From: Liolophura sinensis | Taxonomy: Eukaryota > Mollusca > Polyplacophora > Chitonida > Chitonidae | DNA length: 64,000 nucleotides | Assembly: GCF_032854445.1 (NCBI RefSeq) | Contig: NC_088295.1 | Coordinates: 78,894,028 to 78,958,027 of the forward strand | Direction of reading: 5' to 3' | Shown here: positions 1-64,000 of the stretch, piece by piece | Position numbering within the stretch: position 1 is the stretch's first letter | Layout: each line of letters opens with the position of its first letter | Translations under genes and position numbers: made by a program | Notes under the pieces: generated by a model | Databases searched by the model: none | Seen by the model: the letters and a program-made list of their open reading frames with translations, nothing else | What the model was told of the DNA's origin: nothing

Positions 1-24
1 GGACAGAGCCGTGGACGAACTATG
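1..24 (+). CDS. Partial exon: PLAT domain interior of the polycystin-1-like gene
   Basis: The window opens inside this exon. Read from base 2 it gives DRAVDEL and leaves two bases (tg) before the donor gtaaga. Joined to base 168 these make a Trp codon. This is the conserved Trp of the PLAT motif W(F/Y)L..V.V.D. The short open stretch alone would mean little. The phase match and the restored Trp make it credible. Confidence 0.65.
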
Positions 25-3000
25 GTAAGAACAGTGGGGTGTGCTATATCTTTACGCATGTACAAGTTTATTTGCTATTTTTACATTTTGACCACTATGA
101 TGTGACAGCTGCATCTCACTTCAATAAATGAAATTTGTTGAATTTATTTAATGTTCATTGGCCACAGGTTTTTAAAGGAAGTGAACGTTTATGACCCACA
201 AAAGCAGAAGAAATGGCACTTTCCCGTGAATGGTATATTGAAGATATCTGGTGGAAAAAGGGAGCAGCGGTTTCTGATCGATGGTAATACAAGTGTGTAA
301 GTTCAGAAATAGCGGTAAGGGCTCTGGCCGGAATTGTTGATAAGCACAATGCTGACTGTGTCGTTAAGAACGATCCACTTAAGCCTCAGTCACATCAGAG
401 TTACGACTACCTTCGACCTTTGCGATTCGTCGCGATCCTTACATCGTGATCAATTGGAGCCAATTTACCCGGACTGAGGCTTAAGAAACTGATTGCAGTC
501 ACACCTGAACTGAAACTTCGACTCTTGCAGGACTTGTAGTCATGTGATTGCATGAGATCAAAGGCACTCTGTGACCAAAAATGGATGCGATTCATGAAGA
601 TCGTTTGTGACTCTCGTACGTAGCTCGTACGTAGCTCGTACGACAAAGCTCGACCGTTTAACATTGGTCGGAGTTATGTAGATCATAGCTGACCGCAGAC
701 AAAAAAAACACCAACAACCACTCTTACCGGTTTGCGATGTCGATATCTTCAGAATTTTCAAGATTTGTCGCTTTTTAACCGTACGATGAGTCCAAGATTT
801 ACGAAGATTGCCTGCAATTTTGTCTCACAATTTGTCTTAACTAGTCGTAAGTCTAGATGTGACTAGGGCTTTACTTTAAAGCCCCTTTACTATGAAATCA
901 GTGCATAAAGCTCCCTTTCTCATGTCAATTTATAGCCCCCCCCCCCCGTTAAGATTGTGAGGTATCTGGTTAGTCAACAACGGTTTCTTCTATCGAGAAG
1001 AATTATATATTCAGTTATAAAAATATTCTTGAATCGACCTGTAAACAACAATTAACACCATGAAACTAAAGGTCCTAATACATAATTACACAATGACAGA
1101 AGCCAGGTTTTTACCTGCTTATGAAAAGTGGATGGGAAAAAATACTTTATTTCGTTTAGTCTTGGAATGTTTACTGTTGAAAATAATTACACTGGGAGTT
1201 AAACTAAAATCTTATATACACATAGTTTACAGGGCTGATCTGACAAAGGAGAACAGGGTATTAAGTGAGTTTTTTTATATTGCATCAATACTGGCCTGAA
1301 GGTTGCCGTATAAAGCGACGGCCCACAGGCGAATACAGGAGCGCCATGCGAAAACGCTCGACTGTGTATGTTATGGTCCAAATATTGTCTGAATATTGCT
1401 ACATTTCTGCCATAAATGAATAACACGCCCCGGACTCGACATTCTGCTGTCAAAGACGCTTGTAGCACGCTATTCTCATCTTTGGGGTCATGCTACCCGG
1501 CATACATGTTCATCGTTGCTCTCTCTGACTCGGCCATTAAGACTTTCAACTTGGTGAATACGTACTTATTGTGACATATTTGAATGCCTTTGCAGGTCGC
1601 GCAATACTTTTGGAAATTTTCTGGAAAAAGTCATAAATCTTCACAGTCTCATGAGAATCTTCGGGAAACCATTGGAAGTGGGTTTAATGGTGTTACCTTT
1701 GAAAGTAGGTCTCCTGGCCACAACGGTATCGTTACTTTACCTGTCCAATCTTCTGGTCTACATAGCATGTCACATGCTCACCACGTCGGTATCATTGGTG
1801 AATCTATTGTGCTTTTCAGTCATTGGACATGTTATTGTGTGGACGATATCATGTGTATTCGAGATTTTGGTGCGAAATATTCGACCTAAATGGGCCTTTT
1901 CTGAGAAGAGGCAAGATCTTTCAAGCCTGGTAAGGTCCCTTTATCCCGATTGCAACTGTGATCAGTGTCAAAAGTCAGGCGTCATTCACATCCCTGAATG
2001 TCCACTGTGGACTGGAAATGTCGAAGACAAAAAACCAGTGTCTACCCTCCTGACGCAGATTGTTCAGCCCGAGGACTTTGTGTCTCCATCAGTTCTTCAA
2101 GTTGGCTATGTCAAATCTTTCCATAAGGATAGTGGAAAATCTCTTCATAGGTTGAGTAAAATACAGCATACAGATAGCAATTCATCCAACGTGTGCACTA
2201 ATCTGTTGAATTCTATCGTCGATCCGGACCGAGGAAAGCCTTATCTTGAACAGCTTATCGGAGAAATTGCTGACTGGGAAGAGCTTCTATCTCGATTTGG
2301 TACAAAGCAACCTCTTGATATTTTAGCTGACAGTGGTTTAGGCGAGAGAAAGGATGTCTCCCTCTACACGTCCGAGTTTATTGACGAGCTGGATTCACCA
2401 ACAGACCAGAGGAACATGGACAGTGATGTTCTACTTCTGAAGCAGGTGAACCAAAACATAGATGGCGCCTTCAGTAAGCTGTGTGAAGAAATTGAAGAGT
2501 TTGATAAAATGCTTTCGGGGCATGAAGTTAAAATACCTTCAAACTCCTCTCTGTTTCAAGTTGATCGAGAAAATGCAAAGATGTCAGAAATTAGAAAAAA
2601 AAAGGAAGACACGATCGGAACTAAGTTTAGAGAAACAGCTACAGTAATTACCACTCTGAAATCAGGAGCGTCGGATGATCTTTCAGTGTTGAAAACTATC
2701 ACAGACTTGCATAATCCCGAACCTTTACACTCTATAATGAGCGATATTCGAAAAGTTGACCAATTGCTCAAGCAAAGTAATGGCTTCCCAGATAATGATG
2801 AATGTAAGGATGCAGTGGAATCGACAGCAGGAGCTACCAATTTTATCCAGGAAGCTTATGAAAATACAGGAAAGACAAGATGTTCGTCGTCCACTTACCG
2901 TGGGAAGATAAAAGACAACGAAACGAAAAGAAAACCGCCGAAGAATATCTATGCAAGTACATCTAAGCACTCCATATCCAGGTACCTCCTTACACCTGAT

Positions 3001-6000
3001 TACCAGAATTTTCAAGACTTTCCCTCTCTTGAGGATTTTGAAAGAGCATTTTTATCTGAGGCTGATGTACATGTAATACAACAACCCACGAACGGAAAGA
3101 ACTTCGAACCCAAAGGTTTTAAAAGTCAAAGTAGTAAAACAACTGATGATGAAGTGAAGGTACAGGCTATTGGCGTTGGAAAAAAATATGGGAAACAACC
3201 TGAAAGCCAGGAGACAGTGGCATCAGAACCCGATGAAAATGACATAGAAGGTTTAGATGAGTTCACAGATGAATTAGTGGAACCTGACGCGAGCGTAGAC
3301 TCGCTCCTTGGAGGCACATCATCAGTATCAAAGTATAGGACTCGTCTTAACAATATACTGGACGGGAAAACCGAGGTTGGGAGAAATTGTAGGGAACAGA
3401 TGGACTGCAATGACATGCTAGAATCGGACGATGATATAACTGACCTGAAAGTTGCAGACAATTTTCTCATTAATAGGGCACTTGACACAAGTGCCTCCAA
3501 GTTCTCCATATCTGGGTACGTCCTTGCACCCGATTACCAGAATTTTCAAGACTTTTCCTCACAAGAATCCGAAGAGAATATCGAAAAGACTGATGCAAGA
3601 CAACAACCCACAAAGGGAAAAATCATCCGGTCAAAGGGCAATAAGGGTCAAAGTAGAAAAACAGATGGATATGAAATGGAAGTACAAGTTGTTGGTCTTG
3701 GGAGAAAATACAGAAAACAGGAGAAGAGTCAGGAGAAAAAAGAATCAAAACCAGATAAAAATAGCCTGGATATTACAGAAGATATCCTCATAGATGAGCC
3801 ACTGGAATCTGGCGTCAGCACCGACTCCCTTCTTGAAGGCACTACAACTGCCTCAAAGTATAGGACTCGTTTTCTCAAAATACTGGGTGAGGAAATTGTC
3901 AACGGAAAAGACATGAAGTCCCCGGATGGCCAAAAAATATATATATCTCAAGGTTTCACAAAGAGCAATATTTTAAGTGGAACAAAGGCAAAACAAAAGA
4001 AGAAAAAGAAAGTTTACGGGAAAAAGATGAAGTCGATATCTCCAAAATGTCAAAAACGGCAAATAACTCCAGATTCGGCAAGAACCAAGAATTACCAAAC
4101 TTACTCTAAAGGTACAAAATCAGGAGGACAGTCTGAGGATGAAACACTACACCAGCTAGGGCCTAAGGACAGCAGTGAAGAAGAATTAGATGGACTTGGC
4201 AAAGGGAAGAAAACACAAAGGTGTAAAATGGAGCAAGGAAAAAACAAAGTCGGAAACGAGGAATGGGAAGGAGGTAAAGGTCAGATGAAACATACTATAA
4301 AATCACAACTTTCCGATGACAATTTGAACAAAACGATCCACTTTCAAACTAACAAAGCCTTAGACTACCAGTGGAATGATAACATTCACGGCAACTCACG
4401 ACGGCAGAATAATAAAGATTACAACCCAGAACTGGGCGATATCTGTGAAGAACTTGAAGGGTTTCTGAAGCAAACACCCCCGAAACACAAAGAGGGTAAA
4501 GGGAGGGAATCAGGACAGAAAATGTATAAAGCAGATGACGATATAGATGATTCTAGATCGGGCATAACTAATGATACACTCTCATCAGATTTTGGCTACA
4601 AGAAGAACATTAAGAGAGACAAGGGCCCAGGTGAAGACTTTTCGGTTGATTTAGGGAAAAAACAAAAAACCGGCTTACAAACAATATGTGAAATGAAAGA
4701 ACCGCATGGTATGAACAGAGCGCATAGCAAGGCTACAGGTAGAAAGAGCATGGATGTGTCCAAGACAGTTAAATATGACAAGAGTTTTATCAGACGATCT
4801 ACCGAATACTTTCTGACAGACGAAGTCACAGATGATGTTGAAGATGATTTTCTAGGTGAAGGTCCTAGTAATCAGGCATGGGAAACAAACGATGATCTGC
4901 CGAATAATGAAGCAGTAACAGATTCGGCACAAAGGCTGAAGGGACTAAACAAACCGGCTAGTTTAAATTCTGATATTTATTCGGAGAGCAGTCTGCAGTT
5001 TGGTGGAGAATCATTAGGAAGGTTTAGGATTGGGGAAAGAGATAGTGGTACAGAGAGAAGCCCGTTATCCCATGGTGAGGATCAACACGCACTTCATAAA
5101 TCCGAGGAAGTAGAATCTTCAGACACATATAACGAATATCCACTTGTCAGTAGAAAATCGAACACAAGGTATTATCTTTACGAGGGTTGCACAAAGTTTG
5201 ACGAAAACATATACGACGAATTTGAGGCAACCTGTCAAAGGGAAGCCTCAAAGGCACTCAAGCAGTTCGGAGGAAGAAAAGTAATGAAGAGAGTTAGTGT
5301 AACTGAAGATAGGAAAATTCCGAAATTGCAAGATGGTCTCAGGAAAACTGGAAAAAGAGATCAGTTTAGTGAAACCGTTCCATCTGAAGAGGCAAAGATA
5401 ATGGATAGCAATGCAAGTGATGAAGACGACGATACGGAATATAGCTCTGATAAAGAGGAAAGAACATCTAGGAAAATAGAAACAAGACGATCGGACATAC
5501 TAAAAAACGTGTGTCGAACTGGTAAAAGGAGGTCAACATATTTACTTGTTGATGATTACACAGACATGGGAGAACTTTCGTTTGACGATTTTGATGAGAC
5601 ACATAAAAAGACAGAAATGCATGATTCTAACATATGTGAAGAGACCCCTATTCATAGCGTGTCAGATGCTTTTTCCGATGAAATTCCAGCAAAGAAACTT
5701 AAAGGTAGAGTGCGGAGGGTACAAAACACTGCACAAAGGAAATCAACATACATGCTTGTCACGGACAATGCCTCTGGAAAAAGGAAGAGAGATTGGAAAA
5801 ATAAGACAAGCATGAAAGCAACTGCTAAATCTAAGAAAGTAGACAAAGAAAGCAAAATGTATTTTAAAACGACTTGCCGTGATAATATTAGAGAAAATGA
5901 AAACTCCGCCACTTTATTGAAAGAGATAAGTGTGGCTGATGATCCAAGTTCTCGACTGAGCAAACTGAGTCAAGATATTGCAGAATTTGATAATGCTCTC

Positions 6001-9000
6001 CATCTAGCGGGGGCTAAGTCAAGCTTCGTGGTCCAGAGGCTGATATCAAGCACCAGTGATATGCAGACAAAAGTTTTAGGACTCAGTGATGAACGAAGTC
6101 AAAATGGGGTAATATCTTCAAGGTTTCAGTCAAAGGAAAGCACTGTTGAAAAGCCAGAGCCTTCTCCAGTTAATGATTTGACTAGATGTGATGTGGATGT
6201 TTTGATGTCAATAGTTAAGCGACAAAATGACGGAGAAACAATGAGTGCGATACTCCATGATATTCATGAGTTCGACACCGCACTCAAGCTTGCCGGCGCT
6301 GAAAACAGCCCCGTCATCAAAGACTTACTGTCAAGTGCTTCTTTTCATAGAACTGCTTCGGCAAACTTATCTGATCCGTTAAGTCCTTTCGCTGAGAAAT
6401 GCAAGGTGGACCAACAGGGTGTAGAAGCTCATAGAAGCGCAAATGCAGGCTCCAAAACAAAACACTTTTACCAAAAAAGTGAGGAATTGGGCGATTTATC
6501 TCCGAACGCTGACGAGGGATTAGGTGTTAACAAAACTGCTTCCAGGCCACATGACAAACAAAAAGTCCTTGATCTTATGAAGTTAATTGTGGAAGGAAAT
6601 AAAAACCCAGACTTGCTTCAAAATATTTTGAGAGACATCCAAGCTCTTGATGATTTACTGTCAAAATCAGGCGTCGCAGAAAGCTCTGTAATGCAGACGC
6701 TGATGAAGGACAGCGCATTGTATGACGATAAAGATTGGAGTGAAGCAGACGTCTCTGCCGCATATCTACTTGCATCCAAAAGTCCACGTTCTGCAAAAAG
6801 TAGCAAATCAATTAAATTAACCTCGCCTTTACCCGAAAGTAAACTTGCAGGAATTGAAAATACTGAAGATTGTAATTTAATAAGGGACATATTAGGCCCA
6901 AAAACGACTTCCGAATCGCTGGAGGGTATTCTTAAGGATATTCAAGACTTTGATATTATGCTGTATGAAAGAGGTTTCGGACGGATATCTCGTAAACAAA
7001 AAATATGCTATGCAGTAAGGGGTGATAAAGTCAACAAATTAAACACAGTATCCAAACCTGAAGAACAACTTGAAAATAAAACTGAAAGCCCTAAACTATC
7101 CACCTTCCAAGGCTCAAGTTTTTCTCCGGCAGGGGTGGAATCATTCAATAAGGGAGAGGAAGTAGGATCTGAGGACAACGGACATGCCGTGCGAATGTTA
7201 AAATCAATTATCACAGACCGAAGGAAAGGACCTTTTCAAGAAATTTTACGGGATATAATGGATTTTGACAGTAATCTCAGTAAATCTGACTTAGGAAGTA
7301 ACCCTTGTGTTCATAAGTTGCTTGATGTTGACAGGGTCGCAGTTTGGGAACAAGGTAAAGATAAAGATGATCTTATACGTCACTATTCCAGTCAGGAATG
7401 GAATGGCACAACTCCTAAAACATACCGTGAGCGTAAAGAGACTAAAGTGACAAAGAAAAAGAAAACTTCTACCCCAGTAAAGTTCTCAGCTACCAACACA
7501 TATTCAAAAGCTGGAAAAGGACAGAACCTGAAGGACTTCAAGAAAAGAACGAAAGAAGAGGGAAGCACGACCGATTATCCGGAGACTGGAAGTGATCATG
7601 GTAGTGAAATTTCTACCAGGTCAAGTAAAGTACAACCTACAGGAACTGAGGCCAGCACGGGTAGTGAATCATCTGTTTCTGGGTCTTATGATGTGACTGG
7701 CAAACGAGATTATCTGATGAAAAAGATATTACGTACACTACATGGTTTCCATATCCTAGTTTCTTCTCTAAATGACATAGACTATGATCAGTTGGACATG
7801 TTGATTGACCTTCTTAGAAAAGGAGAGAACAAGGTCAATACTGATCTTTCTACAGAAATTGTTGAAATATTGGACAGAACCCAAGAACATTCTGAAAACA
7901 GACGATCTTTCTTAAAAACCTTCGCTGGAGTAAGCGACCAAATTGCTATGGAGTCTTCAACACAAGAAATGTCGTCAGGGATTCTTAGTAAATCTACTTC
8001 ATCAGTGGAAACGACGGATAAGTCATGTGAAGCTGTGACGAGTCGTGATTACCTGAGCGATGATTCCCAACAAACAAGACCAAAACATACACGACAGCGA
8101 TCAGCACAGAAGCCGACTAACGTTAAAAGTCGATACGTCAAATCTCCTCAAAGGAAGGCGAGGCTTCAGTCTGTGCATAACGCTGGAAACAACATAAGCA
8201 ACGAGAACACGGATAACCAGTCACTTCAGGATAAGACAAGACACGCAGAGAAACTTACTGATTTGGATAATTTCCAGCTGAACGGTCAAGAATCAACTGA
8301 AACGTTGAAACCAGTCATTAACTCCAGTTTAGAAAACCAAAGACAACTGATCCGAGTTAGTTCGCAAGTCAATCTATCCGTGGCTTCTGTAGGCCCACAA
8401 GTCGATGGAAACGCTGTCGCTTCAACCAGTAATCATAAACCCCAAGTGTGTTATTGTATTATTGAAGTATTAGCCAAAGTGTTGGTTGAAAACACCATTG
8501 GCTTTGCTACGCAAGACTTGAACCATGAATTTGAATCAATAATCAGTGTTTTCCACAGATACCTGGTGATTGCATCTACCATGAGTTTGCTTAGGAAATG
8601 GCGAATCCCGGCTGATATAAACCTTCTTAATGAAGTTTTGCAAGAAGTGTTTTGGCATTTAGATTCTCAGGGGTTTGGGCGTATGAACCATCCAGATCTT
8701 TATCTTTCAAAAGCCTTACTTCTTCAGCGTATGTCACAAAAATCTAAACAGCGATATACACTGACTCTGTTTCCTAATAACCAAGCGGATGGGAATTCCA
8801 TACTTAAGCTTGAAGATATCATTCATTTTGAAAATAGCCTGGCCCGTGCTTTAAGAAAGAAAGCAAAAGAGTGTGTAAAGACTGGGTTAAAAGTGTGCTT
8901 GAAAAACATCGACAGTCACGTGGTATACAGTAAGTCCTTCCGAAAACCGAACTCTTACCTGATCTCAGTATTTCTCGTCTACATAGACTCATTGACAGAC

Positions 9001-12000
9001 AAGACCAAATCCTTTCCAATGGAAGTCTTCTCTGAGCTGTCTAAGAGTTGGACTCCCAGGAAGAAGCCTTTGTCACCAAATTTTGTGAACTCAAGTGATC
9101 GCTCAGTAGGTATCAGATGTCGGACACATCTAAGGTAGTGGTGTTTTGGTTTATTATACATTGATTTTGTGAAGGCAAGTTAATGCTTAAAAGTCTGGTG
9201 TTTTCTTATAGCTTTCATGTTTACAATATCTGAGTGTGTAGGAAAATGTTTCACGGCCATTTTTCCTAGAGTACGAATCGATTTGGCCGAGCTGTAGCAA
9301 CTTTTATGTTTCACATCGTCAGCAGGAGACAAGCTTTTCAGTGGGCGTCATACCCAGGAGTTCCGAGTGTAAGAACTATCCTTGCTTTCCTAACTATGCG
9401 CTCAGCATCAGGGAATAGGCCAAATGCCTATCTTATTTTTCTAGTCTGAAGCCTGTTTAGACCTACTGTTTTAGCCATCTATAACAAAAGGAAGCATGGT
9501 ACTCACAATATCCTGGACCATTTTTGTCATTTCACCGTTTGTCCATGTTCTACAGGTTTCAGGTCGAGATTCCAACTGGGCCAAAAGGACTGCTGGCAAA
9601 GGTATTAGACGTACCAATTAAATTAGTATATTTTCATAAGGGGAAATTATATATGTGGCCAGTAATATTAATGTATGAGTCTAACTAGGAATTGGAAATA
9701 CTCTGATTTGGCCCGCCTTAGGATAATTATAAGTCTATTTTAATTTGAAAATTCTCTTTATCTAGAACTGTTGGTAGGTTTAATATTCTTTCCCAGAGCG
9801 GTTGTATGTGAGTATGTGAGTGTGGATGGGGAGGGAGGGGGGTTGGGCGATTGTCGCTGGCTACCATCAGCACACCAAAGAAGTCACCTGCTCGAATTCA
9901 GCTCTCGCTGTTTCGACCCATTAACCTGACCGCCATCATGTATAAGAAAAATTCTGAAGCACGGTTTTAAGTAAGTAAGTAAATAAAAAATAAATAAATA
10001 AATGAATAAATAATTTTTCTGATATAAATGGAAAGTTCTTGCCTAAGGCTTTAAACAACGAGCAAATAAATTAATAAATAACGTGTCGTTGCCGGGTGGT
10101 TAAGACGCTTGTCTTTCACAGGCTAAGACAAACGGAATGCGGGTTCAGTCCTGTCCGTGGAGAATTTTTGTAGATTCCACAGCTGTTGCTGTTCGTGGTT
10201 CCTTGGTCCAGGACACTCTTTTCGTTTTCTTTCACCAGTATGGTGTGCATATCAACGCGACATCTCGGATAGTTCGTCAGTAACTTAGCAGAGGTCGATG
10301 ACTTACCCCGTCGCACACCGGTTTCCTCCATCTTATGATTGAACATATTTCGAGTGAAGCGTTAAACACCAATCAGGCAAACAACAACAACAACAACTAA
10401 TAAATAAATATTTGATTTACTTTTAGCACCAAGGCATGACATTTACACACTCACATGTTGTTGATAAAAAGCACCAATGCACAATTTCTCCTTGTCCGGT
10501 ATACGTCGCTCAGGCCTGACTAAACAGCGCAAAAGCAGGAGAAGATTTATTTATTTATTTATTTGATTAGTGTTTTATGCCGTTCTCAAGAATATTTCAC
10601 TTTGACACAATAACATCTTAACTTGTGTCACATCGGACCAATGTATTAAGATCAGTTCGTCTAATTCGTTTCCTTTTTTTTAGGCATGGCATCTAAGTCT
10701 GTGAAGGAAACGCCAGCAACTCAGACGACAAAAGTAGGCGATTCAAGTTCTTCCAAGCATGTGAAGTTTTCGCCAAACCTTTCAGTCGCACCATCCGTGC
10801 ATTCACATCCTACAGGTAGCAAAGAGATAGAGATGGGCAAAATAGCCATGGTGAGTGCGTCTCATGATTAAAACACTTCGATACCTTACTCTTTTGTGAG
10901 CAGTCATCCTAATATTCGGAAACAGACAGTCAGGATTTTGCCATCCTTTACTATGAATTTGTGTTTAGTGTTACCAGTATGGCCGGAGTTGTCTTTAGGA
11001 ATCTTGGGTTGTTAAAATATAACTTGTTAAATATTGCAGTCGTTTAATGAAACATCTTTTGTCAGACTGTGGTATGAGCCATAACCTGTGTGGTAAAGTC
11101 ATACTCATTCATTTGTATATATAAGCAACACAATTCCTAGATTTTAAACCAGTTACTTTAAAAAGTGTCAACGTTGTACTTTCTTACCATTTTTGATTTT
11201 ATATTTTATGATTGACAGGGAAAAGGAGATGGTGTGGATTCACTGACAACAGGTAATGTATTGGTTTTATTACTTGGTTTCGTACTTTGGGCCGTCGGTG
11301 GGACATTTGGTCCCCTTTCCGGTTTCTGTCACTTAAAAAACTGCTATCACCATGGTATATGTGAAATATTCTTCACCACGGCGTTAAAATCCAATGAAAT
11401 GAAAGATATTAACAAAGAGTATCTATCCATCATGCAGCCCCTCTTGTCCGTGTTTAAGAAACGCCACCATCATTAGACGTGTGTCTGCATCATTTCATTA
11501 ATTTATTATGTAACCGTGGTATCTGATAATATTTCAGATTTTAAAATGCCGAAAAAGCATGTGCTGCACAAACTTTACTATCATTCCATATGTTGTCTGT
11601 AATCTTGTCATAATGTAGCCATCATGTTATTTGGTTTCGTTGCAGATTTTAAACTGTTGAACAAGTATGTACTACACGTTATCCGAGATGAACAAAATCG
11701 CCAAGAACTAGAGGTCTCGAATTACTGCCTATCTAACAAGGACAAGCTGGACAATTTTTTGATTGAAAATATTCAAAGGGCTGTTGATTTCCAACAGTCC
11801 CAACGGAAGGAACCAACACTGTCTGGTCCTATTTTAGAGGGTCTGAAGTATGAAGTGTGCGGTTGCGGCGATCTAAGGCTTCCATGGTGGGTCTTCCAGT
11901 GTTTAGTCGTCTTTTTGAGCCTGATAGTTGCAGGCTCTCTGTCCTATACAGGTATTAAGGGTCAGGATCTCACTCCGAACCAATCGTCGGAGTGGATAGT

Positions 12001-12106
12001 CTGTGTACTTTTCGGCGTAGTCGCAGAAATGATCTTCTTCCAGCCTCTGAAAGTGATACTGTGGGAGACTTGCCTGGCGTGGATTAAATTACGAAGTCCT
12101 GCTTAG
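1..12106 (+). CDS. Polycystin-1 family gene, 3' part: PLAT end, TM2–TM5, giant TM3–TM4 loop
   Basis: Exons 1–24, 168–296, 1596–9109, 10684–10850, 11219–11252 and 11646–12106 join in matching phases (2,2,1,0,1) into 2,776 codons including the stop, with the 5' end outside the window. Donors read gtaaga, gtaagt, gtatca, gtgagt and gtaatg, and every acceptor ends in ag. Polycystin-1 proteins are membrane receptors with an extracellular GAIN/GPS region, TM1, a cytoplasmic PLAT domain and ten further TM helices, the last six forming a channel-like module with TRPP partners. Seen here are a PLAT end (WFL..V.VYD then KKW.F), the pre-TM2 stretch RIFGKP (family: VFSRP), TM2 ending LSNLLVY (family: LANAMFY), TM3 followed by RNIRPK, and TM4–TM5 with LPWW and QPLKV. 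The stop follows TM5 directly, so no channel module is encoded. An intact frame of this length argues against a pseudogene. Family assignment rests on motifs read by eye and the sequence is very divergent. Confidence 0.78.
168..296 (+). CDS. Exon: C-terminal part of PLAT domain and linker to TM2
   Basis: The acceptor is ggccacag and the donor a perfect gtaagt. The frame is open throughout (FLKEVNVYDPQKQKKWHF at its start) and matches the PLAT pattern of hydrophobic strand, D.Q and KW.F. In polycystin-1 proteins PLAT lies in the cytosol between TM1 and TM2 and is thought to bind lipid or partner proteins. The exon ends in phase 2, and base 1596 completes a Val codon, giving NTSVSRNTFGNFLEKV across the junction. 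That has the length and spacing of the usual PLAT-to-TM2 linker. An earlier gt at 284 would break the phase. Confidence 0.72.
297..1595 (+). other. Intron of the polycystin-like gene
   Basis: It runs from gtaagt to cctttgcag. It contains a poly-C run (about 937–949), a triple repeat of a gctcgtacgta-type word near 615–645 and no open frame that fits the gene. One exon-like segment (1233–1264, between ttacag and gtgagt) has the wrong exit phase for the 1596 exon and was not used. Confidence 0.6.
1596..9109 (+). CDS. Giant 7.5-kb exon: TM2, TM3 and most of a ~2,550-residue cytoplasmic loop
   Basis: The acceptor is cctttgcag. The frame is open from 1558, so the Met at 1651 is probably internal. 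Numbered from that Met: TM2 about 19–41, TM3 about 47–74, then RNIRPKW, then a Cys/His cluster (C101, C103, C106, H113, C117). The rest is highly charged, Ser/Lys/Asp/Glu-rich and probably largely disordered. It carries nine copies of a motif like I..DI..FD..L...G (near 185, 260, 347, 1424, 1517, 1639, 1744, 1849, 2020). A recurring (S/T)xYxLxxDY-type motif lies near 440, 618, 1049, 1170, 1293 and 1363. A duplicated block covers 440–595 and 618–775. Residues about 2270–2470 are less biased and look helical and folded. The chosen donor (9109|gtatca) leaves phase 1 and fits the next exon; reading on would stop at 9136. I recognise no family in the loop. Confidence 0.8.
9925..10018 (+). repeat. 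SINE 3' tail remnant (family A-like)
   Basis: A stretch like 'ccgccatcatgtataag … attctgaagcacggttttaa' followed by taag/aaat repeats resembles the end of the full-length SINE at 52.85 kb (ccgtcgtataagtgaaatattcttgagtacggcgtaaaac). It is diverged and lacks a recognisable tRNA head. Confidence 0.4.
10081..10410 (+). mobile_element. tRNA-derived SINE (family B), near full length
   Basis: The head looks like a tRNA of the Ser/Leu type: A box in 'ccgggtggttaagacgctt' and B box 'gggttcagtcc' about 55 bp later. A roughly 200-bp body follows, ending 'gaagcgttaaacaccaatca' and an (aac)n tail. Similar taataaata sequence on both sides may be a target-site duplication. The 3' end resembles that of family A, which suggests both used the same LINE machinery. 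Confidence 0.72.
10537..10612 (-). repeat. SINE family A 3' tail, reverse orientation
   Basis: (attt)n is followed by 'gattagtgttttatgccgt' and 'tctcaagaatatttcactt'. This is the reverse complement of the family A end (aagtgaaatattcttgag…gcgtaaaacacc). Only the last 60–70 bp are kept. Confidence 0.55.
10684..10850 (+). CDS. Exon: Ser/Thr-rich end of the polycystin-like loop
   Basis: A pyrimidine-rich acceptor (ccttttttttag) precedes bases gc, which complete the Gly codon begun at 9109. The frame MASKSVKETPATQTTKVG onward is open to donor gtgagt. It encodes 55 whole codons and ends in phase 0. The segment is hydrophilic and Ser/Thr/Lys-rich like the loop before it. Its ATG could be read as the start of a separate small gene. 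The exact phase fit to both neighbours makes an internal exon more likely. Confidence 0.65.
11219..11252 (+). CDS. 34-nt micro-exon of the polycystin-like gene
   Basis: The acceptor is ttatgattgacag and the donor acaacag|gtaatg. The exon reads GKGDGVDSLTT and leaves one base, which joins base 11646 to make Asp. If the donor is ignored, the frame runs to 11476 through a hydrophobic stretch (LVLLLGFVLWAVGG) and ends in HHH-stop. That product would resemble a short alternative C terminus with one membrane segment, so intron retention is possible. Confidence 0.55.
11508..11573 (+). repeat. Decayed tandem copy of the start of the terminal polycystin exon
   Basis: The 33 bases from 11538 match those from 11646 at about 25 positions (both begin attttaaa), and each follows an ag acceptor (atttcag, gttgcag). 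The preceding intron bases also resemble each other. Spacing is about 108 bp. If spliced in from 11537|11538 the frame would give a short peptide and then a stop, so this copy is either dead or acts as a poison acceptor. Confidence 0.5.
11646..12106 (+). CDS. Terminal exon: TM4 and TM5 of the polycystin-1-like protein, with stop
   Basis: The acceptor is ggtttcgttgcag. After a charged helical stretch comes LPWW (11879–11890), TM4 (about 11891–11960), a short extracellular turn, SSEW, and TM5 ending in QPLKVILWE (12041 onward). Polycystin-1 proteins share exactly this order: LPxW, TM4, a turn with a Trp, TM5, then (Q/E)PLKV.L.E. Here the frame ends ten codons later (KLRSPA-stop). In relatives the chain continues to TM6–TM11. 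A donor-like gtgaga lies at about 12115 but only after the stop. Either this is a channel-less polycystin or a later part has been lost. Confidence 0.75.
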
Positions 12107-12477
12107 AAGTCATCAGTGAGAGCCATACAAACACACTGTAACTAACATAAAACTAACTGTGTCTTGTTAAAGAACATGTAAGCAGTCCCACAACCAGAGT
12201 TCTCACACCCTTGTTCATGCAGGAAGGTTTATTGACTATGATCTCGAAACTGTCTTTGTATCTTGGGTGTAAAACTATCCTCTCTCTTTTTTCTTCAATA
12301 TCAGCACACAAACTGTTTTTTTTTTGAAGTTTGTATGTATGGTTGTCGACCAAGATGGATGTTTGTATGACGTCATACGAAGTTATTTCCAATCTGGCGT
12401 TTTGTAGTTGTTTAAGTGTTAGAAGGAATCATTTCAGTTGGTCTGTGTATCTCACATCGGTGATCAAAGATGAACAC

Positions 12478-12645
12478 GTCGCAGAGTGTAAGCCCTTGAC
12501 TTATGGAGTTCCAACTTCAAATCCAGCTCTAGCTGACTCCGCTGCGGCTTACTAACGACAAATGCCGCGATACTGTCGTGTTTGCTTCTCGAGTTTGCCA
12601 TCGAAGACGTAAAAAACTATTGAGTGAAACACCATCCAACAATAT
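12478..12645 (+). repeat. SINE-like remnant
   Basis: A B-box-like 'acttcaaatccagctct' is followed about 110 bp later by 'gagtgaaacaccatccaac', resembling the ends of families A and B. It is too diverged for a firm call. Confidence 0.3.
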
Positions 12646-12862
12646 TAAGATTCTTGTAACATAACTGAGCAGTGGACGACAGTCCTTTTCAGAATAGCAC
12701 AAGAAACTCGTAGCATGTAGTCGGTGACTCAGTATTCAATTTGATAAGCAGACATAGCTTATTATCTCGCAGTTACGAGGAAAGACGAGGTACTATGAAA
12801 TAGGAGAAAAGTGTCGGTGTCGGTGTCGGAGTAAGCTTCTGGTCAGCTATTCATTTTGCATG

Positions 12863-12868
12863 AATAAA
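12863..12868 (+). promoter_or_regulatory. Candidate poly(A) signal for the polycystin-like gene
   Basis: A canonical aataaa lies 757 bases after the stop codon at 12104–12106. No nearer canonical hexamer was noticed on this strand. It is chosen by position only. Confidence 0.3.
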
Positions 12869-15591
12869 GGTTTATGTTTATTTAGCTTTCATTACATCTT
12901 CGTGATGAATATGCTCTGAAGATGTAGACTTCTTGATTAGACTGTCATTTTAAGTGAAACACTAATCGACGAGCTGCCGGGTTTCTCATAACCCATGTTT
13001 TAAATTTATTGACACTCATCTTATTATGAGCTACACTATCCCTGCGCGAGTCTTTTAATTTATTATCTTAAAGCTACATGTTCCGTTTTATTATCACGTC
13101 TTTTATTATTTTCCCATGAAGCTCTTAGACCATAAGCCAAAAAGATTGCTATAATTGATACATATTACAGTTGTTTGATATATCGATTCGGGATTCGCCG
13201 TTCACGACTGCATTTTGCTTGTACTTTCTATTTAGGTATTGGATGATACCAACTAATTACTCATGAAATAAAAACAGTCTGTAAAACAGATGATAAACAT
13301 GCTTTTACAGCCATTTTTTGGATGTTTGAAGTAGACTTACCGATCAGTCAGTCAGTATCCGTCACTATGCCAGGTAACGTTTAAAGGTACTTGTATGTGG
13401 TGCATGGACTATAATTAACTTACATGTACTAAGGTAACTATTTATATATGGTCGATATCACTAAAAAAAATATGGAAATTGTAACAGAAAGTCTGTTGTG
13501 TGAGTGACGCTTTAGAATGTATCTATAATACATAATACTGTGAAATATTCAATTATTCGTTTAGTCTAACACAATCTTTATGATGAATTAATAGAATAGG
13601 CGTACCATATTTAACAGAATAATCTGCTGCCATAATAGAATACATTTTAGTATCGCACACACAACACACATTCTGTTAAACAAACGCAACGGTTAGAACA
13701 TAACATTAAAAAAGGATTAAATTCTCCGATAAAGTGCCACAATCACATGGCTAACTGTTTCCCATGTAATGAATTCATAAATATCCATGATGTCCTTAAT
13801 AGGCGGATCAGCTAAAGCCATAGCCGTGCAGTATTATAATGACGTTGTCACATCTCTGTTGACAATAGGGATATTGCATAGAGTGCCAGCGCGTGAATTC
13901 CGGTTTATATTTCTGGATAAAGGGTTACTCGCTGTAATTTGAACGCACATGCAAGTGCTAAATATCACCGGATTATCTACAGATTGGTTGGCATAAGTGT
14001 GTGCAAGTGACATTAACACATGCGGTTGCATCTCTCCGTTCTCTGACACACCTTCCCAGCCGCGACACGGACGAGCTATAAAGCCTCGTTATGTAGTTAT
14101 TTCATCAGAGCCATATGCTGTGGCAGTTGCCAACTGAGTAAAAAATTAGGCTTTTGCAGACGTGAATTTGAGTTCGGAGTTTAGAAAGCCTAATGAGTTG
14201 ACAAGTGAGAGGAAATGTGGTAGCTGGTGGTGTGACGTTGTGCAACACACTGGATTAGCGGAGGTGTTTCATTAGATTGACATGGCATGACGAAATTTGT
14301 CAACGCTTGGTTGGAGCTAAATATGGAAATGAGAAACTTGGTCGGCATCGTGTGATCGATGGCGTTTTGGCCTGCACTGACCATTGGACGAAGAGTCTGT
14401 GGGCATGTCTGCTGTTAGGCAAACGGCTGGACGAGCACACGACTCCTGAAGGACATCAGTCACCTCAGTGAACAGACTTCTCCCCACCCCACGTAACGTA
14501 ACGGATTGTTGTGGCCGCTAAAAGCTGCGTCTTAGCTTGATGCTCGTATATTTGCCTAAATAGCCCCAATTAACGAACGCTTTATCCAAAAAGAAGGAAG
14601 ATGGAATGAATGATTTACCCCTCCCATTGGAAATGTCAGTCTGCTTATCAGTCCGAAAACGTTAATGCAAGTTAAAGGAAAATAGCCATTTGACTGTTCT
14701 CACAGGCTTTACCAATGCCGACCAGGACAATGCTCACGCTAGGGCGCGTTAAGTGCTGGTTGCTTATAAATTTAAACCCTTTTGGCGTTTATATTAGCGA
14801 CGTTGTCATTTGCTTTACTGCGCAGCATTAAGTCAAAGGTGGCTGTAAATGGCACTGTCAGATCTAATCAAGATATTAATATTTATTTGCCACTATTCAG
14901 ACTGGACGTTGGTGAATTTCCCCAGACAGCGAGCTAACCTAAATTTAGAAACATTCGCACATAAGGTTCATTCTTTGCACTACAAATGACAAACACTATT
15001 ATTGCCTGTGGCCGCCATTGCCTGGTGAATGTCGCCAATGTAGGGAAAGGATGCATAACTGATTTATAGACATATATCCTACAGGGCATTTTACATCGGT
15101 TAGTTTAATGTTGGTGCCTTATGCCCTATACTTTAAGTATCTTCCTTGGAGAAGAAATGACAGCATTTTATGTTCTTACTCCCAGTATAAAGGCCAATTT
15201 TATCCCCAACACATTCTCATGTTTCCTTCGACATCATTTGAAGATGCAGTCCAAACCATAAGACCTACCATTTAGTTGATTTGAAACTGGCGAAAAAATA
15301 AAATATAAATGGGAAGGTTGACATTTCACTTCTCTGTCTGGCAGATTGCTTTTTATTACGTGCGGTTTCGTATACAAATTGTAGGATTTGCATAATCTGA
15401 CAGAAAAATGAAAATGTGGCGAAGTTTCTGAAATTAACACTGAAAATGTTGTTTTAGTTGACACTCAAACGTGACGTCACTTCACAGAGCTGTCTTCTAA
15501 AGATGAAAGCTATCTTTACTTTTACCCCGTATTGTTGTCATGTTTCTGTGCGATTTAACTCTTATGATCACTGAATTCATTGAATTGACAG

Positions 15592-16203
15592 GAAACAGAA
15601 CTTGGAAGACTAAGTCAAACATGTTCTTCACGCTGAAGAATGAGATTGAAGTCAATGAAGCTGTGGTTTTGACAGTGAGTTATTGTTGTATAATCCGATC
15701 TCTGTCACTTCTCGTTCATATGGACGATTGTCGTACCGACTTGCAAAATTTTGCAAGCGTATGAACAAGTCGCTCGATTTCAGGAGATATCTACAAGTTG
15801 TGTCGGATATCATTTTGTAATGTTTTCAGTGAATTAGTCGAATTGTATACAAGTTGATACAACAAATCTTACCTTGTGAACGCGGCTGAATGCTTAGGGA
15901 TATTCAAATCGTTATGATTCATCGACTCAAAACAGAAAACGTGCAGCGGGAAACTGCAAACTGGCGTCAAGCGACTGGTCCAAAATGCGGTATCAGCTGG
16001 AAATGGACATGCTTGCGCAAATGTCGTGATTTATTTGAGGTTTTTCTCTTTTCTCAAATAATAATAACTTAAAACACCTTCTCTACAAACAAAACCCCAC
16101 GTCTTAAACTTTGACATGGTACATAGGATCCTTCAATCAACATTCACAACTGCTTGGATCTTTTGGAGACACTACTGAGAACACAATGACTCCAACCAAA
16201 GCT
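15592..16203 (+). other. Three exon-like segments of unknown gene
   Basis: The first, 15592–15674, lies between ttgacag and gtgagt and is open in one frame (NRTWKTKSNMFFTLKNEI…). The second, from 15936 to about 16040, follows aaaacag and is open in phase 0 (KTCSGKLQTGVKRLVQNAV…) but lacks a good donor. The third, 16127–16203, lies between tacatag and gtaagt and is open (SFNQHSQLLGSFGDTT…). First and second join in phase; second and third do not. I recognise no domain. They could be exons of an unrecognised gene or chance. Confidence 0.22.
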
Positions 16204-17355
16204 GTAAGTCAATCCATATTTTTCTTTAGCAGATAAAGGAGCTAAAGGTCAAGGCTATACTTTTTGTGAAATGGTTTTAATCTGTATTGAGTCATCAATT
16301 AAACGACGAAGCAGAGTGTTATCGGTGGTATATTCAGTCACTTGGGACAATGTTTCTAACTGGTATAACAACTTTTCTGTGCATTGTTAGAATGTGACAG
16401 GGAAAATTAAACCTTAAACATACGCTAAAATGTCAGAACTGTTTTGTAATTGACCGCGGTCCCAACGTCGGTTTCCCTGACAAGGTCGCAGACTATTCCC
16501 TGGCCTAAATTGTGACCGTTACAAGATGGACGTGATATGTTAACCACAGACTGAATATCTAATAGAGTAAACTTTGATGTAAGAGAAGGCTTGTCTCGTC
16601 TTTCCGTATTAGACGTCATTGATGTGATCACGGCACTCGGTTATGATGAAGGTTTGCAAAGAATACGGGAGGTATCACATTAGATTCGTTCAGAGCGTTA
16701 GTAAAGTCACAGATAGGCAAGTAACAAAGGAGGAGATCGTTCAGGCATTGATGTACACTTTAATGCATAATGTGCATTAAGGCTGTGTGCCAGTAGACTG
16801 GGATCACATTACTGTTGATCCGGGTGTGAGGATTCTACTGGTGGACGCTGACCTCGCTCGTCTTTGTCTGAAACATATTCAAAAATGTTAAACCTTAGAA
16901 TAAATAAATATTTCACCTGGATTTTGATTTTAAAATAAACAACAGTTAAGCACGTTATAAAGATAGCATCTTGATTTTGTTAAACTAAACAACAATTAAG
17001 CCCGTTATAAAGATAGCATCTTAAAGGCTTTAATAAAAGACGTTCACATGTATTTCATGATAATACCGAAAGCAATACGATATACACAGTAAAAACTAAA
17101 TTCCAACTTTAAACTGAGGTGCAATAAATCCAGCATTACTCTATGCACTCTTTAACACATTTGAAAATTGTCTGCATGTCATGAAAGTTTCACAAAACAG
17201 TTCTTTTTTCGACAGTGTGACTAGTTTAAGCGTCTATTTTGGCAATCGTCAGCTCGAGTTCAAACTCGAGTTTCCCATTTCCAATACGATCATTATCCTA
17301 CGGACAACATACGTATTATTTGTTTTAATTAACAGAAGCAATCATCAGTATACGC
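16204..17355. other. Non-coding stretch 3' of the luqin gene
   Basis: No gene is seen. It contains a 50-bp tandem duplication at 16921–17022. For the luqin gene on the minus strand, attaaa-type poly(A) candidates read on that strand lie at 17324–17329 and 17029–17034. Confidence 0.45.
16921..17022. repeat. 50-bp tandem duplication
   Basis: The word 'cgttataaagatagcatctt' occurs twice, 50 bp apart, in a unit that also shares 'aacaacagttaag'/'aacaacaattaag'. Only a few differences separate the two copies. Confidence 0.7.
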
Positions 17356-17477
17356 CTACCTGAGACACCGCAGTTTGCCACCTGTTAAACGGAAGCATAA
17401 GCTACTTGGAAAGCCATCGAGCAGATTTTGAAGTAAATCTCTGGTTCTCTCGGTGTCTCCACTTGTGTTTTCATCAT
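17356..17477 (-). CDS. luqin: Luqin coding exon 2: acidic spacer and two-cysteine C-terminal peptide
   Basis: After acceptor tttctttcag the first two bases complete an Asp codon with the last base of exon 1. The exon reads DENTSGDTERTRDLLQNLLD, then GFPSSLCFRLTGGKLRCLR and tag (17358–17356). The CX9C motif with TG between the cysteines and Arg before the second is what luqin precursors show at their C terminus. The exon is too short to appear among ordinary long frames; it was found by searching for the expected motif. Confidence 0.9.
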
Positions 17478-20400
17478 CTGAAAGAAAACTCGCAGGATCA
17501 AAATAGCTGAACACGGTAATTGCGGATTCACGACGTTAATAGCCACTTAAAAACGTTAATGTCTAATTAATTTAAGTAAAGTGTACTATTTTCTTCGCCA
17601 AGCCAATCGGCAGTGCATCGGATGCATTTGAATTAATAAAACATTGCGTCTTTGATCCTAATTAAACAGGAAGGCAAAGCAAAACGACCGAATTCACACA
17701 CATTCACTTATGTTTTATAGGCATTTCCTTATTAAAGTTACCCAATAATGTTGGAAATAGTGTCCAGGCCGTCGCTTTTTACGGGGTAATCGAATCTCAC
17801 AAAAATCACGTAGGCGGAAAGAAGAAAGAAACGGTAGCGTTCTAGGTGAACAATTTTCATTTTGTCGAAAGGAAAACATATCTTTTCAGGGAAAAACTAT
17901 ATTACCAGTGTCTGCTATGTGAATTTAAATGTGTCATTCATATATCACGCCCTCTAATTGAACCGCGGTGAATCAAAACATTTCATAACTGAGTCTTTCC
18001 TGTCTTGCCAAGGGAATTTCCTTACAATTGTACAGATGTATTTGTGCTCCGACATTTCACTCAACACCATTATGTGTTTTGCGAGTATAATATAATTTAT
18101 TTGCCGTTTATCAATACAAATGATAAACTCCAATGAAAGTTATACAAATATCAGATCATCGAATACACATAAAAGATAGAGTACAATATGCTTCATTACA
18201 GAAAGGGAGCCAGCTTGACCTCCTTGATGACAGTAATATTTCAGGCCCGGAAAAACTTTTCAAACTCAGTATGGAAGTAATAACTTGTTGGGACTGTTTT
18301 CAGATTTGGAAATGAGGTCTCTAATACTTCGCATTTTCAGCCTCCCAAAATGGTTTCGAGGTTGTAGGACTCGTCTGTCAGTTCGTCGGTCCGTCGGTCC
18401 GTCCGTCCGTCCGTCTGTCCGCCCGTCCGTCCGTCCGTCCGTCCGTCCGTCTGTCCGTCCGTCTGTCAGATTGTCAACAAACAGTTTCCCGGCTTCTTTT
18501 CATACCGCTCCATCGTACTGAATATAAAGTTGGTACAAGGCCTCACCATGACAAGTTACAGATCCAGTTAAATTTCCAGGCTCTTTCGTCCATTTTTGAC
18601 AAAGTTGTGGCGGATTTTGTTCTCGTTTGGAAAGTTTTTCGGACTTTCGCTCAGAACGGTTGACCAACACTCGTTACAGGTCTGGGAAGCAATACTCCAA
18701 GAGTGCTTGTCTGTGTAGGACTGCTGGTAGGTCAATCTGGTCGTGCACAATCTCTACAACGTCACAGCGAAAGCGATATTGTTATAGTCAGAGATGGAGG
18801 CTTTTGTGTTGCCCTTAGTTTACGTCACGCCTATTGTTGTAAAATAGTTTACAAGATAATGTTCCATAAGAGTCAAAAATGTTTTAACGCTACTTAAAGC
18901 AGAAAAAATTAACAGCTGCCATTCACAACAATTTGTTCTGTGGAAAAAAGCCATGGTCTAAAGATAATGGGACAATTAAGGTATTTGGGCATACAACGCG
19001 TTTGTTTAAACTGTGGAACTATGTTTTCAAAATGCAAGAGGAATCACTTACTACTCCTTTTCACTACTTAAGTACTCATCTATCAACTTAGTATTCATTG
19101 GTTTTATATGTACACAAGCAAGGGTCTGGTGTGTTGTATGCATTAATCTCATCTGACTACCAAGTTAAAAGCTTACTTTTGCTCCCGGCAAAAATATAAA
19201 AACTTAAACATGTCATAAACTAATAAATGCCTCGCGAAAAATGTCCTTCTGTAAAGGTGACAACGTCAATACACACTTTCCATCCTTTATTATTAAGTCT
19301 AAATGATTTATTTGTCATTGAAATGTTTTTGTACAGAATTTGGCTTTAAAACTATTTTAACGGCCATTCAATCCAGTTCGAACCTTTTAAAATTGAGCTT
19401 AAGCAATTCACAAGTAACCATTTCAAACAAGAGTTGTTAGCACATTGGGATGCTCCATGAACTGTATGTTTATCCAGATAACAGAATTACTGTGTGAATT
19501 TTTGATTTTGTATTAATATTATACAAACCATAATTATTGTAATATTCAACAGCAGCCATAGACTCTGAAATCGAATATTTTCCTGATAATTTTGCTTTTA
19601 TCACTAAGAAAAGCAGGTCGCTTCTGCTTTCTCTTTGAGAAGAGCCCATCATGATTCATGTAAGGTCGTGGGGATGAGGTAATCGATGAAATGAGTTTGC
19701 CATTTTGCATTTTCCTTAATTGGATCATGTCAACCGCATCACTGTGGAACGCAATGCGGGAAAATCTATGCCCCAGTTGTTTGATTTCGGAAACACATTA
19801 AATATTTAAGATAGGTTTGAATTTCAACTCCATGCCTTAGTTGTAATCACTTTCCTGCGAGTCAACGATCAGTTTCAATCCATTTGATTGTCTTATTGTG
19901 CTTAACTTTCAACGTAAAAAAAGGAAACCAATAAGGATATTGAAAAACATCCGGGTTGTTCATCGGGTGAGCTAACGGTTGTTTTTATATGGAAGATGGA
20001 ATTGTCGTGCGTATGGATATTAGTTCTGGCAATTTAGCACCGCCAAGTGTTATTTCTTGACATTTCATTGTAAGGTTTTTCCTCACATGGTCGTACACTC
20101 AATCTCAATTGTTTTCTCATCCTGTAAACATTGGCCAACTGCCGACGGAAGGTGGAGAAATAAAATTTATGGTCGTTGTAACGTTATAGTCCAGTGTTTC
20201 CGTTTATTTTTACAGTCCATTTTGCAAATACCAGTTGAATGAATGTGTACAAGTATTGGAAGTTTTCTGTAGCCGACAGTACCTAATAAAAGATTATTTT
20301 TTTAAATTTTAAAATATCGGCCAAGGCCCGCACTGAAATCTCTTCGTTTCTTGCCCTCACATAACTCATCCCGGATTCCGTCTTTGACTAGTCACGGCCA

Positions 20401-21688
20401 CACAATTCTGATCATAACACTGCTCAGTTGGCCACATTAAAAATAATTGAAAATGGTGTTGCAAAACTTTAGTGTCAATTCTTTAAAAACCTTACACGAA
20501 AAACGCACGATAGTATGGCCACTGAGGAAAGCCCACAAATATGTGCTTTGCCACATTTTCCACTGAGTAACGTTTTCGACCGTCTAATGTAAAATGTTAA
20601 ATATCATAGATATGGTTGGATTGCACCAATTTGAGCTTTTTGAATGCTGTTCTCTCAAAGTGTGCTAAACTTTGTCACTAAGTGTGTGAAACGTGTGCAT
20701 TCCAACATGAGGAACAGTACTTAGGCTTCAGAGAAAACATGTAAAATATCCTCAATAAACTGCATGCGAATCCTGATCATCAAAGGTAGCCTTTACCTTA
20801 ATTGGTGGCTTTGCTAAATCTGCGAAATATCATGATTTCGTTTTTTGTTGCCTGCATAAGGGTTTCTTGGCACTCATGTAATTGTCAATGCTTTTATGTC
20901 GAATCCAGAAGCACTCAACCATGTCACAATCTTGCGTGACGATCTCAGCTTTCGGATAATGCAATAACTTTGATGTAAGCAAAATTGTTCTTATCTCATT
21001 ACAATTTTCTATTTCAGGCTAAAGGCTCACGACATTGATAACTTTTATAAGCCTTCTATGTATATGATAGAAACAGAATTCACAAAAAAGCTGTGATTTA
21101 CATTGGGCATATTCTAAATTAATTCATATGATACACTTCTTCAGCAACTCGAAAACACGGTTGTCTACTTTACTGGTAGTAAAGGAAGCGAAAATTTGCA
21201 TAAGCAGATTCGTGGCTAAATTACCAATAAGTGATCACACCTAGATTGTTACATGTCCCCTTCTTATCGAAGACATCACATAGGCTCCACTTCAAACACT
21301 ATCTGCTATCAATAATTATATGTTAATTAAAACCGTATCAAGGTTATTAGATATATACAAAGAAAGAGTTTATTCTCAGGAAAACACCTTTAAGACTTTG
21401 AATGGCGGCTGGAATAGGAAAGTTCGCGTGTCAAGGGAAGCTTCAATTAACAGCCGACTCGGGCTGGTGTCAAAAATGTAACTGTGAGTTGTGATTTCAT
21501 AGAGATAAGCCGAAAAGGCAAATAGATGTTGGCTTACCTGAATGTAGTTGTGCGAGGACGTCTAGTTCGGGATCTAGCCTCTTACCGAACCTTCCCTGAG
21601 GTCTCCACTGGGGAAGGGCCTGAACAGTGAAGATGTAGAGAGAGGCTAACGTAACGAGTACCGTTATCAGGCTGGACGGCCTCATGTT
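17356..21688 (-). CDS. luqin: Luqin-type RFamide neuropeptide precursor
   Basis: Two minus-strand coding exons (21685–21538 and 17477–17356) join in phase 1 into 90 codons including the stop, giving 89 residues. Residues 1–23 are a signal peptide ending TVQA. Then comes LPQWRPQGRF followed by G-K-R. Gly supplies the C-terminal amide and Lys-Arg the convertase site, so the mature product should be LPQWRPQGRF-amide. The rest is an acidic spacer and a C-terminal SLCFRLTGGKLRCLR with two cysteines nine residues apart. Luqins are secreted neuropeptides acting on a G-protein-coupled receptor; the Aplysia peptide is APSWRPQGRF-amide, and luqin precursors share a two-cysteine C-terminal motif. Splice signals are cag|gtaagc and tttctttcag. 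An acceptor (cttctcttgcag) three bases before the ATG shows that a 5'UTR exon lies further upstream. All key features of the family are present. Confidence 0.93.
17478..21537 (-). other. luqin: 4.06-kb intron of the luqin gene
   Basis: It begins gtaagc and ends tttctttcag on the minus strand. It holds a (GTCC)n-type microsatellite (18381–18466) and otherwise unremarkable A/T-rich sequence. No internal gene is supported. Confidence 0.7.
18381..18466. repeat. (GTCC)n/(GTCT)n/(GTCG)n microsatellite
   Basis: Tetranucleotide repeats run through this stretch. They create a frame reading SVRPSVRP…, a by-product of the repeat and not a gene. Confidence 0.95.
21538..21688 (-). CDS. luqin: Luqin coding exon 1: signal peptide and amidated peptide
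   Basis: The exon begins aac-ATG right after acceptor cttctcttgcag. The ATG occupies 21685–21683. It encodes MRPSSLITVLVTLASLYIF, the Ala before the mature peptide, LPQWRPQGRFGKR and a short acidic tail (LDPELDVLAQLHS), then splits a codon at donor gtaagc (GT at 21537–21536). The open frame extends upstream to an earlier Met. That Met lies beyond the acceptor and would bury the signal peptide, so the internal Met is preferred. Confidence 0.92.
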
Positions 21689-22508
21689 CTGCAAGAGAAG
21701 GGACAAGTGCGCGATCAGTCTACGTTTTACTTGGTGTTTTTTTTTTGTTAACAATATAAACATCACGATAGGGTTGTTACTCGTAATTTTCAACATTGGC
21801 CATAGATAATTTCACACGTGTTGTCCATAAAAACTTCATTAACTCTTGCACAATGGGTGTCACTTTAATTGTCAGTCAAGCTATATATCAAACAATGCTC
21901 TCAGTCTTAAACTGCAATACTGGAAGTACACGTTTTCTGTTGATAGTACATTTTGCTTTAAAATTTCTGCTTAAAAGCATTACACAAAATAATATGCAAG
22001 AATCTGCGTGATAGGATAAGCTAGATATGTGCAGTATCTTTATCCATTTGATAACGTTTCCCCAAATTTGTAAAAATTCTCCATCTGCCCTTTGACATTT
22101 ACAGGCGCATTACAGAATGGCTTTTTTTTATTGCCCTCCAGGCGATATGCGTTTGTTTACCACAAAAGCCATTCTCTTATTGCGCAAAGCTAATAATTGA
22201 CTGACTGATCGATGATATCAACGCGAGGTGAGGTAAATAATATTCGACTATAAAGCCTACATTAGCAACCACGTAACACCATAGAAAATAATGAAAATAT
22301 TTAGCATATATTTTTGCCTCATATCTAATTATCAAAAAATGAAATAAAACATGCACTAATTTTACATGAATTACGCTTTATTCAGACCCATGAACAGTTA
22401 TGCACTCTACTCATTACTTATTATGTATATATACATACGTCATTCCTTGAATGTGATGACCGCGGGAACTTTTTCACAACGTTACAGCCATATACAAGCA
22501 TCACTCAC

Positions 22509-22720
22509 CTTAGTGTATTGATACGTCTAGCAGCGATGAAGAGACTGTTTTAAAAACGAAGGTTTGTTCTTTTGCTTGTGAAAGAAAAACGGTCTTCGTC
22601 TGGTGTTCAGGATAGTTCCAGGATAAGTTTGGCGTTAGATCCGTGGACCTTCGCTGATCCAACTGGCCATTGGACACAGTACAATACAACCTCTTGATCT
22701 GTCGCTCGGCCTCGCCTTCT
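22509..22720 (-). promoter_or_regulatory. luqin: Candidate 5'UTR exon and promoter region of the luqin gene
   Basis: The luqin coding exon starts after an acceptor, so a non-coding first exon must lie upstream. On the minus strand a strong donor, aag|gtgagtga, has its GT at 22508–22507. The exon's 5' limit is a guess; I see no clear TATA box. Confidence 0.4.
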
Positions 22721-22799
22721 CTAGCCGATGGGAAGCTGTCGCTTTTAGGTAACCGTCTAATCTGCCCGGCTCGATCTCCTGCTGTTTACTTAATACGTG

Positions 22800-23929
22800 C
22801 TTCATAGATTAGAGACTGTAACCTGCGTGAGGCGACAGAGATGTGCGCGTGAGAAGCACACCCACGAGGAGTTCTGCCAAAGTTACCCCGCTGACGTCGA
22901 TAAACAAACCGCATCAAGTCAAGCAAAACCAATCCAAGGGGAAATAGAAAACCTTTATTTTTGTTCGATTGCGATCATCTTCTGATTAAACCGGGCCGGG
23001 AAGTAATTTGTCGAGGCACACTGAATCCGACACTTCGAGAGGAAGAGTAGGAAGTTAAGTGGACAGACCCATTAGTGTTTCCTTGGTTGACCACTTAGAG
23101 CTGAATTAAGAATTTCTTGGACTTATTCGGTAGGCATCAGTATGATTCTAACAAAGATGGGGCTAGCCGGCGAATCTACGTTCGCAGGCTAAAAACGGTC
23201 GTCGGTTAAAGAGGAAAACAAGGCAGGCGTACAGCTTCCTACAGATGACAAAAGAGAACAGAGCACCTTACAGACTTGGCTTGAGATGAAATAGTCATAA
23301 GGTGGCAGTTTAGCGGCAGTAATTTCTAAATGCTAAATGTCACACCAAAACGAAGGAAAAAATTTGAGCTTATATTATATATATGTATAAGAATAGATGT
23401 ATATAATATAAGCTCGAATTTCAGAAAATTATAGGAATTAGAAAGTTTTACTTCTTTTAAGGAAATAAAACTATCGAATGACGTATAAATACTTATATAA
23501 GTTATGGAAGATGTACGCTTACAAAGTATTTTTATGACAAATATTACAACGTTTAATTATCTCAAGTTCTATATGGTCGCTCATTTTATGATGATATTCT
23601 TCTTACGTCATATTACACCGATTCCCCATCCTTCCATGCAGCGGCTGTTCACGTTGGCTGTATGTTGTTTTCAGTGTGAGGCAGAACTGGTTTGATTGTG
23701 CCTACGTGTTGGAGAGTACCAGCCAATCAATGATAACCTACTCACAATTATAAAATGTCTGACCTGATGCCTTTCAAAAGCATGGCTTTTTATCACATCC
23801 CTCTCGCTTTTGACATACATGTATATCTAGCCGAAATTGGGATCATAGTCTATATCATACACACTAAAGGGTGCAACAACGGTTTCTTCCAGCCTTTCTC
23901 TTTAGTTTTAGGCAGCAGTGTTGAAAAAC
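22800..23929. other. Non-coding stretch with a perfect-looking hairpin
   Basis: No gene is supported. It holds the inverted repeat at 23360–23421, listed separately. Short frames here show no recognisable protein. Confidence 0.45.
23360..23421. repeat. Inverted repeat, 22-bp arms
   Basis: Arms 23360–23381 and 23400–23421 (gagcttatattatata and its complement, with flanking bases) pair with one mismatch around an 18-bp loop. A/T-rich. It could be a cruciform-forming site or the ends of a short MITE. Confidence 0.75.
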
Positions 23930-24190
23930 GAATTGAAAAGAGTTATATTAATGTATATTTTATACGTCGAGACAGACATTCGTACACCAACCGTCAGCCA
24001 ATATCGATGTTCCAGGTAGATAATCACAAGGCCAATTCCTATCCGACGTTAAACACAAACCGCCACAGAACTAATAATGTACATAAAGTACGAAATGAGA
24101 ACGCAATCATGCAAAGAAAAGCAGTCAACAGTTTTTCAGTGGTGTTAGGAAGACGCAAGGCGTGTTCTAGGCGAATGAAGGAAATCAGTA
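23930..24190 (+). repeat. Dispersed repeat family R1, copy 1
   Basis: It shares with 27840–28062 the blocks 'acattcgtacaccaaccgtc', 'gttccaggta.ataatc', 'aacacaaaccgcca', 'acgaaat.a..acg.aatcatg' and 'agtcaacag'. The frame that covers it (23755–24195) is repeat-derived and not counted as a gene. Confidence 0.6.
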
Positions 24191-26665
24191 TATAAGTTTT
24201 CTATAATAAAATATTTGGGCTTTGATATTCATATATCCAGCGCGGTGATCTAATTAAACAATATTGAAGACTGAAGATACATCCCCTAATCCCGGGTTAA
24301 GCGGAATTAAACACAATATTAAAACCAGGCAGAGTTGATCAAAATGATTGGGTGGAGGCTGACATTATGACGTTATGCCGTCATAACAAATAACCGTGAA
24401 TGCTTGTCAAAAGACCTGACTGATAAGTGCAGTGTTCAAACACTCAAGGTAAACCGGTTTGAGTGGCTAAACTCGTGGGGGGTTTTCGTCAAATTTTCGT
24501 CTGATATACATGTACAGCGGATTTCCACAAGCGAATGGCCTCAAAGGAATCATTTTTCCAGCTTTTAGCAAGTTATAACAGAATTATGTTCTGTGTTCTA
24601 CTTTAGATATCAAACTTCAAGTCGTGCGGTATTGTGAGAGACACACTGTGGCAAAAGTCGATGTCTGCTGGGACACATCCCGAGTGTGGTCATAAGGTTA
24701 TGATCACAAGTGCAATGAATTGTTCCTTCATTCCTTTCATAATTTGAAGGATGCAGTAATGGTTACGTCAATTAACGGAGTTTGCTGCCGTGATATCATT
24801 TTGCGATGACTATCTATATAGAAATCTGAAACTAAGATTCATATCCGACATCCATATACCAATAGCGATGTCCTAAACACGAAGTGGAGCCCCATTTTAA
24901 GCTCTGAATGATTTACCCAAAGGCTAGAGGTAGCGCTAGGCTTGTGGGTTTTAGTGGCTCCATGTTGATAGATTTTCTATCTTCAGAGGTTGGACCGTTC
25001 AGACCATCAACCATATAGCAGTTTACATCCTGTTCAAACTTTTACAAAAATATAGAACGTCCGTTTGATTTGATACACTGTCCTTGGGTACTATAAAACA
25101 CGGTTCTTTCGGTTCAAACCTGATATGGTTAAAAGTATGTAATTGTCGAGGTTGCTCTTCAAGAGAATACTTATTTGGTGATAGAGAATTAATGGCTCAA
25201 AGAAACCTGTTACTGTATTAATAAAGGCCGTAGGTTCGGTCCTAATTTGGATTTTTACTTTAGCGAAACATTTAGGAGTGATTAAATAAAGTAAAACACT
25301 GTATTAAGTACAGGGTGTGCAAAGTTCCATTCCCAAACTAAGAAGGCAATAAAAGGGACTTGCTCTTTGCGTGGTCCTCAACGCTGAGATCGGGAAACAT
25401 TTATCGGCAAGAATTTATTGATTTATTTGATTTATTTACTTGATAAATTGATCGCTGTTTTACACTCAAGAATACTCTAGAGCTAACTGACATGGTAGTA
25501 GTATGTCGTCATTAACTTAGGTGTGACAAGCTTCATTTTTGCAACATCATGCATATAACGCTGCATATAATAATGACACACCTTAGTAGTACAACCCAAA
25601 CAGTCATGAAAGCGGTGTTAATCCCTTTGAAAGTAAGCATATACTTTGTCAGTAAATTAAATGTCAAGACCTCTGCCTGCCCATAAAATAAGAATAATAA
25701 CACGCTTTTAGAATACAAAAATGACAATATAAAGATGAAATGAGAGTGTTATGTAAGGTTTACATGAGGTATCCTTGATGGATACTGCAGACACTGGCCA
25801 CTAAAGTGAGAATGACACATTTAATATTCAGAGCTGTGGTCTCCACACTTTCAGCCTCTAATCTGCTTTGCGTTATTTGCACGAGCTGTGTAATGGTAAA
25901 ATATAATAGAATAAGGCAACGTAACGGTGTAAGCTCACATCTTCTGTCTTCTGTTTTCTTCATGAAATAGCAGTCGTGTGAAAGAAGGCCATGTAATATA
26001 TAGGTTAAAAAATGAATCCAATACTCGTCTATTCAACCGTCTCCAACATGCTAATACATGTTTGTTGTACACAGCTTTTGGTTAAAGTCTCAGCCTGAAC
26101 CGAGTAGGCTTCTGCCTTACTTATTTGTTGAAGTAATAACGAGCATAACCTGCTTCGAAACTTGCAAAATGCATCTCAGGGTATGCACATATGGGATATT
26201 TGGAAGAAAATGTGCGGATCTGAACATTAACTCTATCTTTGTCCCTCTTGTGCACAACACAACAACCAGCCCATAAACGTAATCCTCAGAATACATAGAA
26301 TATACAAGACGTATCGAAACTATTCACAAATTAAATTCTCTCTTAATTTGCCGTGTTATTTTTGACTGGACAATGGCAAAGGCTCGAAACTTTTTAAAGT
26401 AGGCTTACAAATTAAACCAAACTAAGACCCAAAACAAGTCTCCCGTATTATTCTAGAGTACTTTAGCCACTCTTCCGAGAATTTCTAACAATATCAGTGT
26501 CAAATTATTGAATCATTCAGAGTTTATTGTTCATATCAGTTATGTATTTAACTGTTCAGTGGCATAAACTAAGACATTTTCAAAAAACAAAAAACAAAAA
26601 AAAAAAAAACAGTTCATTTCCTCTATTGCCCCAACGACAAGCAGCTGTATAAATCGCTTATTTCT
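24191..26665. other. Non-coding stretch
   Basis: No gene is supported. A SINE-tail-like segment lies at 25410–25490. Poly-A near 26585–26610. Confidence 0.45.
25410..25490 (-). repeat. SINE family A 3' tail remnant, reverse orientation
   Basis: Repeated gatttattt units are followed by 'ctgttttacactcaagaatactc', a degraded form of the family A tail 'gtgttttacgccgtactcaagaatattt'. Confidence 0.38.
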
Positions 26666-26669
26666 GTTA

Positions 26670-26880
26670 TCGGTCACTCTGTCGGTCAGTCCGTCGGCCA
26701 GTCTGTCGGTCAGTCTGTGAGTCAGTCTATCGGCCAGTTTATCGGCCAGTCTGTTGGCCAGTCTGTTGGCCAGTCTTTTGGTAAGTCTGTGAGTCAGTCT
26801 TTCGGTCAGTCTTTCGGTCAGTCTGTCGGCCAGTCTGACGATCAGTCTGTGAGTCAGTCTATCGGCCAGTCTGTGAATAA
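26670..26880. repeat. 12-bp (cagtctgtcggc)n minisatellite
   Basis: About 17 imperfect 12-bp units. One frame gives QSVGQSVG-type repeats. This is a low-complexity array, not a protein gene. Confidence 0.9.
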
Positions 26881-26924
26881 TTCTATCGATCTAATGTTTG
26901 AAATCCTATCGTAAAACATGAATC

Positions 26925-26927
26925 AAA

Positions 26928-26958
<31 letters not shown>

Positions 26959-26960
26959 AC
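26925..26960. repeat. (AAAT)n microsatellite
   Basis: A run of aaat units, a common end of SINE tails, lies directly after the 12-bp array. Confidence 0.9.
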
Positions 26961-27839
26961 AGGGCAGAATAGACAGGTCTGTCGTGGAGAGAGTATGCTC
27001 TTAGCAGTCTCTAAAAGTATGTTCTTTACCCAAAGTTCTAAAAGCTCTCAGCTTTCTCGATGAATTTTAAAGTCGTCACTAGTCATTTAGTGTGACATGA
27101 GGCGTGAAGGGGGTGGTCGTCGGTTCCTTACATTTTCTCACTCTAAAAGTGCCTGGTCTTCCCTCGTTAGTGATAATGAAACATACGTTTACTTCTCAGT
27201 TCTTTCTGAATCAAAGTCACGCATCATTCAGTGAGCATAATCAACATAGGCAAACCAGAAAATTGGCCGTCAAAGAGAAAAAAAATCATAAATAAAGCGT
27301 CAAGCAATCAATAAATAAATATCAAGTCAATGACAACAAACTCGAAGATACCAACTCCACTTATCAACTCACCCACTCCATATATTTACAACAGCAGCAT
27401 TAAGTAGAGAATGCTGCGGCAGAACGCAATAGCATATTATGAACTAAGCCGTTATTTCTGATTCATTTAGAAATGACCAGGGAAACATTACCGCTAACAT
27501 AACCTGTCGGTTGACTGCCAGCGGTTTCCCGTGCAGGCATAATGGTTTTTTTTAATATATTTTTTGATTATTATTTTATTTTTGCGTTTTGGTATGTATA
27601 TATAAAAAAAAAATACAAAATAACAAAAAATAAAAACCAATAACCAATAAAATAAAGCCCGATACGGTTTTAAAACCGAACAAAATAAAAAAAAATGAAG
27701 AAACAGCATGTATAGTTGATATGTCTTTATGTAACTGATTGTTGTTTAGCGTCGTGCTCAAGAAGTTTGGCCATATTAGTGGAGGTAAGTGGTCTGTCAC
27801 GATAGTCAGATTTCGTAAACTGTGGGGCATCCGCAATTT
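26961..27839. other. Non-coding, very A/T-rich stretch
   Basis: No gene is seen. 27540–27690 is almost pure A/T with long T and A runs. 27716–27770 (gtttagcgtcgtgctcaagaa) is a faint SINE-tail-like match on the minus strand. Confidence 0.4.
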
Positions 27840-28062
27840 CCCAGTTCAATGTATGAGGCGAAACAGGCATTCGTATAAACCAAAACCGTCAACCAAAATG
27901 GACATTCCAGGTCAATAATCGAAAGTCAATTGAAAAACCGACGCTTAACACAAACCACCAAATAAGTTAGAAAGCACGAAATAAGGACGAAATCATGGAA
28001 ATAGAAGGAGTCAGCAGATTCCAAAGCCGGGATTGGACCCGCACCTTGTATGTCATAATGAC
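27840..28062 (+). repeat. Dispersed repeat family R1, copy 2 (left of the satellite)
   Basis: It matches copy 1 along about 200 bp (cattcgtataaaccaaaacc, attccaggtcaataatcgaa, aacacaaaccaccaaataag, atcatggaaatagaaggagt). On the minus strand its end holds a B-box-like 'gcgggtccaatcccggc', so the family may be tRNA-derived. Confidence 0.6.
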
Positions 28063-30369
28063 TGAACAGAAAAAACTCGCTCAAGTACATTTTATTGCCG
28101 CTGCGTATATGTTGGCATTTTTTAAGCATTTACATGAACAGTTGAAAACAGTTGAGGTAAACTGACAGCAGATCGGATTTCAGTTGTATATTAATACGTC
28201 TGACCATCTATACCAACAATGACACGGTCGTTGCTCCGGTTTTACGCTTTAAGTTGTCATGTTTCTTACTGCGCATACCAGGTTATAAATGGTACAGATA
28301 CCTATCCCTACGCTTTATAGTAAATACCTATTCACCAATCAGATCTGCTGTACTTGTGCTCAACTACTCAATTTCTAACAAACACCCGTCCTCCCGCAAA
28401 AGCCTCATACCATTCATCTATTCATCCAATTCCCAATACCAGTTGCATAGAAAAGCCAGCAAGTCAAGCTATCGACGCACGACAGCAACTCGTCCAGTGA
28501 ACACACATATAGCAAATCACCCTATCAACTGGACAGGAAACAAACCAGTGTACACACTGACAACAAATCACCCTATCAACTGGACAGCGGACAAACCAGT
28601 GTACACAGACAACAAATCATCCTATCAACTGGACAGCAGACAAACCAATGTACACACAGACAACAAATCACCCTATCAACTGGACAGCAGACAAACAAGT
28701 ATACACAGACAACAAATCACCCTATCAACTGGACAGAAGACAAACCAGTGTACACACAGACAACAAATTACCCTATCCACTGGACAGCAGACAAACCAGT
28801 GTACACAGACAACAAATCACCCTATCAACTGGACAGCAGACAAACCAGTGTACACACTGACAACAAATCATCCTATCAACTGGAGAGCAAACGAACCAGT
28901 GTACACAGACAACAAATCACCCTATCAACTGGACAGCAGACAAACCAGTGTACACACAGACAACAAATCACTCTATCAACTGGACAGCAGACAAACCAGT
29001 ATACACACAGACAACAAACCACCCTATCAACTGGACAGCAGACAAACCAGTATACACACAGACAACAAACAACCCTATCAACGGGACAGCAGACAAACCA
29101 GTGTACACACTGACAACAAATCACCCTATCAACTGGACAGCGGACAAACCAGTGTACACAGACAACAAATCACCCTATCAACTGGACAGCGGACAAACCA
29201 GTGTACACACGGACAACAAATCATCCTATCAACTGGACAGCAGACAAACCAGTGTACACACTGACAACAAATCACCCTATCAACTGGACAGCAGACAAAC
29301 CAGTGTACAGTCGAACAACAAATCACTCTATCAACTGGACAGCAGACAAACCAGTATACACACAGACAACAAACCACCCTATCAACTGGACAGCGGACAA
29401 ACCAGTGTACACACAGACAACAAATCACCCTATCAACTGGACAGCAGACAAACCAGTATACAGACAGACAACAAACCACCCTATCAACGGGACAGCAGAC
29501 AAACCAGTGTACACACTGACAACAAATCACCCTATCAACTGGACAGCGGACAAACCAGTGTACAGATGAACAACAAATCACCCTATCAACTGGACAGCAG
29601 ACAAACGAGTTTACACAGACAACAAATCACCCTATCAACTGGACAGAAGACAAATCAGTGTACACACAGACAACAAATCACCCTATCCACTGGACAGCAA
29701 ACAAACCAGTATACACACAGGCAACAAATCACCCTATCAACTGGACAGCAGACAAACCAGTGTACACAGACAACAAATCATCCTATCAACTGGACAGCAG
29801 ACAAACCAGTCTACACACAGACAACAAATCACCCTATCAACTGGACAGCGGACAAACCAGTGTACACACTGACAACAAATCACCCTATCAACTGGACAGC
29901 AGACAAACCAGTATACACACAGACAACAAACAACCCTATCAACGGGACAGCAGACAAACCAGTGTACACACAGACAACAAACAACCCTATCAACTGGACA
30001 GCAGACAAACCAGTCTACACACAGACAGCAAATCACTCTATCAACTGGACAGCAGACAAACCAGTCTACACACAGACAACAAATCACCCTATCAACTGGA
30101 CAGCGGACAAACCAGTGTACACACAGACAACAAATCATCCTATCAACTGGACAGCAGACAAACCAGGGTACACACGGACAACAAATCACCCTATCAACTG
30201 GACAGCGGACAAACCAGGGTACACACAGACAACAAATCACCCTATCAACTGGACAGCGGACAAACCAGTGTTCCAACAGACAACAAATCACCCTATCAAC
30301 TGGACAGCAGAGAAACCAGTATACACACAGACAACAAATCATCCTATCAACTGGATAGCGGACAAACCA

Positions 30370-32390
30370 GTGTACACAGACAACAAATCACCCTATCAAC
30401 TGGACAGCAGACAAACCAGTGTACACAGACAACAAATCACTCTATCAACTGGACAGCGGACAAACCAGTGTACACACAGACAACAAATCACCCTATCAAC
30501 TGGACAGCAGAGAAACCAGTATACACACAGACAACAAATCATCCTATCAACTGGATAGCGGACAAACCAGTGTACACAGACAACAAATCACCCTATCCAC
30601 TGGACAGCAGACAAACCAGTGTACACAGACAACAAATCATCCTATCAACTGGACAGCAGACAAACCAGTATACACACAGACAACAAACAACCCTATCAAC
30701 GGGACAGCAGACAAACCAGTGTACACACAGACAACAAACAACCCTATCAACTGGACAGCAGACAAACCAGTCTACACACAGACAACAAATCACTCTATCA
30801 ACTGGACAGCAGACAAACCAGTATACACACAGACAACAAACAACCCTATCAACGGGACAGCAGACAAACCAGTGTACACACAGACAACAAATCACCCTAT
30901 CAACTGGACAGCGGACAAACCAGTGTACACACAGACAACAAATCACCCTATCAACTGGACAGCGTACAAACCAGTGTACACACAGACAACAAATCACCCT
31001 ATCAACTGGACAGCAGACAAACGAGTTTACACAGACAACAAATCACCCTATCAACTGGACAGCAGACAAACCAGTCTACACACAGACAACAAATCACCCT
31101 ATCAACTGGACAGCGGACAAACCAGTGTACACACAGACAACAAATCATCCTATCAACTGGACAGCAGACAAACCAGGGTACACACGGACAACAAATCACC
31201 CTATCAACTGGACAGCGGACAAACCAGGGTACACACAGACAACAAATCACCCTATCAACTGGACAGCGGACAAACCAGTGTTCCAACAGACAACAAATCA
31301 CCCTATCAACTGGACAGCAGAGAAACCAGTATACACACAGACAACAAATCATCCTATCAACTGGATAGCGGACAAACCAGTGTACACAGACAACAAATCA
31401 CCCTATCAACTGGACAGCAGACAAACCAGTGTACACAGACAACAAATCACTCTATCAACTGGACAGCGGACAAACCAGTGTACACACAGACAACAAATCA
31501 CCCTATCAACTGGACAGCAGAGAAACCAGTATACACACAGACAACAAATCATCCTATCAACTGGATAGCGGACAAACCAGTGTACACAGACAACAAATCA
31601 CCCTATCCACTGGACAGCAGACAAACCAGTGTACACAGACAACAAATCATCCTATCAACTGGACAGCAGACAAACCAGTATACACACAGACAACAAACAA
31701 CCCTATCAACGGGACAGCAGACAAACCAGTGTACACACAGACAACAAACAACCCTATCAACTGGACAGCAGACAAACCAGTCTACACACAGACAACAAAT
31801 CACTCTATCAACTGGACAGCAGACAAACCAGTATACACACAGACAACAAACAACCCTATCAACGGGACAGCAGACAAACCAGTGTACACACAGACAACAA
31901 ATCACCCTATCAACTGGACAGCGGACAAACCAGTGTACACACAGACAACAAATCACCCTATCAACTGGACAGCGTACAAACCAGTGTACACACAGACAAC
32001 AAATCACCCTATCAACTGGACAGCAGACAAACGAGTTTACACAGACAACAAATCACCCTATCAACTGGACAGCAGACAAACCAGTCTACACACAGACAAC
32101 AAATCACCCTATCAACTGGACAGCGGACAAACCAGGGTACACACGGACAACAAATCACCCTATCAACTGGACAGCGGACAAACCAGTGTTCCAACAGACA
32201 ACAAATCACCCTATCAACTGGACAGCAGAGAAACCAGTATACACACAGACAAGAAATCATCCTATCACCTGGATAGCGGACAAACCAGTGTACACAGACA
32301 ACAAATCACCCTATCAACTGGACAGCAGACAAACCAGTGTACACAGACAACAAATCATCCTATCAACTGGACAGCAGACAAACCAGTCTA
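30370..32390. repeat. Higher-order repeat of about 1,010 bp, two copies
   Basis: The order of variant units from about 30370 recurs from about 31380 (identical frame starts at 30419/31429 and 30619/31629, 1,010 bp apart). The second copy lacks some units present near 31140–31240. This shows block duplication within the satellite. Confidence 0.85.
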
Positions 32391-33085
32391 CACACAGACA
32401 ACAAATCACCCTATCAACTGGACAGCGGACAAACCAGTGTACACACAGACAACAAATCACCCTATCAACTGGACAGCAGACAAACCAGTATACACACAGA
32501 CAACAAATCACCCTATCAACTGGACAGCGGACAAACCAGTGTACAGATGAACAACAAATCACCCTATCAACTGGACAGCAGACAAACGAGTTTACACAGA
32601 CAACAAATCACCCTGTCAACTGGACAGCAGAGAAACCAGTATACACACAGACAAGAAATCATCCTATCACCTGGATAGCGGACAAACCAGTGTACACAGA
32701 CAACAAATCACCCTATCAACTGGACAGCAGACAAACCAGTGTACACAGACAACAAATCATCCTATCAACTGGACAGCAGACAAACCAGTCTACACACAGA
32801 CAACAAATCACCCTATCAACTGGACAGCGGACAAACCAGTGTACACACAGACAACAAATCACCCTATCAACTGGACAGCAGACAAACCAGTATACACACA
32901 GACAACAAATCACCCTATCAACTGGACAGCGGACAAACCAGTGTACAGATGAACAACAAATCACCCTATCAACTGGACAGCAGACAAACGAGTTTACACA
33001 GACAACAAATCACCCTATCAACTGGACAGCAGACAAACCAGTCTACACACAGACAACAAATCACCCTATCAACTGGACAGCGGAC
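32281..33085. repeat. Higher-order repeat of about 402 bp, two copies
   Basis: The unit series starting near 32281, including a variant 'gtgtacagatgaacaac', recurs 402 bp later (matching frames begin at 32337 and 32739). It is a second, shorter block duplication inside the array. Confidence 0.85.
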
Positions 33086-33599
33086 AAACCAGTCTACACA
33101 CAGACAACAAATCATCCTATCAACTGGACAGCAGACAAACCAGTGTACACACAGACAACAAATCATCCTATCAACTGGACAGCAGACAAACCAGGGTACA
33201 CACAGACAACAAACAACCCTATCAACTGGACAGCGGACAAACCAGTGTTCCAACAGACAACAAATCACCCTATCAACTGGACAGCAGAGAAACCAGTATA
33301 CACACAGACAACAAATCATCCTATCAACTGGATAGCGGACAAACCAGTGTACACAGACAACAAATCACCCTATCAACTGGACAGCAGACAAACGAGTGTA
33401 CACAGACAACAAATCACCGTATCAACTGAACAGCAGACAAACCAGCGTACACAGACAACAAATCATCCTATCAACGGGACAGCAGACAAACGAGTTTACA
33501 CAGACAACAAATCACCCTATCAACTGGACAGCAGACAAACGAGTGTACACAGACAACAAATCATCCTATCAACTGGACAGTAGACAAACCAATGTGCTC

Positions 33600-34850
33600 A
33601 CAGACAACCCATTCTATCTAATCAATAGCAAACAAACCATTCTATCAACTCGACAGCAAAGAAACTAGTCAATACACAGGCAATAAACCATTTTATCAAC
33701 TCGGCATTAAACAAACCAGTCAACACACAGGGAACATATCATTCTTTCAGCTCTACAAACAAACCTGTCAACATACAGACGACAACCATTTTATCAATCG
33801 CCAAACAAACCAGTCTACACACAGACAACAAAGCATTATATCAACTCGACATCAAAGAAACCAGCCTACACACAGACAATAAACCCACCTATCATCTCGA
33901 GAGGAAACAAGCCACTCTGCAGGCAGACAATAAACCATTCTATCAACAACTCGACATCAAACAAACCAGTCTACAAATAGACAATAAACTATACTGCCAG
34001 CTCGACCACCAACAAACCAGTCCAGAAACAGACAACAAACCATTCTATCAACTCGGCATCAAAGGAACCAGTCAACACACATATAACAAACTATCCTGTA
34101 AACTTGACATCAAACAAGCCAGTCGACACACAGACAATAAGCTATCCTGTCAATTAGACATAAGAAAAAAAAAACAGTCAACACACAGACAAGAAACTAT
34201 CCTGTCAGCTCGACATCAAACAAGCCAGTCAACACACAGACAACAAACCATCTTATCAACTCTACAGCAAACAAACCAGTCAATGACAGAGAAAACAAAC
34301 CACACAGTTAACTGGACAGGAAACAAACGAGTCAACATACAGACAACTCATCCTATCAACTCTATAGCAAAACAACCGGTCAACACACAAAGAACAAACC
34401 ATCCGGTCAACCATCTTATCAACTCTGCAGCAAACAAACCAGTCAGCGATATTGGCAACAAACCACGCTGGACAGGAAACAAACCAGTCAACACACAGAC
34501 AACTCATCCTATCATCTCCACAGCAAACGAACCAGTCTACAAACAGACAACAAACCATCTTATCAACCCCAAAGAGAGCAAACACAGACACACAGACAAT
34601 AGATCATCCTATCAACTCGAGAGGAAACAAGGCAGTCAACACAGACAACACAAACCATCTACAGACAGACAACAAACCATTCTATCAACTCGACAACAAA
34701 CCAAACCATTCAACACATAGACAATAAACCATTCTATCAACTCGACATCAAAGAAACCACTCTACAGACAGACAATAAACCATTCTATCAACTGGAAAGG
34801 AAACAAAGCCATACATAAATCACAGACAGCAAACCAGCACGTCAACAGAG
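33600..34850. repeat. Decayed shoulder of the satellite
   Basis: Units like 'accattctatcaactcgaca' with 'caaaccagtcaacacacaga' continue at roughly 51-bp spacing but with many substitutions and indels. They look like older units no longer homogenised with the core array. Confidence 0.85.
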
Positions 34851-34984
34851 AGCATAGGCCTACCAACCGATCAACCAATCTATCAACAAGTAATTAACAG
34901 ATTGTCCCATCCCTCGCAATCAAGCTGGCCACCCATCCGTCTTTCTAACTAGTGACTTAACTAAGCTTGTAACACACATACGGA

Positions 34985-35085
34985 CCTATTGTTGTCCGAA
35001 TTTTGCGTCGAAACAGATATTCCTATACCAGCTGTCCACCATAAAGGACGTTCCAGGTCATTAATCCGATGGAAATAAAAGTTTA
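34985..35085 (+). repeat. Dispersed repeat family R1, copy 3 (right of the satellite)
   Basis: 'gcgtcgaaacagatattcct', 'ataccagctgtccaccataa' and 'gacgttccaggtcattaatc' match copies 1 and 2 in the same orientation. Only the first part is kept. Confidence 0.55.
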
Positions 35086-36436
35086 GCCCACTCATTAAAA
35101 TTAAAGCCTTTTAATCCCAATCAACATGTAGAATAGCTCGCGTATCGTTTGATAAGCTAGCCACACTTACTATGAAACAACAAAACCACGTAGAAAACCA
35201 TCAAGAACGAAGGCAAACAGGCCTAAACCTACTAACTTGGAGAGTATTAGCTCTTTTATCATCGTTAACATGGAAAATATCCAACCGGACCGTTGGTTAA
35301 CACGTGTAGTATCCCACTCGTAGCAATAATATGGTGATCTTTGTACATTACCCTCCTACTTAACAATTAATTTATCTGATATGAAACCTACACAGTTAAC
35401 ACCTACACTCAGGAAGACTAACAAATTAACTAACCTGTAAGCATCCAACTGCATATAGTCGACCATCAAGTAAAACAAAGAAATACAATCTCTGTGTACT
35501 TGATTGACCCATCAGCGTCAAGCACTTCTTCTGCGGAAGAAGTTTTAATGAAACCCGTTATTCTAATACACAAACAGGTAATGCTATCTGCCAGCAAAGA
35601 TTTGGAGTAATATTAGCTTTATGTTATTGAGATTAACCCATATTTCTTCTTATGAGTGACAAGGGCGTGTTTTTTTTGTTTACTTATTCGTGGGGCGATA
35701 CCACCAAATTTGATGGTTTTATTCGTTGTCATGGGTAACAGTGGATTGACTTTTGTCTTAGCGTCGGTGCCATGAGACACAAGGTAGATGACTCTTTAGG
35801 GCAAATCTGACACCGAGTGCGTTTGTCTAGGTTTATCTGCGCTGGCTTAAAATCTGTTTACACAGGGGGTATGTGATTGGATAAATATTGATTGAATGTT
35901 GTCACACCATATCTCTACGCGTTTGAAATCATTACACCCGTTTACGAGAATCGACCCTAAACTAAATTAATTGCAAATATGAGGTGTCGCGTACGATGTT
36001 GTCTCGGCGTGAACAGAGATTAATCTCCAGGAGTCGCCCCATAACGTCCTGTTGATCCCGCTGACAATATCTCGCACGTGGCCCATGACGCCAAAAACAA
36101 TTTTTGCGTGTAGCTAATGGCAGGAGTCTCGGAGTGTTCGTTACCATGCTGCGTCCGTTGTAAGATAATAGCACCTTTAAATTAACATGATTCATAACTC
36201 TGGCAAGTCTCACCAGAAGGTCATACATCCTGGTTATTTGTGACATTTCAAATCATCCAAAGTTGTTGTTGTAAAGTATTACAGTTGCAGTAATTGATAT
36301 ACTGATGGAACTCTTGTATGTGTTATTGCTACCACATCACTTGAATACATTCAGAATACATCTAAATACGAATCGTGAACCAAGCTACTATATAAGTTGT
36401 CAATAATAAAATATGTATCTTTGGCGTGTGAGTGCA
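35086..36436. other. Non-coding stretch
   Basis: No supported gene. A minus-strand frame at 35962–36246 (94 residues) shows no motif I recognise and no flanking splice logic. Confidence 0.45.
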
Positions 36437-36655
36437 ACGCAATGACCCAGGAACCTCTCATCAATGTGGTCGGTTTGAGTTCAAGCCCGGATCATAATGG
36501 CCTCCTGTCCATACGTGGGAAGGTCTGTCAGCAAATTGCAGATGGTGGTGGGTTTCCACCGGGCTCTGCGTGGTTTTCTCCCACCATAATGCTGGTTGCT
36601 TTCGTATAAGTGAAATATTCTTGAGCACGGCGTAAAACACCAAATAAATATGTAT
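36437..36655 (+). mobile_element. SINE family A, 5'-truncated
   Basis: From 'gcaatgacccaggaacctct' to 'gcacggcgtaaaacaccaaa' plus taaata, it is collinear with the full-length copy at 52.85 kb, including B box 'gagttcaagccc' and 'gtgggaaggtctgtcagcaa'. The A box is missing. Confidence 0.78.
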
Positions 36656-36779
36656 CTGAGTTGCGCTGTGATTGCAACTTGATATATCGAGGAATTCATA
36701 AAAGCGCGTGTGGTCACGTGACCCTGGAAGAAGAAACATGTCTTTTTACAAATGAATACCGCTTTTCTTTAGAGCTGTG

Positions 36780-37440
36780 AGAGGCATCGTATTACCTGAC
36801 TGCATAGAAGAAGTGGGAGGGCGACAAAATGGCGACTGATAGATTAAATATGGATTAACTTGAAAGGTAAGCCTTCTTTACCCTGGTCGCAGCATTTTGT
36901 CTGGAGTTTATGGAAGCGTATGTTTGGTGTCAAAAGTTGACCGCTGCAGATTTCGTGACGTCGATAGTCCACTGAGTTTCGCATAAAGCTGAGAGCGCCA
37001 AAAACCTTTTAAGCTGATGGCTGCCGGAAGTACTGAGTTAGAACTATTTCCGGTTTGAGGGGACATCAAAGTATTGGTTTGCCTTTCTTTCCTCAACCAG
37101 GTTGTCCAGTGGATGGCAAGAAATTTCTAAATGTCAAGCTGGCATTCGAGAAGGCTATAGCTAAAGACCCAAGTGCTGTGCAGTCGGCTGCAAAGAGAGA
37201 CACTCGACTGGTTACTGTCTGTGTACAAACAAGGTAGCTTAACACTGGGTACACAGTCTCAACCTCACAACACATTTATTGCGAAAACAGAAGCAGTTAT
37301 ATCAGAAATAGGGATTCGGCATTTTTCTTTTGCAAGCACAGCGCTTAGAACTGTTAGAACTGAGCTTCTGTTAGTTAAACAGAAATTTGGCACATTCCTC
37401 TCTAGGCTAAGACATAGCTGAGGACTCAGGCTAATAACTA
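36780..37440 (+). other. Promoter-like segment and possible decayed coding fragment
   Basis: 'gcgacaaaATGGCG' (ATG at 36829) resembles a YY1-type housekeeping start. It is followed nine codons later by a stop and by a donor gtaagc (GT at 36867). After a good acceptor (tttcctcaaccag, ends 37100) a frame reads CPVDGKKFLNVKLAFEKAIA… to a stop at 37235. A second frame continues the same style of sequence (SLTLGTQSQPHNTFIAKTEA…) to 37421. The frame switch without room for an intron suggests a broken gene or pseudogene. I recognise no family. Confidence 0.25.
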
Positions 37441-39589
37441 CACTTTGTTGAAATCATCAAAAAAGTGTCATGCTGTGGGGATTTGTGTTTTGTGAGGTGC
37501 TTGATCGTGAGATCTGAGCATGTTCCGGAAAATGCTAAGGTCAGAAAACACCAATAATATCTGCTCATAGAACCTCAATTCTTAACAATGTCTGCTTCAT
37601 GGACACTAACATCATTCCCAGAATCGCTAAATACATGTTCCCCAAAGGAGAATAATCCATAAAACTGATAACTACTGTATTATAAGTGAACTATTCTTTA
37701 GAAGTTTTATACCACTTCAAGCTGAAGATTGTTTAAAACCATAGTTTGTGCTCAGCTGAGATGTAAATGCTGGTGATTTATAACCTGGAATCCTGAGCAA
37801 ATCTCACCTGAGCATTACCCCAGGGACAGGAGACTGTATTTGAGTAAAGCACAGTGTATGTTATGTGACTTTTATTGCACGGATTGTGGCCTTGGTATTA
37901 CTGGTAAATGACAACTGATAGTCTTTTATACATAGGCCCAACTATCCTTATTTTATTCGCCCGTTTCATGGCATGCAATTTGTGGTCAATAATTATAACT
38001 GAAATACGTCTCCAGCTCGTTGACATTTTTTTGGTAGATGGGTGCTATTCCACTATTGTATCTGATGCTTAGGTTTCTTGTCAAGAAGCAGACATCCAGA
38101 ATTATATAAATTATAAGCACGTTATAGAAAACCGAAGTACTGACCTTTGACATGTTATACTGGTAAACTTCCTCCTGCGGCATATATTATAATGGTAGAA
38201 TACAACTGGTCCCCTGTGAACTTCACGTAAGACTACATGAAAGAGTAACGACAGTCATAATTTTTGCATCAAGGCCCAGAGAGCAATGTAAGTATAGGAA
38301 TTTTGAAATTTACCTGTCCAGGAAAAGGAACGAAACAACGTCTCAGGTGACCTACCGATTGAAACTATAACAGTAACATGTCCTTAAGAATATAACGGTC
38401 CCGTTTCTATGGATTTTCAGTGAATGTTAGCTATCAGTAGACATCTTTTGATAAATGTTAATAAATGGTAGTAAATGGTATTTCACTGTTAAGCTAAATG
38501 TTATGCTGTTTTAATGAATGCTACGGCGTAACAGTCATGTTTTAGCGAATATCACGTCCGTGCAGACTTGTAAAGGTGCGGTACGAGATAAAATATTTAC
38601 ACTTTGCATGGTAGGTGGGAATGCTTAATATTTTAAGTTAATCTAAAGTATTAGGCAAACGCTCAGTGAAACCCAATCGCTTAATAAATGTGATTTTATC
38701 ATCTGTCGTGCTCATCTGGAAGAACGTAAAAAACTTTTATGTGAGATTAATCACCGCTAGCTATTTCAATGGCTATGCGGACAACTCGCAGATAATCTTT
38801 GTCGGTGGGCCAGCTGGTAATCGAACTTTTTGTAAATATCACTGGTATAAAGCGGTTTCTTTGTTTAAATAAACACGCAAGTTAAATTCCACAGGGAAAT
38901 AAATCCGATGTTTTAGCCAAACACAGCTATTTAGATGAAGAAGCTGAGATTATTCACAAATGAATCAACCAGCTCATTAAAGGAGGACCGAGGTAGCTAA
39001 GTGTGCATATAGGTCGATGATCTTAACTAGAAGAATATTTTCCCTTCTGACACAAGCAAAAAACAGCTTTAGAAAGACCTGAATACACAGTAAAAAAACT
39101 TCTGCGTAAGATTCAGCAACGTATATACAGAAAATTTCCAAGAAAATGTAAACACTCAAATTTTAGCGCTAACCAGACGACTTGACATTCGATGTAGATG
39201 AGTGTGGATATAAGGGGAACAACTCAATGCGGTACATACATACTTGCATGGCACTGGATTATTCCCTCATACATTTGACATTCTTAAAGCGCAATCTCAG
39301 GCCTTAGTGCCAGGCGGACTGATGCGTTAGGGATTTACACCAGTATTAACGCACTTGACGCTACATGCATGTTTCATATGAACGGGAATTAGAGTCCACT
39401 ATTAGCTTTCACAACGTATTACTGAGGTCCACATTATCAAAATCTTTTTCAGTTTGGTTAACTATAGTAAACGCTAATATGCAATAATTTGGCATTGGCA
39501 ACAACGCCTAGATTCGTGTGTCGGGTCGAGGCACGGTAAAGTTTTTTAGATTCCACTCTGTTCTTGATGGTTGTAAGAAGTGCTGAAAT
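37441..39589. other. Non-coding stretch
   Basis: No supported gene or repeat. Generally A/T-rich, with a locally repetitive 'aaatg(g/t)tag' patch near 38450–38490. Confidence 0.45.
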
Positions 39590-40115
39590 AAAATATAATC
39601 GATAATCATTTCGGGAATTAATTATCGATATCCGAAATGAAATTGTGCTATCGACAAATGCATTATTAATATCGATGATTAGTTGTATTTATCCTTATTC
39701 ATCAATATCGATGATTCAGCCTTTTTAGCTCTTTAATAATTACTGCTCCTTTGAAAAAATATTTTTTTCCAGAAATTTCAAAATTTTACAATAACTGGGT
39801 ACAACAAACCAAAAATTCACAGGTTTTATACTACTACATTTGAAACCATGTCTATGTCGTAAGCACTGTACATTCACCTGCATAAAATCACAGATCTGTG
39901 TGAAAAGAACTCCGGCGCCTTGCTACTTTGACGGTTGACCTTGCTATGTTGAAGGTTGACCTTGCTACTTCGGTCACTGTATACAGACACGTCTGTAGCA
40001 AGTTAATTGAAGGAGCAATGATTTCCATTAAAACCTTACAGGAAAAATTTGTCGATATCGCTAATTCAATTATCGATATTGCTTATAAAATCTACTGATA
40101 TCGATAAATCATTTT
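39590..40115. mobile_element. Possible MITE with ATCGAT-rich subterminal inverted repeats
   Basis: Both ends carry clusters of tatcgata/atcgat words (39598–39715 and 40050–40110). Further in, 'actgctcctttgaa' (near 39743) faces 'attgaaggagcaatgat' (near 40008). The overall symmetry and about 520-bp size suit a non-autonomous DNA element. The inverted repeats are imperfect and I could not define a target-site duplication. An internal 21–24-bp word (ccttgctact…ggttga) is repeated three times at 39918–39975. Confidence 0.35.
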
Positions 40116-40407
40116 CTTACCTGCCAATCAAATACATACATAGATATACAATGTTTTAAAAGTATTTTATTTGGTTGGAATAATTCTAAACACGAATCAA
40201 GCTATCTTTCTGGACAGTATATAATGGTCTTTCATCTAGATATACTGGTATGCTTCAGTTTAGCGTTTTATTCTTTGAGTCAGAAAGGAACGGACAGTGT
40301 CCCACTGGTTTAGGTTATTCTATTTCAAGGAATTTCCAGGTTACGACACAATAGACTTAGGTTCCACCCCATTCTCGGAAAAGTTTCCGGAATTCTCCGA
40401 TTTATTT

Positions 40408-40812
40408 GTTCTCGTGTCTTGGTGCTTATTAACCATCGTCGTTGTCCTTAAGTCTTGGTGGTTATTAACCATCGACGATGTTCTCTTGTTGTGGTGGTTT
40501 TTAAGCATGGACGATGTTCTCGTGTCTTGGTGGTTGTTAACCGTCGACAATGTTCTCATGTCTTGGTGGTTATTAACCATCGACGATGTTCTCGTGTCTT
40601 GGTGGTTAATAACCATCGACGATGTACTCGTGTCTGGGTGTTATTAACCATCGACGATGTTCTCGTGTCTTGGTGGTTAATAACCATTGACGATGTACTC
40701 GTGTCTGGGTGTTATTAACCATCGACGATGTTCTCGTGTCTTGGTGGTTAATAACCGTCGACGATGTTCTTATGTCTTGGTGGTTATTAACCGTCGACGA
40801 TGTTCTTGTGTG
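40408..40812. repeat. 36-bp tandem array, about 11 units
   Basis: The unit is 'gttctcgtgtcttggtggtt' then 'attaaccatcgacgat' (36 bp), with some 35-bp variants (tctgggtgttattaacc). Frames on both strands are open (VLVSWWLLTIDD on plus, NHQDTRTSSMVN on minus) because of the repeat. Confidence 0.93.
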
Positions 40813-41099
40813 GTCTTGCATGAAGTTCACCGGTGACCATGTGCATTTTACCATTATCAAATATGTCAGATTACGAGGGTTCGTCAGTAAAAGGTCAGTG
40901 ATTTATTTAGGACACTACAATCCCCTACTTCCATGTAACAGACCGCCTGTACAGAATTTTGTGTATGGTATTAAACAACACCCAGTTAAAAACATATGAT
41001 ACATGTGATGTGATTTTTGAATTTTGAGTGATGTTTTGTTTAGTTTAGTTGGTTTAAAAGATGTCTGATTTTGAATAGTGTCATTCTTATGCCACCATT

Positions 41100-41370
41100 G
41101 TTTCCTGGTTCAATACTGCTGAGGTGCTGCTAATGTGGCGCTGAACCGTGATCATTCATTCTTTTATAAGATTTAATATGCATATGCATGTACTTACATG
41201 TTTAAAAATATTTATACGAATTTCAATTGATTTTGTTCTTTTGGTTTTTAACGGCGATTGTGTTTTTGATTTTGGATGTTTTCATTCTCATGTTCTCTCC
41301 ACGATACAGTTGAAATATTGCCATTGTGACGTTACACCCGATTCATTACTTCATTCTTTCTTTCACTGAA
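41100..41370 (+). repeat. Two SINE 3'-tail fragments (family D)
   Basis: 41105–41160 (gctaatgtggcgctgaaccgtgatcattcattc) and 41290–41370 (cacgatacagttgaaatatt…gtgacgttacaccc) resemble the tail 'cacaatatggctgaagtatt…gtggcgttaagccataatca' at 42.7 kb. Confidence 0.42.
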
Positions 41371-41749
41371 TTGAAGGTGTTGGATTTCTTTTGACATTTG
41401 TAAAAATATATTTAAAATATCTTTCATTCCCATGCCAGTATACACAACGAATTAAGTAGAAATTGCTGAAACTGTTCGTGCTTGTCGGGACGAGCTCCCA
41501 ATTTTTCTTCATTCAGCGTCTTCGGAAGATCAAGCATATTCTGATTTATAGCAAAGTGTTTATACTTTATTGTATACACTAAACAAAAGATTCGTTTCTA
41601 ATTTTTAACAGCGTATAATGGGCATCAACACTTCTTTGATCTGAGAAAGGGGAGACTATTCATGCGAAATCAACCTAATGACATTTGGACAGTGGTTAAC
41701 GCCCTTACAATAGGTTACAGGGGTATAGGAAGCTGCTCCTCTTGTGCTC

Positions 41750-42178
41750 ATTTCCACTTACATACTTCCTACATCGCCAGCGTCGCTCTTTACCGTTCGC
41801 TTCACATCACTGCCACCAATAGCAAATTTTGTACAGGAATCTCGAACAACGTAGAGGTCACTGGGGTCACGGTGGTGAGGCAGAAAGGGATGTCCGAAAA
41901 CACAAACAAACCATCTCAACATTCGCCTTTAATAATACTTTGTACACATGCATTCTCTTTATCTAGAGCATGTGTAACATGATTCTAACCAACACCTAAA
42001 ACAATTTTATTGATGAATGCTTATTAAATAGTTCTGCGGGAGGACACATGTGATGAGGTTAATCCTAAATAAGCCTTCGTGCGTCTCATATGCTCCAAAA
42101 GTGAAGCATGTCTATTGGTGGCAGTGAAGTAAAGCGAAAGGTAAAGAAGCACGCATGCGCTTTAAGGAGCATGTTCCA
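41750..42178 (+). repeat. Dispersed repeat R2, copy 1
   Basis: Collinear with 48520–48915 for about 420 bp: 'gtagaggtcactggggtcac', 'acaattttattgatgaatgc', 'aataagccttcgtgcgtct' and 'cgcatgcgctttaaggagca' all have counterparts in order. No tRNA boxes or coding sequence seen. Confidence 0.75.
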
Positions 42179-43318
42179 CTTTGTGCCAATAGCGATAGAA
42201 CAAGTATGAGTAAAGAGAATGGATAGCTCCGTACAATTACCTTTTTAGATGCGACAAGCACCTCTGTGACGCGCTCTGTATTCTCTGGGTCATAATTTGA
42301 CATCATGTCTTCTAACATAGATTGTTCGCTTTATGGAATGTCCTGGGTGCTAGACGACACACATATTTTGCGGGAGGTCGGAACTCCCGAGAAGAATTTC
42401 CACTTGACTGGTTACCAGTCGTTGGACGAATCACGATCGCGGATAATATACCCAAAGCATGGAAGTTCGATAGTTAAAAACTAAGTTCCTTTTACAAAAT
42501 ATAACCAATATTGCTTACTGTGAAGTCGCATATATATGTTTGGTATATGCCTTTTAATGAGCACAGCTATTACATAGAACTACGGTACAGGTATAAAAAT
42601 GCATCTATTGCTCTTATATGTTGCTTGTAGTTTATTGCAGTGATTTTAACTGCTTTTAACCATGTCGATCTGTTTTGTTTATTTTGAATGTTCGCATCAT
42701 ATCGGAAGCCATTCACTGTCTATGGTATAAACATGTTCTCGCCACAATATGGCTGAAGTATTGCCAACGTGGCGTTAAGCCATAATCATTCATTCATTAT
42801 TATAGCAATGGACTTTAATGAACCAAAACAAAAGCACCGTGAAACATTCGACTAAGTAAACACGAACTTAGGAAAGGCTTCACATCATTTGATAAGTTCC
42901 TTCGGCTGGAGTAGAACTTTATCCAGTTGTGAATGTGGACGCCTTACTCGTGATCTGTTGAGCACGATGTCACTGGAAATGACTTGATATTAGGCCTGCA
43001 CTTATCTTCAGAGCGACAAAAAAGTTGTCGATGGTTGCGGTGTCTAACGTTCGCTGAAGATTACTTGTCCTTCATTAATATGGTGTGACTGACTGTGCGT
43101 CATATGTAGGAAAGTGCATGGTCCTCCGTGCATGGTTTATCCTAGACACTCCGGTTTACTCGGGTTTAATAAATATCAGAGTCCTCACGTCAGGCATTAG
43201 GGTAAATGTGGTTGTCTCCTCTTGGTTGAGAACTTTTCATGTGCGATCCTGATTCTTGTGTTATTGTTGTCTAAAGCTGGTGCTTTGTTCATTACTTATT
43301 TTCTGTTTAATTGATACA
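42179..43318. other. Non-coding stretch with one SINE tail
   Basis: Apart from the family D tail at 42697–42805 no feature is seen. Confidence 0.4.
42697..42805 (+). mobile_element. SINE 3' tail (family D)
   Basis: 'tctcgccacaatatggctga', 'agtattgccaacgtggcgtt' and 'aagccataatcattcattca' form a typical SINE/LINE end with an (attc)n tail. The same sequence occurs in reverse at 58563. Confidence 0.5.
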
Positions 43319-43650
43319 ATACTCAAGAATTTTGAATTTTTCACAAATACGATGACGGTCAGTTTTATGGGTGGAGGAAACCGTAGTGCCTGCAGTAAAC
43401 CAGAGAACTTTTGTGAGTTCGCCTTACGACAAATAAATGTCATATTAGTGCCAGGGAAGTGTTCTCCAACGAACTGTACTGAAAGACCACACAGAATAGT
43501 TCCGTCTACCGCTTATGACCACCAAGAGCCCGGCAACAATGAAAGCTTCGCATTCTAAAAATTCCCTGCTCGAGAATGGGATTGAACTCATATCAGGAAG
43601 GGCAGGGATTGTGTTATTATTTGTGCATGGGTATGTTTGTCCATGTGTGT
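43319..43650 (-). mobile_element. SINE remnant, reverse orientation
   Basis: 'actcaagaattttgaatttttcac', 'gacggtcagttttatgggtg' and 'gaggaaaccg' match the reverse complement of the family A tail. At the far end 'gggattgaactcatatc' reads as a B box on the minus strand, so a diverged tRNA head may be present. Confidence 0.5.
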
Positions 43651-43654
43651 AAGA

Positions 43655-43965
43655 GTGTAGGCTCACTGGTCGGGCTTTTACGTTGTACTTAACAAATTTC
43701 CAGTCATATGACGACGGGGAGACATTAGATGTATTTTCGTGTGCTGTCGCAATTGAAGTATCACATGGAAGACACCAGGCATGACACCCCACCCAGTCAC
43801 ATTACACTGGCACCAGGAGAATCAGTTCCGTTTCCTTGCTGCAGGCGAGGCAGCAAAAAGTACATGTATCAAGTCTTTGGTATGATCCGACCGGGGTTGG
43901 ATCCCAGATCTTCCGATATCGATGCAGACGCTCTGATTACTAGACCACCGATACGGTTCGGTGTA
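43655..43965 (-). mobile_element. tRNA-derived SINE (family C), reverse orientation
   Basis: On the minus strand it starts 'ggtggtctagtaatcagagc' (A box) with B box 'gggatccaaccccggtc'. It runs through 'aattgcgacagcac' and ends 'gtcatatgactggaaatttg' 'ttaagtacaacgtaaaagcc'. The layout equals that of the copy at 51.23 kb. Confidence 0.62.
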
Positions 43966-46559
43966 TTCATGAATCTACCTGATACGTTCATGAACTTTAT
44001 CACGGTCACAAAAATCAAACAAACGACCAACCCAATCAGCGACATTAATCTTCGGATATGGTGACAACATGTTCGGGGTCATTGACCAACGCAGGTCTCA
44101 ACTCACTTATATACCTGAGCTAATGTCGAGCTAACCACGCAAAATACTAATAGTAAACTATAGGTGAAATTGTTGCAGCTAGGCTATGTATATGTCATTC
44201 GTCATCTCATCATGGTCATGATAATAAATCTTTATACCGGTATATATCCATACTTAATCAAGCTGAAATAATGTGGATATAATCGTAGAATTAACAAAAG
44301 CGATTTCATTATAAATCCTTTATGTCATAGATTAATAACCATACAAGAAAGCTTTGCCCAACTAGGTTCATATTGACGTTACCGTACCGTTATCATTTAT
44401 GGACAATGACATGTGAGTTCATTGTTATATCTCTTCTATAAGCTCCCGGTTCAAATACATCTGAGAACAATGGGGACATTTAGGTACTTCGTAAATATCA
44501 CATGCTGGTACTTTATACAACTAACATGATACACATCGACGGTATTACTGAATCCCTACGGAACAGATATGTAGAGCTCAAATATTACTGAATGACTACA
44601 TACGATATCTCAAATACCCACCTAATTCCATTTATACGGGTCTGAATTATATCTGTTCACTCTATATTCATGAATATTGAATGGCGTGAGGCTACTACCA
44701 TTGTCTGACCTTTTATGAAAATACGTGCATTTTGTAAACATAAGCCGTTCCGTCGAGTTCTCATTAAATGAGAATTAATGTATTAGCCATAGTTGGTTGA
44801 GTTTGTTTGCGTACTGCAGCCATCTGGCCAAAACGGTATTACGACAGGCCCGGCATTTACCCTATTACTGACTTTAGTGTAATTTGTTTTGCACTATAAG
44901 AGGAGACTGACACTGAGATTTAAGCCTGACTTAACTTTTAATCTGCTTTTGAACAACCGGCCCATGGGGGTATCAGGGTGAGTGTTATATCTTCACCATA
45001 CAATCAATCAGACTGTGGCGTTAATCATACATGATAAGGCCTTTCTGAAATCTTATCTGAGCACAAGATGATTATAGCGAGACAAAAGTTCAATCACAAA
45101 CATGGATTTAAGATGCGTGCCAGCGGGATGAGCTGGGAACCATGAGCTAAGATAGAGATAGTGGCCCCATGTGGTACAGGCACAGCTTTGCAGACGTATC
45201 AGTCAGCTCAATCACTAGTTGGATCGTTGTAACCCGCGACACTAGGGAATGTTTACCGTGTTCCGTTTTAAAACACTGTGGGGTTAGGAGGACATCAATC
45301 GCTGTTAATGTTGTTAATGCCAGCAGTTGATGTCTGATTTGACCTATAGGAACCAAATGACTCCGAAGGGAAACATTTAAATTTGGAAAGGTATAATTTA
45401 ATTGCGATTGAACGTACAGTGTTAGTCAATAAAACTGATCGACTAAAGGCCACGTCGTCCATCACTGTAATGTTTTCCCGATACACCGGCCATTATTATT
45501 AGAGAAAAGACATAACACGCAGTACATCTCTCACGTTATTCCGAAATTATGTCATTATGTCAGAGAGTGTGACGTCACCAATCCACTCACACCCTATTAC
45601 GGTGGCCTCCGTTCGCAGAGATGCCCCATCAATAACTCAGTTCTGTTTCTGTTTTCAAACTGTCATTAATATACCTTCAGAGAGAAGCCAGACTTGAAAC
45701 TCAGCGACTTAGTCACGTTTCAGAAGGTTTATTGCCCGAGACTTGTAAAAGTAGCAAACTAGTTTCGTTGATTAGCTAGGATTTATAGTGGGAGTACCGA
45801 GGCAGGCGTGACGCCTGTTCTGATAAAACACTCTGTGTGGTACGATGAGCGCGCACAGATACAGAGGTCTGAGTACTATGTCTGGGTTGTTAGCCTTTCA
45901 TTTCCATTTATTTCACCATAGATATCGAATGGTGAGTACCACGTCAAACTGCCTGCTATAGATCCCCCGCTCTCACAATGCAACTAACAATAATGTGGCG
46001 CTGATTGTTGGCGTCGTTCCGGAACAGATTCTTTAACTTTTAAGACAACCGCCTTGTACGCGTTGAAAACAGCTCCTTTGTCTCCAATCGCATGATAAGG
46101 TCTGTCGGGAAATAGTGATAGTACCCCTGTCTGCCGACACTGGCGTGATAAACACGAACCTTTGACACACAAGCGTGTATACTTTCTTAGTGGAACACAA
46201 GGCCGACTGGATTTCCCGATGTATGGTCAGCTTGACAAGAAACGTTTCTGGTGCGCCTGTATAGTTAAGACCCCGCCGAAGAACCATCATATAGCTTTCA
46301 AATTACTCTCTACCAATGGTAATGCTTCGCTCACTAAATAGTTGTAAAACTGAAACCAAAAGCCAACCAATCAAAAAAACAAACAAACAAAAAAACAAAA
46401 AACAAAAAAAATAAGGGAATATATGACTTTCACTTATGAATCCTGATGATTTGTAGAACCTTTCAACAATAATCATTAAGATTCTCACCGTACAGACGGA
46501 GTTTTATTCACGTACGGAGTGAACAGATGCAAACACGTGCATATGCCAGTAGAACAAAA
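43966..46559. other. Non-coding stretch
   Basis: No gene or repeat I can support. Frames here are short and unrelated to anything I recognise. A (caaa)n/(aaac)n run lies near 46375–46415. Confidence 0.45.
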
Positions 46560-46690
46560 AGCTGGTCCATGGAAACCTTGTCGTGGGCTTTCCCCTGGCT
46601 CTGCCCGGTGTCCTCTTACCGTATCGCCGTGATATAAGTGAAATATTCTTGAGCACGGCTTAAAACCTCAATCAAGTAAATAAAATAGAT
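46560..46690 (+). mobile_element. SINE family A, 3' half
   Basis: 'cgtgggctttcccctggctctgcccggtg' onward to 'gatataagtgaaatattctt' 'gagcacggcttaaaacctca' plus aataaa repeats, collinear with 53000–53100. Confidence 0.68.
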
Positions 46691-46919
46691 AAATCCTCCA
46701 TGGAGTTTAGAATAGTGAAAGGGAGAGGCGCTAAACAAGGTTTATGCTCTTTGATCCTTTTTTACAACGCTCGTTTCAACTCAGTTTATTCTCGGAGAAT
46801 TTCACAACCAGACCATTGAAGAGAAGAAGAAGAAGCAAAGATAGAATGAGTTAGACATGCACAAGCCTTCAATAGATTAACAACAGGGACCCAGTCTGCT
46901 CGAGTGAGTGTGTGAGTGC

Positions 46920-47262
46920 TTGGTATTTAAGTCTAAGGTTTAAGGTTTAAGCATTTTTTCAATCATATGACGACGAAGGACTCCTCAGAGTGCATGCAAT
47001 GTGTCTCCTTGTTGCAGGACGGATTTCCACCGCTCTTTTATCTAGTGCTGTTTCACTGAGATGACTCACCCAAGGCAGGTAAGTCGCCCCAGCCGAACCA
47101 TAATACTGATACGGGTCAACCAGTCGTTGCACTATCCCCTTAATGCTGAACGCCCTGGTGAGGAAGCTACAGCTTCTTCTTTCAAGGTCTTAGGTGTGAC
47201 CCGACCCAGGACTGACCCTGGATCTAAAGCCTCCCTAAGCGGGCAGTCTCCCAACTTACTGG
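46920..47262 (-). mobile_element. tRNA-derived SINE (family C), reverse orientation
   Basis: The reverse complement contains 'gaatccgtcctgcaac'-type, 'gtgcaacgactggttgaccc' and 'gtcgtcatatgattgaaaaa' segments in the same order as the copy at 51.23 kb. B-box-like 'agggtcagtcctgggtc' lies near its tRNA end. Confidence 0.66.
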
Positions 47263-48285
47263 ACAAATGGTCAGTACTCACACACAATTTTATACACAAA
47301 CGGTCAGTAAGTACTCACAAACACAGATTTTTACATAAACGGTAAATACTCGATCACAGATGTATACAAAAACGGACAGTATTCAAATACAGATTTATAC
47401 ACAAACGGCTAGTCAGTATTCACACACAGATTTATACACAAAACAATCAATCAGTACTCACACACAAATCTATACAGAAACGGTCAGTACTCACACACAG
47501 ATTTCTACACAAACAAGTCAGTACTGACACAGAGATTAACACAAAATGGTCAGTACTGACACAGAGATTTATACACAAATGGCCAGTACTTATACACAAC
47601 TTAATACACAAATGGGCAGTACTCACAAAGAGATTTATACGCAGATGGTCAATCAGTACTCACAGAGTTTTACACACAAATGGTCAGTACTCACACAGAT
47701 TTTTACACAAACAAGCAGTTAGTACTCACAGAGATTTACACAAAAGTGGTCAGTACTCACACACAGATTTATACAAATGGTCAGTACTCACACACAGATT
47801 TATACATAAACAATCAGTCAGTACTCACAGATATTTATACACAAACGATGAGTACTCACACACAGATTTATGCACAAACGGCAAGAACTCACACACAGAT
47901 TTATACACAAACGGCGAGCACTCACACACAAATTTATACACAAATGGTTAGTACTCAGACAGAGTTTTACACACAAATGGTCAGTACTCACACATAGATT
48001 TATACACAAATGGTCAATCAGTAATCACGCAGAGATTTATACACAATATGGTCAGTACTCACACAGAGCTTTACACCTAAATGGTCAGAACTCACACATT
48101 TATACACAAACGGTGAGTACTCACAAAGAGATTTACACACAAATGGTCAGCACTCACATAGAGATTTATACACAGAGATTTACACACAAACGCTCAGTAC
48201 TCACACAAAGATTTATGCACAAACAAGCAGTCAGTACTCACACACAGATTTGTACACGAACGGTCAGTACTGAAGTATTCACAAA
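47262..48285. repeat. 33-bp tandem array, about 30 units
   Basis: The unit is 'tcagtactcacacacagatt' then 'tatacacaaatgg' (33 bp, with 37-bp 'cagtcagtact' variants). Frames read VSTHTQIYTQM-type repeats and are a by-product. It begins just beside the family C SINE end. Confidence 0.93.
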
Positions 48286-48519
48286 AAAGTGAAATAGGTG
48301 CTGGAGAACCGAACGGAGGGAAATAGGTCTCGGTATGTAAAGATACACTAATAAGGGCATAGACTTCTGCCAAAATCTATGTGAAAGTAAAACTGATTTA
48401 ACAAGCATACACTTTAATGCAAGTAAGAATCAGGCGGGCAAAAGACTGGGCATTGCCAGTAGTCCTGACAGTCTTAAAAACAGACGAACAGACTTTAATA
48501 CACGAAACACACCACCACA

Positions 48520-48915
48520 CTTACTCTTTACAGCGTGTGTGCCGCTCTCCATGTTTGCTTAACATCACTGAAATTTGTGTAAAAAAATATTGAACAACGC
48601 CCAGGTCACTGGTGTCACGGTGATAAGGCAGGGAGTGAGGTGAAAAACCAAATACATTGCGTCCCAGTCATTGTTTATAATAGTACATTCATTCTCCTTT
48701 TCTTAAGTATGCACAACATGATTCTCACTAACACCTGAAACAATTTTATTTATAAAAGTTGATTAAATAGTTCAGCGCGAGCACACCAGTAGTGAGGCTA
48801 AGTCTAAACAAGCCTTCGTGCGTGACGGAGGCTCCAAAGGTCAAGCTTGTCTAGTGATGACAGGGATGTAAAACGAGCGTAGAAAGCCGCACGCGCTCTG
48901 AAAGGAGTACTTTGA
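48520..48915 (+). repeat. Dispersed repeat R2, copy 2
   Basis: Same order of blocks as 41750–42178 (acgcccaggtcactggtgtc, acaattttatttataaaagt, aacaagccttcgtgcgtgac, cgcacgcgctctgaaaggag), same orientation, with scattered substitutions and indels. Confidence 0.75.
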
Positions 48916-49399
48916 TACGAAAGCCACGTGATTGTTTTTCACCTATAGTCGATACTCTGCACTTTAGTACGTGGCCTTGACGCCTGAAAGGCCCTTAGTT
49001 TGTGTACATCTCAGGTTAAGTCGGTAACACTGGGTGGAATAATCCTCCACCGTCCTATGTCCATTTTGTTGATCGTCCAAATCTACTACCCGCACAGATG
49101 GATGTGTCATTTAAGCGCATCCTACATACTGTAGATCAATCACACTGAAGCTCTTAGAAAGGTATGGCAATAATCCCTAGGTAATAGCTAAGTGACCACT
49201 GAAGCACTTTGGATAGAATATCTAATTTTGTTCCAGGCCTGCTTTTAGGGCGAACTGTCTCTTAAGCAGTAGTCAAAGTGCTCAACTTCGATGACCCCAC
49301 GAGATTTCCCGTAAAGCATGCTAGGGCATTTGTGGACAGAAAAAGTGACGTTAGCAGAACAGATATCGTGTTTTCAGTTCTTTCCCTCCATGTTGCAAT
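48916..49399. other. Non-coding stretch
   Basis: No feature recognised. Confidence 0.4.
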
Positions 49400-49558
49400 A
49401 TCATCTCGACCATCAATAGGTTGCTGGCAGATTTTCTCACGTACGGCCGGAAAGGAAGTCAGTATCAGCTGAACTTGAACTCACAGCGACTGTATTGGCG
49501 AGGGGCTCCTGGGTCATTACGCCGCGCTGGCGTGCTAACTCCGTCGGCCATGGAGGAC
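49400..49558 (-). mobile_element. SINE family A, 5' (tRNA-like) half, reverse orientation
   Basis: Reverse complement: 'cctccatggccgacggagtt', 'agcgcggcgtaatgacccag', B box 'gtgagttcaagttcagc' and 'ccggccgtacgtgag'. It matches the first 150 bp of the copy at 52.85 kb; the tail is lost. Confidence 0.72.
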
Positions 49559-51225
49559 ACTGACCACTGTTATACACAAAAGACTGAAGCGACGATAATG
49601 AGACATCAAACACTAGCGGGGTTTAGATGTGGCTTTTCGACTGTTGACAATATTTAACCATAGAGTATACGAATGTATAGAAAAACATTTATGCAAAACG
49701 TAAGTGTGCCCACACATATATTAGGGACGTACGGATATCTAATAATTTAGGAGCGTGTATATCTGGCAAGGGAATGCCTTGTGTTGTTTTCATGTAATTC
49801 GTTGTTTCTCATGGAAATAATAATGTTGTTGTTAATGTATAAACGTACCAAATTAAATAAGGACATATGTGACTTATCATTAGAAATGTAATACACTGCA
49901 TTTCTGTGAGGCAGAAAGCACAAGTAACGGTACTACTTACCTTATCGTACTGAACAGAGACGAAGAAGAGAGATAACTCTGTACTGGCTAAACTTCATAT
50001 GGCGTTTAATCACACTGTTTATGGATAAAACAGCACTTTAAATTGTTCATCATGTACGAGAATGCACCAAAACCATTCCTGTGTCAGTGTTTGCCCATAA
50101 GGAATGTCTTACAAGTTAAATCTGACAAGGTTAACAGTTCAAATAAAAACACTTCCCCAAACACAAACCCACAAGCCCACAAACCGGATCCTCTGCATCC
50201 ATGCAGGATTGACCACATTCCTGCTATACCAGAGGTCTTATCCCGTCAATTCTTCAGGTTCTACGGTGGCGTCATAATTCGAATTCAGTTCAAATGCATA
50301 CAGCACGTTTCTTCCAATGAAGCGTCAGAGCGAAGGAACCGCTGTGTCCAATCATATCATCTGACTTAAGTGTGCAACACTGACTTGAGATCATAAGATC
50401 ATGCAACTTCGATTTCTACAGGAACAACATGTGTTTGAGGATATGTGCTGAGACATTCTACTGAATGATCTAGTGAAAACTGACCTATAACTGGGCGAAA
50501 CTGCCGGCAGTGTCCAATTCAGTCAAATATACTATTGCAAGGAAGGGAAAGAGCGAAAGAGCGAAAGCGTTGATATATCATCAGATTATAAAAATCCCTC
50601 AAATGCAACAAATCTTCAAGAACATTAGCAGTAAAATGTGTGTGCCTGGATTATGCAGATCACACTAGTTGTGTGTTCCTAACTCTTACCAAGTAAACGA
50701 AAAATCAATCGTCGCCATCAATAGATCATAAAAGTCCCTTAAATACAACAAATCTTCAAGGACGTTAGGAGTATTGTGCGTGTATGGATTATGCAAATCA
50801 CATTTGTCGTGAGTTCGTAACTCTTACCAAGTAAATGAATAGAAAAAAAAAACACAACTGGAAACTGAAAGGAGTGACTCTTTTATATAATGTTCAGTAA
50901 AATATATGCTTGACAAAGCCGTAAACTGTAGTCTGTAGTACTCACGGACTTCGATACTTTGACGTTATGGCCAAAATAATACAGTAAAACAACGCCCATA
51001 CTTGTGGTGCCTCGCCTTTCCGCTCTGGAAGTTCTCCAAGGGTGTGGCATTATGCTTCTTTTATCCTTCATATGTGACGCTGTTCGACTTGCTCACTGAA
51101 GGCCACAGATAATTAGTACACGAAAGTTATTAATTAGAACAGGAATTTGCTTCTGTCATATCGAGTTTCTAAGACGAGGGATTGACAGGAGAGCTCTTGT
51201 TAACAGTGGAACTTCCGTCCAGAAT
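49559..51225. other. Non-coding stretch with a 140-bp duplication
   Basis: Apart from the tandem duplication at 50570–50845 nothing is recognised. A frame at 50043–50369 (108 residues) has no support. Confidence 0.45.
50570..50845. repeat. 140-bp tandem duplication
   Basis: 'caaatcttcaag', 'ggattatgcagatcacacta' and 'aactcttaccaagtaaacga' recur 140 bp later as 'caaatcttcaag', 'ggattatgcaaatcacattt' and 'aactcttaccaagtaaatga'. Confidence 0.8.
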
Positions 51226-51557
51226 GACCGGCCCCGATAGCACAGTTGGCAGGGTGTAAGGTCGAGGGTCAATTCTGGGTCGAGTCACACATAAGGCTTT
51301 AAAAGAGGAAGTTTTGACGTTCAGCATGAAGGGAATAGTGCAACGACTTGTTGACCTGTATCAGTACAGTGGCTCGGGCGGGGCGGCTTACTTGCCTTCG
51401 GTAAGACGTCTCAATGAAGCACCACTAAATGAAAGAGAGATGGAAATCCATCCTGCAAGGAGGAGGCACATTACATGCACTCAAAGGATTCCTTCATCGT
51501 CATATGGCTGAAAAAAATGTTAACTACAACGTTAAACCCCAAGCACTCACTGACTCA
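51226..51557 (+). mobile_element. tRNA-derived SINE (family C), near full length
   Basis: The tRNA-like head 'ccccgatagcacagttggca' (A box) and 'gagggtcaattctgggtc' (B box) is followed by a body with 'atagtgcaacgacttgttga' and a tail 'cgtcatatggctgaaaaaaa-like…gttaaaccccaagcactcac' ending in tgactcactc. Confidence 0.76.
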
Positions 51558-52850
51558 CTCCTTCCGGCATGAAAACACTCAAGCCATACAAAGCAAACCA
51601 TTTATCTTGAAAATTTTACTTGAACTTGAACAACTCCTCTAGGACGACTGAAATAATAAAGGAATTACCAAATAAATATCTCATCGTCGAGTGTCTAACT
51701 ATGGAGTAAAGAAAGGTAAAAGGGGTTTTGGTTTTTAACATGAAAGGGCTGAAGGATTCATATCATCATTTGACAAATTTACCGACAAATACGCCTTTAT
51801 CCGTCACTTCCTTGCTTTCTTCTTAAGTAAGACTATAAACCAGGTTCATTTTCATAAATAGTCTAGGTTCAATATGTTGAAAAAGTTATGCACAGTAATA
51901 GAAAATGTGTCATTAAGGATATAATGGATTGCGGGGAGGGATGGCGTGGTGGAGTGTCGGGCTATTTTTTTATACCTGATAGAGTGATTCTTGGTCTCCT
52001 TTGGTCAGTACACCGTCACCGTGTCATACTTTCAGTATGCACTATTTGTAAAATATATGCTTGTTACAAATTTTACGTGTTTCTTTGCATAGTTACCTCC
52101 TTCACAGTACTAACAAACTGTTCGCCAATTGCCTGAACGTCAATGTGATACAACGGCCTTGTATGTATGGCCTCAGTTCCAAATAAAACAGCCAAACAAA
52201 ACAACCCAACCAGCCTTAATAATGAAAGAAACAGAATACAAAAGATTTTTATACACTAGGTATTGCCTACTTCAAGCCTTATTGACTGTTGCTGTTGCTA
52301 GGGAAATGTAATGTAAGTTGTAAATTGGCTTGGCGACAAACTCATGGTAACATCTCTAAACAAAAGATGAATATTTACGGTTTTTTCATCTGATGGCATC
52401 TGAAGGGATTTTCACATTCCGAGGACGCCAAGAGAACAATTACCTGTCCCAGTCATCGACATCTTGCTTTCTAAGTGGTATGGTGAATAACAGGAAGTTT
52501 CAGCAGGACTGAACAGCCATGGGTTCCAGGTTCTCACAGCAAGCTTTGGCTAGAAATGACTACATAAGCCCGTCACTGATATGGTACCTCAGGTTTTCCT
52601 TACTCCATTTGTGAACCTAATTTCCGTTGTCTAGCAAAGAAAATAAAAGGAAATTGCCTCTCACATACCAGTCCATGGTGAGTACTACAACTGAACTTTA
52701 AAGTAGAAATAATACTAATGGTGAGACGAGATATGGTATTTTCATGATTGGTGTTGGTGTTCTGCTAAAGCAGTCAGAAATAAATAATATAAATAGGGTA
52801 ACAGTGTATCTGATGGCTATGTTGTTACTTGTTTTGTACGGTTTGGCTGG
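51558..52850. other. Non-coding stretch
   Basis: No supported feature. Confidence 0.4.
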
Positions 52851-53140
52851 AAGGGGCCTCCGTGGCTCAGTCGGTTAGCGCGCTAGCGCAGCGTAATGAC
52901 CCAGGAGCCTCTCACCAATGCGGTCACTGTGAGTTCAAGTCCAGCTTATGCTGGCTTCCTCTCCGGCCGTAAGTGGGAAGGTCTGTCAGCAACCTGCGGA
53001 TGGTCGTGGGTTTCCACCTGGCTCTGCCCAGTTTCCACCCACCATAATGCTGGCCGCCGTCGTATAAGTGAAATATTCTTGAGTACGGCGTAAAACACCA
53101 ATCAAAAAAAAAAAAACAAAAAAAAAACAAAAAACGGTTT
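52851..53140 (+). mobile_element. tRNA-derived SINE (family A), full length
   Basis: It begins 'ggggcctccgtggctcagtc' with A box 'tggctcagtcggttagcgcg' and B box 'gtgagttcaagtcc'. A conserved body holds 'gtgggaaggtctgtcagcaa' and 'cacccaccataatgctgg'. The tail is 'gtgaaatattcttgagtacg' 'gcgtaaaacaccaatc' and poly-A. It serves as the reference for the other family A copies in the window. Its intact RNA polymerase III boxes suggest recent insertion. Confidence 0.88.
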
Positions 53141-54749
53141 GGCTGGAACCGCAAGACTTGGTTAAACTAGACACAGACGATAGGATTCCGTAAACTATAC
53201 TCAGTAATTGATCTGTGACTGTTGAAATCACGTAACAGGTTAAAAAGAAAGTGTTTTCCAAATGTTTTGTTGACTTTCGTGCATTGAAATAAAGTGCATG
53301 AAAATGCCAAACGCCATACAACAAACGATAGTATTGTTCCAGTGAATGGTAGAAGGCAACCACGTCGGTTATCGTATTTCCCTTTTAGGATATTCGGGGT
53401 AATGAATCTGTAATGTTGCATTATTTACATGAATCTAAACAGTTTTTGTCGGAGTAAGACAACATATTGATAGAGTCAAAGTAAGTGTAGCAAACCAAGT
53501 AATGAATAAGAAATATTTTACAACAGGAAAACTGTTGTTCGACCGTAAAAATGGAAAATAAACATAAAAAAGAACAGAAATTAAGTCAAACATTTTTATA
53601 ATTATGTGTCCGAGGGCGAGGGGACACGTGGGTCATACTGTAAGGATAGCTCACTTGGTGAGGCTCGTTATAAAGTATAAAGACAATGGTTAGTATAAAC
53701 GCGTTACAGTATCGAATTTCTGACGGTCCAGTTGATTGTTCAACAAATGGGAACTGAAAGGATGCGTTAAAAGTGAATGGGACAAGTGACGAAGTTTAAA
53801 CGAGATATAACTGAAGCTAATGCGCTGAATCAGTCTTTCATCCAAAATAGCTCTATTTCAGAAGTAGTGGAGAAACACAATGACATCTGCCCCAGACTAA
53901 AGTGCTATCCCAGACATGCAAACAGCGTAATATATCTACAGTAGTGACGACTGTGCTGTGGTTTTAGTGGAAAAGTTGAATGGCCACAATCGTCATAGGA
54001 CAAAAGTTAAAAGCTTCGGAAATTGGTGATCTTGACGCATTGTGAACATGTACAATCTTCCTCAATATGGAAGGATTACGACTGGACGAACAAATATCGG
54101 GTATAGCAAGGTCATAAACATTAGCACCATTCTTAATCGAACTGGACACTTCAATCTCCAAGGATATTTAGCCCAGATACCGGTAGGTCATGTACGTAAC
54201 ACAAACCATGTTATCTAAGAGGGATAGGTCTGTTCAGGGAAAGGAATAAGCTGGTTTAGTGCATTTTTTTTGCTTTATACGAAGAAACCGTGTGGGATTA
54301 TTGACGTGTTTCGTGTTTAACCCTTACATTGATTGATGTCACTGGCTTATTTTATTGGTAATTAAGATGGTATTCAAAAACTTTGCACGTGTATGATTAC
54401 ACTTTGCATGTATTGATTAACTGTATACCAGTTAAGTGTGCTAAATCTTGTGATGAGAGGTGTATATAATATAGCATTACAGCTGTGAAGTTATCCATGC
54501 GCAGTAATGGGATGTTTGATCTGATCGGACATTGGGAGGAGTCTAACAGACTACACTTGTAACTGATAGTTGTACAACAGGTGAGCAACAGAATGAACGA
54601 CTGGATTAGGCTGACTTAACCCATCCAGACACAGGCTGTTCTGTACTGCTGGGAAGGGGGTAGCAGCTCAGGGTACATTAGCGGACAGAGGAGTGGCTAA
54701 TATGCCACACTAGTCAGACAAGAACTCCCAACTAGAAGGCCGGGTACTT
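53141..54749. other. Non-coding stretch
   Basis: No supported feature. Frames over 53.0–53.4 kb on the minus strand overlap the SINE. Confidence 0.4.
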
Positions 54750-55892
54750 CGTAACCTATGTCAAGAGTGATTTCCCCGGAACCTTGAGATGGATCTCAAC
54801 GGGAATCTGGACCCATTGAGAACAAAAGTGTATTCGATGTTTCACGTATCTCCATACGTCAACGGGGACTGTGCAGTTTGAGTTTTGTATGTTTTTCAGT
54901 TGGCAACCGTTACGACCTCTGTTTTCTTAAATTCAAAAGCTATACATTGTTTAGCAGTAGACGCAGTCATGCTATGGATAATATCACAAAATGGGGAAGT
55001 TCCAGGGGGGGGGGGGGGCTAAATGTCAAGGACCTCAACTAGTATAGTTATATCATTTCTGAAAATTCTTACAAAACAGAGATCTCATTTCCTGCACAGA
55101 GCTATTAGAATAAAAAACTTTTCCCGTAAAAGAGTTTTAATTTCTGTAGTTATAGCAACCGACTGGCGACTGTGAGATTCTGTATGAGGAGCCCTCACCA
55201 CCAGGAAGCTCTTTGTTAATGTATTTTTTCCCGGTAATTGTTGTGTAGACAACTGGGGTGTCAATTGTTGTCTGATAAAGGGAATTCTCTCCCGAAGGTT
55301 TTGAAAATCGCACATGTACGTCTTTGGGCTCTTTGCGTTAAATCGCACAAATGTATTGATTACTTGAATGGTGTTGAACATCGTATTCATATTTACTCAT
55401 TTAAACAAAAGAGACCATGACAGACGGAGGACATTGTCAGTTGAAATATGGCACACTGAGTCAAATCTTCCAAACACTGTAATCACTACACCCACTATTA
55501 GAAATATTCTTCGCACGCTTAAAAATGTAAGTTATTTTTTTTAAAGCGATTGAGAGTTCTCTGTGTAGGATAAACAGTATGAATGTATGTATGATTGAAG
55601 GAAACTGTACAGACTCCCATTGTAACCACCGACCTCGTTAAATCCAATTTGCCCTCTAGTTAGGCCTGGAATCAAGACTAGCGACTTTACCTGTTAAACG
55701 CGATAGAACTTCCAGACCCAGTCCCTACAGCCCTTGGCATTAAGCAGAAACATGGGATTTTTTAAAGTCTCTTTGCCAACGAAATCTGTGACAAAAAACG
55801 TCTATCAGGAGAGCACTAGATCATGGAGCATTCCTCATTCTGACAAGAGGTAGAATAACATCGTAAACTCGTCTGAACAAATATAAATTATC

Positions 55893-57448
55893 GCATAAAA
55901 ATGGGCTGTACTTTGACACTCAATATCTCAGAAACCCTCTTACGTCATCTTCTAAAAATTTACACCCTCAAAAGTCATTATTTCCTAAGTATACAGACCA
56001 AATTTCAAATTCATCCTTTAAAATTTCTATTCATGGCGCCAAAATCAAATTAGAATCAAAAACGCATGTTCCAGGCATTTCAAAACGATGTTCTACCTTG
56101 TTTTACTTGAAAAGGTGATCAGTTGGTCCTCCATCTTCTCGGAGCGCAAACGTTTCTGCCATGAACTGATTCAGTCCCGAATCTCCTTAAGAGTAATTTT
56201 TTTCCAGCAGTCCATGGTGCGTGCTTTTAATTCATCATCACTGAATTTTTCCGTGAGACCCTCATAAACCTTCTCGCTCAGAGAATTCCACACAGAGTAG
56301 TTCATTACACTGCAGTGGCCACTCGTCCTTAGCTGTGAATGAAAGAGTCACTTCCTCAAGATGCTGCTGTGTTGCACGGCTTGCATGGGATGGCGCGCTG
56401 TCTTGCCGGAAGACAAAGTCATTTTCTGGGTACAACAGGCGAAAATCAGGGAGAAGGCAACGATCGAGAAGTTTTCGGAATTCACCTTAGTCATTTCGGT
56501 ATCAATAAAATGTATGCGGGTTTTCCCGCGCCAAAAAACTCCGGCAGAAACCATCAACTTCTTTGTAAACCGACTTGATTCATGGTACAGCCTCTTAACA
56601 TGAATGTCCCGCTTTCGTTTACCATAAACGCTATCGTTCTGTGCAAACTCAAATGGAAAGTCTTTTTCATCGGTGAAGCCTATAATCTTCACCTCCGTCG
56701 AAAACTTATCATCAAGATTTCTGCAGCACGTTTTTCTTTTCGAACCGATTCACCCCTTCTTGAAGTCCGTATTCGCATGTACGATTTTAATCCCAGTTCT
56801 TTTGTCATATTTCTCACAGAAGTCCGAGGTACTCCAAGGTTCCTTTCAATCTGTCTCTGCGATTTATGAGTGCCGGGATTGTCTTCCTGGGAACAAAAAG
56901 CCTCTTCCATATACTGAAGATTTTCTTCCCAGCAAACAGTTTTTGGTCGTCCACTGCCTGACTTCCTTTCTAGAGAACCTGTCCTTTCTAACTTTCTGAT
57001 CACGTTTTTTCAAATACGGAACTTTTATTCCAGTTTTTCATCGGGAATTCTTTCACAATTTTTGCCCCTCTTCAACCCTTTTCAGTGAAACCTGTTGCGA
57101 TCAATTCCTTGCCCGCCGCAGAGAAAACCATCTTGATTCAGCAAATCTTGTGCCCATCTGGGCGAAGGGTTTCTCTGACACTAGAACCAGATAATTTTTC
57201 CAGACGACACTTGATTGACGCCTGTCACACAGGTGCAGCGCGCTTTACTCATGACACCTGACAGGTGATTCAGTGTGGGTCACCGGAACGTGCGTTTTTA
57301 AGGCTATGTTTTCATTTTAAACTTGTGTACAGACTACTCAAGCTTGAAAATTGGTCATTTTATTAACAAAATCATGCCATTTGAATGTCTATATTTTGAA
57401 AGGGTTTGAACAAAGGTTAATGGAGCAATGCAGCATCAACTTTTATGC
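55893..57448 (-). mobile_element. Tc1/mariner-type DNA transposon, decayed
   Basis: Ends 'gcataaaaatgggctgtact' (55893 on) and, inverted, 'gcataaaagttgatgctgca' (57448 backward) are similar and continue as imperfect inverted repeats of about 50 bp. The element is 1,556 bp long, usual for this superfamily. The surrounding duplicated segment in copy 2 lacks it, and the coordinate shift between copies across this point is also 1,556. It is oriented with the transposase on the minus strand. Confidence 0.75.
56100..57003 (-). pseudogene. Tc1/mariner (IS630-like) transposase, frameshifted
   Basis: Minus-strand frame 57003–56689 holds the N-terminal helix-turn-helix region (GSGRPKT, then THKSQRQIERNLGVPRTSVR). 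An overlapping shift leads into 56692–56348 with the catalytic-domain signatures FTDEKDF (first acidic residue), VSAGVFWRGKTRIHFID and a degraded equivalent of the usual QD.AP.H region (SSGKTARHPMQAVQ). A third frame continues to about 56100 (MNYSVWNSLSEKVYEGLTEK), where the usual WPP.SPD.N.(I/M)(D/E) region is partly deleted. At least two frame breaks and loss of the third-acid neighbourhood make it inactive. The enzyme normally cuts and pastes the element at TA sites. Confidence 0.85.
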
Positions 57449-58562
57449 CCACCCGGATATATCATACGGCGCCCCATGGGTATAGCGATATATGCACAGG
57501 TACCATTATGCCTTGGTGACCATATTGGTGAGATTTTCCATACGTTTGACATCATAGCGTGAACGCAACTTTCCACAGAGTATTCTATACTTCAGTAATA
57601 CATATTAGAGGGTCACGGTTTCATTTTGAAATATCGTATGATCTCTTAATTATATCTTAAAGTCAATTAATTGGACAGAAATGAGTATAAATATGAATTT
57701 GTATATTAATGGTCCGTTCCAATCGATATTTGAGGGAATAATATGAAGACGAAATTCAACTGGAAAATTTAGTATAACGTGAAATACATGTATAAACTAC
57801 TGTCAGCTTTACTGTTGTAAAAGTTCTTCATCGCCAAGTGACTAAACACAAGGCACGATTGCTGTCCGAATTATTGATTATCCTTTTTGAAGGTCCAACA
57901 ATGAAAATGACAATGGACAAGACAATGCCCAACGTCGGTCCGTTTATGGCACGGAGTGAAGATTCTTGCTGAGCATCATTGCAATCAATGGAAATATACT
58001 TCAGCTGAATCCGTCGACTTTCACAAACGTAATAGATACGATATCCGTTACAGTGGTGGGTGGATGGTGCGAGCGTCACTCTCGTTGATATACGTCCCAC
58101 CTCCCCGTCTGCAGATATTACTCTACACAAACAGTCATTGTATCACCCTCGGCACCTTGTCTTTGAGGCAACTGTTAAGGCAAAATCCATTCACCACGTT
58201 TGATTTATACTCATATAAAGCATGACTGAACGATCTAAGATAACTTATATTTCTATTCTTCATAACAGTTTGCTCATAAATATACTGAAGATAATTTTAT
58301 TGTTTGAAAAATGGTTGTTTTGTTTCCAAGGGTCAGTGTCTCTTTCATTATATTTATTCTTCATAGAGTATTTGCCACTTGAGTAGATATTACACGCAAG
58401 TTAACTAAAAAGCGTTCAGTTTCGCCTGCAGCAGAGGTATTGCATTTTTAACTGACAAAAGTCACAAATAAAATCCTTCCACTAATTAATATGCAGGGTA
58501 GGCGTCAATGAGGGTAAACTGGTTTGACATAAATCTATTTCACTATAACTGCAAATCAAACT

Positions 58563-58630
58563 ATGAATGAATGAATGATTATGGCTTAACGCCACATCGG
58601 CAATATTTCAGCCATATCGTGGCGAGATAT
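58563..58630 (-). mobile_element. SINE 3' tail (family D), reverse orientation
   Basis: (atga)n followed by 'ttatggcttaacgccacatc' and 'ggcaatatttcagccatatc' is the reverse complement of the tail at 42.7 kb. It sits within duplication copy 1 and has no counterpart in copy 2. Confidence 0.52.
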
Positions 58631-58835
58631 AATCTGAAGGCATCATCAGTAAATACAGTGGTTTCTATGTCGGTAACTGTGCACAATCTTTCAGGACGTA
58701 GCAATTCTGCTCACCATGGATGTAATGGCACAGTTTATGGTAACAATCACTGGTCTGTGTTGGAGAAATTGAATTCAATAATTCGTTATAAAGAACATTA
58801 AAATGTAATTCGCCATAATCCACTGGTAGGAATGA

Positions 58836-61261
58836 AGTAATGCACCAGTCGTGTAACGTAATATTTCAGCATTTTATTATGCCATCATCAGGAGTAATAT
58901 GAAATGGGCAGCCTGCACTTCCTAGCCCTATATATATATGGTTAGGAAGTGTAGGCTTAACATATATAAATAGACATTTATCAGTAAAATCATAACGTAC
59001 TTGTAGTGCACAGTGTACAGAAGATCATAAAAGCAAGAACAACATAACATCAATGGCCTAGACTGGGTATGAAACCCCATCATGACCGATACATGTAGGA
59101 ACAAAACAAAATAAGACCAGTTAACATGACGAAGATTATAAAATATATGTCACATGATATGGCATATGCATATGGGTTTAGCAACAGAACAACTACAGGG
59201 ATTAAGTAAGAAATTTGAACAAACAGGGAAAAGGGGATAGGGGTGTTCTTTGAAAAACACAAGTTCTTTACGTGCTTTTAACCCTTGGTTCAGCTTACAT
59301 CTACAAATACAAAGGGTCTCCTTAAACAAAATGTCGGACCAGGGGTAGGAATGATCTGTAATAGTTGTGCTGCATGGAATAATATCAGAAAGGCTCGGTG
59401 GATTAGTATTGTTAAGGCTATCTGGTAGACTGGTGAGATACTGAAATTCATTACAATGGAAACATGATTGCATATTTCACTCTATCTAGAAACATTTCTG
59501 TGTTCCTTTGTTTTCAAATGCGAGACCTAAATTGGTTACTCAAGCTTTGAGGATATGTCTTGATATGACTTGTATCATGTGCATAAGGCCACTCTTAATA
59601 CCGGCTTGGTTGAAAACTTACTTGGCATTTTTCTCAGCAATGTCGACGCTGGCGGAAATTGAGAAATTGAGAACTGAGGCGTTTTTCTTTGCAGCGGCTT
59701 GAACTAACGGGGTAATTTGGTAGGACTTGCTGATGGCACCAGGACTCAGAGCGATTACACAGCCGACTTGATCCATTGCGTGCTAATCAGCGGACGTGTA
59801 TACTGGACGGGCAGCTAGACATAAATACCGAAGATCTATTGTAGCCAATAAGCCTTATTATTTTACAAAACAAAACTCCCCATTCTCGACACTCTGAAAA
59901 ACTCTACATGGCGCAATTCAACGACAGCAAATTAGATCCGAGTGAAGGGATCAGTAATACTTTTGAGGAACACCTTTAGGCTGATCCCCGTGAAAGGGCT
60001 TTTCCCTGAAGGTTACAGACACATTTGGGGAATCCGGACAAAGACACTTCCTGTGCGATGCATACCACAAAAAAGACACACAGTGAATGTTTTGTGTAAA
60101 ATTTCCATCATGGTTTTGTATTTCTGAAATCATGTCGCAAACACTTTAAACGCACCTAATGCTCTTGGAACAGACAACTATATGTGGCCATTAACTACAA
60201 AAGATTTCAGATATTTCCTTTGTTGATAGACTTAATGAGTGAAAACCCTTTCAAATAAGAGAGATATATTTGTTCAGTTCACTAATGACATTTTACATAT
60301 AATCTGAAACAGAAATAGGCACAGTACTTTTAACACACTTGAATGGCGGTAATTCGTTCTCTTCTTACATTTTCGTCTTTTTGTATCACTTATCGCCCAG
60401 ACAAAGAAAAGAGATGAAACAGATTACATGATCAGTCCAATGGGCAGGGTATATATGGGGATATGGGTATGCGTCCTCGCGGTCTTCCCCGAAAAGCCTC
60501 CCAACAGCACGGTTCACGGTTTGTTACAGTAATAGAAATCAATTTGTGCACAAGAAAGAAACTACCTCTTTTATATTGTGCATATGTTGTCCTATAATAT
60601 AGTATGGTCATCATTATTTGTCTAGTGGTCTAGACACTGCCATTGTGGACCTTAATACCGTAGTCACTGACGCGGACTCTCTTATTGGGAACTGTTTGAA
60701 CTGATGTTGCTAGCTTGTTAATAATCGTCATTTGCCATGTATGCAGAGATAAAGTTTATTGGGAAGTCACTAAGCCGATATTGCTTTTTCATACATTCTC
60801 TAATTAAGAATCCGACAAAATGGAAGAAATACAAAAAAAAAGATTTCCGGGATTACCGAAACTACCATACATTTTTTTTATAGTACACTGATCTAAATAA
60901 GTAGGAAGTTTTACATCTACTTTGTAAAGTGCAGTATTCTATTTGTTTTTTTCTAAATTCAGAACAAGGTACGTATATGGTGCTTTTCAAACTAAATTCA
61001 GAGGATGAAGGCAATTCCTCTTCATGGGTTATCAAAAGTATGTGTTCAGCTGGTGTTGAATTAAATGTTTGGGCCGCAAGTGTCCTAAATATTAGTTTAT
61101 ATTTTAATATTAAACTATAAGAACAGCCCGACCGAGTGAAACACGGTCCAAAAGACTTTCACAGATCAGGTCTTGCTGACAATTATACTAATGTTTAGGA
61201 ACCAACATTAAAAGGTACAGTAATGTCAGTTGTAAATTGGGTTATCAACGAAGCTGAACAA
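58836..61261. other. Non-coding stretch between the two duplication copies
   Basis: The inverted repeat at 58910–58957 is listed separately. A minus-strand frame at 59150–59473 (107 residues, Ser/Pro/Cys-rich) is open but I cannot assign it; a retroelement remnant is possible. Nothing else is supported. Confidence 0.4.
58910..58957. repeat. Inverted repeat, 15-bp arms
   Basis: 'agcctgcacttccta' and 'taggaagtgtaggct' pair with one mismatch around an 18-base A/T loop (tatatata). Confidence 0.75.
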
Positions 61262-61376
61262 AAAATATTTATTTGAATGGTGTTTTACGCCGTACTTAAC
61301 AATATTTCACTACTAAGGCGGCGGCCAGAATTATGGTCGGAGGAAACTGGGCAGAGCCCGGGGAAATCCATGACCA
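61262..61376 (-). mobile_element. SINE family A, 3' half, reverse orientation
   Basis: 'atttgaatggtgttttacgc', 'cgtacttaacaatatttcac', 'ggcggccagaattatggtcg' and 'actgggcagagcccggggaa' are the reverse complement of the family A 3' half. Confidence 0.7.
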
Positions 61377-61599
61377 TCGGGATGGACTGGAATTGCAACA
61401 CTTTGTTAAATTTGCCACAGATGGCATATGCGATTGTGTTAATTATACTTTGTGAATGGTCTGTGATAGCTGGAACCATATATTTGGTTAAAAGTACTTT
61501 TTAGCCAGTTGCACGAAATAACTCACAGTGCAACATTGCAAGTTAGGAAAAGACGCAAAAGGGCAGAACCCGCTGCCAGAATCCGTCATCTCGGATCTT

Positions 61600-63740
61600 G
61601 CGTCAAGACTGATTTTCTCTGCGTGATTACGGAACCATGAGGTGGGCTTCGATGGTAATCCGTAACTTATAGATCATTGAGAACAAAATGAAGTTTCATG
61701 TATCTTCATACGTCGGCACAGAAAGTGCAGTTTGAGTTTTGTACTTCTTTCTGCTGTCAGCCGATACGGGTTCCGTTTTCATCGAGATCTAATTAGAATA
61801 TAAACACCGTTTTACTTTCCTTGGTTTTAAGGAAATACTTGTAAGGTCTTTAAGTTCAACAATTTTTACACTGATTTCTGAGCAAAGTTATTTCTGAACG
61901 GCGTCCTAAAATTCAGTAGACTTGAGGCACCACTTTTCCACACAAAAACATAGAAACTGGCAGCCCAAAGCAAAAGATGTTTTTGGGTTGTTAGTATGTC
62001 GAAACAGCTTACATAACGGTCCATTATCATGTGTAAATGGAGGCCTTCTTATCTGTTAGCCGCAATACTGGGGACAAGACACAAGTTGTCAAAGCACGGC
62101 TTATGTCATTTTGTCTTATATATCACTTATTAAAATTGTCAGTGACCGATGTTCAGGGAAAAGTCATGGGTTGTTAAGTAAATCCGTGCTATCGATGGCG
62201 GTTGTTCTATTGTCTCTTCTTTATGCTCCGGATTTACTGAAGGTCGTTTTTAAATGTCTATGCTGCTTTCCCCCAGGTATTAACAGCAATGTTTTAAATG
62301 ATACAGTTTAACTGAGACATAATTATCGACTTGAGCGATATCTTCCGGAGTTATAGGTATGTAGACAAGTGAGATGTCGACTGTCTTCTGATAAGCAAAT
62401 TCTTGCACAAGGTTTTTGAGAATCGTAAATATACGTTTTACGAACTTTTCGTTGAAGAAATGGAATAGTGCACTGACTAAGTTAAATAGTGTTGAACGGC
62501 TCAATCATAATTGTCGACTTAACAGATTACATCCGTTATGACAAACTGAATCCACAGATTTAAGACCACAATATATTGTGGTGATATTTCTTCACCAGTG
62601 AACCACTTCTGATTAAAATCTCTGAAACGCGTTATTTCCTTTACAGTGGATTCGCCATCCAAATCAACTTATGTAGGTATGTGTGATTGTAGGAGACTGT
62701 ACAGAATCCCATTGAAACGATCGCCCTCGTTAAGCCGTGACAAATCCCCGGGCCTAAATCCACAGTCCTGCCCTCGAGATCTGGATTTAAACAAGCGACT
62801 TCACCGGTTAAACGCCAAAGAACTTCCAGATACGGTCCCTACGGCCCTACTCATTAACAAGAAAAATGGGATTTTTTGTATTTGTTCGTTGCCAATTAAA
62901 CCTGTAAAAAATATTCCTTGATCTAGAACTTTCCTGATTCTGACACGAGGAAGACTGACAAACTTGTATTAGTAGATATAGATATTTACAAGCATGTGAT
63001 GAGATCACTATATGTCCAGCATCCAGGGCCAGATGAAGATACCTATAGACGTGGAGGTAGCGTTATGTTTTGGTAAACGTATTGGTGAGATTTTCGGTAC
63101 GTTTGATATCCAAACTTGGACATGTTTTTAAACAGGACATTCTATATCTTCCATTCTGCGCTAGATAAAGAGAGTTGACAACTGGTTTACGGATTTTTGA
63201 CGTACAGATTCTTATACCTGATCTGGTCTCGTTGTATATGGGAACATGTTTTGAGAATGGCGTTAAACACCAGCCATATAATTAAATACACATGCATGTA
63301 TTATTCTTAATATTACATAAGAAATAGAGACAAGAGAGTCTCGTGGTGATGTTCAAAGCACTCCGGATGTAGAAGTCACGAACGATTACATTTTGAAATG
63401 TCATAGGCTCTTTTGATTTCATTTTATAGTCAATCGATATGAAAGAAATGTTCTTTATATATAAAACTACGAATTTAAACATAAATGTTTAAATCCATTT
63501 GATATTTAGCATTACATTAAAAAGGCGAAGTTCATCTAAAAATTTACTACAGAATAATTACTATGAAATAAACACCACTGTGATGTTTAGTTCAGAATGA
63601 ATTCTCCACAGCTAGGGGGTAATGCCACAGTTCATTGAAATAACCACGCACTGGTGTGTGTTGGAGATATTTAAAATCAATAATACGTTATAACGAGCCG
63701 AAAAATCTAATTCAGCATATCCTTATTAAAATTGAATGTG
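61600..63740 (+). repeat. Segmental duplication, copy 2 (without the mariner)
   Basis: See copy 1 (54750–58835) for paired landmarks. It lacks the mariner and the family D SINE. It has its own insertion near 63190–63400, including a SINE-tail-like 'gagaatggcgttaaacacca'. Confidence 0.75.
63240..63295 (+). repeat. SINE 3'-tail-like fragment
   Basis: 'ttttgagaatggcgttaaac' 'accagccatataattaaata' resembles the shared SINE end. It is short and found only in duplication copy 2. Confidence 0.35.
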
Positions 63741-64000
63741 GGTTATAGGGTTTTATGTAACGATTCCTGTGGATATTACATAATTGTCTCACACAGACAT
63801 ATTTATGTAGGAGGGGTCATGACATTTGCCGATGGTTCGGGCTAATTGGTCTCCCAGAAGCACTGAGCGTTTCGGATCTCAAATTATTATTGCAGGAGGG
63901 ATCACTGACGCAGATGGCCTTTTCAAGTGTACAATCACCTCGTGCTCAAGGAAACTTGAACAAGTGGTAATCAGAGGCCTTAAAACAACGACCTGTCTTC

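Follow-up and report, generated by a model that had tools for sequence, protein, structure and literature searches.

A putative polycystin-1-derived gene with a giant, repeat-bearing TM3-TM4 loop in the chiton Liolophura sinensis

Gene model and exon chain

There are nine coding exons in the gene model at this locus, all on the forward strand, and together they encode 2,911 amino acids with the sole stop at the end. GT-AG borders and reading phase are intact throughout. The window, meaning the whole stretch of 64,000 nt that was analysed, begins inside the gene. The gene start lies 3.1 kb upstream of it, where TM1 and the greater part of a PLAT domain are encoded. Coding exons 1-4 are located there, within C1:78890896-78893826. 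Within the window, exon 5 (168-296) encodes the last part of the PLAT domain, and exon 6 (1596-9109, 7,514 nt) encodes TM2-TM3 and nearly the whole of a giant TM3-TM4 loop. The open frame around exon 6 (1558-9138) has 2,526 codons from stop to stop, and no stop occurs between the TM2-TM3 segment and the donor at 9109. Exon 7 (10684-10850) and exon 8 (11219-11252, 34 nt) continue the loop and join in phase in the model. Exon 9 (11646-12106) encodes the loop end and TM4-TM5, and a TAG (12104-12106) closes it directly after TM5; the model therefore encodes no channel. An AATAAA, a possible poly(A) signal, is found 757 nt past the stop (12863-12868). The order of the encoded parts is ATG, TM1, PLAT, TM2-TM3, giant loop, TM4-TM5 and stop.

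The junctions proposed in the initial annotation (296/1596, 9109/10684, 10850/11219 and 11252/11646) are all GT-AG and in phase. The open frame of its large single exon is also real, and the exon is in phase with its neighbours. Codon usage was uninformative, with scores of -0.068 for the reading frame and -0.082 for one reverse frame.

PLAT domain and membrane segments

The PLAT domain was identified right after TM1 by a Pfam search of the spliced N-terminal 300 residues (PF01477, E 4.1e-11, 44.1 bits, where the cut-off is 23). The same 300 residues, searched as a single sequence, gave weak matches in the PDB, to a lipoxygenase PLAT (E 0.094) and to polycystin-1 (E 0.85). Four paralogues with GPS, PLAT and channel matches were used for comparison: A (C1:25.36 Mb), B (C8:50.5 Mb), C (C1:22.28 Mb) and D (C1:23.34 Mb). 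The TM4-TM5 segment (11873-12079), which contains LPWW and QPLKV, scored 18.1 bits against a profile of the four paralogues, a score that none of 5,000 shuffles equalled. Against an earlier profile without paralogue B it scored 17.6 bits, and the top shuffle of 4,000 reached 16.5. When a profile was built from this segment and those of paralogues A, C and D, human PC1 was matched at E 8e-6. That four-sequence profile also matches a single-helix cytokine-receptor peptide (E 0.0042), so the TM4-TM5 signal is partly one of helix composition.

The other membrane segments have diverged further. TM1 scored -4.9 bits against the paralogue profile, and 4,982 of 5,000 shuffles scored as high as or higher than the best real match. 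The TM2-TM3 segment (1657-1887) was found by hydropathy. Its summed pairwise score against the paralogues was equalled or exceeded by 25 of 2,000 shuffles, TM3 itself reached 0.8 bits, and its likeness to the paralogues is suggestive. Assignment of TM1 and TM2-TM3 rests mainly on position. Of the earlier claim that both flanks fit polycystin-1, the TM4-TM5 side stands and the TM2-TM3 side is suggestive. Polycystin-1 ancestry is supported by two features, the position of the PLAT domain immediately behind TM1 and the likeness of TM4-TM5 to the paralogues.

The charge pattern is consistent with an N-terminus on the outside and a loop in the cytoplasm. TM1 is followed by four K/R and no D/E, TM3 is followed by five K/R and two D/E, and the N-terminal tail contains no K/R. 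Helices, topology and disorder are all predicted here. Two weaker hydrophobic peaks are present inside the loop, at residues 2470-2520. If they are additional membrane segments, the topology would change.

Transcripts may also end in or just after the large exon. The protein would then consist of TM1-PLAT-TM2-TM3 and a long, free tail in the cytoplasm, and exons 7-9 would be rare or belong to another isoform. The large frame does close 29 nt past the donor, at 9138, the donor at 9109 (GTATCA) has no strong consensus, and seven AATAAA words occur at 9982-10073. However, these words fall in a simple repeat, exons 7-9 stay in phase up to TM4-TM5, whose match to the paralogues exceeds every one of 5,000 shuffles, and another AATAAA follows the exon 9 stop. 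An early end thus appears unlikely.

Search for receptor and channel parts

The 94 kb examined yielded neither a GPS nor a TOP domain nor a channel. When the GPS and channel pieces of the paralogues were used as queries in this interval, the best match had E 0.16, although these pieces detect one another at E 1e-3 or below. Among the matches listed, the genome has at least 21 GPS, at least 16 PF08016 and at least 13 PF20519 matches. On the contig of the gene, which itself lies at 78.9 Mb, the nearest of the matches listed are at 68.7 Mb for GPS and at 25.4 Mb for both Polycystin_dom and PKD_channel; the genome lists behind these distances score best candidates only. A profile search had been proposed with the initial annotation; the spliced N-terminal 300 residues gave the PLAT domain, and the large and last exons as read gave no family, PKD_channel included. 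The description of the product as a membrane receptor is not supported, as no GPS was found in the 94 kb and about 16 residues stand ahead of TM1 in the model.

It could be argued that the gene encodes an ordinary polycystin-1 receptor-channel with 11 TM segments, and that its GPS and channel exons are farther off, too diverged to be recognised, or lost from the assembly. TM1 and TM2-TM3 have diverged past sequence significance, and therefore the channel could have done so too. About 1.3 kb separate the GPS match from the TM1 match in paralogue C, so the GPS may sit outside the TM1 exon. Against this are the distances to the nearest GPS and channel domains, the failure of the paralogue queries, and the gene's own ends: all three frames are closed from the likely acceptor to the ATG, and exon 9 ends in TAG. 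A conventional receptor-channel is improbable on these grounds. From its sequence, we read the gene as a polycystin-1 variant that is probably not a bona fide PKD1 receptor-channel.

The giant loop and its repeats

The TM3-TM4 loop has 2,561 residues, with borders set by hand, in agreement with the earlier figure of about 2,550. FoldIndex stays below zero between residues 601 and 1600, in each of the ten blocks of 100 residues. From residue 1601 onward it is near zero, and the disorder is therefore not general across the loop. The loop is probably a charged chain that is disordered in large part, as judged by these predictions. The end of the large exon (8437-9105) is more hydrophobic and possibly folded, and it has no family match. 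An AF2 model of the last 232 residues of this exon had a pLDDT of 39 and was discarded as unusable.

Known domains were sought in several ways. The large exon and the last exon, as read, matched no Pfam family at E 1, and the large exon had no match at E 1 in a PDB sequence search. Matches of the last exon in the PDB (E 0.12 and 0.59) were taken as chance. In the genome, the last exon matched its own locus only, and no other copy of the loop was found beyond itself and one 98-residue piece. Patterns of the PKA, CK2, LxxIxE and PP1 types occur at shuffle level. Of the short motifs counted, runs of four basic residues are alone in exceeding it, and 12 of 500 shuffles reach their count. The loop does contain repeats that had gone unreported in the initial annotation.

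Eight copies of a two-helix motif of about 40 residues are present in the loop, with a mean of 0.01 and a maximum of 1 in 2,000 shuffles; both the motif and the units used as seeds were picked once the sequence had been viewed. Repeat 5 (6187-6336), repeat 6 (6559-6711) and repeat 7 (6865-6981) were the seeds of a profile. This profile finds three more, repeat 3 (2674-2784, 11.0 bits), repeat 4 (5902-6051, 16.9 bits) and repeat 8 (7180-7329, 16.3 bits), and none of 500 shuffles reached 5 bits. Repeat 1 (2188-2301) scores 1.2 bits with it. Repeat 2 (2422-2526) was found by the motif, and the profile gives a 10-residue piece of it only (-0.5 bits). A possible degenerate ninth repeat (4420-4473) was noted by eye from a 21-nt repeat. 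A common core motif is retained across the repeats. AF2 modelled the repeat 5 unit as three helices with an eight-row alignment (mean pLDDT 82). Foldseek with this model gave no match at E 10, and the repeat profile gave a best E of 0.16 against PDB sequences, to something unrelated. Single units produced two chance-level Pfam matches (E 0.16-0.17), one of them to a plant-virus protein family, and these were set aside. A resemblance between the two-helix unit and the docking domain of PKA RII was considered and dropped, as no search supports it.

The loop has grown partly by internal duplication. About 440 nt align between two tandem copies (2954-3393 and 3488-3918) at a spacing of about 530 nt, and the two have a dN/dS of 0.47 over 142 codons. 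A further stretch of 270 nt (4974-5243) is 98% identical to one about 388 kb off on the reverse strand (C1:78510657-78510926). That fragment, together with the missing receptor and channel halves, would fit a functionless, decaying duplicate of a polycystin-1 gene. Yet a single exon has about 2,500 open codons, no splice dinucleotide is disrupted, and the internal duplicates have the dN/dS given above, which makes decay highly improbable.

Possible role and comparison with known systems

The gene may encode a polycystin-1-derived protein with a five-helix core and a giant repeat-bearing loop that acts as a membrane-anchored cytoplasmic scaffold. We give this reading a probability of about 0.5. 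The membrane core would be kept as a short outside tail, TM1, a cytoplasmic PLAT, TM2-TM3 and TM4-TM5, followed by the stop. The core and the PLAT domain would hold the loop to the membrane, and both of its ends would be fixed at the same membrane. The repeats could then act as a series of similar docking sites, gathering one partner at the membrane; we infer the docking and the clustering, and likewise any partner or cell type. A more specific version is offered tentatively. In it, the core alone is a two-point membrane anchor and the loop (about 2,560 residues), which bears at least eight new helical docking elements, is a loop-shaped scaffold. No described counterpart of a loop-shaped polycystin scaffold was found in the literature searched.

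The loop could instead be an elastic or spacer tether, from the membrane to the axoneme or to another membrane, in which length outweighs the repeats. Its length, its charge and its predicted disorder at residues 601 to 1600 would suit such a tether. The modelled loop ends are at one membrane, however, which suits a loop-shaped scaffold more than an end-to-end tether, and the repeats keep their common core motif. We infer both roles, and a scaffold would suit the repeat array better; a tether seems rather unlikely.

What the TM1-TM5 and PLAT core of polycystin-1 contributes is hard to tell apart from the roles of the receptor and channel halves. If expressed, a natural gene for the core only would offer a way to examine the function of the isolated core. 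It would also indicate that the polycystin-1 lineage can lose sensing and ion conduction and turn into a cytoplasmic scaffold. The repeated helical element is a new thing to seek in other molluscs.

A polycystin with a comparable giant loop was not found in the literature searched, whose coverage excluded most subscription journals, and the chiton and polycystin literature, judged by titles and the starts of abstracts, contained nothing on such a gene. Adhesion GPCRs have a GPS and seven TM segments, unlike the chiton model with five and no GPS found. Polycystin-2/TRPP channels differ as well, since neither PKD_channel nor the TOP domain was found in the chiton gene. A close likeness is to the polycystin-1/PKD1 family (human PC1, PKD1L1-3 and PKDREJ; C. 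elegans LOV-1), with which the gene shares the PLAT after TM1 and a TM4-TM5 sequence with LPxW and a QPLKV-type end. It differs from this family in having five TM segments, not 11, and in the GPS, TOP domain and channel that were not found. The chiton loop is more than 10 times as long as that of human PC1, about 200 residues as estimated from chain positions and an assumed TM3 border. The GAIN/GPS domain is common to LOV-1 and PC1 (PMC9829181), and the polycystin-1 PLAT binds phosphatidylserine, PI4P and beta-arrestin (PMC9672506).

Other polycystin-1 relatives without a channel have been described. According to PMC1934368, sea urchin SpREJ1, 2 and 7-10 have 0, 1, 2 or 6 TM segments, lack the channel, and retain the extracellular REJ in complete, split or partial form and, except for SpREJ10, the GPS. 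The chiton gene resembles these reduced proteins in being a polycystin-1 relative without a channel. Unlike them it retains the cytoplasmic side, and sections 6 and 10 of that paper mention no giant loop for SpREJ. The zebrafish pkd1l3 remnant and the current human PKD1L2 are PKD1-like without the cation-channel domain, and were termed a remnant or perhaps no longer a bona fide pkd gene (PMC5318412). The chiton loop is expanded, whereas the passages of that source on these two genes mention no expansion. Within the genome itself, paralogues A-D share PLAT and TM4-TM5 with this gene, and LRLPWW is also present in B. They differ from it in their GPS and channel matches. The TM3-TM4 loops of B and C are spread over several exons, and the chiton loop described here is 25-37 times as long as those of A (101 residues) and D (70 residues).

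Exon chain and limits of the gene

The genome searched comprised 609 Mb in 632 contigs, and positions before the window are quoted as positions on contig C1 (NC_088295.1). The four splice junctions proposed in the initial annotation hold up; each is GT-AG and each is in frame. Four more coding exons were identified upstream of the window, C1:78890896-78891024, 78891353-78891440, 78891870-78892016, and 78893760-78893826. The first of these carries the ATG and TM1, and the coding exon next after the last is 168-296 of the window. The large exon (1596-9109) lies in a frame that reads open for 2,526 codons (1558-9138). It begins with a hydrophobic pair, continues with highly charged sequence, and is stop-free throughout. 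The nine-exon model has 8,736 nt and 2,911 residues, with a single, terminal stop. The border between exons 1 and 2 was picked from several candidate sites to hold the frame, so the phases agree there by construction. The gene, one gene in one species and known from genome sequence alone, is real and well formed.

A good acceptor, TTTGTCTATTTACAG, would open an exon 52 nt upstream of the ATG. These 52 nt are closed in all three frames, so a coding exon joined upstream could not read into TM1. GPS and TM1 are found together in paralogues A (C1:25.36 Mb), B (C8:50.5 Mb), and D (C1:23.34 Mb), which are polycystin-1-like genes of the same genome. In a fourth such gene, paralogue C (C1:22.28 Mb), the two matches are ~1.3 kb apart, so the argument against an upstream coding exon is strong without being absolute. 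At the 3' end of the gene, exon 9 has 16 codons beyond QPLKV and then TAG, and AATAAA is present 757 nt downstream of this stop.

Farther left on the same strand, carrier-like frames were seen among the forward-strand frames of two pieces of DNA outside the window, L003-L002 (about C1:78864566-78880507). By eye, these resemble a calcium-regulated mitochondrial carrier, aralar/citrin-like. A T-rich element recurs in introns on this strand, at about 10545-10605 of the window and about 8050-8120 and 9320-9390 of another outside piece, L001. It consists, by eye, of TTTA runs followed by a CAAGAATATTTCACTT-like stretch and is likely a short interspersed repeat.

The giant loop and its repeats

A loop of about 2,550 residues had been claimed between TM3 and TM4, and it measures 2,561 residues with borders set by hand. 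The corresponding loops of paralogues A and D have 101 and 70 residues. The large exon gave no Pfam matches. The loop is abundant in S, K, D, L, and E. FoldIndex is below 0 in all 10 blocks of residues 601 to 1600; beyond 1600 it is about 0 and of mixed sign.

A motif, roughly LLKSI, a turn, and ILxDIxxFDxxL, is present in eight copies, three in residues 385-583 and five in 1623-2098. In 2,000 shuffles it averaged 0.01 occurrences and never exceeded 1; the motif was written after the sequence had been inspected, which flatters the count, but not to the extent observed. A profile built from repeats 5-7 only gives 16.9 bits for repeat 4, 16.3 for repeat 8, 11.0 for repeat 3, and 1.2 for repeat 1, and none of 500 shuffles reached 5 bits. 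Repeat 2 was detected by the motif, and the profile sees only a 10-residue piece of it (-0.5 bits). A ninth, degenerate copy is possible at residues 1129-1146. AF2, given unit 5 with the eight-unit alignment, placed helices at 2-12, 16-35, and 42-49 (mean pLDDT 82), a hint of helical units from a very small alignment.

Two tandem stretches, about 2954-3393 and 3488-3918, have a spacing of about 530 nt and show 73-85% identity where they match best. Across 142 aligned codons, pS is 0.48, pN 0.29, and dN/dS 0.47. This ratio supports translation in this frame with some constraint. By codon usage, the reading frame could not be told apart from one of the reverse frames.

Part of the large exon (270 nt, 4974-5243) is also found about 388 kb off, at C1:78510657-78510926 on the minus strand (L004). 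Its edges are sharp, and 5 of the 270 nt differ, four changing an amino acid and one silent; it is read as a recent dispersed copy. The same 10-kb piece contains a long tandem array on its reverse strand (7049-8354, reverse-complement count), in which a KRHNQGVCTNDTYRRVRKW-like unit is encoded in two frames.

Polycystin-1 ancestry and missing domains

The initial annotation had placed the gene in the polycystin-1 family, and profiles bear this out in part. PLAT was found in the spliced N-terminal part, after TM1 (E 4.1e-11); PKD_channel was not, its nearest listed match on the contig being at 25.4 Mb. The gene's PLAT is absent among the 31 matches listed in the exon-by-exon PLAT search of the genome. 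Searched as a lone sequence, the first 300 residues reached PDB PLAT chains at E 0.094 or worse. Dense PLAT clusters were seen at C6:43635539-43676053 (15 of the 31 listed) and C8:36822463-36887501 (5 of the 31). These are perhaps many-PLAT proteins or lipoxygenase-like genes.

TM4-TM5 scored 18.1 bits against a profile of paralogues A-D, a score that none of 5,000 block shuffles attained, and 17.6 bits against an earlier profile lacking B, where the top of 4,000 shuffles was 16.5. A joint profile of the window with A, C, and D detects human polycystin-1 (E 8e-6) and also a cytokine-receptor helix (E 0.0042); the human match mainly reflects the nature of the profile, because paralogues supply three of its four rows. 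Against paralogue profiles, TM1 scored -4.9 bits, below nearly all shuffles, and TM3 0.8 bits. The summed TM2-TM3 alignment score to A-D was matched by 25 of 2,000 shuffles. The case for this ancestry is made by PLAT, by TM4-TM5, and by the order in which the parts occur.

The gene is odder than first supposed in the parts it lacks. Genome-wide, with the best candidates scored, there are at least 16 PKD_channel, 13 Polycystin_dom, and 21 GPS matches. Among those listed, the closest on the contig for Polycystin_dom and GPS are at 25.4 and 68.7 Mb, and the gene is at 78.9 Mb. When 12 segments taken from paralogues A, B, and D were compared with a 94-kb stretch reaching from 30 kb before the window to its end, the best E was 0.16. 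In a control against the four paralogue loci, GPS and channel pieces detected paralogues other than their own at E values of 1e-3 or below; A_tm6, D_tm6, D_tm5, and A_ext matched their own locus only and are thus uninformative. Elsewhere, C7:1645216-1646007 has seven GPS-domain matches spaced at exactly 115 nt. Since 115 is not divisible by three, adjacent copies are in different frames. The array may be a minisatellite built from a GPS-like exon, or something else unusual.

Predicted topology and known systems

The N-terminal tail contains no K/R, and four follow TM1 and five follow TM3. Thus, the tail is predicted to be outside and PLAT and the loop cytosolic. Nearly the whole protein would then be cytosolic, with the loop held at the membrane by both ends; this would change if the hydrophobic peaks of residues 2470-2520 also span the membrane. 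Helical units that are alike, along a charged flexible chain, are a usual design of a multivalent scaffold. From this we infer that the gene product may be a membrane scaffold that clusters one putative partner. The setting first suggested, cilia or sperm, is taken from the family and is a guess.

Literature searches on channel-less polycystins, polycystin loops, and molluscs/chiton turned up no polycystin described with a giant loop between TM3 and TM4. LOV-1 and PC1 have in common GAIN/GPS, 11 TM, PLAT, and TOP, as excerpted from PMC9829181; one of these four features was found in the chiton gene and three were not. A channel-less gene is not counted as a bona fide pkd gene in the excerpt of PMC5318412. 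We describe the gene as polycystin-1-derived rather than classing it as a PKD1 receptor-channel. Sea urchin SpREJ proteins, which have 0, 1, 2, or 6 TM segments, show in the excerpted text that the channel can be absent from polycystin-1 relatives (PMC1934368). SpREJ proteins differ from the chiton gene in that they retain extracellular parts.
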